Below are positions 1 through 64,000 of a stretch of 64,000 nt of DNA, piece after piece. The position numbers and the translations under genes are program-made. Within the stretch, counting starts at the first letter, position 1. Each line of letters starts with the position of its first letter. The stretch spans positions 35,537,501 through 35,601,500 of the forward strand of contig NC_091670.1 in the NCBI RefSeq assembly GCF_042453785.1. The letters run 5' to 3'. The notes below the pieces were generated by a model. The model had not been told where the DNA came from. It saw only the letters and a program-made list of their open reading frames with translations, and made no database searches. This stretch comes from Malus domestica (taxonomy: Eukaryota; Streptophyta; Magnoliopsida; Rosales; Rosaceae).

Positions 1-13
1 ATCGGCACACAAG

Positions 14-155
14 GTGATATACCACGTGTTATTATACAAATGGTGGGATATGTGTATTAAAAAGTTAATAACTTAAAAAATAAAATTTCTCACCACTTAC
101 CTAAAAACACGTGATGTACCACCCGTGTTTCCGTTACAATGAAAAATTTCTCTAT
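14..155. repeat. AT-rich MITE-like repeat, copy 1 of 3
   Basis: About 140 bp carrying a run of motifs shared in the same order with copies at 2183-2318 and 3941-4074: a left 'ggtacatcat'-type motif (here diverged), 'gatatgtgtattaaaaagtta', then 'caccactta', 'gtgatgtaccac' and 'acaatgaaaaattt'. The left motif and the right 'gatgtaccac' are imperfect inverted repeats, which suggests a foldback element. No coding capacity. Boundaries are approximate because the copies have diverged. Confidence 0.6.
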
Positions 156-799
156 AGAAGGAAGATGAACGGATGACCCACGTTAGTATTTGGAATTCCT
201 GTTGCAGGAGGCTTTCTTTTCTTTATTATCGACCTATGCATGTAGTTTTAAAGCGTTTTGGGTTTTTTACCTATATGCATTTCCTTTTGTTCTGCCAACT
301 TGCTGTGTAGAGAACTTTGTAGCCCTCTATATAAATGGTTTTTCTGCCACCATTTTTGACACACCAGAAGAAAGCAAAAGCTACAATACTGTCCCTTCTT
401 TTTACACTATTTCACCGACATATATACCAGTATAAGAAATCAAAAGAGAGATACATCACTCTCGTTTCAAAGTGTCGTGCTGCTAGGCGAAGCGGCGGAC
501 TGCCGTACCCTAGATGGCGAGAGTTCAGTAGCCGAAAGCATCACTAGCTTGCGCTCTAACTCGCGTACCATGGGACACATAGAAACCCGTGTTTCAATTT
601 CTAGGAAAGTTTCTCTCTCATTTATTTATTCATAACATTGAGTACTATTTTACATTTTCTAATCGAGTTTATAGTACATTAAAATCTTAACGTCACAAAC
701 ATCTAAAAGAACATCCCGAAGAAAATCTTGTGGTACTATATAATACATCATATTATGTATTGGGAAGCTCATTAATCTTAATTATCGTATACTCATTAG
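156..799. other. Intergenic stretch, no gene seen
   Basis: I see no supported gene here. Short frames are T-rich and lack family similarity. A small GC-richer patch at about 470-580 stands out from its surroundings but encodes nothing I recognise. The right part is the 3' flank of the minus-strand PR-1 gene. Confidence 0.5.
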
Positions 800-1322
800 T
801 CAATATGGTTTTTGGCCTATAAAGTTACCCGGGGGGTCATAGACACAAACCATGAATGTATCTCCACCCCTACATGTAACTTTGGAGCAACCAATCTTCA
901 AGCTCCGCCTCCAAACCATCTGAGTATAATGCCAGCAATCTTTGTTCTGAGCACAGGAATTCGTCCAATAATTATAGTAACTTCTCTCTTGCGCCCATGC
1001 TGCAACTGCGTCACCCGGCTTCCAATCTCGACCGCTGCCCCAGAAGAGGTTCTCGCCAAATTTGCTGTCCGAATGAATCAAGGAGCAGTCTTCTTGCCTC
1101 TGGTGTGCCCACCGCGAAGCGTATTTCTCCAGTTTTCGGTTCCATTTGAGAGGGCGGAGACCGAGCCTTGATCTCTGAGTGTTGTGAGGGATCAAAAATT
1201 GTTGAACGGTGTTGTAGGGAGTGGAGGACTGTAGTTCATGAGGCTTGGAAAGAGATGGCGGGCCAAAACAGTGTGGAAATGAGGAGGTACGTTCCTAACA
1301 GACCACCTGAAAATAATTTCAT
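800..1322 (-). pseudogene. PR-1-like CAP-domain secreted protein, frame broken after the signal peptide
   Basis: Pathogenesis-related protein 1 family (CAP/SCP), normally secreted to the apoplast. The main frame, open from 1294 down to the TGA at 800-802, contains the CAP core: SRWAHQRQEDC, HSDSKFGENLFWGSG, the CWHYTQMVW signature, six cysteines, and a family-type C-terminus NFIGQKPY. It has no in-frame ATG. In a second frame an ATG at 1320-1322 begins a typical signal peptide (MKLFSGG, then a hydrophobic stretch ending FWPAISFQAS) that stops at 1236-1238, exactly where the mature domain begins in the other frame. PR-1 genes are usually intronless and no credible intron fits. Either a one-base indel has inactivated the gene or the assembly has an error. 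The family assignment is firm and the functional state is uncertain. Confidence 0.8.
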
Positions 1323-1330
1323 TTTTCTAT

Positions 1331-1362
1331 GAGAGAGAGAGAGAGAGAGAGTGTGTGTGTGT
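1331..1362. repeat. (GA)n(GT)n microsatellite
   Basis: An uninterrupted GA run followed by a GT run, just upstream of the PR-1 signal-peptide ATG, so probably in its 5' leader. Confidence 0.9.
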
Positions 1363-1412
1363 GTTGGGTGCTTATGTAGATCAAGACATGAGCATCTCCA
1401 AAGGAGGTAGGG

Positions 1413-1422
1413 TTATATATAG
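1413..1422 (-). promoter_or_regulatory. Candidate TATA box of the PR-1-like gene
   Basis: The minus strand reads CTATATATAA about 90 bases upstream of the signal-peptide ATG, a normal position for a plant TATA box with a short leader. Its presence supports the ATG at 1322 as the original start. Confidence 0.5.
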
Positions 1423-2182
1423 ATGGTTTTTTTATTGCTAATTATTTCAGATAATAATCGTCAAAAATCTAAGCAAAAACAACAAATTCATAGAAATTAT
1501 ACATGTTATCTTTCATGTCGCATTTGCTTCGAACTACAGAAGTTTAAATTTGACAAATTTTACTCAAATTATATGTTACACGTAAAATACGAATGAAATA
1601 TTAATATTATAATTAACCTCATATCATGTCAAGACTCAAGATACTAAAAAATAATTTGTTGGCCAGACGTTAAGATTACTATTAACACATTAATTATTAT
1701 TAATCTTGGTGTTAGATTTTTGTTTTGTTATTTGGTATTTTGATTGAGAAGGAATCGTTTCACATGTTCTTGTGGTTTTTCCCTCTCATGGTGATGAATG
1801 GGAGGAATCACTCCATGTGCTTATACTAACACATGCATCAAAGAATTGTGAAGGATGAAAAACGGAAATTCTGAGTGCTAATTCTATTTTATATTAGTAT
1901 GGGTCCAATGGGATTTATTTTTGTACATATTTTAATTACAATATGCATGACAATTAGCAACTAATCGTGCATTCCTCAACCGATAATATTTATTTTAAAC
2001 GACTGCACCGGGCATCTCTGTCTTTTCACACAATTGTATTAAACCTTTGACTTTATTTGACCAGCACATGCGTTCATGTGGGGCAGAGAGAGGCACACCC
2101 TCATCAGCACATTAGTCAATCACTTATGACATGGCTCTTGCATGCTGCCAGAGATATTTTTCAATGTTGCATAGAATATTAA
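1423..2182. other. AT-rich upstream region, no gene seen
   Basis: Promoter-side DNA of the PR-1-like gene and intergenic DNA. I see no coding frame with family similarity, no RNA gene and no clear element boundaries. Confidence 0.4.
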
Positions 2183-2318
2183 GTGGTACATCATATTATT
2201 ATATGAATGATTAGATATTCGTGTTAAAAAATTAAAAATATAAAAAAATAAACTTATCTCACTTATATAATCATATGTGATGCACTAGTATTTTGAGTAT
2301 AATGAAAATTTTCTTTAT
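2183..2318. repeat. AT-rich MITE-like repeat, copy 2 of 3
   Basis: Starts GTGGTACATCAT and contains 'cgtgttaaaaaatta', 'tctcacttatataatcatatgtgatgcac' in pieces and 'ataatgaaaattttc', in the same order and orientation as the copies at 14-155 and 3941-4074. Confidence 0.6.
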
Positions 2319-2554
2319 GAAGTTGGGTGGTGGAGTGAGCCCCACGACTGCTACGTAGGTGTAAACCTAAAGTGATAAAATGAAAATATGATATTGTAAT
2401 GAAATTATATAGTATTGTTTGACAGTGCAATATGTTAAAAATAAAGTATGAGATTGCAATTGAATTAAAAGAGATAAAATGTAATTTATCTTTTTTTATT
2501 TCATCACAAATTACGTGGGCTCACATAATCTTTCCATGGCCCTTATTTTATGAG

Positions 2555-2690
2555 GAAAACTAATGAAAATGCCTTGAAAACTTTGAGTTTTAATGATAAG
2601 AATAAAATAAAGGATAAAATGAATAGTAACTTTTTAGTGTAAAAATGTAGTTTTTCGTTGAAATAAACAGTAACTTTTCGTCAAAGTTCC
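2555..2690 (-). repeat. Dispersed ~150-bp repeat, copy 1 of 3 (reverse orientation)
   Basis: Contains, in reverse orientation, the segments 'ggtaactattcact', 'cattaaaactcaaagttttc' and 'cattagttttcc' that also occur in the copies at 21948-22105 and 32980-33137. It is non-coding. Its high similarity across three sites marks it as a mobile, non-autonomous family; I could not define terminal repeats. Confidence 0.65.
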
Positions 2691-2699
2691 TATTTTCTG

Positions 2700-2956
2700 C
2701 CCGGGGTCGCACACCTCGCACAGCCCATGGGCCAGCCCTGTATCAGCCGCCGGCGTCTAGCGCAGAGCAAGCCGTGACGGTTTTCCGTGGCTTCTCCGAC
2801 TACGTGGGCAAGTCCTTCTTGGACAATTACGGGGAAATCGGTCCACAACAGATCATGGAAGCAGCCATCTCTGACAAAAAATTATCAAACTCTGGCCGTA
2901 ATTATCTATTTAATCATACATTTTTGAGTCATGGTGTTAATTACTTTGGTTTCTGA
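2700..2956 (+). pseudogene. GC-rich exon-like remnant, product unknown
   Basis: A GC-rich island of about 180 bp in AT-rich DNA, directly after a dispersed repeat. One frame is open through it and reads VTVFRGFSDYVGKSFLDNYG then GPQQIMEAAISDKK before running into AT-rich sequence and a stop. The composition and amphipathic residue pattern look like a plant nuclear exon, but I do not recognise the family. There is no upstream ATG in frame within the island. It may be a truncated first exon or a transposon-carried gene fragment. Confidence 0.3.
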
Positions 2957-3406
2957 ATAAGTTGATTAGATTTTGGAACATCCAGATTCCGAACAAGTGT
3001 ACTTATAATTTTCCTTGTGGACTGATTTTTCTGTTGTGCTCTAGTATTATATATCAATTTTCATTTTTTCTTCAACTTTTCGATTCAATACTGCTATTAG
3101 TTGTTTTTTTTTTCCGGTAACATAGAAGAAGAACTAATCTGGCTCTAGCGACTCCAGAGGTCATCTAAAAGAGTTTGAACTAAATAAAGAGAAGGCTCTA
3201 CAAACTCTTGAAAATCCATCTCGCTATTCAATCCTGCTAATAAATTCATCATACAGTATGCTTAGTAAAATTCAAGTTTACAACAAATAATGTATTTTCC
3301 ACCATTCAGTAAAATTCAAGCTTACAACAAATATACACGGCTCAGAATTCTCACCAAAATAAATATGAAATAATAAAAGCAACAAAGTACAGACTATTTG
3401 TTGAGT

Positions 3407-3622
3407 TTAAACATTGGCAGAGTTGTCATGCTTGAAAGGATGTGGTGGAGGAGAGGAAGGGAGAGAGTTAGTAGCTCCTGGCGGAGGAGCAGGCATCCCG
3501 TAAACCTGAGCCGTGGCGATCGCGTCCTTTCGCCCTCTCGCTCTCCCGAAGAAGTAGCACCCGAAACCAAGCAGTATGGTGAACAAAATAAAAGGCAGAG
3601 AGATCACCACCACCATGCCCAT
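3407..3622 (-). CDS. Small single-span transmembrane protein (71 aa)
   Basis: An intronless 71-codon frame. It opens MGMVVVISLPFILFTILLGF, an N-terminal hydrophobic segment (residues 3-26), followed by a basic stretch GRARGRKD and a proline-rich tail (YGMPAPPPGA, SSPPPHP). This predicts a type I or signal-anchored membrane protein with a short cytosolic tail. Codon composition is clearly GC-richer than the flanks. Plant genomes encode small proteins of this shape annotated only as transmembrane proteins; the function is unknown to me. The frame extends upstream without stop to 3790, but I chose the ATG at 3620-3622 because the protein begins naturally at the membrane span. A further ATG two codons downstream is an alternative. 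Confidence 0.65.
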   Translation of the reverse strand: MGMVVVISLPFILFTILLGFGCYFFGRARGRKDAIATAQVYGMPAPPPGATNSLPSSPPPHPFKHDNSANV

Positions 3623-3940
3623 GTCTCCCTTTCTTGTTCTAGTTGCTGCTGCTTCTTTCACTTCTCCAAAGCTTTCCTCCTTCGTTTGAGTTCTGAATTC
3701 TGATGGGACTGAGAGGGAGTATATATAATTAGTAGTTTGTGGAGTGAAGTATGATGATCTGGAGGTTTCTGATTCTGTCCAGAAGAGCAACGTAAGTGAC
3801 AGGAATTAAAAATGTGGGACTGGAAAACGGTAGGGTTGTAACGTTCGAATTTCTAACGGTCACTTTTTTTGGGGACAATAGAAACGAATAGAACGCGGGG
3901 CCTGAATTTGGAGAGATTTTTTAGTGTGATCGAAACACGG

Positions 3941-4074
3941 GATGGTACATCATATGTCATTATATAAGTTGTGAGATATGTGTGTTAAAAAGTTAATACC
4001 TTAATTACTAAAAAAATTCACCACTTATATAAAAATATGTAATGTACCACTTGTCTTCGCATCACAATAAAAAA
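3941..4074. repeat. AT-rich MITE-like repeat, copy 3 of 3
   Basis: Starts GATGGTACATCATATG and ends near GTAATGTACCACTTG, so the two ends are imperfect inverted repeats. The interior shares 'gatatgtgtgttaaaaagtta' in pieces and 'caccactta' with copies at 14-155 and 2183-2318. This is the best preserved of the three. Confidence 0.65.
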
Positions 4075-4561
4075 TTTCACCTCAATTTATTGCCTCAAGT
4101 GATCTGGCGGGGTTCAACTACCAATATGCTTCCAAAAGATGAAGAAAAAAAAGGAGCATTATCGTTGGTGGACGCTTATTATACACCTATTTGTTTATTA
4201 TGTGTCTCATCTCCTAATCACACTTAACTTCTTTATTGAATAAATTTTCAACATTTGAGAAAGTTGTGTTGGTTACTTCGATGTGTTTTAGGTTTGATGT
4301 AAAAATTGGGAAGAAAGTTTGTATGATGTATAATCAACATGGATAAAATTACCACTTAGTATTACGGTTTACTGGTATTCCTTTTTACTTGTAAGTGAGA
4401 TGTCTTAGGCCACGTTATTACTAGCTCATTGTGAGGTTAAACTCACTCACTCCCCCTTAGTAGAGATTATTTTGATGTGTGTTGGAGAGAGAGAGTAAAA
4501 GAGACGAGCAGCCGCCAGAGCGAGGTGACACGCCAGTGGAGCGGGGTGGCTTGTTATCGGG
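4075..4561. other. Intergenic DNA left of the Cassandra array
   Basis: No gene seen. A GC-richer patch (about 4500-4560) directly abuts the Cassandra array and its counterpart resumes after 5528, so the array is inserted into it. Confidence 0.4.
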
Positions 4562-4814
4562 TGTAACATCCCACATCGTCTAGAGGAGTGGATCATGTAA
4601 GCCTTATATGTATATTCCCATCTCTACCTAGCACGAGGTCTTTTGGGAGCTCACTGACTTCGGGTTCCATCGAAACTCCAAAGTTATGCGAGTTCGCGCG
4701 AGAGCAATCCCATGATGGGTGACCCACTGGGAAGTTCTTGTGTGAGTTCCCATAAACAAAACTACGGTGGAGTCGAGCCCGGGATGTGGTGGGGGCCCGG
4801 GCCGAGATGTGACA
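4562..4814 (+). repeat. Cassandra LTR 1 (with 5S-like domain, ~41-bp deletion)
   Basis: Starts TG and ends CA. The 5S-like domain spans about 4633-4750. Compared with the other two LTRs the 'gagggcgtggtaggggccca' region is missing just before GGTGGAGTCGAG. Confidence 0.85.
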
Positions 4815-4869
4815 ATTTGGTATTAGAGTCAATCCCTGGGCGGAAGTGTGCCGACTAAGAGGGGTGAAT

Positions 4870-5163
4870 TGTAACATCACACATCGCATAAAGGAGTGGA
4901 TCCTGTAAGCCTTATATGTATATTCCCACCTCCATTTAGCACGATGCCTTTTGGGAGCTCACTGGCTTCGGGTTCCATCGGAACTCCGAAGTTAAGTGAG
5001 TTCGCACGAGAGCAATCCCATAATGGGTGACCCACTGGAAAGTTCTAGTGTGAGTTCCCAAAAAAAAAACTATGAGGGCGTGGTAGGGGCCCAAAGCGGA
5101 CAATATCGTGCTATGATGGAGTCAAGTCTGGTATGTGGTGGAGGCTCAGGCCGGGATGTGACA
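4870..5163 (+). repeat. Cassandra LTR 2 (with 5S-like domain)
   Basis: 294 bp from TGTAACATCAC to GGGATGTGACA; 5S-like domain about 4942-5058. It is followed by the best preserved primer-binding site (TTGGTATCAGAGCCAAT at 5166-5182). Confidence 0.85.
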
Positions 5164-5234
5164 ATTTGGTATCAGAGCCAATCCATGGGTGGAAGTGTGC
5201 CGACGATGACGTCGAGCCTCTAAGGGGGATGGAT

Positions 5235-5528
5235 TGTAACATCCCACATTGCCCAGGGGAGTGGATCCCGTAAGCTTTATATGTATATTTTCATCTCCAC
5301 CTTGCACGAGACTTTTTAAGAGCTCACGGGCTTCGGGTTCCATCGGAACTCCAAAGTTAAACGAGTTCGCGCGAGAGTAATCTCATTATGGGTGACCCAC
5401 TGGGAAGTTCTCATATGAGTTCCTAGAAACAAAACTGTGAGGGTGTGGTAGGGGTCCAAAGCGGATTATATCGTACTATGGTAGAGTCGAGTCCACGATG
5501 TGGTGGGGACTCGGACCGGCTTGTGAAA
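5235..5528 (+). repeat. Cassandra LTR 3 (with 5S-like domain)
   Basis: 294 bp from TGTAACATCCC. The end is mutated to TTGTGAAA where the family has ATGTGACA. 5S-like domain about 5306-5424. Confidence 0.85.
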
Positions 5529-6117
5529 TCAGGTGTAGGTTGGGGCCACAGGTTTGTTGTCCCATTTTTTGTGTCTCCATTGTGTCACTTTGTTAATTTT
5601 TCGACACTTCTTAACTATGTACAATGAAATACGTTAGCGTAGTCTTAATCAGAGGCAATCTCCTTCTCGATTCTCATCTCTCAAACCCTATTCAAGTGAG
5701 GAAGACTATTATGACGAGGATAAAGAATTAGACTTCCTGAAATTCGTACCTCTGATAATTTTGATGAGCCAAAAACAGAGAAGGGAGTTGGAAAAAAAAT
5801 CCATACAAAAATGTGAGATATCACATAGCCATAAATTCTTCTGGAAACACCCCTCATTTGTTCTGTCCATACAAAAAGATTAAAAATTCTACAAATTATA
5901 CCTATACTAAAACCCCAAAACCGCGTTACTGTTCACGGACAGTGCGCGGACTAAAATACCCCTCGATTTGTTTGTTAAGCCAAATTTTTGCCAACTTTTC
6001 CACAGTGAAAAGACTGCCTTGCCCTCGAAGGCCACGGGTTGATCCTTTCCTGTTTCGATTTCTTTGGATGCTCTTTCCTTTTTTCTAAATTGTTGTCGCC
6101 GTTCTTAGCCATTTTGG

Positions 6118-6398
6118 GATTAGCTTTCTTTATCTCTCAAACCCTAATTTTTCTCCCTTTTGAATCTCATCTCTATCCGCTCGCGCCGGTCAATCGGTTT
6201 ATAAAAATTTCCTCTGTCCGGTCGCTGTCGCTGCTTCGTATAAAAAGTTAGCTTTGCTGTGGTGAGGCACGGTCTCGAACCCTAATTTTTCTACCTTTAT
6301 GTTCTCATCTCTCTCTGCTCGCTCCGAACGGTTCGTTTGTAAAAATTCATCTCTGTGCCGTCGTTGTCACTGCTTGGTATAAAAAGTTGGCTTTGCTG
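6118..6398 (+). repeat. Direct tandem duplication (~140 bp x 2) in the Helitron leader
   Basis: Units at about 6118-6254 and 6260-6398 share, in order, 'accctaatttttct', 'tctcatctct', a 'gctcgc' patch, 'gtaaaaattc'-type and 'gtataaaaagttggctttgctgt'-type segments. The units have diverged by scattered substitutions, so the duplication is old. It resembles a duplicated plant 5' leader. Confidence 0.75.
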
Positions 6399-8469
6399 TC
6401 TTCAATTCCTTTTTCGTGAGTTTTGTGATTTCCTTCTGTCTACAGTTTTTTTTTTTATTTATTTATTTTTTGATATGTTTACATGCGTTTTGTCTGTCAA
6501 TTTTTTTTTCTTTTCTAGATATCGTTTGGACCGATGGTGTGAATGTGTTCTTTGGTTTTGTTTTTTATTTCAGAAGGTGTGGCTGTTTTTTTTTTTTTTT
6601 TGACCCTTTGTTATCTGCTGTTGTAACATTTTTCATGATTTCTGGAACTTGGGTTTTAAACAATTGGAGTACTACTAGATTCTTATCATTATGTGCAAAT
6701 TACTGGTGATTTGGATTGCTGCCTGAGATTTAGAGAATGGCTTAATTTCTTTTTGCTTCATTATTACTGTTTTCAAATTTTTTATTGCTGGTTATTGATG
6801 ATTTGTAATCTGTGAGAGCTTCAATCTGTTGGAATTTTGGGTTATTGCTTCATCGGAATTTGGGTGGTCCAAAATTTGAATTAGAAGAAACCCATTTGAT
6901 TAATATTTTTGGTGGATTGACTCTCTCTGTGTTTTCTCTGTTATTTCTTGCCCAGTTGGAAAGTGGAAGCCCCAAATTTGAGCTTAGAGCTTTAATTTCT
7001 TAATCATTCGTTTCTCTGCACTCTCATCAGTCAGTCTTGATACTCTCTCAGAGGAGCCTACATATTTAAACGTGTTGCTGGTATGTGATTCTCGCTCCAT
7101 CTCATCTTTTTTTTTTTAATCTTACTGGGTAATTTTCAAACCTTTTATAGTAGTTTTCCAGGTCTGTTAAATAGTTCTCCATTTGATTCCAGTTGATTGC
7201 TTAATTGAGGTTTTTTGTTTCTGTTTTTCGCTCTTTCATTAGTTCATTGGCTTTCATGTTGGGCTTAAGGAAATGGGAAATCATTAATTGGCATTGTTCA
7301 AGATATGATTCTGTTTTTTTATTTATTTGTGAAACGATTTGGCTGATGAAGAAAGTAGTTTTTTGCATATAGATTACACACATATGGGCTGATCTATCTT
7401 TCCTAATAAATTTCCCATTTGTTTCAGGTATAAAATTTTCTCATCTATTTGCAAACAAGTTTGGGTATGTTCTTACTTCTCGCAAAATGTTTTGTTTTTA
7501 GTAATTAGGCAGGCTTAATGTATATGACATTATTTTTGTTTTTGGCAGCAAATCACAGTACAAAGGTGAGCCAATTATTCTCATGGTCTTCATTTTTATA
7601 ATTTATTTCCTTGGTTAATTTATTAATCTTAGTGAAGGTGTAATTATTGTGTAATTAACTTTTTTTCTTGATTCTATTCCTTTTATTTATGTGATTTTAA
7701 GCGGTGGGAAGCTGTTGCATACCTTGCATGCAATAAGTATAAAATTTGATGTCTTTTTATGAGCTTTCCCAAACACCCCCCCCCCCCCCAAAAAAAAAAT
7801 TAGTGGAAATGCTCAATCTTTTTGTTTACAAAGGATATCTCCGATTTTGGCTTGGGTATCAGGCCTTCTTAATTATCATCTATTAATCTTTCCATTCATA
7901 GTGAAGCTTAATTTTCAACCTGTTTTGGGGTGGCCACGTGAACCATTCTTTGTCTTTCTGTTCACCAAGCACATTTTCATCCTGAATGTTATTTGTACAC
8001 TGTTTGTTTTTTCATGTGTGTCGATTTTGTTACCGATGATTTTTTTTATTGATATAATGTGATGATTTCTCTTGACAAATACAGGTGCTTGAAAAATTTC
8101 AACTCTGCAAGTTGGAAAAAAAAGGAGGGTTTCAAAATACTGTGCTTTCACGCTTTGGCGTCTTTGTCTTTGTGTTTGAAAGATTTCTGTACTAAAGGTG
8201 AGTGAGCTAAAATTTTGGAATTGTTAAGATCAAATTTTAAGTATTTGTTTCGATTTTGTTTTATAAAGTATGAATAAACTTGGTATTTCCTTTAACTTTA
8301 ATTGTGTTTAAATTGAAATCCTAATTTTGATGGTTTGTTCATAATTAATGTTTTTTATGTTTTTTTGCTGTGTGATTTATGTGTTAATTTTTTTTTCACT
8401 TTTTTTTTCTTTTTTTTTCCAATCTTTTTTGCAGCTCTTCGCTTTTCCTCATAACAATTTGTTTTCAAC
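6399..8469 (+). other. Helitron leader region, T-rich, with candidate small non-coding exons
   Basis: No protein gene seen. T-rich DNA with splice-like blocks: a 17-nt block between 'tttggcag' and 'gtgagcc' (7550-7566), a block from 'aaatacag' to 'gtgagtg' (about 8085-8199) and a block beginning after 'tttttgcag' (about 8436) that runs into the ATG at 8470. These look like 5' untranslated exons of the helicase transcript. A C8-10/A run sits near 7777-7798. Confidence 0.4.
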
Positions 8470-11400
8470 ATGTCTAAAAGATCTATAAATGCGTTGGTCA
8501 ATGATGATAACAACAAAAAACAAACAAATAGTGATAATGAATATAATGTCTTGGTTCAGTGTGACCATCAGCCAAGAAAAGTGTGTAGAACCAGTTATCT
8601 TGAAAATCATGAAAACGCTGTTTTATCTCAGATTGATACATTTCTTCGAACTCCATATTTTAAACATCAGTGTAGTAGTAGTGGATCAGCTGTTGTACAA
8701 TGCGATTTGAAAAATGCTAATTATGATAAAGTGCAGCATACTGCATCTGTTGAAAAAATTGTTCAGCCTTCTGATCGAAAAGGTAAAAAACCTATTAATT
8801 TGTTGGATAATTCTGATAACATGGCTGAAACAACGATTGATCCTCAAAATTACAATCTTATGAACAAGGGCCAAGCATTCTTCCAGAAAAGCAGAACTGG
8901 TATGTTTTTTAATTTATATAAAAATATATTTCTGTTATCGTGTAAATTTATATTTAGTTTATTGCATATCTTTCCTAAGTCCCGTTTTCTTTCTTTTCTT
9001 TCCTGTGTATTTTTTTTGCAGGGGTTTTAAAAGATTATGTGGATTTTGGGGATAAGAATTATAAATGTAGTCACTGCGGTGCCTATTTTTGGTTGAAAGA
9101 GTCTCTTAAGCAAGTATGTAAAAAAGATGAACCTATTTTCACTCTTTGTTGTCAACAAGGAAAAATTGTTTTTCCAAATCCAAAACCAACACCGTCTTTT
9201 TTAGAATCTTTGCTTGATCCAAATGGTGGTCCAAAAAGTTTATCATTTCGAGAAAATATTAGAGCTTACAATTCTATGTTTTCATTTACTTCGATGGGAG
9301 CCAAAATTGATCACTCAATTAATGATGGTTCAGGTCCTTATATTTTCAAAATTAGTGGTCAAGTTTGCCATTTGATGGGATCTCTGTTGCCTGCTGACAA
9401 TGAGTGTCCAAAATTTGCACAATTATATGTCTATGATACATACAATGAAGTGCAAAATCGATTGAAGGCTTTTGAATCTGATGGAAATAATAGAAAGCTT
9501 GATCCAAAAATTGTTGAAGGTTTGATTAAGATGTTTGATATGTCAAATGAGTTAGTTAAGCTTTTTCGAACAGCAAGAGATAAGTTTGAAACTAATAGAC
9601 TCACTTCTTTGAAAATGAGATTATCAGCAAGAGAAACAACAGATGGTAAACAATATGACCAACCAACAAGTGATGAAATAAGTGGTCTGATAGTTGGTGA
9701 TATAGGACTTGCTGATTCTAATAGAGATATTATTATTGAGTCTAAAAGTGAAGGATTAAAGCGTGTTACAAAATTAAATCCAAAATTTATGTCTTTGCAA
9801 TATCCTCTTCTTTTCCCATACGGTGAAGATGGTTATAGACCTGATTTAAAATGGAACAAAAATTATAAGGGTTCAGAGACTAAAAGACAAAGGATACCCA
9901 TGAGAGCTTTTATAGCGTATCAAATTCAAGAACGAGAACCATGCTTAACAACATTGTTAAAAGGGGGGAGACTTTTTCAACAATATTTGGTTGATTCTTA
10001 TGCAACACTTGAAGAAGATAGGTTAGATTACATTAGGCAAAACCAAAAAAATTTAAGAAGTGAAGTTTACAAAGGAATTTATGATGCGATGTCAAGGGGT
10101 GATAATGATGCAAACAATTTGGGACAAAAAATTGTATTGCCTGCTTCATACACAGGGAGTCCTAGATATATGATTAATAATTATCAAGATGCAATGGCTA
10201 TTTGCAGAGAATATGGACATCCTGATTTATTCATAACATTCACATGCAATATAAAGTGGCCAGAAATCATAAGAGAATTTCAGAAAAAACCAGGATTCAA
10301 ACCTGAAGATAGGCCTGATATAATTTCCAGAGTATTTAAAATGAAACTCGATGATATGCTTCACTTTATAAAATCTGGAAAACCTTTTGGAGAAGTTGAA
10401 GCAAGTAAGTCTCTAAGAGTCCTTCTTTTCCTTTATTAATGTTTATTTATTTTTTTCTGACCTAACATAATTTGTTTTCTCTGTTTGTTTGTTTTCTTTT
10501 ATTTTTCTTATAAACAGATGTTTGCACGATTGAATTTCAAAAAAGAGGTTTGCCTCATTCTCATATATTAATATGGTTAAAATCAAACTTCAAGTGTCAT
10601 TCCTCATGTGATATAGATTCTATTATTTCAGCTGAAATACCGGATAAAATTGTTAATCCAAAGCTTTATGAAATTGTTAATCAATTTATGATTCATGGTC
10701 CATGTGGTCACATTAATTCAAAGTCTCCTTGCATGCGAGAAAATAAGTGTTCAAAAAATTTTCCAAAACCATATAAAAATGAAACACTATTTGAGCCTAA
10801 TGGTTTTCCAATTTATAAGCGTTGCGACGATGATACAAAATTTTTCATAAAAAATGGCATCAAAATTGATAATAGCTTTGTTGTTCCTTATAATGCAGAA
10901 CTACTTTTGAGATACAATGCTCATATAAATGTTGAATCATGTTGTCAATCTATGCTTATAAAGTATTTGTTCAAATACATTAATAAAGGTTCAGATAGAG
11001 CACGGTTACTTCTTCAAGAAGATTCAAATGATGAAATATTAGCATATCTCAATTGTAGATACATATCACCATATGAGGCTGTTTGGAGATTGTTCCAATA
11101 TTCAATACATTATAGAGAACCTTCTGTTGAGCGATTACCTGTCCATTTACCATTAGAACAAAACATTGTTTTCAGTGGTAATCAATCATTGGAATCAATT
11201 ATTAATCGAAGAGCTTCTGAACATACTATGTTAACAGCTTGGTTTGAAGCAAATAAAATTTATAATGAATCACGCTTGCTAACTTATGCTCAGATGCCAT
11301 CCAAGTTTTTATATGATGGACGACAGAAGTTTTGGAAGCCAAGGAAACGCAAAGGATCAATTGGTAGGATAGCATATGTGCACCCTGCATCTGGTGAGTT

Positions 11401-13399
11401 ATATTATTTAAGAATGCTTTTAAATTTGAAAAAAGGTGCATTGAATTTTGATGATATCAAAACTGTTAATGGTGTTCTCCATTCTTCATATCAAGCTGCA
11501 TGTAAATCATTAGGATTATTAGGTGATGATAAAGAATGGTTAGATGCTTTATCAACTGCTACACATGTTGCATCATCTCCTCAGTTAAGACAATTATTTG
11601 TTACAATAGTTTTGTTTTGCAATGTTGCAAATCCTGAAATTCTTTTTGACACTCATTGGAAAAATATGTATGACGATATTTTATACAAGCTGCAAAAAAC
11701 TTTTGCAATTCCTAATATGATTGTTCCGGAAGATGAACTAAAAAATTCTGTCTTATTTGAGCTAGAATTACTTTTTAACAATGCATCTAGCTCTTTGCAA
11801 AAACATTGTTTGCCAATGCCTGATGAAAAAAAGATGCTAGAAATAAAAAATAAACTTTTAACAGAAGAATTAAATTATGATTGTCAAGAATTATATAGAA
11901 AACATGAAATATTGAAATCACAACTTAATGAAGAACAAAAATATGTATATGATACTGTTATAGATACTGTAAATACAAGAAAACAAGGATTATTTTTTGT
12001 CTATGGCCATGGAGGTACTGGAAAAACATTTTTATGGGATACAATTATAAGTAAGCTTAGATCTGAAGGCAAAATTGTTTTAGCTGTGGCATCATCAGGA
12101 ATAGCATCATTATTATTACCAAATGGTAGAACAGCTCACTCTAGGTTTAAAATTCCGTTGGTTATTACTGATACATCAATTTGTCCAATAAAGAAAAAAA
12201 CTCATCTTGCCACATTAATTGAAAAAACTGATTTGATTATATGGGATGAGGCACCTATGAATCATAAATATTGTTTTGAAGCATTGGATAAATCACTTTC
12301 TGATATTCTATCACATTTACATGCTCCGAATAACATTGTTCCATTTGGTGGTAAACCCCTTTTATTAGGAGGTGATTTTCGACAAATATTACCTGTTATT
12401 CCTGGAGCAAACAAAGAAGATATAATAAATGCTTCTTTAAACAATTCTTATTTGTGGCCACATTTTAAAATTTTTCGTTTAAAAGAAAATATGAGGTTGT
12501 TAAGAAATGATATAAGCATTGATGAAAAACAAAAAATCAAAGATTTTGCAAATTGGATTTTAAAAGTAGGTGATGGAGAAATTGATAACATAGATGCACT
12601 AAATGATTCAAATGACATTGATACATCTGTGATTGAAATACCTAAAGATTTAATAATCCATTCTTCCACAAACCCAATTGCTGCAATCTTTTGTGCAACT
12701 TTTCCCAATTTTGAAAATTCTTTTGACGATTTTGTATATCTAAGAGAACGAGCTATTATTACACCTCGAAACACAACTGTGTCGGATGTAAATGATTATA
12801 TAACTAATTTATTACCTAGAGAACATCATACATTTTTAAGTTATGATTCTTTGTGTTCTTCAAATGGAAATTTTGAAAATCTTGAAACAATGTATCCTAC
12901 AGAATTTTTAAACAAACTTGATTTCAACGGTTTGCCTACACACAATCTCATTTTAAAAGTGGGAATGCCAATTATGTTATTACGAAATTTAAACCAATCT
13001 TTGGGTTTATGCAATGGAACTAGATTGATTGTGACACAATTATTTGATAGAATTATTGAGGCTAAAATTCTTGCTGGAACTAATATTGGTCACAAAGTTT
13101 TCATACCAAGAATCACTCTTGCAGCAACTGAAAGCAAATGGCCTTTTATTTTCAAAAGACGCCAATTTCCAGTTAGACCATGTTATGCAATGACCATTAA
13201 TAAAAGCCAAGGACAATCTTTGAAACAAGTTGGATTATATCTTCCTGAACCTGTTTTTACTCATGGTCAATTATATGTTGCATTATCTAGAGTTACATCA
13301 AGAAAAGGTTTAAAAATATTGATAGGAAATGGAGAAAACAATTTAAACAATTATACAAAAAATATAGTATTTAAAGACGTGTTACAAAATTTACAATAA
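8470..13399 (+). CDS. Helitron Rep/PIF1-type helicase (1,564 aa, three exons)
   Basis: Replication initiator plus 5'-3' helicase that drives rolling-circle transposition. Exons 8470-8899, 9022-10404 and 10518-13399 join in frame with GT..AG introns (120 and 113 nt); the total of 4,695 nt has no internal stop. In order: a CHCG-type zinc-finger-like region (around residues 150-180); the Helitron N domain with DLFITFTCN; the Rep HUH motif GLPHSHILIWL (about 615-625), in which the second position is Ser (H-S-H) rather than the usual Ala; the two-tyrosine motif KYLFKYINKG (about 753-762); then PIF1 helicase with Walker A YGHGGTGKTF (about 1100), Walker B IIWDEAPM (about 1180), GGDFRQILPV, and the C-terminal INKSQGQSL and LYVALSRVTS motifs. 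Length and architecture are those of full plant Helitron proteins. It carries no RPA-like gene alongside. Catalytic residues look present, so activity is possible but untested. Confidence 0.92.
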
Positions 13400-15360
13400 T
13401 TTGTTTATAATCATGAATACATATTGAGCAATTTATATAGTTATCATTTGATCACCTTCTTTTGTTAAATACTTTCTTACTGCTACATTAATATTCTTAC
13501 CCACTTTTGTTCAACCAAATGCAGGTTACCTTCATTGGAACTACTGTTTTTAGTTTGCTTACATAGGAAATAAATGCTGCAATTGCACATTTATTTTAAT
13601 TATGGTAAAGCCTCAAAACTATTCCATCTGCCTATCCTATTTTTTAATATTTCCTTAAACATATAGTATATATCCATTTCCAATTTTCTACCTAAATTAA
13701 AAAAAGAATTCAAACATTTTCAAAGAGATTAAACATGTTCTAATAAGCAAAGTTTTTACAATTTCTTTTTCAATGTATAGTGAGATGTTAACCTCTTCCT
13801 CCGCAGATTCAATGAAAAGAAGACACATGACAAATTCAACAACCAAGTTGCAGCTACAACAAATATGTTTAAGCACGGTATAAAAGCAAAGATTATTAGG
13901 TATGGCCTAAATCCTCAACTACAATGGAATGACTTAATGGTATGTTTTTCTTAACTTTCTTTTCTTTGCTGATTCCCGTTTAAATTCAATATTTACTAAC
14001 CTTTCTCTTTAGAGGAATTCGTTGCTACCAATGTATGTATATACAAACGATCTTCTTTTTACCTAATCTGAATACATAGCTTATTCCTTGCTTGACCATT
14101 GATGAGTTAAGGGGGACATATGTACAAAGTATATCTTCAATGAGAACATCTTCATCTATACTTTTGTATGTCCAACTCAAACCTCTCATTAGACAACCAA
14201 CCAATTAGCCATGTGTTCACAATACGTCAAAAGGAGAAAGTTTTTGTGTATAAATTGGTAGCAACCAATTCCTCTGAAGAGAAAAGATGGAAGTGATGAT
14301 TATTTCTCCAAATGATGAAGGCTGAAATAACTCAGCATACTTTGTCTCTATATTACAAAGAGGCATCTAACTAGCTATATCTGATCCATCTTTTTACATG
14401 TTTCACTTCACTTTTACAGATAAAATACTAATGAATTAACTCTTGATTAACAATGTCATTGTTTAAATTATTTCAAGTGTTGCTTTTATTCAACCTGTTT
14501 GAATTTTGCCATTTACACACTCCTATAGGATTTTGGATTTTTGTGAATTTTCAAGATTTTCCTTGGCTTCAATTTTTCTTTTTCAATCTGTCTATCATGT
14601 TTCCATTGACCATTTCATCATTTTCGCCCCACAGTAAAATTACAATTATCAATATGGATCCTACCAACAATGCATTGCCATATCGTTTTCATTTTTTTCC
14701 TGTTTTGTTATTTGTAGTTTTCGTTGTGTGATTAGTACAAGGAAAATCATATAAGATTTTGGTTTTTTGTGGGTTTTCAACTTTTTTCATGGCTTTTTGA
14801 CCATTTAATTGTTTTTGGCTCCAAAGAAAATTACAGTTCTCGATTTGCATTCTTCCAAGGGTGCATAACCGTATCCTTTTCTCATTTTTGTTTTTGTTTT
14901 TCTGTTGTTTCTAATTTGCTGTGTAGCATTCTATTCCATGTACAAAGTTGAGCCTTTAATAAATTTAGTTATGAATGTTTTGTAAACATGGAAGACCTTA
15001 TAAAACTCAATCATGTGATGGTGGAGCACTCTTTTGCTCCCAATTGAGGTTAGTGTTCTTTATTGACTCTATAAAAGTTAAATGGTTGGATAAAGTAAAC
15101 AGAAGATTTTTTTTGGGTTTGTGAATGAACAAGGAAAACAACGGAAATATAGGAACTTATATTAGACTCTCAAAAATTTTCTTTAAAACATAGGTCAATT
15201 TTCTGTTTACTAACATCATAATACCTCTTCCTCTATTTGAATTTAATCCCTTTGTTCTCATTTTCTATACAAATGGTTCTGCACCTTTCATTCAAACTTG
15301 ATCATTCTATAAATATCTATATTATTTTATCCTTTTGAAACATATTTTCTCATACATTTT
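13400..15360 (+). other. Helitron 3' non-coding region
   Basis: About 2 kb between the helicase stop and the terminal hairpin. AT-rich, without a convincing gene. It contains one exon-like block at 13807-13939 (separate entry) and repeated phrases such as 'ggattttggatttttgtg' and 'agattttggttttttgtg' around 14528 and 14754 that suggest an old internal duplication. Confidence 0.5.
13807..13939 (+). pseudogene. Exon-like block, possible captured gene fragment in the Helitron
   Basis: 133 bp bounded by a good acceptor ('cttcctccgcag') and donor ('atg|gtatgttttt'). One phase is open throughout (about 44 codons, including TTNMFKHGIKAKIIRYGLNP). Base composition is less T-rich than the flanks. I do not recognise the protein. 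Helitrons commonly capture host exons, which would explain it; chance is the alternative. Confidence 0.3.
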
Positions 15361-15365
15361 CTAAT

Positions 15366-15395
15366 CCCGCAGCAACGCGTGGGCACTATTTCTAG
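15366..15395 (+). repeat. Helitron 3' terminal hairpin and CTAG end
   Basis: CCCGC...GTGGG forms a five-pair stem (one G.T) around AGCAACGC, followed after 'cactattt' by CTAG. This is the sequence signature used to define Helitron 3' ends. Confidence 0.85.
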
Positions 15396-16462
15396 TATTG
15401 TACTAAGCGTGTATTGATTTGTTGAACATGTGATTTTGCCATTGTGATTTCAAAATTTATCTTGCATCAGTACCGGTCATGATTAGATATGTTTGCCTTT
15501 TTTTTTGTTTAGTCATGATCAGTTACTTTTCTTTTTTTTTAATCTTGCATCAAGTCATGATTAGATAAGTCTTTGATGAGTAACATAACATCCCATATAT
15601 ATTATTTGAATATTATGCAATATGTATTAATCCGTTTTATGAAATATTTTTTTATTAAATATCAAGGAATTTTGTTATAAATAAACGATATTATTTATAC
15701 TAATACTTTTTTTTTATAGTAAAACTCAAATTTTAGGTTCTAAACTTATTCCAACTTACTCCAACCCTTGAGGCAAATATGAGTTTTAACTCAAAACTTA
15801 TTTAGGGGCAAATTTAGCCCAGGATTTCCCATAGATTAGTAGAGCTGACTCATTATATATGTGTACTTTTTTTAGTTTCATATTTATAATTTCATTGAAG
15901 TCAATGACTAAGATCTAATATGATCAAATTCAATGGTAAAAAAAAATCCAACAATCCAAATTTAAATTTAACGGTTAAAGTAATTAAAAAAAATTATTTT
16001 ATGTGTTTCATATTTTTTTCATAATGTTTCACGAGTCTCATGGTGTTGGTTTAGAGATTTTTTAATATTGATCAGAATCTAAATATTTTTAGATTAAAAT
16101 GTTCATAAAATTAAATTATGATAGTCTACATTTTTTTAAAGTTACTCTAAGAAAAGAATTATCCTAAATTAATTCTTTAATACTCACGGCCTAAAAATTT
16201 AACCCAGAAGGGTAGGAGATAAAAATTGGGTTAGAGATGGTCTAAGAGGGAGGAGGTGGGTTGAGCCTCACAATAGACTAGCAATATTGTGGTTCAAATT
16301 CTCCTTTAGTGAAAATCAAACATGAGACCTCTCACTTAGAAATGAAGAAGAATACCACTAGACCATAATACTAAGTGACGACTATACCAAGGGATTGACT
16401 AATGGATTAACACTCTTGCTCAGTTGACAAATTACTGTAATTATGAAGAGAGAGACTTTTCT
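15396..16462. other. Intergenic DNA right of the Helitron
   Basis: No gene seen. AT-rich, with two related pieces at about 15464-15495 and 15541-15575 ('cttgcatcag..catgattagata' and 'cttgcatcaagtcatgatta'). Confidence 0.4.
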
Positions 16463-16624
16463 AACCATCACGGGATGACTTAGTGATTGAGGACGAATTC
16501 CAAATTCGTATTTCACACAGCACGTTCTGAGTTCAATTCCTATCAAGTGAATACTAAATTGACTGTGAATGTAGACTATCGTGACAAATCTACCAGCTAA
16601 TTCTTTTGAAAATGAAAATAAAAA
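16463..16624 (+). mobile_element. tRNA-derived SINE (plus orientation)
   Basis: The left end has an A-box-like CTTAGTGATTGAGG (16479-16492) and a B-box GAGTTCAATTCC (16529-16540), the Pol III internal promoter of tRNA-type SINEs. The right end is an A-rich tail ('gaaaatgaaaataaaaa'). The body is flanked by a perfect 14-bp direct repeat AGAGAGACTTTTCT at 16449-16462 and 16625-16638, the expected target-site duplication. No coding capacity. The family name is not assigned. Confidence 0.8.
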
Positions 16625-16638
16625 AGAGAGACTTTTCT

Positions 16639-17160
16639 CATTGTAGTGAATGAACCAAAAATTAATTTCAAGTTAGTGAATTCGATGTGGCATTTAATAA
16701 GGACGTCATTGTACCAATATTTCAAACTCATGACGTTTGCTATGATGAAAAAGTTTAGTTGAGTTGAATGATGGATCCACTTCGAATACGTGGGTGTGGA
16801 CTATTAAATTGAAGGGACGTAATTTAAATATTCATAAGTTGGGGATGTGCCATGCAATTTTCCATTGTGACTATTATTACAGTTCATCAGCCAAATGGAC
16901 CCCCGGCTTCTCTACTCTTAATTTCTTATACACTCTCATCTTCTTTGATATTGATTTTTTTTATAAAGGTAATAAGAAAAAAAATAATAGTAATATAAAA
17001 TATTAACGTAACTTAATCGTAATTGTACAAATAAAAAAGAATGAGAGTGTATGAAAAATGAGATAAGAGATAAGTCAGATCCCAGCCAAATTCCCAAATT
17101 TCAATTTCGAACCTCTCCTTTCATTTTCTTTTATCCTTCCAAAACCCTCCTCTCCCACAT
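16639..17160. other. Upstream region of the thioesterase gene
   Basis: No gene seen. Includes an AT-rich stretch around 16945-17030. A G-box-like CACGTG lies at 17164-17169 at the edge of the transcribed region. Confidence 0.4.
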
Positions 17161-17697
17161 GTCACGTGTATCTTCTCACTCACATTACTGTCTGCGACGA
17201 CACTGACTCGGAGAAAGGACGCAGCTGACAGCCCTCCTCAAGGTTCACATCTCTTTCTCTTATTAATTAAGACCTGTTTGTTTCTCTGTCTTTCTTTGAT
17301 TTAGCTTTCTATCAGAACATCCCTGATTTAAATTATGCGTCTTTTTCTGAAAAGCTTATTCATTTCCCAACCATGAATTGGGTTTTGTTTTTATTTAATA
17401 ATTCGTGAATAAATCTGGGATTTTGAATAAATTGCTCTTGAATTTGGGTGTTCTTGTTCTCAGAAAAATATTTGGGAAATTTTGTTATTGGGTTTTGGAT
17501 TCTGGGTTTGATCTGTTGGTATGCAAGATCTCTTTTTTTTTCTTTTTTTTTTTCTCCATGGATCATGGATGGTAATTTTTGTTGGGATTGAGCCCGAAGA
17601 AATCGTTTTGCAGATTAAAATTGCGAAAGAAAAAACACTCATAGGCCTCAAATCAGCAACAGAAGTTCGAACTGAAGGCAAATAGGCAATCGTTGAA

Positions 17698-18180
17698 ATG
17701 AAGAAAGAAGGAACCGAGGAAACAAGCATGGAGATGGTGAAGTTGTTTTTGGAGAAAAAAGGTGAAATGGCAGTCGCCATGGATACTCTGCCGGACAAGT
17801 TCTTCGAGCCCTTTATCATGAAGGGCGTCAAAATCGACCTCCTTGAACCCGGACGCATTGTTTGCTCCTTCAAGGTGCCCCCGCGTCTGCTGAACGGGGG
17901 CAATTTCATGCACGGCGGAGCCACAGCAACCCTTGTGGATTTGGTAGGATCAGCTGCACTCCTCTCCTCCGGAGCTCTCAACGTTGGAGTTTCGGTGGAG
18001 ATCAATGTGTCGTACTTGGATTCGGCTTATCCCGGCGAGGATGTTGAGATCGAGTCCAGGACGTTACGTGTTGGAAAAAGTGTTGGTGTTGTGAGTGTTG
18101 AGTTCAGGAAGAAGAAGACTGGGAAGATTATCGCGCAGGGCCGTCATACCAAGTACCTCGCTGTTTCTAGCAAACTGTGA
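17698..18180 (+). CDS. Acyl-CoA thioesterase 13-like hotdog-fold protein (160 aa)
   Basis: Single-exon coding region, hotdog fold of the PaaI/ACOT13 family, predicted to hydrolyse acyl-CoA (or aromatic acyl-CoA) thioesters. The family signature NGGNFMHGGATATLVDLVGS (residues 66-85) carries the HGG motif (72-74) and the acidic Asp81 that in relatives belongs to the active site at the dimer interface. The C-terminal strands include NVSYLDSAYPGEDVEIESR and GRHTKYLAV. Length matches plant members (about 150-170). The ATG at 17698 is the first in a long frame. A 5' untranslated intron is likely: a donor near 17241 ('ctcaag|gttcac') and an acceptor near 17613 ('ttttgcag|attaaaattg'). There is no clear targeting peptide, so cytosolic or peroxisomal location is open. 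Confidence 0.88.
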   Translation: MKKEGTEETSMEMVKLFLEKKGEMAVAMDTLPDKFFEPFIMKGVKIDLLEPGRIVCSFKVPPRLLNGGNFMHGGATATLVDLVGSAALLSSGALNVGVSVEINVSYLDSAYPGEDVEIESRTLRVGKSVGVVSVEFRKKKTGKIIAQGRHTKYLAVSSKL

Positions 18181-18361
18181 ACAGCTTGGAATTTGAACGA
18201 GACATTACTCGGTCAGTATTACGTAAAAGATTTCTCGACGTCGAATAATTTTCTCTGCAGTGAATTGTAATGCAAGCAATGATCAATTGAATCTCTCAGA
18301 TTGATACAAATAGTTAACAATAATTTGTTAGATCGTAAAAAGATCCAATCTTCAAAGTGTA

Positions 18362-18528
18362 GAAAAGGTCGTACCCAGTGCACAAGGCTCCCGCTTCAAG
18401 CAGGGTCTGGGAGAGGTGAATGTCGGCTAACCTTACCCCCATTTATGGAGAGGCTGCTCCCAAGTCTCGAACCCGAGACCTACCGCTTATGGGCGAAGGC
18501 ACTTGCCATCGCACCAAGTGTATTGCTC
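18362..18528 (-). mobile_element. tRNA-derived SINE (Au-like), minus orientation
   Basis: On the minus strand it begins near CACTTGGTGCGATGGCAAG, has a B box GGGTTCGAGACTTGGG, then 'gagcagcctctccataaatg' and ends 'gtgcactgggtacgaccttt'. These are segments I associate with Au-type plant SINEs with a T-rich 3' end. A perfect 17-bp direct repeat CCAATCTTCAAAGTGTA flanks it at 18345-18361 and 18529-18545. The intact duplication indicates a fairly young insertion, between the thioesterase gene and the BRF-like gene. Confidence 0.88.
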
Positions 18529-18717
18529 CCAATCTTCAAAGTGTATTGCTCGAAATTGTATTCCTCAGACTGATACAATTGTTAAAAACCAGTCGATGCT
18601 TCTCAAAAAATTCTCAAAAACAGAACAGATTATCGGTTAACCCTTCGATCATAACACGATAAAACAGAATCACGAACAAGTTAACCAAATGCAAGAAACC
18701 AGCTTTTACTATTTGAG

Positions 18718-21529
18718 TCATAGTTCGTCAAAATCGTATCCATCATCGTTATTGTATCCCTCGTTGTAATTGCATTCTTCATCATAATTGTACCTGCTAT
18801 ATTCGTCGTTTGCAACATATGTATCATCTTCATAGCTTTTTCCGGCTTCAACCTCTTCACTGTATGTATTTTCACGTTCGAGCTCCTCATCATGACTGCC
18901 TTCAAAACTATTCCTTCTCTGATTCGACAGCCGCTCATCACCACGACTGCCACAATTAGACTCCGTGCCTCCTTCAAATCCAGGACAATTAGACTCCGTG
19001 CCTCCTTCAAATCCAGGTCCCTGAAAAACAGACGGAGAAAAAGGTCAGATTCAGCAAATTCGGGATACATTGAAAAGTTCTAAAACCTACTAGGATGGAA
19101 CTACATTGCAAAATCAGTATAGATGGCCAAGAAACTATTTTTTTTTTTTTTGAGAAGAGATGGCCAAGAAACTATTAACCAGAAAACGAGATAAAAAATT
19201 TCCTATTTCCTGAAGTCTTCCATTAGCTGCCCGATTAACGAACGGCCTGTATAATTGATCATTCTAGTAAAACACCAGACTGATTTTCAGATACCATTGT
19301 CAAGCCTTAATCAATCCTTAATCACCATCTTCTAAAGATCACGGTTTTACGCATTAAGTTTTATCCTGCCATAGTTTGCACAACTCTGATGGACCTTTAC
19401 CCACTAAACAGAAATTTTGGTGTCTGCCCACCGACCACATAAACATACTAATATTTGACCTTTCAAAAAATTAACGAATTAACGAGCAACTAGACCTTAA
19501 ATATTTGACCCTTCAAAAAAACTAGACCTTAAATGTTTGATATAAGCATAATACAAGGAATTGCACAGCCATGAGTAAGGCAAGAATGATTCTAAAATAA
19601 GCCAGCGAAAAAGATACTTACAAGGTCTTCATTTAATTTCTTCAAAGCATCGAAGTCGATTTTTGAACTCAGCCTCTGCAACAAAAAAAAAATGCCACGT
19701 TAGTAATTGTTGAATAATACAAGTATATGACTTAAAAAAAGCCTATCCAGTGTATCCACCGGCTAATTCACTTACCTCCTTATTATTCATCCCAGTAGAA
19801 ACTTTGGCGGCTTTTTCTAGAGGTGCTGCTTTCTTGGCTTTTCTGGCTCGTTTTCTACTCTTTCCCTACCAAATTTTACCGTTGTATGTAGAAAATTAGA
19901 AATCAATGATTAAGACTCAATGCTGGCAGTAAAACAAAGACAGATAACAAAAGAACAAAACTAAAAAATAAATCAAATGCAAATAAGATTAAAAAAAAGT
20001 TTAAAACATTTAACCAGTATCCAAATACTACTTTGGAAGCAGGTGTGACTCCAATAACAGTTGATAATTTAGGCAAGAACAACAAAAAATGGCGAATAAG
20101 CTGAATGAATCTTCCAAAGCATAATCTTTAGAGTACAATGCACAAATGACAGTCTAGAATATACAAAGATAAACTCAAGGGGAGTGAAGATTTGGATGAA
20201 CCACACAGCTAGCCACATGACGTGATTTAATGAATCAATCCAAGGTTTAGTTAGAACGTCCTACTTTAAAAGGAATAACGTTACTGCAAAGAAATGCATA
20301 AAAAAAAGTGCAAGCAAGACACCAGTCCTAAGACATGTACACTATCATTCTAACACAACAGATTACGAAACCTGAAATTGGCATTTGGTGGGCTTTTCAG
20401 ATTCAGAACTGGCTGTTTTATGTGTTTAGGGTCTTAAAAGAAGTATAGTTTGTAGATTAGCCATAGTTTCAAAGATTAGGACTAAAAAACAGGTTAATTG
20501 TCCGGAAGACAAAGGATTGTTGCATATTTTAGTTATCAGCATGCCTTTCGAGTTTGGGGGCTAAAAGTTAGAGAAACCAGAAAGAAAAGAGAGATCAAAG
20601 ATTAGGGTTTTTGAATCAAGCATGAAAAGAGAGACTATAGAAGTACAAAGAGAGAGAATTGAGTTAAGAACTTCCCAAAAATCACTGAGCTAAAGAGTAA
20701 AGGAAGAATGAAGAGGCAAAGAGTGGAAGGGAGAAAACCAGAAACCCCTACAAAGAAAATGTATACTAATACGGTCATGATCATATGCAAAATCTCATGG
20801 ATCGTTCACTCTGAACAGTCGTGACCAACAAAAACATAGACGAAAAAGAAGAATAAAACCATCGAAAAACAGAAACTATGAAATCCCCTAACATTGCACC
20901 AAATCCTTGTGAAAACAAATGTGTCAAAACTTACAAACTTGCAAATGCATTACCTGATCGTAGTCCTTGTTAAGTACCTCCCAAATGATTCTTTTAAACC
21001 GCGCCGCCTCCTTACTGTTAAGGTACCCAGCAACCTAAAAAACAGAAGCATGAGTTCTTCCATATCGAAATTCACAAACGCAAAACAGAGGCAACAATCA
21101 CATACGAACCTAAATCGCTATACCGACTACCGAGTAGGGTACGATGGAAGTGTTCTCTGATGGGCAAGTGGGTATAACTTTCAGGATCTCTGCATTTGTC
21201 TTTCATTAGATTTTTCCCCTTAATTATCAGACATGAAAAATGTGGTCGATTGTCATGAACCAAGAACGAATCTTTTCACAATAACAACGAAAGACAATTG
21301 CAACAACATCGACACGCAAACTAAATTATTATTTATCATCGAAAATTTTGAACACCTACCTTAAATTCATCAGATTATGGAACACGGGCAGACACAATTC
21401 ATCGAAAACAATTCAGAAATTTGAAAAGAAGAATAAGAAAGCATCAAAGCAATGCATGCATTGTCTGCATACCTCGGAGTCGTCGATATCAGAGAGGCTT
21501 TCTGAGACATGGCCATCCGCAGTTGACAT
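18718..21529 (-). CDS. Stand-alone BRF1-like TBP-binding protein (194 aa, five exons)
   Basis: Exons on the minus strand, all phase 0: 21529-21473, 21034-20954, 19865-19776, 19675-19622, 19020-18718; every junction has GT..AG and joins in frame to a TGA at 18718-18720. Domains in order: acidic start SDIDDSE; helix YLNSKEAARFKRIIWEVLNK (residues 23-42), like the TBP-binding homology segment near the C-terminus of the TFIIIB subunit BRF1; a basic nuclear-localisation-like GKSRKRARKAKK; the conserved RLSSKIDFDALKKL; then an acidic Tyr/Asp-rich tail ending DGYDFDEL. Full plant BRF1 is roughly 500-600 residues with a zinc ribbon and cyclin repeats; none of these are encoded upstream here, and exon 1 has its own ATG. 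So this is either a separate small gene or a truncated duplicate retaining splicing. Exon 5 contains a perfect 33-bp tandem repeat. Confidence 0.75.
18953..19018 (-). repeat. In-frame 33-bp tandem duplication in BRF-like exon 5
   Basis: Two identical 33-bp units give PGFEGGTESNC twice in a row. Perfect identity means a recent duplication, and 33 bp keeps the frame. Confidence 0.9.
19121..19176 (-). mobile_element. Minimal retroposon scar: poly(T) insert with 19-bp target duplication
   Basis: AGATGGCCAAGAAACTATT occurs at 19121-19139 and again at 19158-19176, separated by only 18 bases (T run plus 'gagaag'). This is the footprint of a severely 5'-truncated, target-primed retroposition on the minus strand, inside an intron of the BRF-like gene. 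Confidence 0.65.
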
Positions 21530-21947
21530 CGCCGCTTGCCGCCTTCTTCTGCAAGCTCTCGATCGGTTCTTTTGAACTTTATGTAAATTTAGGTCTTGGG
21601 TTTTCCTGTTTTCGTGGAACTATTAATGTCGGCGACCAAACATAAACTTGTTTGAGTCTCCGAACGAACCCACCTAGTTCGGCTTCCTTGTTAGAATTGG
21701 ATGGAATGAATACTGATCGCCGGATTCTCTTTACGAGGATCTTGGAAATTCATGAATTGTATCAGTTTATCGCACATTATGCGATCGTAAATTATTTAAA
21801 ATTAAACATAAATAGTATTTGACAAAAACTAACTTACGATATACGATGAATAAATACAATTCATAAATTCTTAAGATCCTCACCAAAAGACCTGGAGAGG
21901 ATCCCATTGGGGATGGAATGCTCGACCCCATGTTTTTTTTCAAGTTT
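21530..21947. other. Promoter-side DNA of the BRF-like gene
   Basis: Upstream of the minus-strand BRF-like ATG. I looked for zinc-ribbon or cyclin-repeat coding sequence here and saw none. Confidence 0.45.
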
Positions 21948-22105
21948 TAACAAAAAGTCTGCGGTACTGTTTATTTTAACTAAAAATCATATTTTTACAT
22001 TAAAAAGTTAAACTTGGTACTATTCACTTTACCCTTTATTTTATCTTTATCGTTAAAATTCAAAGTTTTCAAACCATTTTCATTAGTTTTCTTTGTTTTT
22101 TCAAA
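21948..22105 (+). repeat. Dispersed ~150-bp repeat, copy 2 of 3
   Basis: Shares 'gcggtactgttta', 'catatttttacat', 'tggtactattcactttaccc' and 'attcaaagttttcaaacc' with the copy at 32980-33137 and, reversed, with 2555-2690. Confidence 0.7.
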
Positions 22106-22355
22106 GCAAAGATTCAAGTTTCATTTTTCTTAATTTTTATTTTTGATGAAAAAGGTAATCACACATTAAAAGCCCAAAGTCTAAAGGGCCACTACAAGTA
22201 GGAGGCCCAAAATAATTAGGCAAACTACCATTCTCACGTAATGTATTCATCTAAAGACTAAGGAGATGGGAGGGTTCAAACTCGGGACGCAGTGTGTTGA
22301 TGAGAAAGACCTTCTCCACAAGGGTAGAGTAACTTAGTTTAAAGAGAAAAATGAG

Positions 22356-22860
22356 GCAAATTTTTTATTTGCTACCTTTTACTATTATCCAACTTTAAAT
22401 TTGTTACCTGAAAAACAATATCAAACTCAAAATAATGATTGTAATTTATTTTAGTTTGCCCTCACCGTCAATTCAATCAAAATCTTCACTACATGCCTCT
22501 CATATAAGGTTGTTTCAGTCCTTTCACGATCAAGATTGACATAGACGAAATTTTTCTCCTTTTGCCTCTAAACATGAGCTTCCCCTTCCTAAAAACTTAG
22601 GGTCCTCCAAATCATTTCAATTGTTGCCTAAAAAACTTAGGGGGTCCTCCAAATCATTTCAATTGTTGCCTAATTTTAAGGAGGAAAGCTCATATTTGAA
22701 TTCAAAAGGAGTAAGTATTATGGAAATTACACCTGAATCGTCAAAGGACCATAACACTATAAAAAATGTACTTATAATTTCGAGTTTGTTTTTGCTTTTG
22801 TTCTTAAGGTAAAAAAATTGAAATTTGGATAAAAATTAAGGTAGCAAATAAAAAATTTGC
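22356..22860. mobile_element. Foldback MITE with ~60-bp terminal inverted repeats
   Basis: The left end GCAAATTTTTTATTTGCTAC and the right end (reverse complement of 22801-22860) match over about 60 bp with few differences ('tatccaa' block included). The interior has no transposase. It contains a 44-bp tandem duplication at 22588-22673. Confidence 0.8.
22588..22673 (+). repeat. Tandem duplication of ~44 bp inside a MITE
   Basis: Two near-identical units each reading 'aaaacttaggg' then 'gtcctccaaatcatttcaat' then 'tgttgccta'. The second unit has one extra G. Confidence 0.85.
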
Positions 22861-22996
22861 TTTTACTTCATTATTTTGTTTACACTGCTCAATTACTGAC
22901 CAAAAAAGGCCTTAAATTTAAATTTCTGAAAATTAAATTAAGACTGTGTTGAGGGAATTCAGATCTGACATGCTATTCCCCTGCCACTACCAAAAG

Positions 22997-23193
22997 GAAT
23001 TAGATCCTCTCCTGAGTAGGAGATCAAGATCATCCTGACCCACTAACATGGGCCGTTGGATTTTAATCTAACGGTTACAATTGTTATAACTTTTAGAGAG
23101 ACCCCATATTTGTAATCACTGGATCAAAATCTAACGGCCCGTGTTATTAAGTTAGGAGGATCATGATCTCCTGCTCAGGAGATGATCCAATTC
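22997..23193. mobile_element. Foldback MITE (GAATTRGATC ends)
   Basis: The left arm GAATTAGATCCTCTCCTGAG and the right arm, which is its near-perfect reverse complement ending GATCCAATTC, extend about 70 bp inward ('gggccgtt' to 'aacggccc'). A strong hairpin is expected. No open frame. Confidence 0.85.
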
Positions 23194-23303
23194 AGGAGAT
23201 CAGGATCATCCTGACCCACTAACATGGGCCGTTGGATTTTAATCCAACGGCTACAATTATTATAACTTTTAGAGAGGCTCCACATTTGTAATCGTTGGAT
23301 CAA
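23194..23303 (+). mobile_element. Partial second copy of the 22997 MITE
   Basis: Immediately adjacent to the first copy. Repeats 'aggagatcaggatcatcctg' and 'acccactaacatgggccgtt' and continues to 'cgttggatcaag', lacking its outer right arm. This suggests tandem insertion or unequal exchange. Confidence 0.75.
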
Positions 23304-23635
23304 GCTAAAGTACAATTACAAATTTTACCAAAAAAAAAAGCGTAAAATTACAAGTAATTAATTAAATATGTATTATACAAATTGACTCCATAGAATCAAA
23401 ACATACGAACTACAGAAAAATCCGACTTTCTTGCCTTCATACCAAACTAATATACACATTGCAAACACCCTTCTCATAAAATTTAATTACACTAATTAAC
23501 TAGCAAATAAACATACAACAAAAATCAAAATCAACTCATCAGCAGCTCAGCTCAGACTCGGACACTTAATCTCATACATCAAGAGCGGCTGCAAATGCTT
23601 AACATATATTACGTACATAACTCGAACACTAATTA

Positions 23636-25445
23636 TCACGAAGATGACATAGATAGGGTTGTGGCAGATGATGTTCTGCTCGGCGATGATGAAGAAGTCT
23701 GCTTCAACATCACAGTTGGCAGAATGCAAGTTTTTCTCCTCTCTTGTTCCTTAATCAGCTCCCCGGAAAACATTTCTAGCTTCTCCACATTTGTGCTCTG
23801 CACCATTTTTTTACCTTGGAATAGTACGGACTCCACATTTTTTTGTGACAACATTTCATCTGTCAAGGCCAGCATGTCTATTTTGTTCTTATTTTTGCCG
23901 TTGGGGTTTTGGGGGCCTCCATACATTTTCGATATGATTCCGTTGGCTTGCACGCGAGCATAATTGGTTGCTCGGGATTGTCCAAATGCCATTGAAACGG
24001 CTTGATCAACCTTTAATTTAGAAAAAAAAACAAAATGATTAATTGGGTTACCTAATCATAAAGAAAATTAAATTAATTGAGCACCAAATATGCTTTAAGA
24101 TTTATTTTGTACAAAATATTTTAATTTTTAACCACCAAATTAAAAATATTGCACAAAGAGCCAAGAGAGCCTCTTTGTTTATTTTAGCTAATAAAAAAAG
24201 TTATTAATAATTAAGTGGCGCTTTTATTATGGTAGTGTACTCAGTACACAGATAAAACATTACATGTTATTATATAATTGAGAAATTTTTTTTTCCTTCA
24301 AGTGTCTTGTAATTGTACGATGACATGATGACATGAAGTGTTTCGCTACGATGATGTATTCACCGTTCACATTAGAAAACCAAAATAAAAAGATGTAAGA
24401 AGTTGAAAATTACTTTTAATTACTTTCACATAAATTTTAACAATGCAGATAAAAAACAATAAGTAAAAAGGATCATAACTCTTACCAAATCTGAAGCTCC
24501 TTCACCGGCGATCCTCAAACAGCCAGAAGGCGACAAATTTCCAAACTCGGACTCTCCGTTTCCAAGCGACACCACTAACAGATCTTCAACATCGTTACAG
24601 AAAGGAAACTCCTGCTTATTATTCAGCACGTGCGTAATAGCAGCAGCCGTCGGATTGTTCATGGCGATCCCACCATCAACGGCCATGATCTTCGTTCTAC
24701 AATCCACCGACCTCACCTCAACAGCGGGTTGAGACGACGTGGCAGCGCACACGTCCATCATCTTAAAATCGTAGCTGTCCACCTCCACCGCGTCCGCCCG
24801 CGAAAACAAGAAGGGCGCGCGGGACGACATGTCGTAGCAAGGGATCAACACCGACTTCAGCGTGTCCCTGAGAGTCAACTGCTTCCCGAAAGTCTTCCGA
24901 AAGAGCTTCTCCCTCTCCTTCTCCGCCTTCGCCGGCCGGAAAACCCGCTGGAAAATCCCCCCAGGCGACGACTTGAAGATCTTGCGGCGGTTCTGGAGGA
25001 GGAAGTCGAGGGCTTCTTTGGCGGTGAACATGGGTCGGGTCGACCCGTCTTTCAATCCCCGGGTGAAGAGGAGGGCGGCGAGAATGCCTCCGGCACCCGA
25101 CCCTGAAACGACGTCGAAGAAGTCGGAGATGGCAGCGTTAGGATCGCCGGACTTGCGGCGGAGAGAGGACTCGAGGTGCGCGAGAGCGTTGGCGGCGAGG
25201 ATGCCATCGGTGGCTCCGGCGGCGTCGATGGCGAGGATTCGGACCTTTCCGGTGAATTGTTTGCTAGAATGCATGTGGTGGAGAGGAGTCGATAGATCGG
25301 CGGAGTTGGGGTCGGAGACATTGTGAGGTTTTGTGCTTGGTGGGTTTCCGAAGAGGAAGTTGTTCTCGAGAATCGAGAAGATTTCGTAGGAGAGCTTGTC
25401 GACGTCGAGCAAGTTTGTGTCAATGTTGAGCATGGGAGCCGCCAT
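23636..25445 (-). CDS. Patatin-like protein, group III (444 aa, two exons)
   Basis: Exons 25445-24486 (320 codons) and 24010-23636 (124 codons plus stop), GT..AG intron of 475 nt, phase 0. Patatin domain from about residue 66. In place of the canonical nucleophile motif GxSxG it has SGSGAGGILAALL (Gly117 where Ser is expected), and the oxyanion loop is DAAGATDG. The dyad motif is AVDGGIAMNNPT (Asp257). This combination is characteristic of plant group III patatin-related proteins (PLP6-8 type), whose members have been linked to lipid remodelling and growth. Exon 2 begins VDQAVSMAFGQSRATNY, the usual group III continuation, and ends in a Ser-rich tail. Codons are GC-rich in exon 1. No signal peptide, so the protein is probably soluble or membrane-associated. 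Whether it is a true acyl hydrolase without the Ser is open. Confidence 0.9.
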
Positions 25446-25565
25446 TTTTTGTAGGTAAGGATTTTAGCCTATAGATTCTTAGCTAAGTACTGGCTAGAAG
25501 TGCTTTTAGAAGATATTGACTTGTTGTGTTGTGGATGATGATGAAGATGGGTAGGGAGTAGGAGG

Positions 25566-25577
25566 GTTTATATAGGT
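25566..25577 (-). promoter_or_regulatory. Candidate TATA box of the patatin-like gene
   Basis: The minus strand reads CCTATATAAACC about 120 bases upstream of the ATG at 25445, giving a leader of about 90 nt. Confidence 0.6.
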
Positions 25578-25579
25578 GG

Positions 25580-26980
25580 TGGGATTTGAAGAGGTACGTG
25601 CGGGAAGTTTGTGGATGTGTGGGAGTGATATTTTTAATTTTGGGTCGAATGTTATTTGTGACCTTCTTGGAACATTCTTAGGTACATAGCTGCGTACCAT
25701 ACGACCAAGTGAGCTTTTTTTAATTTATAAAAAATAAATGCAGCTGTAGAATGTTGGAGGAGTGTGCTATGGAACCGCCGCATGATCTCTAAAAAATTTG
25801 TATTGATCATTAGGAGGGGAGAAAATAATTTTTTTTTAGGGGGGGTGGTTTTGGCGTTTTTGAATGGTAACTATTCTCAATATTGACTTAAAGGAAGACC
25901 GGTACAGATTGACTTTAAAGAAGAGATTATATGCCAAGATAGATGCATAAAAAAGAAGTTTAGCTTACCGCAAACACCTAAATCTCGCTCCATAGTACAG
26001 GAAAAATAAATTAGCCCGCTCCTATATAAATTCCTAGCTAATGGGTTGATCCTTGGCTGATCATTGGTGTTAGTTATGAAATAGAAAGTGTTATTTGCGG
26101 TAAAATCTTTAGTTTTACTTCATTGTATAGTTTATATAGCATTCCAGCCGCAGAGTTTAATTGATTTGGCTGCAATTTAAAAGTTTGAATATTAATATTG
26201 AGGAGTGGGGGGTAGAAGATAAATTATTGATCCAATAAATAATCTTATCGTGATGCCTTGTACCAAAATGTCCGTGGTACCTTGCTATCTTACCTCTCTG
26301 GCAGATAGAACATGGAATTGGAAGGATCGATGGGCGTACTTGAGGGATACAAACTCAGCTACATCCAAATAAGAAATTAATGCTTTATTGGAACTTCAAC
26401 TTCATCTCCTTTCTTTCTCACTGTCTCCTTTACTTATGGAAGTACTAGCCAGTACTACTTCTAAGCGCCATGTTTCTTTCAAATTTCAATCTTCAACTGT
26501 CATCATGTTCAAAGTTTCAAATATACCTTTTAGGGTTTCAAGTTTAGTGTTTAGGGTTTCTTTTCACTCCGTGTATAGGTACATTCAATGGAGTTTCACA
26601 TTTGGATGTTTTATGTATCTCTGATGTAGGGATCATAATCGTTGTTATGTAAATAAGCACGTAAAAAAGACTGTTTATACTTTAGATTATGAAACGTTCC
26701 TATTTGAATTTAATGATCATACTTCGTATGTAGTAAACAAACTTCAAATTCATGAGTCCCTAAAGCATTTTCCTTCGAATAGATTACATAATACTGCTGA
26801 ATGCAAATGAAAATATATTTGTTTTCGGCTGGAGACAGGTCTATCCAAAGTGAACTTTTAATATGTGAATGTGATCGTCTCCTATAGGATCTAAACTGCC
26901 CAATTGTCATATATAGATAGACAGCCATATCGAGTTGAGCCCCTCCTCTGAAGAGAGCGACTAATCAAGTACTACGTACA
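25580..26980. other. Intergenic DNA, no gene seen
   Basis: Promoter-side and intergenic DNA of the patatin-like gene. Only short AT-rich frames, no RNA gene, no clear element. Confidence 0.4.

Positions 26981-27033
<53 letters not shown>
26981..27033. repeat. (CT)n microsatellite
   Basis: About 26 consecutive CT units, a good length-polymorphism marker candidate. Confidence 0.97.
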
Positions 27034-27037
<4 letters not shown>

Positions 27038-27574
27038 AGAGTAGAGTAGTGCTATCTGGCTCTTCAGTCTTGTGATGGTTGATAAGCCATGTTAACTGAA
27101 AATCCTTGTAGGTCCGAATAATAACATGTGGATGTTCGTATGAGTCTTTAATTTCTTTTTATTTCTTCACCGGCTTCGATCTCCATGTACGGAGGAACCG
27201 ACATTTTCCGCCAGATATCTCGCATATCTCTCATGCATCTTTACTACAACCTTTGTTTTAAGATGCATGCATGATATATATATGTTAATGCTATTTTGTC
27301 ATACTAAGTTTGAATTTACATACCGTTTCGCTTATCATGAATAAACATTCTAATTTACGCTGTAATACTTATTTTGAAAATTTAGTAAATGTGACTTTAT
27401 TACCTCATTACAAATGACGGCAGATCCACATACTAAAAATAGTAACAGGGGCCGTTTGATGAACTCTCAAAGAAATTTTGCTCCTGTTCATTATAAATTA
27501 TATCATTTCATTTGTTGTGATATATTTTGTTGTAAACATTTAGATAAACTAATTTTTGTTATACAATATATTTC

Positions 27575-27850
27575 GATGTATTTTGTCTTCTTCATTTAGG
27601 TACATTAAATTCATTATAATACATTTCGGTGCATACATTTAGGTACACACATTTCGGTACATACATTTCGATACAAACATTTAGGTACATTAATTCAATA
27701 TAATACATTTCGGTACACACATTTAGGTACATTAATTTAATATAATACATTTCGGTGCATATATTTCAGTACATACATTTCAGTTCTAACACTTAAATAC
27801 ATTAGTTCAATATAATACATTTCGGTACTAATATTTAGGTACATTAATTG
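27575..27850 (+). repeat. AT-rich minisatellite (ACATTTCGGTAC / ACATTTAGGTAC)
   Basis: At least twelve degenerate units related to ACATTTCGGTAC or ACATTTAGGTAC, with a higher-order period of roughly 50-60 bp marked by 'ttaattcaatataatacatt'. Non-coding. Confidence 0.85.
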
Positions 27851-28493
27851 AGTCTTTCAAGTTTGAAAAATGTTAAATAAAATTAATAAATTAAAAAAAA
27901 ACTTTTTTAATAAATTAAAATTTGTATATTAATAAATTTAAATATTTAATGGGAGGCATTAAATAAAATGCACATTAATTATTTTGAATTAAGGACATAT
28001 CAATGGACTATAATCAATATGTAATCTAACACTAGGTTTATTTTAAATTTCAATCTTCTTAAATGATTAAAGTTAAAAAAATCTCATTCTATGAATATTC
28101 TCTACTCGCAACAGGATCAAATATAAAGATCATTTAACAAATTACGCACTAAAGTATGATCCCACGGAAACAAATTTCCAAATCCGCCTTTGAACAATGT
28201 GTTGATTGAAGAGTGAAAACTACTTCTCAATGCATTATGAACATACCCCTACAACATTAATTTGAGCTATCCATGAGCAGTTGTCTCAATATGTAAGAAT
28301 ATCTCTTTAGATTTTTGATACATTCAATCGTCAAGAGATAGTGGCTAGTATGGCATTCATCTTGTCAATTACAGTTGTCCTGCCGGGTCCCGTACCCAAA
28401 CCTGCAGCTGAGTTGTGTACGGAAATTTATTGAGACTTGTCAATGGGCAACAAGTAGCACCCTCCTCCTCATCGATATCTCCCATGATTAATC

Positions 28494-28494
<1 letters not shown>
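27851..28494. other. AT-rich intergenic DNA
   Basis: I see nothing codable or structured that I can support. Confidence 0.4.
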
Positions 28495-28530
<36 letters not shown>

Positions 28531-28540
28531 ATATATATAA
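28495..28540. repeat. (CT)n(AT)n compound microsatellite
   Basis: A CT run followed by an AT run, ending in 'ataatatatataa'. Confidence 0.95.
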
Positions 28541-31159
28541 AATTATCAATCACGGTGTCACACGAACTTTTACCTCATTGACGTTGTACAATCAATTGTC
28601 AAATGTTTCAAAGTCTCTGGTCTGCAGCTGCTGCAAACCCCCAATAATTTTTGGTGTTGACACATTTGGCTCTACCTGTATGTCATGTCAAGTTGTCAAC
28701 AAAATAGAGAGGAAGGACCTCCAACCATAAAAAATAAGTAAGTGATGATAATATGAAAGAGCTAATTAAGTGATGATCCCACCAGTTGGTTAGAACCAGC
28801 TTTCTTTTGACCTACTTAAAGTTTCTATATATTTTGTTCAGCACTATGTACGTGGTTGGCTCCTCCCAAGATGCTTCTCAGAGTCTAATCCCTCTTCTTT
28901 CATTCAAACTACCGGCACACTGTTCTTTTTTCCCTTGTTATTATAATTGTGCACGAGCTCCCGCAAAATATAGGTCCCAACGTTTTATATGTGATGGAAA
29001 CTTTTCTTTTCTCCATTTTAATATGAGTGATGTTCCCCTTTTTATTAATTTATATAGCATTGTATTATTGTGTATATCTACCTTTACTAACTCACATTTT
29101 ACAAAAAGAAATGAAGATACCTACTCATTCCAACCCTTTCCTTCAAGGGAAGGAATACAGAAAAATAAGAAAATTAAACTCCCACGAGATGGTTTTATGA
29201 TATTTTTCTGTCTATCTTTTTCATTAAGTAACTTTCATCATCGGTACATTATCAACATTAGTTGGTGATGAAAGGCACTTGTTTCTATCTTAAGAAAATA
29301 TTCAATTTGACAGTGATGTTCTTGAACGTTTTCTTTTATCTAAGTGAATGGTATTTAGGTATTCTCTTAGTCATGTGTTAATTGGAGAAGTGTATTGAAT
29401 CACTTACATGAGATTTTCAACCCCTTACTCTAATCAACTAACCCACTTGGACTACTTTATGAAGTCTGTTTTCTTCATCAAATAGTGTTACACTTGACTA
29501 GTAAGGGAAATATTCTTTACTAAGTGACATCTAATGTGTTCAATTTAGTGACAGGCAGAATCATCTTATGCATTGAGTTGTTAGACATGTTAGAATTGAT
29601 TAAACAATTTGTTAGTATTTACAATACACAACAACTATTACATCATTTTTTTTCTCTAAAATTCCTTCTTTCTTCTTCATTTTCTCTTAACTTCTCAAAT
29701 CCTACAATATAGTTTATATCCTTTACTAAAAAAAGTTTATAAGGTTTTCGTTGCTCAAGCTTTCATTTTATGAAATGCCATCTTTTACAAGAAAAACATG
29801 TGTGCCGATACTAAATTTTACAAACCTTTTTATCAGGCCATCCCATAAATATAGCTAGACAAATAAAAGCTTTTCAAAACACACCTACAAGTACATTAAT
29901 TTACAATTCTGATTTATACTCAGACAACAGAACCAATATATGGACTCTATGGTAAGAGAACAATTCCGGTTTTGTCAAGTCTTCCACGTTCTTTTTCCTT
30001 TTTTATGTTTAAGCCTTCCAAGTTCATTGTCCCTTTATATTATATGCTCATGCATTCCAAATTTTTTGAAAGGGTGCATTCATGGTTTGCAATTCCATGA
30101 GGGCCATATTTATTTCCCTTCATATCTATTGACATACTGCAATTTCGTGACGGCTTCCTCAACCAACACTACAGTACTCACCACCGACGCTCAAAAATCG
30201 AATTCAGCATAAAACATAATAAACGTCCTAAGTTTCCATGAGTTGTCCCAACAGAAACTGCAAAAGATACACGAACGAAATCTGCAGCTGATATTTTGTG
30301 CCGAGCCAAGTGGGGACACCGCCAAATGAATCGGTTGGTAGAAGTAGATTTCGGCCCAGAACTCGATCAGTAAAAAACAACGTCGTGATGAACGTTGTTC
30401 ACCACGTATTCTTGTTCTTGTCCCCTTTACTAGTTCAATATTTTTCTCTAATTACAATCTTAATCATTTGTTTAAGACCAACTTTTTTATTTCCACCAGA
30501 CAAGGGATTGCTGGTGTCATAATCATGTGTTTAATTACATCTTTAATCATTTTGGGTTAGTTAAATAACGCTGCTTGATTTCAATATGGGTTTTATGATT
30601 TTAAATAGTCAAACTTGTCTGATGGTGTGGATAGAGTGGAATAATCTTGAAGCAGAGGTGACATATTTTAATTTGTTTAATTTTTGTACTATTATATGCC
30701 ATATGGCATGATAATCTTGAAGCAGAGGTTACATAAAGTTGGGTTTAAATATTAATTAGTACAATAATGTAAAATGTGTCTGAGGTTGATTTTGGACCTT
30801 TGGAGAGGTCCAAAAAATGTCACAAGCTACTAATATTTGTATATTTCTATTAGAAGAGGTAATCCAAGAATTTGACACGTATATGAAAGGGAAATACTGC
30901 AAAGAAATCATATTTATTATTTTAAAAGAAAAGAATTACAAAAGAAGAAGAGAGAATTCGGATCCTGTTTGTAACCGAAGGTGTAGGGTTTGGGCTCTAC
31001 CAAATTACCAATGGCTGCATGCCATACATGGATGGTTACTTTATATATGGAGGTCCACTGCTGGGACATAAGTATGGTATGGGATTCCTAGCCGACAGTA
31101 TGCTGAATCATGCAATATATATAATATATGTACCATAAATGATGATGTTTTAAGGAGGA
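28541..31159. other. Gene-poor intergenic DNA
   Basis: No supported gene. A long frame at 28786-29268 lacks an ATG at its start, a coding-like composition and family similarity. 'aatcttgaagcagaggt' occurs twice (about 30642 and 30711), a small duplication. A GC-richer patch near 30960-31080 has no recognisable product. Confidence 0.4.
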
Positions 31160-31566
31160 ACAATATTTGGCTACTTAAAGATGAGTAGGAATTTCTACTC
31201 AAAATTCTTAGTGTTTTAATCACAGAGTTTTGTGCTTATGATTATAACCGGTCATACTATGAATCACATTATAAAGATCATCTCTGCAAAAAATAAATTA
31301 AAACTAAAATCGTTTAATCAATCTATTGTAGCAAATACATAGACGGTTCAAAATGCTTTTACAAATACCGTTCATTTGTTTTTAAATAGTTTGATGACTG
31401 AACGACTTTAGTTTTAATTGATTTTTTACAGATGCGATATTTATATGATGATTTATAATATGAACGGTTTGATTATAAACATGAAGTTCTATAAATTGAT
31501 AACGAACAATTTTGAGAAATTTTAAGTAGGAGTTCCTACTCATCTTTGAGTAGCCAAGTCTTATTC
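31160..31566. mobile_element. Foldback MITE with ~50-bp inverted ends and 11-bp target duplication (Mutator-like size)
   Basis: The left end contains TTGGCTACTTAAAGATGAGT and AGGAATTTCTACTC; the right end contains the reverse complement GAGTAGGAGTTCCTACTCATC-type sequence and GAGTAGCCAAG. Direct repeats TTTAAGGAGGA lie at 31149-31159 and 31567-31577. A 9-11 bp duplication fits Mutator-like elements. No open frame inside. Confidence 0.8.
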
Positions 31567-32979
31567 TTTAAGGAGGATTACGTTGAGAGTTTCATTTAGG
31601 AATAAAAGGAGTTAAGAATTGTGTTAGAAGCTTATATAAATATGATTAGAGACTCTAAACAGTTGAGAATTTGAGATACGCAATGCTTAAGAGTATACTT
31701 AAAAATGAATGCTTGTTTGTTTGTGGAGGTTTCTAGTTTTAGTACATGGTTATATATAATATAGCATCTGTCATAGCCTTGAGTCATGATAATTCCCTTC
31801 CCTACATATTATTTGATAGTTGTTTTGAAAGCTGTTTGGCTAATTAACTTAAAGTTAAGGATTCGTTTCGTGATTTGGATTGGAGCAAACTTTGTTCTAT
31901 GATACTTGATGCAGATAACTGCCCTGGACTTGTTCTATGATACTTGATGCAGATAACTGCCCTATACACCTGTTTCAAACTAGCAACCCACTCCTTAACC
32001 CACCGGTTGGAGAATTAGTGAAAATTAAGGGCTCGTTTAGTATACCGGATATGATTGGTTATGTATTTCAGGTTGGTTAGACTAAGATTGAAAGTAATAG
32101 GTTTTGATAGTTGTCAGTAGTTTGGTGTAAACAATTATCATGATTTGTTGGGTTGATATGAAATATGAAACTTAGAAATGAATTTACAAGTTTGATTTGA
32201 AGAGAAATTAGATTTGAACTTCTTTCTTTTTTCAGAAAACAAAACTTAAAGAAAGAGATCTGAACCTTGTTTGAGCTCTTAAATCAGAAGCCAAACTAAT
32301 TTCTTAATAAAAGTAAGTTTTATTAAAGTTATAACAGAAAAGATAAGTTTTATTTGAAGTTGGGATAAAAATATATTTTATTATATTTTTTTTCTTCAAT
32401 CCAGGCCCATAAAACCATATTCTACCATTGAAAATTTCCTTGATCGGGTCTTCCATTCAGATTTGAACTCAAGATTTACTGCTTACCAAACGGGTGCTAT
32501 AAACCATCTAACTTTGGAAGCCTTTCCGACCAAAAAAACAAAAAAAAACTTTGGAAGCCTTAGACCAATTGGATGTATTGATCATTGATGTGTAATATAT
32601 GGGGGTTTCCCATAGCCTTTTTGAGAAAAGAATCAAATGGAGGTGCTTTTCACTTTTTTATTTTTATTTTTTTAACTCTTTTTAACTTTCACACATCTCA
32701 ATTGATTTTTGATCATCAGACTAAATAAATTAAATAAAAACAATCGTCAAAATTAACAAAGATGTATGAGAAACTCTTACCAAATTCACTATTAATTGTC
32801 TTGTGACCTACAATTTTTATTCCTTATCGTGGTTTTCAGATAGCATTTTATGGTCAAAGCCCGATTGGATTAAGAGTGGATTAATCGGGTTTAAGTAAAA
32901 AAAAAACATCGAAGTCCACACACCGTTTTGCAACAAAACAAAGAAGGCTTGCAGAACCCCTCAAACCATTTTTTCTTGG
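31567..32979. other. Intergenic DNA with a 38-bp tandem duplication
   Basis: No gene. 'ttgttctatgatacttgatg' plus 'cagataactgccct' is repeated head-to-tail at 31892-31929 and 31930-31967. Confidence 0.6.
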
Positions 32980-33137
32980 GAATTTTAACGAAAAGCATCC
33001 GGTACTGTTCACTTTAACGAAAAACCACATTTTTACACTAAAAAGTCAATCCTGGTACTATTCACTTTACTCTTTATTTTGTCCTTATCATTAAAACTCA
33101 AAGTTTTCAAACCCTTTTCATTAGTTTTCCTTTTTTT
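32980..33137 (+). repeat. Dispersed ~150-bp repeat, copy 3 of 3
   Basis: 'ttttaacgaaaagcatccgg', 'tactgttcactttaacga', 'aaaaagtcaatcctggtact' and 'cattaaaactcaaagttttc' define the best preserved copy of the family also seen at 21948-22105 and 2555-2690. Confidence 0.75.
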
Positions 33138-34397
33138 CTTTTCTTTTTCAAAACTGTTTTTGCTGAACCTAATAACTGATATAACAGAAATATAGTTAGA
33201 AGGGTATTATTGTAATTGGATTATATGACTATATAAGGGATTGTATAGCTATCGTTTCCTTAAGTTCATTTTGTATACAGTCTCACAAGAGCTCCTTACC
33301 GGAGAATAGAGACTACTTTTTGTGTTTGGGTGGTTGTTAGGTAATTTTCACCCATGAGTTAATCGCTGAAATTTTCTCTGGTAATTTGGGGGACTGTCAA
33401 TTATGCTTGTTCCATGCAACGCCAGCCATTTATTGGTGTGGTAAGATGAAGCATTACAGTTTGTGTAGTTGACGGCTCTTGCCTTCTTGCTCTTTCTGAT
33501 ATGCTTTTTTTTTTTTTATCGACGTTGGTGGTTCTGGCGGCAATGGCTTCCCGGTGGAGTACACAGTTTCAGATTGTTCCATCCATGCGGTTAGAGGGAG
33601 TTGGCAACGGTTTTTCTGATGTGTGTTCAATGGGAGGATATTGAGCAGTTAGTCCGTAGTTATCTTGACGCATCGTGATATAATGAACATGGAGAACGAA
33701 ATAGCCTAAGTTAGAATTTACTAGCAAACTAAATTCACCAATAACTGAGAAAAGTTCCAAAGTTTATTATTGGATTATACGAAAAATTACAACCCTAGCA
33801 CCCTAGAGGTTGCTTATATAGTACCTTTTAACCCTACATCAATACAAAAAAAAAAAAATTCTTCTTCATTTGGAAGTAAGAGATCTTAAGTTCAAATTTC
33901 GTGGATGACAAATTCGATACAAAATTAGATTGTCCATTATGTAATTTAACCAAACTCCCACTCCCTCTAATGTAAAAATATTAATGTACTAAAAAAAATA
34001 CAAAAAGAAAACGAATTAAACAAATAACAAAATACTAAAAAAAGTCCTAAAATCTAAAAATCTCGTATTGAGAAAAAATGCCCCTACACAAAGACAAAGT
34101 GAAGTGTTTGGTTTCTATTCGAAACACAAGTTAGGGGTCCAACTTGGAGACCATAGCCCAAATATGCAATGCATGAACCTAGTTGCTGACTTTTTGTCTT
34201 GTCTAACTATTTTTTCGATCCTTTCAATCATTTGTTTTACATCATTTTTACAACTATTCAGATAAATTGAAGGGTTTAATTAGTTACACGGGGAAATTCT
34301 TTAATTTGGGCCTTGTTACTTTTGCTTTAACCCTTTGTTGGTGCCACGTCAAGAAATTTTGATAAGGCTCTATTTTGTGGTCCTTTCATCATATTTA
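33138..34397. other. Intergenic DNA, possible LTR remnant
   Basis: No gene seen. The stretch 33170-33320 ('gtaattggattatatgacta', 'cagtctcacaagagctcc') looks like the end of a copia-type LTR, but I found no second LTR or primer site, so this is only a suggestion. Confidence 0.3.
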
Positions 34398-34704
34398 GGA
34401 TTGATTTGGTATTGTTCTATTTTGAAAAAAAAAACTGTATCTGTTATGAGAATAAATTCATTTTTGTTGCTTCATGTTTTCAGTTTTTTTCACAAAAAAA
34501 CTGTGAAAATAAGATGTTTTTAAAAAGTGGGTATAAAAAAAAAGTTAGAGCTAAAAAATGTGTTTGGTAAACACTTAAAACCAACTTATTCACAGTTTTG
34601 AGTGAAAAAATAGCTGAAAATGTGAAGCGCAAAAATGAGTTTATTTTCACAGTAGAAGCAGTTTTTTTTTTTTTTTTCAAAGCATAGTAATACCAAACCA
34701 ACCC
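34398..34704. mobile_element. Foldback MITE (GGATTGATTTGGTATT ends)
   Basis: The left end GGATTGATTTGGTATTGTTC is the near reverse complement of the right end, which reads 'atagtaataccaaaccaacc' in the plus strand. Inner arms add 'gaaaaaaaaaactg' against 'cagttttttttt' and 'ataaattcattttt' against 'aaaaatgagttta'. No open frame. Confidence 0.8.
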
Positions 34705-36900
34705 GTGTTCTACCATCAATGTTCTGGAATCTGGTCTATGTTGTTATGCTGTTATTGGAGCATCTGTTGAGCAAACAAGTTCGTGAAATGGTGGAGAAAC
34801 ATTGAAAAATAACCCTAATTCGCATTAGCCTACTCATTATCATACCTAATCATACCTAATCATACGTAAATTGGATTATTTTGTGCAAATCGTAAAGCGA
34901 TAAATTATTTGTATGGCAGAAGTGAATTGTTGGCAAGGGTAACAAAATTCTTAGTAAAGCTGGGATATCCGCAGCAGACATTTCACAACACTTGTAATAA
35001 CAAAATTCTTGGTGATCCGTAGGGACTTTTTCTCCATGATTCGGAGAATAAATTTAAATCATAGACAGGAGAAATAATACAGATAAAGATGCTGTCTGGG
35101 AATAAAGGTTACGATCTGTATCAATCACGGTCTATGATCATCTCTCAAAGCATCTTTTTTTCAGGTCAGAGACAGGAGGCTAGCTAGGGTTCTATAGCAG
35201 CAATCACATTAAACTTTGGCACATAACGAATGCGAATCAGATGCTTATTAAAGCTGCTGCTGCTGATGATGGTGGTGGTGGTGGTGGAGGTGAAGGATGG
35301 ATGGATTGAGCATGATGGAAAAGGAAAAGTGAACATCTCAGTCAATAGTCCTCTTTTGAGTTTTGATGGCCAATAAAGCTGTCATTGTCAATCTGCAGAT
35401 AAAATTAGGCCTTAATCTGTACTCCGTGTCTCCTCTTATTGGAGCTAGTCCTTCCAACAGTATATCTAATGTAATTGGACTCCCAAAAAAAACCATATTA
35501 AATCCGTTTGGAGATAAAAAGTGAGCAGGGTTTGTCATTTCGTTGTGCGTACTTTACAGCATAAAATGATAAAAGTGGCTTTGAGACTTCAAAAGATCAA
35601 ATTCACTTTACATCATAAAACTTAATCTTTTTTTTATTCTGAACAATTTGATTAATTTGCATTTATTTCAATCGCAAATATATAAAAATAGATTCCCTTA
35701 AGTTTTTTTGGAATGTATTATAATTTGAGAGATTTTAATGGATTTATAAACCTATTAATTTTTATAGAGTTTAATTAATATGTAGAGATTCTATATAAAA
35801 TTTTGATTTAATTCCTTCACAATCTTATGGGGAGATGTGAGATTTGTGGATGCTTAAAATACACTACGAAATCTCTCAATTTCCTTCTAATTCCTCAACT
35901 TTCTCAAATTCTTTAAAATTAATTTCTAATTGAATAGACCAATGTTATAAACTTCTTTAAAATCATAATTGAATACATTCGAATTTCTAAGGATTTTAAT
36001 AAACTATCTTAAAATCCTGATTGAATACCCTTAAATTCATTAAAATAATTAAAATCCCTAAAATCCTAATTGAATTCACCCCATCTTATATAATAGTTAT
36101 TGGAAAAGTCCTGAATAAAAGAGTGTAAAAAGTGAAATATCTAAAAATATTCTTGAACTTAAGGTTTTTTAACGGAATGGAGTGAAATGACACAAAAATA
36201 AGTTTAAAATGTCAATTTTAGAAGAGAAAATGAGACAACCAGTCAAGTCAAAATTGGTTCTTGATTTATCCCTAATTACAAAAGATTTGTAATTTTTTTG
36301 GTTACATTAGAGGGTTTATCCCATCATCCTACGACTAAGCTAACTACGCTGGCTTTACTAAAGATTATATTAATCTTAACCTAATTACTTCCTTTCAAAA
36401 AAAAAAATGCTTGGGAATTTTTGTTGGGTACTCAAGATTTTCAACTCATTGATGAAAGGAAAAATTGAAGGAAAGCTTCGACAGTTGAAGGGTAAAATAG
36501 GTCTTCGGGAGCGGCTTGGGGGGAAGGGGGCTTTCAGGGTACAACGACCTGTTAAAAAAACCCGTTCTCAGCCATGCTTGATAACATAAGATGTGAAAAT
36601 TTCAAATTCGCTTAATTTTATCGGAATTACCAGTCACTCAAACACTGAATGCAACGGTATTGCATCAAGCACGTTTACTTCATATTCAACATTCTACACT
36701 GTCTCAACTTACCAAGTGCGTAGATGTGCCTCACTTCGTTAGAGAGATCACACGATATTATGAGGTCAATTGAGATGATACGACCAGTTTAATTCACTCA
36801 AGTATTGTCTATGAAAAGCATATGCGTGCACCAGCAAGTGGGTGAAGGTGATTCAAATATGGGCACCAAAGAACTTAAATCTTATATGTGCAAGCAAAAG
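34705..36900. other. Intergenic DNA
   Basis: No gene seen. A GCT/GGT-rich microsatellite lies at about 35252-35292. The stretch 35700-36080 is rich in 'ttaaaatcc' and 'ggattttaatgg' phrases typical of a decayed foldback element related to 40003-42027. Confidence 0.4.
35252..35292. repeat. (GCT)n/(GGT)n microsatellite
   Basis: Four CTG-type units, then 'atgatggtggtggtggtggt'. Confidence 0.9.
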
Positions 36901-36924
36901 CAGAATGCAAGACGACTAAAAGAA

Positions 36925-37030
36925 AGAGAGATAGTATGCTTGGCTCCTTGTACGCCACCCACAATAGCCAATCAAGAAATTGAACTTCTGCTTGTGGCAT
37001 ACAGGGAGCCAGGCATAACCCAAGTCACCT
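36925..37030 (-). ncRNA. MIR160: MIR160 precursor hairpin
   Basis: On the minus strand, 36995-37015 reads the 21-nt mature miR160 (starts TGCCTGGCTCCC, ends TGTATGCCA), which by memory matches the conserved plant sequence exactly. The opposite arm at 36935-36955 reads GCGTACAAGGAGCCAAGCAT plus A, the expected star strand, pairing with the mature arm with few mismatches and a 2-nt 3' overhang. The loop is about 39 nt. miR160 guides cleavage of ARF10, ARF16 and ARF17 mRNAs and so tunes auxin responses. The mature strand is on the 5' arm, as in known MIR160 genes. No protein gene overlaps it; it has its own promoter. Confidence 0.96.
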
Positions 37031-37173
37031 TTTGCTGCAGCCTCCACGCCCAAGGCAAGCTTCCTCATTGATCGCCATAGAAACGTACTTTCAAAGAAAA
37101 ACTCAGGAGAGAGTGGAGGTGGGTAGAGGTGGGGGCAGAGGTATATGAAGACAGAAGTGATGTGTGAACTCTC

Positions 37174-37184
37174 CATATATATAG
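37174..37184 (-). promoter_or_regulatory. Candidate TATA box of the MIR160 primary transcript
   Basis: The minus strand reads ACTATATATATG about 160 bases upstream of the mature miRNA arm, a typical Pol II spacing for a plant MIRNA gene with a short leader. Confidence 0.6.
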
Positions 37185-37189
37185 TGCCA

Positions 37190-38108
37190 TCGGCCTATGT
37201 ATGAGTGGAGAGATTTTCTTTCCATGTACAGTACATGTATTTTGAATGCAATTTGCTTTTGAGAGGGATCCTCATTTAAAAACTATATCACAGTGGAGAT
37301 TTGGAAATTATATTAGAATCCGTAGGTGTAATTGCCATCATCACCGCCACCCCAATCGCCTTGCATTGCACTTCTAATCCCTTATTGTATTTTTCTTTTT
37401 GTTTTTTGCTGAAAAATAAAATAAAGGTCTTTTATACTTGATTATAAAAGAAAAATCTTCAAAATATTTGTAGATATTAAAAATAGATCAACAAGATTTT
37501 TGGCTCGGATGGACGAGATTTATTTTACTGAATTTTTGTGACAAAAAAACGTAAAAAAGTTCTGGGGTAACACCGGTTGGTGACCGCATACACCACCCAA
37601 ATATAAGTTATGAAGGTTGAGAAATGAGTTACGCTGGAGTTTTGACAATGAAAATGTGCAACTATTAAGGGAGAACGTAAATTGGATGAGATTATTAGAC
37701 TTTCGACCTAAGGAGATACTAAAACTTCTACCAAATCCAACTATCACTTTTATTTAAGGATATTTGCCGTAATCTCAATATCAACTTTGTGTATTTTCAT
37801 TTTAACAAAGGATGGTGTTATTCACATGTTCATTTTTATCAATACCTTCTGTATAACTAATCAATTGGGAAAAAAAAAATGTCAAATGTCAAATCCAACT
37901 AATTGGCCTATTTATTGTGAATAAGTTATGTTGTTGTTTTTTTTTTTTTTTTTTGGGGTGGGGGGGGGGGGAGCGTTTTTAATATCTTGTTGCACATGAA
38001 TTATGCTATGGAAAATGAGGGCCGAAGCAAGGTTGATCTAATAATAACCTCCAGTATATAGCCAAGTGCAGCAGTACTCATGTTGGCCTTTCCTTCACCA
38101 TTACTGGA
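37190..38108. other. Intergenic DNA upstream of MIR160
   Basis: No gene seen. A T run followed by a G run sits at about 37938-37971. Confidence 0.4.
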
Positions 38109-38669
38109 CAGTGGCGGAGCCACTAAAGGACAAGAGTAATTATGGGCCTATCTTGCAATTTTTTTTCCCTTTTCTATGTATAAGATATAGCATAACTTCC
38201 TTTTATTTTTGGTAAGTTTAGTTGCAATCTTGAAATCCATGGATTTGTGATTCTCTTATTTTAGTTATAATGATGTAGCTTCTTCAACTTGTTAATTACT
38301 TCACGTTCATCTTTGGGCGGAGGAGATTAATTTAGGTCGAAGTTTTTTACTGCGGTAATTGAATCTAATTGTCAGGATTTATCCCTTACTCTAAAGAATG
38401 TTGGCTGATATTTTTCTTTGTTGGCTTGAACTTCTAGTCCATCTGCTCTTAAATATTAGTTGGATTATGTGACTATATGGTTGATGCAGTATGAGTATAA
38501 TCTACCTCTATCTTGCATATTAACCTAATGGTTGATGCGGTATGATATTTTTCTGAGTTGAGATAAATAAATCGAAATACAACCAATCTATCTCGTATTT
38601 TAGGCATTAAAAAATAAAGTTTGATATTTGTGAAAGATCCCCCGTGATGTAAGATCTTGGCTCCGCCAT
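38109..38669. mobile_element. MITE with TGGCGGAGCCA terminal inverted repeats
   Basis: CAGTGGCGGAGCCA at the left and TGGCTCCGCCA at the right form an 11-bp perfect inverted repeat 560 bp apart. The CAGTGGCGG-type end is familiar from plant hAT-like elements. The interior is non-coding and has two copies of 'ggttgatgc[ag]gtatga'. I did not find a clear 8-bp target duplication. Confidence 0.6.
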
Positions 38670-40002
38670 CATAATTGGATTCTAGTATTTTTTGTTGTTG
38701 TGTCATCTTCACGCAACAGAGATCGAGAACACTGAATATAGCATGCACGTGAAGAACTTACACACACATTTCCAAGGCAATTTTACTTGTTCACACAATT
38801 ACATACTATGAGTAAGTTTTTCTAGATCTCATGGTCTAAAGAATTATAATCACCCACGGTTCAATCTTAATTGATAAGGTCTAGTAGTATAAGACTGGAC
38901 CTAATGCTTCTATGACACAATAAGATGTACCAAACGTGTGAGTGGATATAAGTTATAACTACAGAGTCGGTGGCAGACGGTACTGTAGAAAAGTCCAACC
39001 CAGATGTGTTTGTATCTGCATTGTACAGACAGGGAAACTTCATGCATGCACGAGACAAAAACATGCATCCTCTTCCTCTTCCTTGTAATTTGAAGCGTGC
39101 ATAAACAAATTGTCAAACTTTCTAGGTGAAAGATATCGATCAACCTAGCTAACGCTAACAGGATGATGATTGTAGTTCCTCAATCCCCCAAATACCCACA
39201 TATTCATTTTCCACAGTTGTAACATGGACCAAATGGACAGCCACTAAGCGAACAATCTAAAATCTTTACAAATGTAGCACACAGTAGGACCCATTAGTTT
39301 AGTGGTCGGTCCATCTAAACATAAATAAGCTCCATTTACGCCGATTGTATGGAAAAATTGAAAATGGAAATTGGAACATGCTTTTACTTTTCTCATGATC
39401 GATGATCGACCCCATTCAATTTTTTTTTTTTTAGGTATGCTTTTTTAGATCTCCCTCGAAGATCTTTCAATTTATCTGCTTTAAAGGGTGGACCAGCAGA
39501 GAGTAGTGCTTGTTGCCTTTCTGCTTTAGAAAATAGTCACCTTTGTTGCAATTTTAAATTTATTAGGAGTGTGATTATATAAATTCTAGTAGATTATATG
39601 TACTATTTTATAATATCTTTTAAACAGTTTTTTAGTTGTAATTGTATTACTTGGAGAGCAAATATTCTCTTTCATTTATTAGTATAAATAAAAATACAAT
39701 GCATGAGGAATATGACACACAAAATTCATCAAACTCTTCTCTCCCATCTCTTCTCTCTGGCCGATCTCCTTCTCTTTTCACTCACTAAATTAATACCACA
39801 AGAACATTATATTAATTGTACGATTCCACACATTTGCCGTGCAAAACTTATTACTTGAATATATAGTTTAGTCAAGAGTAATGTGCTCCATCTTATGCGT
39901 CCGAGTTTCAACTTCCCTCTCCATAGTTTAGGTCACTAAAATAAACAATGGCTTTTCAACAAAATTAAAAATACAGCGGTTGGAGCCTCACCTTGAATTT
40001 GG
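38670..40002. other. Intergenic DNA
   Basis: No gene, RNA gene or bounded element that I can support. Confidence 0.4.
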
Positions 40003-42035
40003 GGGGTGTATATTGTATATAGCATTTGATAATTTTCATAGAATTATGAATACATAGATTTCCAAGGAGTTAATGTGACTTCCTTAGAATCCATATGGAT
40101 TTCAACTTAATGAGATTTTTATCATGGATTTTAATAGAATTATGTGAATTGTCATTGACTTTTTAATGATCAATTTATTAATAAAGTATTATTATTTTTA
40201 AATTTGTCATTATTATAAATGGTGATTAGGACCATATGTAGTCAATTTGGATTTTAGAGGATTGTAATGGACTTTAAGTGACAGATTTCAAAGGATTTTA
40301 ATAGATTCTACAATTCCATATGAATTTTGATAGATTATTATGGATTTCTATTATAGATTTTTGTGGATTTGTATGGATTTCTTAGGATTTCTTTTTTGAC
40401 TCCTACAACATAAATTCTTTTCTCATTGCACAATTAGAAAAAAGACATAAGTATATGTATATTGATATGGAAATATAAACCAATCAAATATGTCTTTTCT
40501 TTCCCTTTCTCATTTGGATTGTGATTTGTTTACGAAAAAAAATTTTAACTAATCAAAACAAGAAGTGCTTCTTAAATCAAATGTCTCAAAATTAACCCTT
40601 TTTCCTCAACAATTGATTAGTTCATAATGTGTTATTCAATCTAAACACAGTTACAAATATAAATAGGTTTTGGAAGATGCTTGTACCCTTACACTAACAT
40701 GATTACACGAAAAAGAACAGAAAGCTTGAATTGGCAATAAGATTCTTAGTAGTAATTTCCAAGAGTTCAATTAACATGGTAAAAAATTAATACATTCAGA
40801 TAGAACGCATAATCATTACAAGAACTGTTAGTAGTTATTAACACTTCCCATCAAAGCATTACAAGAAATACTATTACATAGTCCAAAATAAAGGAAATAA
40901 AAAATTCAAAAAATATTGTACAATTCAAAAAATTCAAGTTTGCAATTGGGAAGGTTACAGATGAACGTGAAAGGAAATCAGGTTGCTATGTCTGAAAGAA
41001 ATGGAAAGTGAGAAAGAAAGATCAAGTTGTAGAATGGAGAGAGAGAGAAAGAGTGAGGGGGTTGAAAAGAAATCCTAGGGGTGGAGGTAGGATTTTGTCA
41101 TGCTTATAATCCCTTTTCAAATCCTACAAAATCTCTTATTGAAAGAAATCCTTCAAAATCCATGAATTTTTGAATACCTATAGATTTGCATGGACTCTAT
41201 AAAAATCCTTTAAAATCTCAGTTGACTACAACATGATTCTAAAGTCTTTTAAAATCCTTTAAAATCCTCATTTGACTACACCCTGATCATATGCGGTGGT
41301 GGGAGTGTCATGTGGTATTTTTGGCAATTTGGTGGTAGTACATGTGGTTTTTTTGGTGGCGAAGATAATAGTAGGGATGGAAAATAGTGTCTATAGCGTA
41401 GTGTTGGGTGGTGGAGCATTTGTGATGGGGGTGGTGATGATGGTGGTAAAGTGACGGCCATGATAAAGGTGGTCATGGTGGTGGTGATGACGACAATAAA
41501 AAGGTGGTCGCAGGAGTTTGTGGTATGGTGGTGATGATCATGACAAGACGATGGTGATGATGAGACCGCGGTGATGGTCATGGTAAGGTGGTAGTAGTCG
41601 AGGTGGTTTAGAGGTAGGGGTGAGGGTGGCGATGATGATGATGCTCATGGCAGTGAAGTTGGTGACGGCGATTATGATCATGGTGGCGATGGGGTGGATG
41701 GATGGTCATGGTAAGTTGGTGGTGGCGTGGAAAAAGTGAAATCCTTCAAAATCTTAGGGGTAGACATTGGATTTGATATGACAATAAACTTACCATAAAA
41801 GCACTCAAAGTCCATGACTATTTCAAATCTTTAAAATCAATGAAATTTTGAATACACCCAGATTTTTGTAGACTTGCAAAAAGTCATAATTGAAAACCAC
41901 AAAATTTTCATAGACTTTTTGGAAGTTATTAATTTTCTTTATTTAATACAATGTGACTTTTATTGACTCATTAAAAGTCTATAATGAACTGGATTTCAAA
42001 ATCAAGCAAAGTCCATCAAACTCCATATACATTAC
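40003..42035. mobile_element. Composite foldback element (~2 kb) with GGGGGTGTA ends
   Basis: The left end GGGGGGTGTATATTGTATAT and the right end ('atatacattacaccccc' in plus, reverse complement GGGGGTGTAATGTATAT) are inverted. Both arms are filled with phrases like 'atggattttaatag' and 'tttaaaatcctt' that are inverted relative to one another. A nested element probably ends near 41285 ('gactacaccctgatc'). The centre (41290-41735) is a GGT/GAT-rich array. I see no transposase frame. Confidence 0.55.
41290..41735 (+). repeat. Degenerate (GGT/GAT)n-rich array
   Basis: Strongly purine-skewed trinucleotide-rich DNA ('ggtggtgatgatggtggt' and variants) over some 440 bp, inside the composite foldback element. 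Open frames here are low-complexity artefacts. Confidence 0.75.
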
Positions 42036-42914
42036 ACCCCCTTGATTTGGATGTGAACGAAATGCTACGGGGCTATAAAAAGAAAAGGTTTAGACAAATT
42101 TAACGATCCAAACAAACTGTCTATCTTTTAGGACATCATTTATAGATCACCACTGCCAAAATTAGACAAATTTAAAACCATTAAGACATTCATTTGTAGT
42201 GAAGAAAAAAGGATAAATAGAATACGGTTCTAAAAAAAATAAAAAATAAAACCTAAACCCTTAATTCAACGGTCAATAGTTTTAGATTTGAGTGCCTTTT
42301 GGGAGATATAATCTTTGAAGGAAGACTTGAAAGATAGATGGTTCGGATAGTTGAAATACATTACAGAGCGAGCCCCTAATAATATGTGTCAAAAGCTATG
42401 TAATAAAAGTAGTGTCACAAATTCGTCCCTAGTATAACAGCTAATACATTAATTCTTACAGCCAATAATAAAAAATGATAAACGAAGTTATAAAGTTTTG
42501 ATATAAATGATTTGTGTAGAACTGCGCATGCATCCATGCACCATCTGGAAAACCATCTCTAATCAACGTTAGGACGACCACACTATCCCACCTTGTCTAA
42601 TTTAACCTTCCTACCTTCCAATGTTGGCATACATATTGTTTCAACTTTTGTCTACATTTTAATTGGGATTATTATGATCTCTCTATCTTCTCCAAATCGC
42701 CAATCCTTTCAGCAACAGTATTTCCTTTTCTTTTGGTAAGTCACCAGCAGCATCATTCTCATTTTCTTGGACATAAAGCATGAAGACCGAGAGAGAACTG
42801 ATCAACTCATAATTCACACAGAAAAATGTCAATATCATTGTGAAAATGCTCACTAGTGCACTGCATGCATCACGTTGGTCAAAAGATTGGCACTTTTCTT
42901 TAACTAATTATATA
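42036..42914. other. Intergenic DNA
   Basis: No gene seen. Confidence 0.4.
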
Positions 42915-43062
42915 GGGGTGTGCTATCTACACATTCATTTTTACTTCACACACACCCTCTTAATTTACGGCCATTGAATCAACTGAATTAAAGAAGATCA
43001 AAGGGCAAAAATTAACAAAGGACATGTGAGAAGTAAAAAGGGGTGTGTGAATAGCACATCCC
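42915..43062. mobile_element. hAT-type MITE with perfect 8-bp target duplication
   Basis: 148 bp. The left end GGGGTGTGCTATCTACACA and the right end TGTGTGAATAGCACATCCC are inverted with few mismatches, and the next inner arms ('tttttacttcacaca' / 'tgagaagtaaaaa') also pair. ATTATATA flanks it at 42907-42914 and 43063-43070. The 8-bp duplication is the hAT superfamily size. Confidence 0.85.
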
Positions 43063-43070
43063 ATTATATA

Positions 43071-44866
43071 TTGGCATTAAGTTAAAGTTCCGTAACACCA
43101 TCATTTGTTTTTACTCCTTATCTCAATACTTTATTCAATATTATTATCTAAGGGAGATTTTCGGACGGGATCGGATCAGAAACAACGTTTCTAATTTTCG
43201 TTCTAAAATTTTGAAATTTGATCATATCGGATCACAATTTTCAAATTAGAATTTTTTGAAATATTTGGAATCATGATAATCTCATAAATTTTGAAAAAAA
43301 AAAAACAAAAGGTATCCAAAACTAACAATAAAACATAAAAATAGATCATAAAATGCATGATTTGAGTAAATAATTAACTAGAAAATCGAAATAATTTAGA
43401 ATTTTTTTTGTCAGAATAAATTCGGAACACTACGAAAAAATTTAAATCTGAAATTCAGAATTATCGGAGTCCCAAATGCATTCCAATTTTCCAAAAAATA
43501 TTCGGATTCATAAATTTCTTTCGGAATCAGAAACACCTTTCCAACTAGGCTTGCAGCCCAAATGTCATCTGCTTCTTGAACAGCAAAATACTAAGCAAAC
43601 AACTCTTTCGTAAAATATCGGCTTTTGGATTTTCTTTGCTTCCTTTTGATAAAACATGTCGGAACTCTTTGAGTGAGTCCTTCAAAGAACACCAACCCAT
43701 TAAATTTAGGGTTGAATGTCATACAACAACAATAAAGCTTTTTTTCACTAAATGAGGTCGGCTATATGAATCCTAGAATACCATTGTGCTTGGTTTTGTG
43801 TCATGTCCTCCGTTAGGCTGTGGTTTACCACTTACAACATCAATAGTGCACTCACTTAATCATCCATGCAATCAATAAGTGTGTAGTTTCTATGCAAAAA
43901 ACCTAGATGCAATTATAAATTGAATCATCTAATATAAGTTGTGATTTGTTTTGTGAAATGCCGACGCAAGACTTTTTGCTTTATTCAACAATACATTGAT
44001 GCACTTTAGGAATTTCGTTGGTAAGACTATCCTAAGTGAAGTGAGTCAAAGATTGAGCTAGCCAGCCTATTGGTCTCTCTTGGTCTTGGAGTAAAAGCAC
44101 AGTGCACAAACGGTAGAAATCCCATGTCATTTGGAGCTTTGCCTTCAACTATCACCTTCATTTGGGTGTCAAACTCATATAGTCGACTAATATCTACCTT
44201 TGTTAACATCTTCAGCCATTCTGCCTCCTTTTAACAACTCGGAAAACCTTAGTAAAGAACAAACACTCTACCCGTCGAGTTAACCGCCGGCACCCAACTT
44301 TCTCTTTTGTCCTTGTTCGTACTACCAAAACAAGAGATTCTTGCTGATTTCAAGTTTTTGGCTCCTATCATACGGTATGATTCATACCAAACTGATACCT
44401 ACTTTGTTTAGTACTTCAAGTGCTTCTTTGCACGTACTGTAAAACATGTAGCACATCACTTCCAACAAGCATTTCAATCTAGAACTTCATATAATCAACT
44501 CTATACTCAGATCGTTTTCTTCATCAAGTGCTGAATAACTTTCTAGTCAGATCGTTCCTGCATTTCGTCTATGGCAGATGTTATAGACTAGCACTTGACG
44601 TAGGCATATAACATATACAAACTACGTGGATCATCGGTGGGGATGGGGCCATTATATACCAAATTATGCATCGGAGAACAAGTTAAGCTTTCTGCAGACT
44701 GAACTTCAACACAATTTGAAAAATAAAACAATGAAGAAAATCCAGAATGCTGTCTACTCCCTTGCCAAACATAATGTGCGGTATCAATCGATTAGTTAAT
44801 TATTGGTTTCTGCTTTCTGCAGAACGATCTCATAACCATGTACATCCCTTGATGAAGACAATATCA
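43071..44866. other. Intergenic DNA downstream of NMNAT
   Basis: No supported gene. 43725-43830 ('ggtcggctatatgaatccta', 'ttggttttgtgtcatgtcct') matches a dispersed plant repeat I associate with the 3' part of RTE-type LINEs. A minus frame at 44027-44221 (FVHCAFTPRPRETNRLASSI) might be a coding relic but I could not name it. Confidence 0.4.
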
Positions 44867-47800
44867 TCATTTGTCATTTGTGTTCAAGTACAGACGATGA
44901 TCTCTAACGTAATCAATTACTTCATCTGCAGTCAGATATTTTATTGACAATCCTCTTGAAATGCAATCCCTGAAAAACAATGTAAATTATCAATTCAACA
45001 TTCCCTAAACATTTCTGTCAATGAATCAGATTGTCTTTACCTTACTCTCGTTGAACTTATTTGGTTCGGTACAAGTTCATCCACAACTTTTATGTTACCC
45101 TACAAAAGAAGAAAAAGGTTTAATAGCATCAATGAGGCCACAAGCAGTGGACTGTAAGAAGTTTCAAACCAAAACTATTCAGGCAACAAAAGGTTTTACA
45201 CTTTGCAAACTTCGAATCACTACGAAATTTTTTGCTTTTCAATTTAGACCAAATTCTACCCTTTTACAGCACAATCCGAATAATTTGGTTAACTTATATT
45301 CAGATTTGAAAACTACATGAGAATAACACCATTGTGGACGCTAGTTAAACTAACCAGTCTAATATAGGTATAGCTAAAAAACCCAGTGTTATAACGCTGA
45401 ATGAGATTTGATTGATCATTACAATTCACGAGCCCGAAAGCAATGGTAAATCAACTTACTTTGTTCTCTTTCAAAATTTCATCATTTGAGATAATTTTGT
45501 CAACATCTTGTCCATCCCTGCGAATGGAAACCACACCATAATCTCCACGTATGCTTCTCACCTGATAAATAAGAGCAAGAATCTGGACAATGAGATGATT
45601 ATCTTGCATGAATCGACTATATATGACCACCGTAATATTGAATTATAGACAGACCTGCTCAGGAATCCAAAATCCAGGAATGACAAAAGACTGGAGTAGA
45701 TCAGAACCACATACAAGCATGCACTTGAGGGATTCTATCACGAGCAAGACACAAAAGTCAATCGTATTGCCATCCAAAATTAACAATGATGATGTAGAAC
45801 TGAAACCAGCTCCAGAATTATCATGCATCAAATTGATTACACAAAGTCCGTAAAACGAAATTTGTGTTGAGTGTCAGCACTGCTGCTTATGGATGGATTC
45901 GATGGACTAAGAGCCTCAAACACCAATATGACAAAGCCTTCCTGACAAACTTCCTATGATGTTACAGCCATACAGTTTTGGGAAAGAACATGTGCACAGT
46001 GCATGTGTGCTTTGCATCTATACCTTCTCCATGCATACATATAACTTACTAAAAAAAAAAAAGCTGCCGGTGCAGCTTAATTGCTCAAACGGAAAATAAG
46101 GGATAACAGTTTGCAAATCTTACCACTTGGTATCATACCAGCCTCAGACAAGAAACCCTTGACTCTAGATAGAACAGTTAAGGTGCGCTGGAAGCTACTT
46201 TGTCTTGCCTGTAAAATCAATTTATAACTTCTATGCATAAGTACACAGAACCCTAGCGGTAGTAAATAAATAAGACACAGAACCACATACAGAATCATCA
46301 TCTAAGATTCTAAAGAATTTTTGTGGTGGAGAAGGAGGGACATACCTCCCACGGATCAACCATTATAAATTCTGAACTCTTGCAAGCTAGATGACACATC
46401 TGTACACGATGTTCAGCAGATATAAGTCCCTACATAGCCAACCAAGTGACCATCTCAGTATGTGGCAACAGAGGGATGTGATACCTGATTATGTAATTTA
46501 GTTATAGCACTTCACTAGCATAAAGTGGTAAAAATGTTAGCATACAGACTATGATCTTGTATGAGTGTTTCAATCAATTTATATATATTGAAGAAAGGAA
46601 GAGAGTAAGAAATCTAGAGAGAGAGTGAGAGAATTCTGCTTGGGAAGAAGAAACAAACTCTACACACTGTTTCATTCATTCACACACACTTAGCACATGT
46701 AGCAAGAGGAAATATTAATTAATCTAAGATTACATCTTAGCTGCACACTTGGACTATGATCCAAGGGCTGATATTTAAAACTGACTTCTTATTATATTTC
46801 AGCAAATACACTTATAAACTAACACTCCCTTCTAAGTGATGTGCTGAAATCACTCCCAAAGCTGTCCTCAGTACTTCAAATCGATCCCTTGCCAAAGTTT
46901 TAGTGAATATATCTGCAACCTGCTCCTCAGTCTTGCAGTATACCAGATCAATCTCACCATCTTGAAGTGCATCTCGGATGAAATGAAATTTCCGATTAAT
47001 GTGCCTGGTTTTGTGATGATGGACTGGATTCTTTGATATGGCAATTGCTGAAGTATTATCACACAGCAACTTAGTTGGTTCTGCTTGTTCTTCCCCAAAA
47101 TCAGAGAGTACAAATCTTAGCCAAATGGCCTGTGCAGTAGCTTCTGCTGCACTGATGTATTCTGCCTCTGCAGTTGAAAGAGCAACACTGCTTTGTTTGA
47201 TTGAGGCCCAAGAAAACACACCAGAACCAAGATTGAATGCATAGCCAGATGTACTCCTCATATCATCTTCACTTCCACTCCAATCACTATCACAATAACC
47301 AACCAACACTGCTCCTTTTCCCTTTTCATAGACCACTCCATAGTTCACAGTGCCTTGTATGTATCTCAGAACTCTCTTAGCTGTCCCCATATGCTTCTTG
47401 GTAGGATTGTGCATAAACCTAGCCAATAAGCCTGCTGCAAACATAATATCTGGCCTTGTTGCTGTCAAATATAGCAAACTTCCCACCATTTGTCTATATA
47501 AAGTCTCATCTGCCAGATCACTTCCATCTATTTTTGTAAGTTTTTCATTCATAGCTAATGGTGTTGCAACCGGCTTACAATCCCTAAGTCCAAATTTCTC
47601 AAGCAAAGTCTTTGCATATTTCTTTTGATGCAAGAAGATGTAATTATCTGTTTGCAATACCCCAAGACCAAGGAAATGATGAAGTAATCCTAGATCAGTC
47701 ATTTCATATTGTCTCATCATCTCACCTTTAAACTCAGCTATCATCTCTTTTGAACTCCCTGTGTAAATAATATCATCTACATACAGTGACACAATAAGAA

Positions 47801-50800
47801 TGCCACTGTAAGATGTCTTGATATAAAGAGTAGCTTCACTCGGACTTCTGTGGAATCCAGCCTTTGCAAAATAGGAATTTATTTCTTCATACCAAGCTCT
47901 TGGAGCTTGTTTCAAACCATATAAAGCTTTCCTGAGCCTGTACACTTTGTCTTCCTTGCCCTGTATAACAAAACCAGATGGTTGATCCACATACACCTCT
48001 TCATTCAACACTCCATTTAGAAATGCAGACTTTACATCTAACTGAAATAATTTCCATCCTTTCTGTGCAGCAAGGGCCACCAAGGTTCTCACAGTATCAA
48101 GTCTTGCCACAGGTGCAAAAGTTTCATTGAAATCGATTCCAGGCTTCTGAGAGTACCCCTTTGCAACCAACCGTGCTTTGTTTTTCTGCACTGAACCATC
48201 CAGATTTAGTTTTGTTTTATAAACCCATTTGACTCCAATGATTGGTTTATCAAATGGTCTATCAACAAGATCCCAAGTATGATTCTTCTCAATCATAGGG
48301 ATTTCATCTTCCATAGCCTTCTGCCATGATTCATCCTTGGCAGCCTCTTCAAAACATTCGGGTTCTATTATGCACAGATTACACTTTTCATATATTTCTG
48401 CAATGTTTCTATACTTGAGAGGAGTGTGATCAAAATCCTGTGGACCTGTCACTCTTTCTTGATCAGATAGCTCAGTAACTAAATCTGACCCAACATTCTC
48501 TTCACTGACTTCACATTGTGTTTCAGAATCACAAGCACTTCCTTCACAGTTTTGTTCTCCTGCAGACATTTCAAAGATCTGGATACTCTCCCTTCTTTCC
48601 TTCTGTGCATTCCAATCCCAACATGCTTCTTCATTAAACACAACATCTCTGGAAATAGTCACCTTTCCAGATTCAATGTTATACAGTCTATATCCCTTTT
48701 CACAACTACCATATCCCAAGAAAACACACCTCTTGCTTGCCAAATCGAGTTTTTGTCTCTGTTGACTTGGTACATGAGCATAACACAAAGAACCAAACAC
48801 TTTTAGATGCTTAATTCCTGGTTTTCTCCCACTGTAAGCTTCAAAAGGTGTCTTCTTATGTAAGGCTTTGGTTGGGCATCGATTCAGAATGTACACAGAG
48901 GTATTGACTGCCTCAGCCCAGAATTCAAGTGGAACCTTCTTCTCCAACATAAGACACTTAGCCATTTCCACGATGGTTCTGTTCTTTCGCTCTGCCACAC
49001 CGTTTTGCTGTGGTGTGTATGGAGTGGTAAGTTGTCTTTCCATGCCTACATCTTCAACAAACTTGTTAAACTCCATTGAAGTGTATTCACCTCCTCGATC
49101 ACTCCTAAGCTTTTTCAGATTATAACCACTCTGTAATTCCACAGTGACTTTGAACTTTTTAAACACACTGAGAACTTCAGATTTATGCCTTAAAAAATAC
49201 ACCCAACACATTCGGGTACAATCATCTATGAAAGTAAGAAAATATCTATTTCCAGCTTTTGTAGTTTTCTGCATTGGACCACAAATGTCACTATGCACAA
49301 GCTCTAGAGGAATTGCAGCTCTAGTATTAGCTTCCTTTGGAAATGCTTCTCTACATTGTTTGCCGAGAACACAACCTTCACATACTCCTTTAGCTACTTT
49401 GATTTCTGGTAATCCTACTACCATTTCTTGTTCCTGCATCAATTTCAAACTGCTCAGGTTTAGGTGTCCCAACCTTTTATGCCACATAGTAGTAGAAGCA
49501 CATACATTTGCCTTGAAAGCAATATGTATTCCAGTCTGTAATTTCATTGGAAAACTTCGATTTCCCTTCATTGGAACTTTAGCAACCATGTTGGAATATG
49601 AACTGTCATCATAGATTTCCACCTTGTGACCTCCAAACACTAAATAATAACCGTGCTCCATCATTTGACCCACACTGAGCAAATTTTCCTTCAGTCCAGG
49701 CACAAGCATAACCTCCTTGATATATCTCTTGCCTAGTTTAGTTTCAACTACAAGACTCCCTTTACCAGTTACATCAACAAGCTGTCCAGTACCCATTTCA
49801 ACTTTTGCAGTTACATTCCTATCAATATCCACAAGTAAATCCTCCCTTCCAGTCATATGATTGCTACACCCACTATCTACATACCATACATCATCACAGT
49901 CCTTTACACTAGTAAAAGTTTGATTACTAGCATAAAACATGGTGGGTGTAGATTCTACCTTGTTTGCATAATTGAGCTGTTGCACTGGTTTCTTGCTATT
50001 ACAATCCCTTGCAATATGACCAAACTTATCACAGTTATAACATTTTGGTTTACCCTTGAATCGGCATTCACCAAAATGTAGCTTATCACAATGTTTACAA
50101 GGATTTCTAGCACCATCAGTGGGTTTGTTATCCCACCTCTTCCCTTTTTCTTTCCAATTCTTATGATACCTTGCACTTTGATTTCCTGTGAATTTAGCTG
50201 GTTTGGGATTTACATTGAGACTAGCAAATGCTTTCTCAGTTTTGTGCTCAGAATGTCTATCTAGACGTAGCTCAAAACTCTTCAAGGAAGCAACCACTTC
50301 TTGTACCTCAATCACATCCAAATCTTTCGAATGCTCAATAACAGAACAGATAGAGTCATAAGCTGATGGCAAACTGATTAATAATTTCTGAACAACTCTC
50401 TCTCGAGATAATTCCTCTCCATAGCTCTGCATTTGATTTATCAGATCAAATAGTTTTGTAAGATAAACAGAAAGTGATTCATCATCTCGCATTCGGGTAT
50501 ATTCAAATTCCCTACGAAGACCTTGCAATTTAACACTTCTAACCTGTTTATCACCGTGGTATTCTTGCTGCAGAATGTCCCATGCGCCTTTTGAAGTTTC
50601 TTCATGAGAGATTCTGGGAAATATCTCATCTGAAACAGCGCCCTGAATCAGACCCAGAGCTTTAGCATCCTTCATGAGCACCTCAACAAGCGTCATCCTC
50701 CCAGCACCACTAGACTCTTCTTTGTCTTTCTTCTTCGCCTCAGATTCATCAATCTTCTTCATATCTGATTCATCGAAACCCTTTTCAACCAAATTCCACA

Positions 50801-52491
50801 ATCCGTAGGACTTGAAAATGGTCTTCATCTTAATACTCCAGAACTCATAATTTTCACCATTGAAAATTGGTGCTCTCACCTCACCACTACCCGATCCTGC
50901 CATGTTAGACTCAGATCGCAATCAACTCGATCGCAGCTTTGAGTTGCTGGGTAGCTCTCTTCACAGATCCAAACGCCCAGTATCAATTGATCGAACACAG
51001 CTCTGAGGCCATGTTAGCATACAGACTATGATCTTGTATGAGTGTTTCAATCAATTTATATATATTGAAGAAAGGAAGAGAGTAAGAAATCTAGAGAGAG
51101 AGTGAGAGAATTCTGCTTGGGAAGAAGAAACAAACTCTGCACACTGTTTCATTCATTCACACACACTTAGCACATGTAGCAAGAGGAAATATTAATTAAT
51201 CTAAGATTACATCTTAGCTGCACACTTGGACTATGATCCAAGGGCTGATATTTAAAACTGACTTCTTATTATATTTCAGCAAATACACTTATAAACTAAC
51301 AAAAAAAACCTCATAACTGAGACAAACTCATTAAAGTAACTTTTGTTATAACTTTAATCGTGTTGCTTCTACAACGCCGGTTAAAAGGGTCATGGAAGAA
51401 CTTGAGGTATATGACCAACTTCCTAATGTAGCCTCATCTCAGAAATGTAGCCTCATCTCAGAACTTTGGTCGGTACCGCTGTGCATATTGTGCACTTAAC
51501 ATTGAGCATATAAAAGCTTTTTCTACTACGATGCCTACAGAGATGCTATTAAGGTTACAAACCTTCTTGTTGTATGCATCATTAACAGGCGAAATATAAG
51601 CTCCAATTACACAAAAGCCTTCTGAATTTAGTGCATCTCTTGCCAGCTCTGTTGACAAGAACAAAATTGGTCGAAATATAAATTATAAACTGTAATTTCC
51701 ACTGAAAACTAAGTAAAAGATCCAAAGTCACAATTAGAAAATGAAACCCACGAGGCAATGACCCGGTCCAAAAAAGAGAGTGCATTTTGCATATATGTAA
51801 ATTCCTAATTTAGCTGTCAAATGAGAAATAAATTTAGAACTTGTTTGAAAGTGCTTTTAAAGCAGTTGAAAGCGCTTCTGGTGAAAATGTTTGTGGAACA
51901 TCCTTCGTAAAAATGCAATTGAATCCTGAAAAAGCACTTTAGAACCCAAAAACATTTTCGCTAAAAGTGCTTTCAGTCATTTTAAAAGAACTTCCAAACA
52001 AGCCCTTAGTTTGTGCTGCAACTTACCCAACATTCGTAAATGCATATAGGTAGGAGGATTGAAACTTCCAGTTGCTACTAGAACTACGTACTTCTTGTCC
52101 CTAGTTTAGAGAGAGAAAGAGTGAGCTAACGTATTTACAAAAACATTACACCTTATGGTACGAACTTTGTCAACATTAACATAATAACATCCATGCTGGA
52201 AATTTAACAAACAAATGCAATTCTCCGAAAACTAAAAGGTAATGCAATTTCTACTGCAAGCTAAAATCTAATGTCTTTAAGCTATACGTTTATGTATTCC
52301 TTCCAGTTCCTTCTATCATCCTGCTAAAGTTGAAGCAAAATTCAATCTTCGAAAGCCAGACATGTTCGGTATCTCAAACGATACAAATACAAGCAAAAAC
52401 ATCAATAAATAAAACTGATAAAGTGAACTTACTTGTCATCGTGATTAACCAAATGCAGAGCTAATTTATGAACAGGCAGAGGGATGTCCAT
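44867..52491 (-). CDS. NMNAT: Nicotinamide/nicotinate mononucleotide adenylyltransferase (243 aa, nine exons)
   Basis: Joins ATP to NMN or NaMN to make NAD or deamido-NAD, the step shared by de novo and salvage NAD synthesis. Minus-strand exons: 52491-52433, 52100-52027, 51648-51563, 46429-46346, 46208-46124, 45734-45655, 45561-45460, 45099-45041, 44969-44867; 732 nt, every junction GT..AG and in phase. The protein opens [15 protein letters not shown]. Motifs: [18 protein letters not shown] (the GSFNPxTxxHL nucleotidyltransferase signature), [29 protein letters not shown] with [46 protein letters not shown], and near the C-terminus [10 protein letters not shown] (the ISSTxxR motif). Length equals the Arabidopsis enzyme closely. 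Intron 3 is about 5.1 kb because a copia element is inserted there; the exons are undamaged. An untranslated exon probably lies at about 53030-53220. Confidence 0.93.
46535..46824 (-). repeat. Copia 3' LTR
   Basis: 290 bp. Contains the stop codon of the polyprotein at 46812-46814, so the frame ends inside the LTR. Confidence 0.95.
46812..50903 (-). CDS. Copia gag-pol polyprotein (1,363 aa), intact
   Basis: One uninterrupted frame from the ATG at 50901-50903. Order of domains is the copia order: gag (UBN2-like, opening [19 protein letters not shown]); CCHC zinc knuckle [14 protein letters not shown] (about 287-300); aspartic protease motif [13 protein letters not shown] (about 338); GAG-pre-integrase [13 protein letters not shown] with CEGCVLGKQ; integrase core with [15 protein letters not shown] and [14 protein letters not shown]; reverse transcriptase with [34 protein letters not shown] and catalytic [10 protein letters not shown] (about 1040); RNase H with GYCDSDWSG (about 1204) and [13 protein letters not shown]. 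Catalytic residues are visible in all enzymes. A frame extension upstream of the ATG uses no ATG. Confidence 0.96.
51012..51301 (-). repeat. Copia 5' LTR
   Basis: 290 bp, one difference from its partner. Contains a 'tatatatatt' stretch that may serve as the promoter TATA. Confidence 0.95.
51838..52005. mobile_element. Foldback MITE (GGGCTTGTTTGGAAG ends) in NMNAT intron 2
   Basis: The left end GAACTTGTTTGAAAGTGCTT and the right end ('agaacttccaaacaagccc' in plus) are inverted, with inner arms 'aaaatgtttgtgg' and 'aaaaacattttcgc'. A related diverged copy occurs at 61657-61850. It lies between coding exons 2 and 3 of NMNAT (intron 51649-52026). Confidence 0.75.
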
Positions 52492-52499
52492 CGCAGCTG

Positions 52500-52735
52500 A
52501 AAAAAGTAAAAGAACCAAATTGGTACTGGTTTGGCATTGCTTAAATTTTTTCAAAAGCAGGTGTGGAAAAAAGCTGGGGTGTTTTATGTCTTTGGAAAAC
52601 AAAGCCAAACCTGCTTTTTTTCAAAGTTAGGGGTCAGTCAAAGCTGAAAATCAGAAGCTGAAAATAGCAGCTTTGTAATGACCCTAACTTGGAAAAAATA
52701 GCAGCTTTTCCTTTGTAATGACCCCTAGTCCTATC
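52500..52735. repeat. Repeat-rich segment in the NMNAT leader intron
   Basis: 'ggtttggcattgctt' resembles the ends of the MITE at 34398-34704, and 'gtaatgacccctaactt'-type phrases occur in direct near-duplicate ('gctttgtaatgaccctaact' and 'cctttgtaatgacccctag'). A decayed MITE is likely. Confidence 0.45.
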
Positions 52736-53220
52736 ACAAAATTTGTAATGACATTAACTGATTCCCGGATTAAAAAATTGTTGCTTTTCATAGAATTCAC
52801 AGAAAGAGCTGACATCAGAAATTTTCGACGATTATGAAAAACCCATTTCCCTCCATTTTCGTACGTTTTCCTAGCAGCCAAACAGATAATAAAAAACCAC
52901 TCACAAGGATACAACAAAACAAGAAAACCCAAGGTCAAAGCGCTGGCAAACAAGCCACACCAAGATTATAAAATTGGAGAATAAGCCAAACCAGATTAGA
53001 AAATTGGAAAATAGTTTGAAAAATATGAGTACCCTTTCGAGAATCGATGACTTAAAGGTCGGTTCTTTTCGCGCCGCTTGGAGCCGGTCCTCTCGACGAT
53101 GACGGTCAAGGAGTCGGGGCGGTGGAACTGAAGCTCAGACACGAACTGGGTTCCCGCTCGATGGGTTCGATAGAAGCGGTAGGCTGGCAGCTGGCTGGGA
53201 TGAGATGTGATTGCCAACTG

Positions 53221-53378
53221 AGAAAAAGTTTTCTCGTCAAAGGCCGTTTTTATTGGGTTAACTTTTTAAATATTGTTTAACGTATCTGTTAATTTACAAC
53301 ACGCAGTGAAATTATAGGGAAAGGGAAGATGGAAAGATTGAAAGTTTGTTTCCTTAGCTATTGAGCTCTGCTAAGATT
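53221..53378. promoter_or_regulatory. Short divergent promoter region between NMNAT (-) and PRUNE-like (+)
   Basis: The likely first exon of NMNAT (GC-rich block ending near 53220) and the leader of the plus-strand PRUNE-like gene (starting before 53379) are separated by roughly 150 bp of AT-rich DNA. This implies a bidirectional promoter or two overlapping core promoters. Confidence 0.5.
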
Positions 53379-53803
53379 ATGGCGGATTTCACAAGGCTTC
53401 CCATGGCGTCTTGTGCTCTTGTTTTAGTCACGGTTTTTGACGTCCTCTCACGCATTCTAAACTGCCACAGCATTCTCCCGGCGCTTTCTTATATTGCTAT
53501 TCAGAATCATGAGGTCCAGGAGTTCCAGTCCCGAAGCAGTTGGGCAACTCAATCAGGTCAGTCTGAAGCTCATTTGATTCTTAACCTTTTCGTTTTGCTA
53601 TTTTTTGTGTTACGACCGATATTACTCCTCTAAGCTAGACTAAGAGAAGCAGGGTTTGAATTCGGGACGCAGCGAGTAAAAGAGGAAGCCTCTTTTCGTT
53701 GAAATTGTACTGAAATTGTGCCTATTGATGTTGTTTTGTAGGTGAAGGAGCCATACAACCGTTCCAGAAAGGACCCGTTTTTCGATGGCCTGTTGAGGCT
53801 TGA
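53379..53803 (+). promoter_or_regulatory. Overlapping upstream ORF in the PRUNE-like mRNA
   Basis: An ATG at 53379-53381 (MADFTRLPMASCALVLVTVF) starts a frame that, after removal of intron 53557-53741, continues out of frame with the main coding sequence and stops at TGA 53801-53803, 79 codons long. It starts 130 nt before the main ATG and overlaps it, so ribosomes initiating here would miss the main start. It may limit translation, or indicate an alternative first exon. Confidence 0.5.
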
Positions 53804-56800
53804 TGATCAGAATCCTAGCCCTCCTACTGTTGATTTTCCGGCAATCCCCGGAAGGCGGAACATTTCTCGTACCATGTCGGATATTGGTAACACTCTCACA
53901 AGAAAAGGGCAGCTTCCATTCTCTGATGATAGTGTTCTTGAGCCCTTTGAAAGGGCGAAACTTGGTAAAACTGCTTCATTAGCATTCGCTAATGTTCAGC
54001 CAGTTTCTAGCTTTGATTTGGGGAAATTAAATGAGCCCGCCATTGAAGCAAATGATCATAAGCATGGTAGAGTAAATGGTCTAGCAAGTGTCACAAGTGG
54101 GAAATCATTCAGGGTGAATAGAAGGAAAGAAAACCTGTCCACAGTTTCACTTCCTCAGTCTGCTGCATCGTTTTATAATGGGGACTCGCCGCAATTTGAA
54201 ATTGTTGCATCGTGTCCAAGCATTTACAAGCTTAATTTGTTTCTTAAAGCCACAAAGGATGAAGTTAAGGCCGGTGTCCCGGGAAAATTCTTACATGTTG
54301 TAATGGCTCAAGATGTTGCTGGTAATGCCTGCCTTTAATTCTCCTTTCCAACATTTCTTTACTTGTACTTTTGTGATTTCTGTATCGTATTTTTTTTTTA
54401 AATTTACATCTATATGTAAGTAACCTCATTGTGCTACAGTATGAGTTTCAAAACAAACTTAATATGCCTGTATACCCTGAAAAGATAAAAAACATTTGAG
54501 TTGTTATCCTGTCTAATACTATATAGATGTTTTGCTGAACTCAATATGTCCATAAACTTTATCAATACGAATTAAAAAAGTAAACTTAATATGTCCATAA
54601 ATTTTATCAATACGAATTGAAAAATAAATATAAGAAACACCTGTATTTTGATGCTCATAATGTGTTTCAGAATGGTCGTTGAGATTTCTCTATCTTTCAG
54701 CCAAATTTGTGAATTTATGTCAGTATACATTTTTGCCTCTCTTTGACAATTTGCAGATGTTGGATCTGTTGCTTCAACCGTCAGTTATGCCTTCTACCTG
54801 AATGAAACACAAAAATCTGACCAGTTCTGCACAGTGCCTGTCATCAACATGAAGAGGTCGGACATAAATTCTAAAGCTGAACTCAAATGGTTACTTGATT
54901 CTTGTCAAATTGATCAGTCATCCTTAATATTCGTGGATGAGGTACGTTCCATTGACTGCTGGAATTTATAATGTTTTATGTTGTTCTTCTATTAGCTTTC
55001 ACTTTAGTTAGGTCAGTGCTGATGACCAAAGATAGGTACGTTCCATTGACTACTGGAATTTTTAATGTTTTATGGTGTTCTTCTATTAGCTTCCACTTAG
55101 ATAGGTCAGTGCTGATGACCAAAGATAGTCCAACTCCTTTTATTTTATCATTCAGTAAAAGTTTTAATCCCTGTCGTGATTTTCTTGGTGAAACTAAATA
55201 CAAGATTTACATTATCCATTCAAGCGCTCTAGAACACAGCCTTAATCCTCAGTTTACTGTCCCCCATGTTGGCTCCCTTACTACCCCCAATCATTCACCG
55301 CTCCCTGCCTCTCCCCTATGTGGAACAACCATATCGTTGAATCATATGTGAATCATTCGGTTTTACAGTTGACTAATCCGGATTCTTTTCTCTCTCATTT
55401 TAAACGCCTTTACCTGTGAGTCTGTGACTAGCTGGGGCCTGACTCATAACTTTTCAATTACGACATGTCTGTTCAACTTATGAGTTTATCTTTCATGTGA
55501 AATTTGGAGCAGATTGATCTGTCATATTATGATCTATTTGGGAGTCTTAAAGTAGTTCTATTAAATGGCCACAAGCTCCCAGCCAAGCAAGAGGTAAGTC
55601 AGATTTGAAAATTTCGATGCACTTGAATTTTTAACCATGGTAAATGATTCATACTCTTGTCTTCCTATAACAGGCATTGAAAGAGGCTGTAGTGGAAAAT
55701 TTCAATTGCAAACAGGTGCTTTGATGAACTCAATGTGGATATGTTTAAGCTTACCCTGCTACTTGTTGAGACGTTCAATATGGTTAAGGTTTTGTTTTGT
55801 TTAACAGGGAGAATCTGTATATCCCTGGGTTAAGAGTGTTACTGTGGCAGAGGTATGATTGAAACTTATTCATTATAACCTTGGCAGCTTCATTATTTTG
55901 TCCCAATTGTTCATAACATGAATGAATGTGCTGATTATTGTGTTATAAACAGGATAGCTCATGCTGTACAGTTGTTGCTGAGAAGTTTTCTCTGATTTCA
56001 CCTGAGATTTTGGCTGGACAAGGATTCAGTAGACTTTTGGTAGCTTCCTTTTTCCTGTTCCATGCTCTAAAATGTGAACAACTTATTTCGAAATTTAAAA
56101 GACATATCTCTTGCTCTCATGGGCCTATATGTATAGGCCATGTACTTGTGCAGCAACGATATAAACCATTCCCATGATTTTAAGAAATTTTTCTTGGCCT
56201 TTTGATTTTCTTTTACTCCTTATCCTTTTTATTTCTTTCATCTTTCCTTTCAGCAGATGTGTATCATGATGGTACGTACCTATTCCCCGTTTCTTTCCTT
56301 AGGTTCGACTCGTAGCATAAGATAGGTAGTCAGATCCTTACCACTTATAGTAGCTAGCCCTTTGAGTTCCTGGGTGGGAGGATCAGTAGTTGGAAGCATG
56401 GTTTGCCATGAATTGCTCTTAAGTTTGGACTTTTACTTTTCCCTCCATTGCCTTATTACATTACTTTTCCTCTGGAATTCCTTTTTCTTGCAGTTAGCTG
56501 CCATCCTTTTAGACTCCACAAACTTGTGTAGTTCTCATTGTTCAACCAAGGATAAGTACATGTCTGCACTGTTAATCCATGGTGCTGGTCGCTTTGGATG
56601 CAATGGCCTTTACCAGTTATGTATGTAACGTCCACTACGTGCCTGTCCATCTTTTTAATTTACTTTATTTCCTCAAAACTTCTTCCTCTAAATATAATTG
56701 TTTTATTTCAGTGAGATACAAAATGTACGATGTATCTAATCTCAAGATTAGTGATATATTGCGCAAGGATTTCAAAAAGTGGACAAGAGTAGGTCTGGAC

Positions 56801-58373
56801 TTGAACTAACCTCAGTCCTTTTAAGCTTGTCATGGGATTTGTTTTTGCCCTTCAACATAATGGAATATCCTTCCACTAACTTAATAGTTGTTGAAACAGG
56901 TAAACTGGAGGGTCTTGGTGCTAGAACATCACAAATCGGGATGAGTTCCACCGGAATGCCAATTGCACAGCTTCTTGAACATGAGAACACCTCAGTGCGT
57001 GAAATTAAAAATTTCCAACGTAAGTATATAATTTTCTTTCATTAAATTCTCGTTAGGAAGTTGATCCATAAACATCTATCATATCGCTAGAAACAGAAGT
57101 CTTGAAGCCTTTACTAGTCAGTTTGTTTACTGATTTGAGATAGTATAGGTCGACCTTTAATCCAAGCTCACTTCAGTTATTTATGTTCTTTTTATGCCGC
57201 TAATAATGTTAGTAACATACTATAATGCTGAAGATATTATATATAGTTTTTTATTGCCACTCACTTACACGTCTTTTAATCTTGTTTTCCCTGTTCCAAA
57301 CTAAATTGATGAATTTCATTGTTTTTTATCGTGAATTTCAGAGATGGAGAAACTTCAGCTTCTCGTGGTTGTTTCTGGGTATTATGATTCGAAAAAGAAC
57401 TTCAAGGTTAGAGACATGCTTATATAAGTCATCTTCGACATTTTCTCTTATTGTTAATGCGTGTTCTACCCGTTAATGATCTGGTAGGCCCTGGGGATTA
57501 ATTTAAAATGAACCTATTTCAAAGAGGGTTTGAATCTTTCCTTTGTGAGTCATGATTAATAAAGCCAAAGCTTCGAGTGGGTTAAAGTTTGAGAGACAAT
57601 TGTAACTTCCATGTTCGAACAACTCAAACTTCTGTGTTTAATGTGATTGAAATATTTTGTATCCTAGTTTTGGACTGCCAAGTGCTCATCTAAGGGCATT
57701 TTGGCATTTCTTTGGTCATGGGACGGGGAGTACTGTAAACAAATTGAGCCAAAGTATGCGCTCAATTAAAAAGTAATCCACCGACTCTCAAGTATCCATA
57801 CATATTTTGCTGCACTTACAGTCTCTGGTTTTTTTTCAGAACAAACTGAATATGTAATCTAGAAAAAGGGTTGTGTAGCGCTAGCGTTTTACTATCTTAT
57901 GGTAGAGGCTTTGACATTGCCCATACATTTGGTGTAATACAGAGAGAGATCCTAGTGTCAGCAGAGTCAGTGGAGCTCTTGAAGAATCTGCTGTTTTTCT
58001 TCAATTCAGATGCTTCCCAACTGCCTCTCAAAGCAATCCATCAGCCAGGTAAAGAATCACTTCAAGCTAATACAAGCCATTCACTTCAGTTTGAGTGGTC
58101 GAAAAAATTGGGAATTACTCCTACCTGAAATATTTGGTTCCTTTATTGTTCTTGCTAATAAGCTGCGTATCTATTTCTTTTAATTGCTACACATCATGCG
58201 GGGATTCAAAAGATGGTTAAATTGCATTATCGTTTGATGACGGTATTAAACTTCCCCATGGTGCTCTTGCAGTTCTCGGAGAGGTGATGCAAGTATTTGA
58301 GATTGACAAGGTCACATCAAGAAAGACCATTGAGCGCCTTTTAGAAGAATTTGGTGGGACTTTGAAAGGCTAA
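53509..58373 (+). CDS. PRUNE-like DHH/DHHA2 family protein (555 aa, 13 exons)
   Basis: Exons: 53509-53556, 53742-54321, 54757-54941, 55513-55593, 55674-55715, 55808-55852, 55953-56039, 56494-56620, 56712-56792, 56900-57019, 57342-57406, 57943-58048, 58273-58373; 1,668 nt, all GT..AG and in phase. The start is MRSRSSSPEAVGQLNQ; this ATG, not the upstream one, is the only start in frame with exon 2. The N-terminal 160 residues are Ser-rich and look disordered. The DHH part includes SLIFVDEIDLSYYDLFG then VVLLNGHKLPAKQEALKEA, where animal PRUNE has the DHH triad; here it reads NGH. Then CTVVAEKFSLISPEILAG, LAAILLDSTNLCSS and the DHHA2 part with LLVVVSGYYDSKKNF and a C-terminus SRKTIERLLEEFGG. 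The family comprises cyclic-nucleotide phosphodiesterase/exopolyphosphatase relatives; catalysis is doubtful given the changed triad. Confidence 0.82.
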
Positions 58374-58618
58374 TGGTCAAACGAATACTGGATATTCAAA
58401 TTTTACTGTAAACTCTCTTGTTTCCAGAGCTGTTCACAGCATTTCCATGCTTCTACTCCGGAACTCTGTACCATAACAAACCGCTGGCTACTGTCAAGGC
58501 TGGATAAACGACAATGTAATACACAAATAATTGCAGAATATAAATGTGTATATTAGTGTATTTTCTGATTTATTACAACAGAAACTGTTTTTTCAATTGC
58601 TTGTGTTCAGTTTCTTCT

Positions 58619-61569
58619 CTACAAAGTGCTTTCGGTAGCGTGCTTCGGCTTCAGCTCCAACTTAAACTCTGATCCTATAAGAATCGATATGTCGGAAATC
58701 ACTACTGTGACAAACTGCTTACTGCTGTCAAAGCTGGCTCTGATATCCGAGTTTGCGTTCAAATTTGCTCCCTTAGTAACGTTGAATGCATACCCTTCCA
58801 ATCCATGACCAACCTTTTCCAACCCAATGAAGGTAACTTTATCAATGATCCATTTTTCACTTAAAGCGAATCCTCCATTTACAACCTCTGAGCTTACAAA
58901 TACAGTTCCATTTTCAGTTCCACTATAAAATCTCACTAAACTCCACTTGCCTCCCTCTCCTCCCATTTCAATTTCCTCTCCGTCGTCCAAGAAAACTTCT
59001 CCTGTACTTTGTCTGTTACTGCTAACGACCACCAAAAGCTCGAAAGCATTCTTTCGGGCTGCTTGTGTTGTCAAGGCCTCTCCTTGCAATGCCAAAATAT
59101 TTCCTTCACAAACATGCACATTGATATGATCAGGCGGCGCATCCAACCTAACGTGCTGTCCTGAACTTACACTCACAGATTTTGAGTAGTTGAAGAGATC
59201 AAACCAGTTTCCAGCAGGAAAATATGCATCAACTGAATTGACTCCCGGTTTCAGCACAGGTGAGACCATTACGCCTCGACCAATTAGAAACTGCGTATTG
59301 ATCTCGTAAGTTGTGATATCTTGAGGAAATGAGAAGAAAAGGGGTCTTGCAATTGGGGTTCCCTTTTTGTGTGCCTCATACATTGATGTGTAAAATAAGG
59401 GGAGCAACCGGTAGCGCAGTCCAAGCACCTTCCTGGACGTTGCTGCCACTGAGTCCCATAGATAGAGCTCTTGACGGATTGTAAACTTTTCGGAGTGATC
59501 TCTTGAAAAGGGGTAAAAGGCCCCAAGCTACATGTAGACATAGCTAATTTAGTCACATTAGATGTCAATAAAGTCGAATACAAATCAAGATATATAACGT
59601 AGTCTAATATGTATGGGAATTTTCTAGGTTCATTAGTTACCTGAATCCATCGCCGGCAGAGTTCTTCGGTGGTATTTCCAGAGAATCCACATATATCAGC
59701 TCCAACCATTGGAACTCCGAAAAGTCCAAAATTTAAAATGCCTGGAATTGTATATGCCAGATCACTCCATTGTGCAGAATTGTCTCCAGTCCAGTGTGCT
59801 GTGTACTTACCGGAGCTTACAAAAGTCGATCTAGAAAGTATAAACGGTCTTTTACCAGTTACATTGATTAAGGCGTTGCTTGTTGCCTTGGCTTCCAAGA
59901 GTCCGTACAAGTTATGTGCATTATATTCTGTAATGTTACCAAAGTGCAGCGCTGATGCCGGAACAGTCTTCTCATTGATCGGACGCAGGACTCCAGAATT
60001 GTTAACCTTGTAAGGAGGGTCATCAAATGTAGAAGATGGAGTGGGAGGAGAGGTTATGAAATTGGACAGCTCATTCATATCGAGCCAAAGACCGTCAAAA
60101 GGTAGAGCATCTTGAAATATTTGTATCTCATTAGCCCAATATTTTTCACTTTCTGGATGTGCAAAGTCTGGGTAGTACACATCGCCGGGCCATACATTTC
60201 CCAGGTAAGGAATTCCGTCGCGTTTGATGAAAATATCTGCTTCCTTCCCTCTGATGTAGGTTTCATAGTTGTCTTTATTACTGATACCTGTCAAAGAAAG
60301 GATATGATCATTTCCTGCTATTCTGTTTCGATAATTTGAATATGCACTTAGTAGTGCTTAGGGTTTAGGCCGCGTACCAGGATCCAAGATGAGGACATAT
60401 TTCTGACCATTTTGGTGAAGAGTGCTTACAAATTTCTTCATCTTATCCAATGGAAAGTTGACGGGATCGAGAGTGAAGTCCTTGTAAGCATCCATGTAAT
60501 CAATGTCCGTCCACATAACTTCCAGAGGGATACCGGCTTTTGCATAACCAGCAACCACGCCCTCAAGATCGGAAACATTCTTATAACCATATCGACACTG
60601 GTGGAATCCTTCGGCAGGGAATGAAAACAACTTAGTACGAAGGGTAAGTACATATGAAACTAAAAAGCATACTATTTTAGTAGGACGGACAATCAAAATG
60701 AAACCACATCGTCAGTTGACATGGTATAGATAAAAGTATTTTTAGTCGTAATAATTGACGTAACAAGTGGACTCACTGTTACGTACATGTCGCACAACCA
60801 ATATGAGACACGAAAATGTTACTGCTCTAGCAGACTAGCACTACTTTGGTAGGATACATAGCTAACAAAGTTAAATATACAATTTAAAGCAGCAAACTTA
60901 CCAAAAGACCAGTAGGGCATAGGGGCAGGGCGGCCGATTAGTTCTGTATACTGCTCCACTACCAACTCAGGTGTCGGCCCGGCAAAGAAGTACAAGTCCA
61001 CAATTCCACCGATGACCTTATAAGTAATCCTATCACCGCTGTATGTTATGTCCATGCCATTGCTATTCAGCAGCAGCACTCCATGAGATGTTCCTGCACC
61101 GGTCTTGCCGCCATCTTGAGACGCCGACCTGACGTCCAGGTAGAAGGGGTGGGACCCGTAAAGGTTGAGGTCGGGATTGACGCTACCAATGTCGGCATTC
61201 CAGAGAGTCAATGTCTGATTGGGAATGATCTTGAAGGAGGACTTGGTGTGCTCGCCGAGGCCGAAAATGGAGGATCTGTTATGGGGGAGAGAAGAGGAGA
61301 GTTGGATGTATTGGTCCTTGAAGACCAAGAAGGTGTTGGGGTCTGACGAGTGGGGGGAGGTGTCGAAGATGACGTCGTTGGAGGAGCAGCGGGTGACGGT
61401 GAAGCCGAATGGGGTGGTGTTGCGGAGAGTGAAGACAAGGTCGTGGGAGATGCAGTGCTGGTGGGGGGTAGGGGGTTTGGTTTGGCGGGGGATCATGTCT
61501 TGTGGGATTTCCCATCTTTGCTTCTTTGAGTCCGTTATTCGAATTCTTAGACGATCTTTGGTTTCATAG
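58619..61569 (-). CDS. GH31 alpha-glucosidase-like protein, 5' exon missing (about 817 aa present)
   Basis: Family GH31 exo-acting glucosidase/xylosidase, normally secreted to wall or vacuole. Minus-strand exons: about 61569-60902 (after an acceptor 'gcatgcag'), 60608-60378, 60287-59641, 59527-58619, with GT..AG introns and continuous phase. Visible landmarks: [20 protein letters not shown] at the start, [50 protein letters not shown], the catalytic block [13 protein letters not shown] (Asp nucleophile), [10 protein letters not shown] (acid/base Asp), [10 protein letters not shown], and the distal beta-sandwich to the TGA at 58619-58621. Plant members are about 900 residues with a signal peptide and a GYGY-type start; neither is visible upstream, where two foldback elements lie. 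Either exon 1 is farther away across a long intron or the gene is 5'-truncated. It is tail-to-tail with the PRUNE-like gene, 245 bp apart. Confidence 0.87.
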
Positions 61570-61656
61570 CTGCATGCATGATTAAGATTATGTCGTGAAA
61601 ATGTTTTCTCGCTATAAAAATCTGAATTATTTAACTTTCATAGCAGTTTGCAAAAA

Positions 61657-61850
61657 TGGGAGCTCGTTTGGATGTGATTTTAAAATAGTTGGAACCGTTT
61701 TTAGAAAAAAATGTTTTTGGGTTTCTAAAGCATTTTATGTGCTTCTTCCAGTAAGTAAAGTGTTTATTTTTTCAGAATTTACTTACATTTTTACTAAGGA
61801 TTTGTTCTAAAAACATTTTCATCAAAAAGACTTTAAGTTATTTTAAAAGC
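61657..61850. mobile_element. Foldback MITE, diverged copy of the 51838 family
   Basis: The left arm 'gctcgtttggatgtgatttt', 'aaaaatgtttttgggttt' and the right arm 'aaaaacattttcatca', 'ttttaaaagctcatt' are inverted. The phrases match the element at 51838-52005. Confidence 0.65.
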
Positions 61851-61948
61851 TCATTCGTACAAATCAATGTGCTATTCTCTATTCACCCGAATTTAAACCA
61901 CTCTTATTTTGTTTAAACTAAAGCATCATGCTTGTATGCATAAAAAAA

Positions 61949-62835
61949 GGGGTAAATTACATAGTAACCTCTCAGGTTTGAGGTTTATTACAACCTCATA
62001 CAACATCTTTAAAACATTTCACTTTCATACCTCATATACTATTTTATTTCAAAATAATACATCCGTTAGATTTTCCATCAATTGATTTGTTAAGCGCTGA
62101 CATGGCTACCACATTTGTGCCACGTGGCAATTTTTTTTTAAAAAAAACCTAAATCTTATAAAAAAATTTAAAAAAAAAGCTGAAACCTTATCCCCCCCCT
62201 CTTCCTCCTCTCTTCTCCCCGCAACCCCCAAACCCACAAGCCTTATCCCCCCTCTTCCTCTCTTCTCCCCCATATTCATCTTCTTCCCCCTACAACGCAG
62301 AAAAAAAAAATCCTTCAGTTCGTCTTTCCCCCTCCTCTTCCCCTCTCTTCTCCCCCATCTTCATCTTCTTCCCCCGACCCCCTACCTGCAACCCAAAAAA
62401 AAAAAAAAAAACCCAGATCCCGTCTACGCCACCTTCGCCGGGTTCGTGGGGTGGGAGGAATAGGTATGGATTTAAGGAGTGGGCGGTGTGTAGATGAGGG
62501 AAGAGGGTGGGTGTGGAGGGAGGGATGTGGGTTTCTGGGTAAGGTGGGTCATGGGGGAGGGAGGGTTTCCGGGGGGGCGCGTGCGCGGGGGGGGGGGTTG
62601 GTATCTGGTTTAAGGGGAGGGGGTGTGAGTTTTCTTTCATGTTTTGATTTTTTTTGCCACATGGCACAAATGTGGCAACCACATCAGCACTTAACGGATA
62701 AATTGATGGAAAATCTAACAAAGGTATTATTTTGAAATAAAATAGTACGTGAGGTATGAAAGTGAAATGTTTTAAAGATGTTGTATGTGGTTGTAATAGA
62801 CCTCAAACCTGAGGGGTTACTATATAATTTACCCC
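61949..62835. mobile_element. Long-TIR foldback element (887 bp) with GGGGTAAATTA ends
   Basis: The left arm 61949-62130 (GGGGTAAATTACATAGTAAC, then 'tctcaggtttgaggt', 'tttgtgccacgtggca') is the near reverse complement of the right arm 62655-62835. Flanking A runs of seven on both sides may be the target duplication. The centre (62185-62600) is C/T-rich on the left and G-rich on the right, low complexity. No transposase frame. Located upstream of the partial GH31 gene, possibly in its first intron. Confidence 0.85.
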
Positions 62836-63211
62836 AAAAAAATGTAAAAAGGGCAGGTTTTGGCCAAACTTATGAAAAGGCATTGGTAATTTCCAAAAAA
62901 AAAAAAAAGGAAAAAAAAAGGCATTGATGGGCAAGTGACTTTAAATTGGAATAGAGAAATTTTATTTAAACATATCTAACTTATTTCTATATCCAGCTTA
63001 TTCTTTGCACTCATTTGATTTTTAACTAAACTATTAATATCTCTTTAAACCTAAATTAATAGCTAATATACCCCCATAAACCCAATTCAATATGTGAATT
63101 TATTTTTACACCCATTTGATTTTTAGAAGCTAAATTTGATGTGTTTAGACCTAAGTTTGCATGGTTTTCCACAACAAAAAAGTTGATAATTCAATTATTA
63201 CTTGTAGAATA
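62836..63211. other. AT-rich intergenic DNA
   Basis: No gene seen; I specifically looked for the missing signal-peptide exon of the GH31 gene on the minus strand and did not find it. Confidence 0.4.
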
Positions 63212-63420
63212 TGCATGCATGCTAAAAATCACTGTGAAAAGCGATGTGTATAGTTATGGGGTTGTCCTTTTGGAGATCATAACTGGGAAAAGGCCAAAGA
63301 GGGCTACCACCCCAGTGGGGAAAGCTAGTACACACATACACAAAAACTGGAGAAGGCTACCTGTTGGGAGTGGTGACAGGTTGTGTTCGGGTAAATGCTT
63401 ACCTGATTTTCTAACGGAGA
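63212..63420 (+). pseudogene. Receptor-like kinase fragment (kinase subdomain IX)
   Basis: A frame reading VKSDVYSYGVVLLEIITGKR then PKRATTPVGKA matches the conserved region around subdomain IX of plant receptor-like Ser/Thr kinases. No kinase sequence precedes it (no P-loop, catalytic HRD or DFG loop nearby) and what follows (HKNWRRLPVGSGDRLCSGKC) drifts away from a kinase. It is a gene relic, perhaps carried by a transposon. Confidence 0.75.
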
Positions 63421-64000
63421 AGAGTACCGCTCTTATAGCGTGGAAGCTACTACATAGATAACTTCTACCATAATTAACAGTTAGACTTGTGGTATTGAGT
63501 TAGTTTACTTGGTTTGCTTCTAGTGACAGAGGCTTTAAGTGCTTTAAGAGGAATTCAACTGGTGTCTCGTCTAATGGGTTTTAAGTGCACTTAGACATAT
63601 TAAGAATGTGTCAACTAGCACAATTTTCACCTCACTAACACAAGCCCTATAGCAACCAGTGAAAATTGTATACAAATGAAACTTCTAAAATAGAAAAGCT
63701 TGTTGATTTCTTGTGTTTGCTCAATTAACGATTTCATTCATGCATCAGTAGTGTGCTGGATTCGAGCATATTTTAACATTACAAATGCCATAAGAAACTG
63801 AACTTTCAATTAAAACAATCAGTATAAAAGTAGCGAACGAGGAGTCCACTTATGGGCAATTCAACCAGTTACTAGGTCCTTCCACACCAAACATTTTTCA
63901 TCGTTGGATGCTTTCGTTGTTGTTTTAGCTGGAAGGTAGGATGCTTTCGTTGTATTTGTTGAAAAAAATTACAGTAAAGTAACTTCTACACTCTAAAAAT
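63421..64000. other. Intergenic DNA at the window end
   Basis: No gene seen. 'ggatgctttcgttgt' occurs twice (about 63907 and 63939), a small direct duplication. Confidence 0.4.

Follow-up and report, generated by a model that had tools for sequence, protein, structure and literature searches.

An intact, sense-oriented copia retrotransposon of recent origin within the third intron of a duplicated NMNAT gene of Malus domestica

The window, meaning the whole 64,000-nucleotide stretch of Malus domestica DNA analyzed here, includes an NMNAT gene with an LTR retrotransposon in its third intron. Gene and element share the minus strand, and the element is therefore in sense orientation, as had been predicted. 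The features are as follows.

44867-52491, minus strand: NMNAT coding region (C10 copy), nine exons, 243 aa
46430-51562, minus strand: third NMNAT intron (intron 3), 5,133 bp
46535-51301, minus strand: complete Ty1/copia LTR retrotransposon, 4,767 bp
51302-51306, no strand: target-site duplication copy AAAAA
46530-46534, no strand: target-site duplication copy AAAAA
51012-51301, minus strand: 5' LTR, 290 bp, ends TGTTAG...CTAACA
46535-46824, minus strand: 3' LTR, 290 bp, with a C-to-T difference at 46662
51000-51011, minus strand: primer-binding site (PBS) TGGCCTCAGAGC, two of 12 positions off the usual TGGTATCAGAGC
46825-46833, minus strand: polypurine tract AGAAGGGAG
46812-50903, minus strand: gag-pol open frame of 1,363 codons, from the ATG at 50903 to the stop at 46812
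49914-50903, minus strand: gag piece with CCHC zinc knuckle (PF14223, E 2.8e-33; PF00098)
49464-49946, minus strand: protease piece with DSGC motif and Pol_BBD (PF22936), active site by motif only
48624-49496, minus strand: integrase piece (PF13976, PF00665, PF25597) with zinc-binding and three acidic-site motifs
47454-48266, minus strand: reverse transcriptase (RT) piece with YVDD (PF07727, E 7.2e-81)
46815-47486, minus strand: RNase H piece, by motifs only

The host gene is a eukaryotic NMNAT, as shown by a cytidylyltransferase domain and by close similarity to an NMNAT of solved structure. The spliced protein matches PF01467 (E 9.6e-19), exceeds the family cut-off of TIGR00482, and matches the solved NMNAT chain 9rpk_A, which we take to be the Arabidopsis enzyme, with an E of 1.1e-106. 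All eight introns are GT-AG, and the exons and splice sites are intact. The original prediction placed the element at 46430-51562; these are exactly the limits of intron 3, while the element itself is shorter. Between the intact donor of intron 3 and the element lie 261 bp, and 105 bp separate the element from the equally intact acceptor. Without the element, the intron would be 361 bp.

The element has the gag-protease-integrase-RT-RNase H order of Ty1/copia (Pseudoviridae), with gag, integrase, and RT supported by Pfam and all five pieces by motifs. Other Ty1/copia features are LTR ends of TG...CA with a 5-bp target duplication, here marking an A-rich insertion site, and a polypurine tract adjoining the 3' LTR. 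The gag-pol frame is whole, as predicted, and its last 13 nt fall inside the 3' LTR. The top solved-structure match of the integrase piece is 7z0h_W, named “Integrase” (E 1.2e-20); the RT and RNase H pieces have no relevant match among solved structures, and the RNase H piece has no Pfam match. Searching the LTR against plasmid records gave no match, and the RT piece gave six pattern matches among viral contigs, none of them a relative. One computation gave an LTR length of 291 bp, since a base of the target duplication is the same as the first PBS base at the opposite end. Alignment of the LTRs gave the single difference in 290 bases that had been claimed, A at 46662 and G at 51139, where the 3' LTR has changed from C to T. 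Taken together, the LTRs, the duplication, the frame, and the host domain matches bear out the claim of a young, intact copia element in this intron far beyond chance.

The PBS agrees with the initiator tRNA-Met type at ten of 12 positions. In all 14 family copies examined it reads TGGCCTCAGAGC and not TGGTATCAGAGC, with CC for TA at positions 4-5; a sister group keeps CC in four of five readable sites, the fifth having the usual TA. The tRNA is copied at each retrotransposition cycle, and the PBS should thereby be rewritten. It is possible, if rather doubtful, that priming in the family relies not on the ordinary initiator tRNA-Met but on a tRNA, variant or different, that pairs with TGGCCTCAGAGC at its 3' end, or that the family keeps a mismatched PBS through an unusual second strand transfer. 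A tRNA scan of the window found none, and a literature search for the PBS letters found no paper that, judged by its title, concerned an LTR retrotransposon. If confirmed, a conserved unusual PBS bears on the choice of tRNA primers by retrotransposons. The CC is constant in the 14 family copies although the LTRs and RT silent sites of the older ones diverge by 10-13%.

A genome survey for further copies, proposed as a check in the original prediction, found at least 13 more LTR pairs of the family at about full-length spacing, and three of these have a 5' LTR that differs from that of the window element by one 2-bp indel. With the window element included, 13 of 14 copies have a 5-bp target duplication, and 13 of 14 have the polypurine tract AGAAGGGAG, the other having AGAATGGAG. 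The RT piece of the three nearest copies differs from that in the window at one or two of 813 bases, while five older copies differ at 10-13% of RT silent sites, and family LTRs differ from those of the window element by up to about 13%. Comparison of the RT piece with the five older copies gives a dN/dS of 0.06-0.09; the RT coding region of the family has therefore been kept by selection. The copia family is small and recently active, either still moving or moving until recently. At substitution rates from excerpted literature, one LTR difference in 290 bases corresponds to 0.003-0.75 My (1.3e-8 per site per year) or 0.011-2.43 My (4e-9 per site per year). Its use as an exact insertion date was rejected, since a single event fits any age between roughly zero and 2.4 My.

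A second intact NMNAT lies on contig C5, with 222 of 243 residues identical to the window copy and an intron 3 of 328 bp without an insertion. The original prediction overlooked this copy in expecting, from the essentiality of the gene, either correct splicing or heterozygosity. With the intact C5 gene there is no need to invoke heterozygosity or essentiality, and heterozygosity would not be expected to shelter NMNAT because pollen needing the gene is haploid; the idea that essentiality forces heterozygosity was rejected on both grounds. The C5 copy makes the insertion less alarming than first supposed. At ten informative sites, a small number, the C5 protein departs from the Arabidopsis residue at seven and the C10 protein at three, which hints that the insertion-bearing gene may be the better-kept copy and that buffering by C5 may be imperfect.

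The locus is quite probably explained by a copia family, active now or until recently, whose full copy landed in sense orientation at A-rich sequence within the third intron of one NMNAT of the duplicated pair, with the host tolerating the insertion. Tolerance would come from splicing out the entire 5.1-kb intron. Heterochromatic TE-bearing introns under IBM2/ASI1/EDM2 control are methylated and depend on these factors for read-through. The element is probably methylated, and methylation would allow IBM2-type factors to prevent premature poly(A) addition in the intron, as excerpts of studies on TE-bearing introns of Arabidopsis and rice describe (PMC4417168, PMC7145194). Truncation of NMNAT transcripts at putative poly(A) signals of the element, as the original prediction suggested, is possible; some may end in the 5' LTR and give a truncated 107-aa product, and the C5 gene could buffer such C10 transcripts. 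Clean removal of an intronic copia is not a rule, because ONSEN sequence was partly exonized in seven insertions that were expressed (PMC12112155, in excerpt).

Early termination of most NMNAT transcripts in the sense-oriented 5' LTR, with the plant depending on its C5 gene or on a second C10 allele that is empty, is unlikely. The orientation is right for such a damaging allele, read-through from exon 3 meets a stop 34 codons into the intron (about 51460), ahead of the element, and failure of heterochromatin factors in Arabidopsis and rice leads to premature poly(A) at intronic retrotransposons (PMC4417168, PMC7145194, in excerpt). However, the C10 gene retains every exon and splice site, full-length intronic insertions were more often excluded whole in the part of PMC12112155 consulted, and neither LTR has an AATAAA (there is one in the inner part of the element), though each has seven variants with one mismatch, where composition shuffles average 3.3 and 3.6. 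A host benefit, in which NMNAT regulation has come to include a promoter in the 3' LTR or regulated poly(A) addition within the intron, is very improbable: RPP7 is a precedent (PMC12112155, PMC4417168, in excerpt), the 3' LTR has a TATA-like sequence, and only 105 bp separate its end from exon 4, but a transcript started there would lack exons 1-3, which carry the conserved GSFNPPT stretch, and there has probably been too little time since the insertion for much adaptation. Misplacement of a repeat copy during assembly, suggested by near-identical copies elsewhere in the genome, is scarcely credible for an element with its own target duplication, a private LTR base, and six of 2,400 inner bases different from all three nearest copies.

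A tolerated insertion of this kind would be a natural case of a plant gene coping with a new sense-oriented retrotransposon, and the empty duplicate in the same genome is an internal control, the two copies being distinguishable in RNA. A literature search for nicotinate mononucleotide adenylyltransferase with an intron retrotransposon found no paper. Judged from excerpts of the papers cited here, an intact copia in an intron is a well-known kind of event, with Arabidopsis intronic copia elements as precedents. ATCOPIA78/ONSEN in the expressed gene AT1G11270 is likewise a full-length copia with an open frame in an intron (PMC4417168, PMC12112155); that work measured transcripts and methylation and saw chimeric transcripts with LTR sequence, whereas the window locus is known from sequence alone. 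RPP7 also has an intronic copia of about 5 kb (PMC4417168), named COPIA-R7 (PMC7529245), whose chromatin state influences both read-through and the selection of poly(A) sites; however, RPP7 is an immune receptor gene with an established regulator, while the window element is young and its regulatory role only putative. In size and structure only, the element resembles the Ale-lineage copia Jc8 and Jc9 of Jatropha, which are about 5 kb with short LTRs and no LTR-PBS spacer; the Jc8 pol extends into the right LTR, as the frame here does, but the PBS of the nine Jatropha consensus sequences is TGGTATCAGAGC where the window family has TGGCCTCAGAGC (PMC3852365). The soybean Rhg1 alpha-SNAP gene, although a different gene, also has a copia inside a crop host gene (PMC6712407).

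The interval 46430..51562, given in the original prediction as a very young, intact copia element in intron 3 of an NMNAT gene, corresponds exactly to that intron, while the element itself occupies 46535-51301. Its features, with long terminal repeats abbreviated as LTRs, are as follows.

46535-46824, minus strand: LTR, direct repeat, 290 bp
51012-51301, minus strand: LTR, direct repeat, 290 bp
46530-46534 and 51302-51306: target duplication, 5 bp (AAAAA), the bases flanking the LTRs
50903 to 46812, minus strand: gag-pol open frame, ATG to stop, its 3' end extending 13 nt into the 3' LTR

Read on the minus strand, the LTRs start with TGTTAG and finish with CTAACA, and since the AAAAA flanks are a target duplication, the element is 4,767 bp long. 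Alignment of one LTR against the other returned the single difference in 290 already reported (46662/51139), the polyprotein frame is whole as described, and the element does share the orientation of its host, both lying on the minus strand. The rest of the window gave no second copy in blastn searches with the LTR and two inner pieces or in tblastn searches with the reverse transcriptase (RT) and integrase pieces. Elsewhere in the window (8979-13399, plus strand), a Helitron-type coding region is split over two open frames, with matches to Helitron_like_N and PIF1 helicase.

When the copia frame was cut into pieces, Pfam matches were obtained to copia gag, zinc knuckle, Pol_BBD, gag pre-integrase, integrase core, SH3-like, and RVT_2 families; only the RNase H piece and a linker piece (48204-48656) had none. 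The top solved-chain match of the integrase piece was 7z0h_W, labelled "Integrase", which we take to be Ty1 integrase. The solved-structure search gave no match for the RT piece and no relevant one for the RNase H piece, which was assigned from motifs. Every motif sought was present, among them CCHC, DSGC, and YVDD, the zinc-binding pattern and the three acidic sites of the integrase, and those of RNase H.

The LTR difference corresponds to an age of 0.13 My (95% 0.003-0.75) at 1.3e-8 per site per year, the rate applied to pear elements in PMC4715297, or 0.43 My (0.011-2.43) at 4e-9, described as a Rosaceae rate in PMC11197308. As pear copia elements have a mean age of 0.35 My at the former rate (PMC4715297), the age of the window element is ordinary.

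The genome searched comprises 651 Mb in 19 contigs, with the window in contig C10. The LTR gave at least 46 matches (40 of 97 candidates scored), so family counts are lower bounds. The family was taken as all 14 listed pairs with approximately full-length spacing and at least 83% identity over the whole LTR, that is, the window element and 13 others; the copy at C15:26.36 (contig:Mb) is about 130 bp longer than the rest. The family counts exclude LTRs found singly, of which there are three (C3, C12:23.28, C2:6.82), and a sister group whose LTR matched only in parts (C9:29.6, C14, C12:22.29, C1, C4:20.2). Two of the single LTRs, L038 (C3:31.48 Mb) and L040 (C2:6.82 Mb), have matching 5-mers on both flanks and are likely solo LTRs of the family; the third (C12:23.28) is preceded by a polypurine tract.

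A 5-bp duplication flanks every copy except C10:27.42 (13/14). The two LTRs of a copy mismatch at 0-2 positions per ~290 in nine close copies and at 1-5 per ~280 in the five that are older; C13, C7:2.46, and C9:2.81 also have indels. The survey for identical copies originally proposed found the window 5' LTR matched exactly by C15:33.99 and C4, and C13 differs from it by one 2-bp indel. The T of the window 3' LTR is private, the other copies having C in both LTRs (11/13) or A (2/13); its absence elsewhere indicates a C-to-T change in the window's 3' LTR, in a CAG context. Such a change is expected from deamination of methylated cytosine, although one event proves nothing.

Over the inner 2,400 bases (1,200 per end), the window element differs from its three nearest copies at 7-10 positions, six private to the window element, and over an 813-base RT piece these copies are 1-2 bases away. 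For this piece, comparison with the five older copies (dS 0.10-0.13) gives a dN/dS of 0.06-0.09 and with a divergent C16 copy 0.05; the three nearest copies give 0-0.27. Four copies with just 5-7 differences give 0.14-0.41, a range of little meaning at so few differences. Within the RT piece, stops fall in 3/13 other copies. The C16 copy at 25.25 Mb (L011, L012, L045) has LTRs 97% like the window's, but an RT piece different at 82/813 bases (dS ~0.5), as though element lineages had recombined.

Only the conserved variant primer-binding site (PBS) might come as a surprise to a specialist. Adjoining the 5' LTR at 51000-51011 is TGGCCTCAGAGC, two bases away from TGGTATCAGAGC, and all 12 bases recur after the 5' LTR in 14/14 family copies (L001-L028). 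The bases that follow are CAGG in five copies, continuing the initiator tRNA match, TGTG in six, and CTAG in three. Among twelve sister-group loci fetched, the five readable sites begin TGGCC (2), TAGCC (2), or TGGTA (1), four thus having CC at positions 4-5. The tRNA primer is copied into the PBS during reverse transcription, so a two-base departure that has stayed fixed while silent sites diverged by ~0.1 substitutions per site suggests that a primer tRNA matches it or that repair is biased. No mention of a TGGCCTCAGAGC-type PBS was found in the LTR-retrotransposon literature searched, an absence that does not prove novelty.

The host gene, on the minus strand from 52491 to 44867, has nine exons, GT-AG borders at 8/8 introns, and an intact 243-aa NMNAT product. 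Intron 3 is 5,133 bp, reduced to 361 bp on removal of the element and one duplication copy; the remaining seven introns are 71-389 bp. Its native part contains a perfect 19-bp tandem duplication (51425-51463). Correct splicing over 5.1 kb or heterozygosity of the insertion had been expected because the gene is essential. Sixteen exon-level NMNAT matches were found among 17 candidates, eight in the window gene and eight on C5, where they form a second gene.

C5 38519188-38516166, minus strand: NMNAT (L062), nine exons, GT-AG introns, intact 243-aa frame

Intron 3 of the C5 gene, 328 bp, is alignable to the emptied window intron and has no element inside. With two NMNAT genes in the genome, the insertion need not be heterozygous. 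A duplicate pair on C5 and C10, together with contigs of chromosome size numbered up to at least C17, is consistent with an apple-like genome. The proteins share 222/243 residues. At ten of the 21 differing positions 9rpk, presumably Arabidopsis NMNAT, is informative, and its residue occurs seven times in the C10 copy and three times in C5, which is no more than suggestive. The C5 protein is altered at otherwise conserved sites (e.g. P99Q in VDPWE, A29S) where C10 has the Arabidopsis residue. Arabidopsis is described as having a single NMNAT gene (PMC12178909), and plants deficient in NMNAT expression as producing non-viable pollen (PMC6900047, citing other work). For a single pollen-required gene, we infer that heterozygosity would not shelter haploid pollen carrying a broken allele. 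The insertion-free duplicate makes the insertion a convenient natural experiment.

In intron 3, 261 bp separate the donor from the element and 105 bp separate the element from the acceptor downstream, and read-through from exon 3 adds 34 residues before a stop at ~51460, upstream of the element. The LTRs have no AATAAA; one-mismatch variants number seven per LTR against composition-shuffle means of 3.3 and 3.6, so that poly(A) potential is possible. On the simplest reading, intron 3 would be excised whole with the assistance of heterochromatin, and part of the transcripts would be aberrant. The insertion was correctly observed, and is an ordinary event of a kind already known: Arabidopsis genes with intronic retrotransposons of about 5 kb, including an intact COPIA78 in AT1G11270, are described in PMC4417168, and a response to OsIBM2 loss in rice similar to the Arabidopsis case in PMC7145194.
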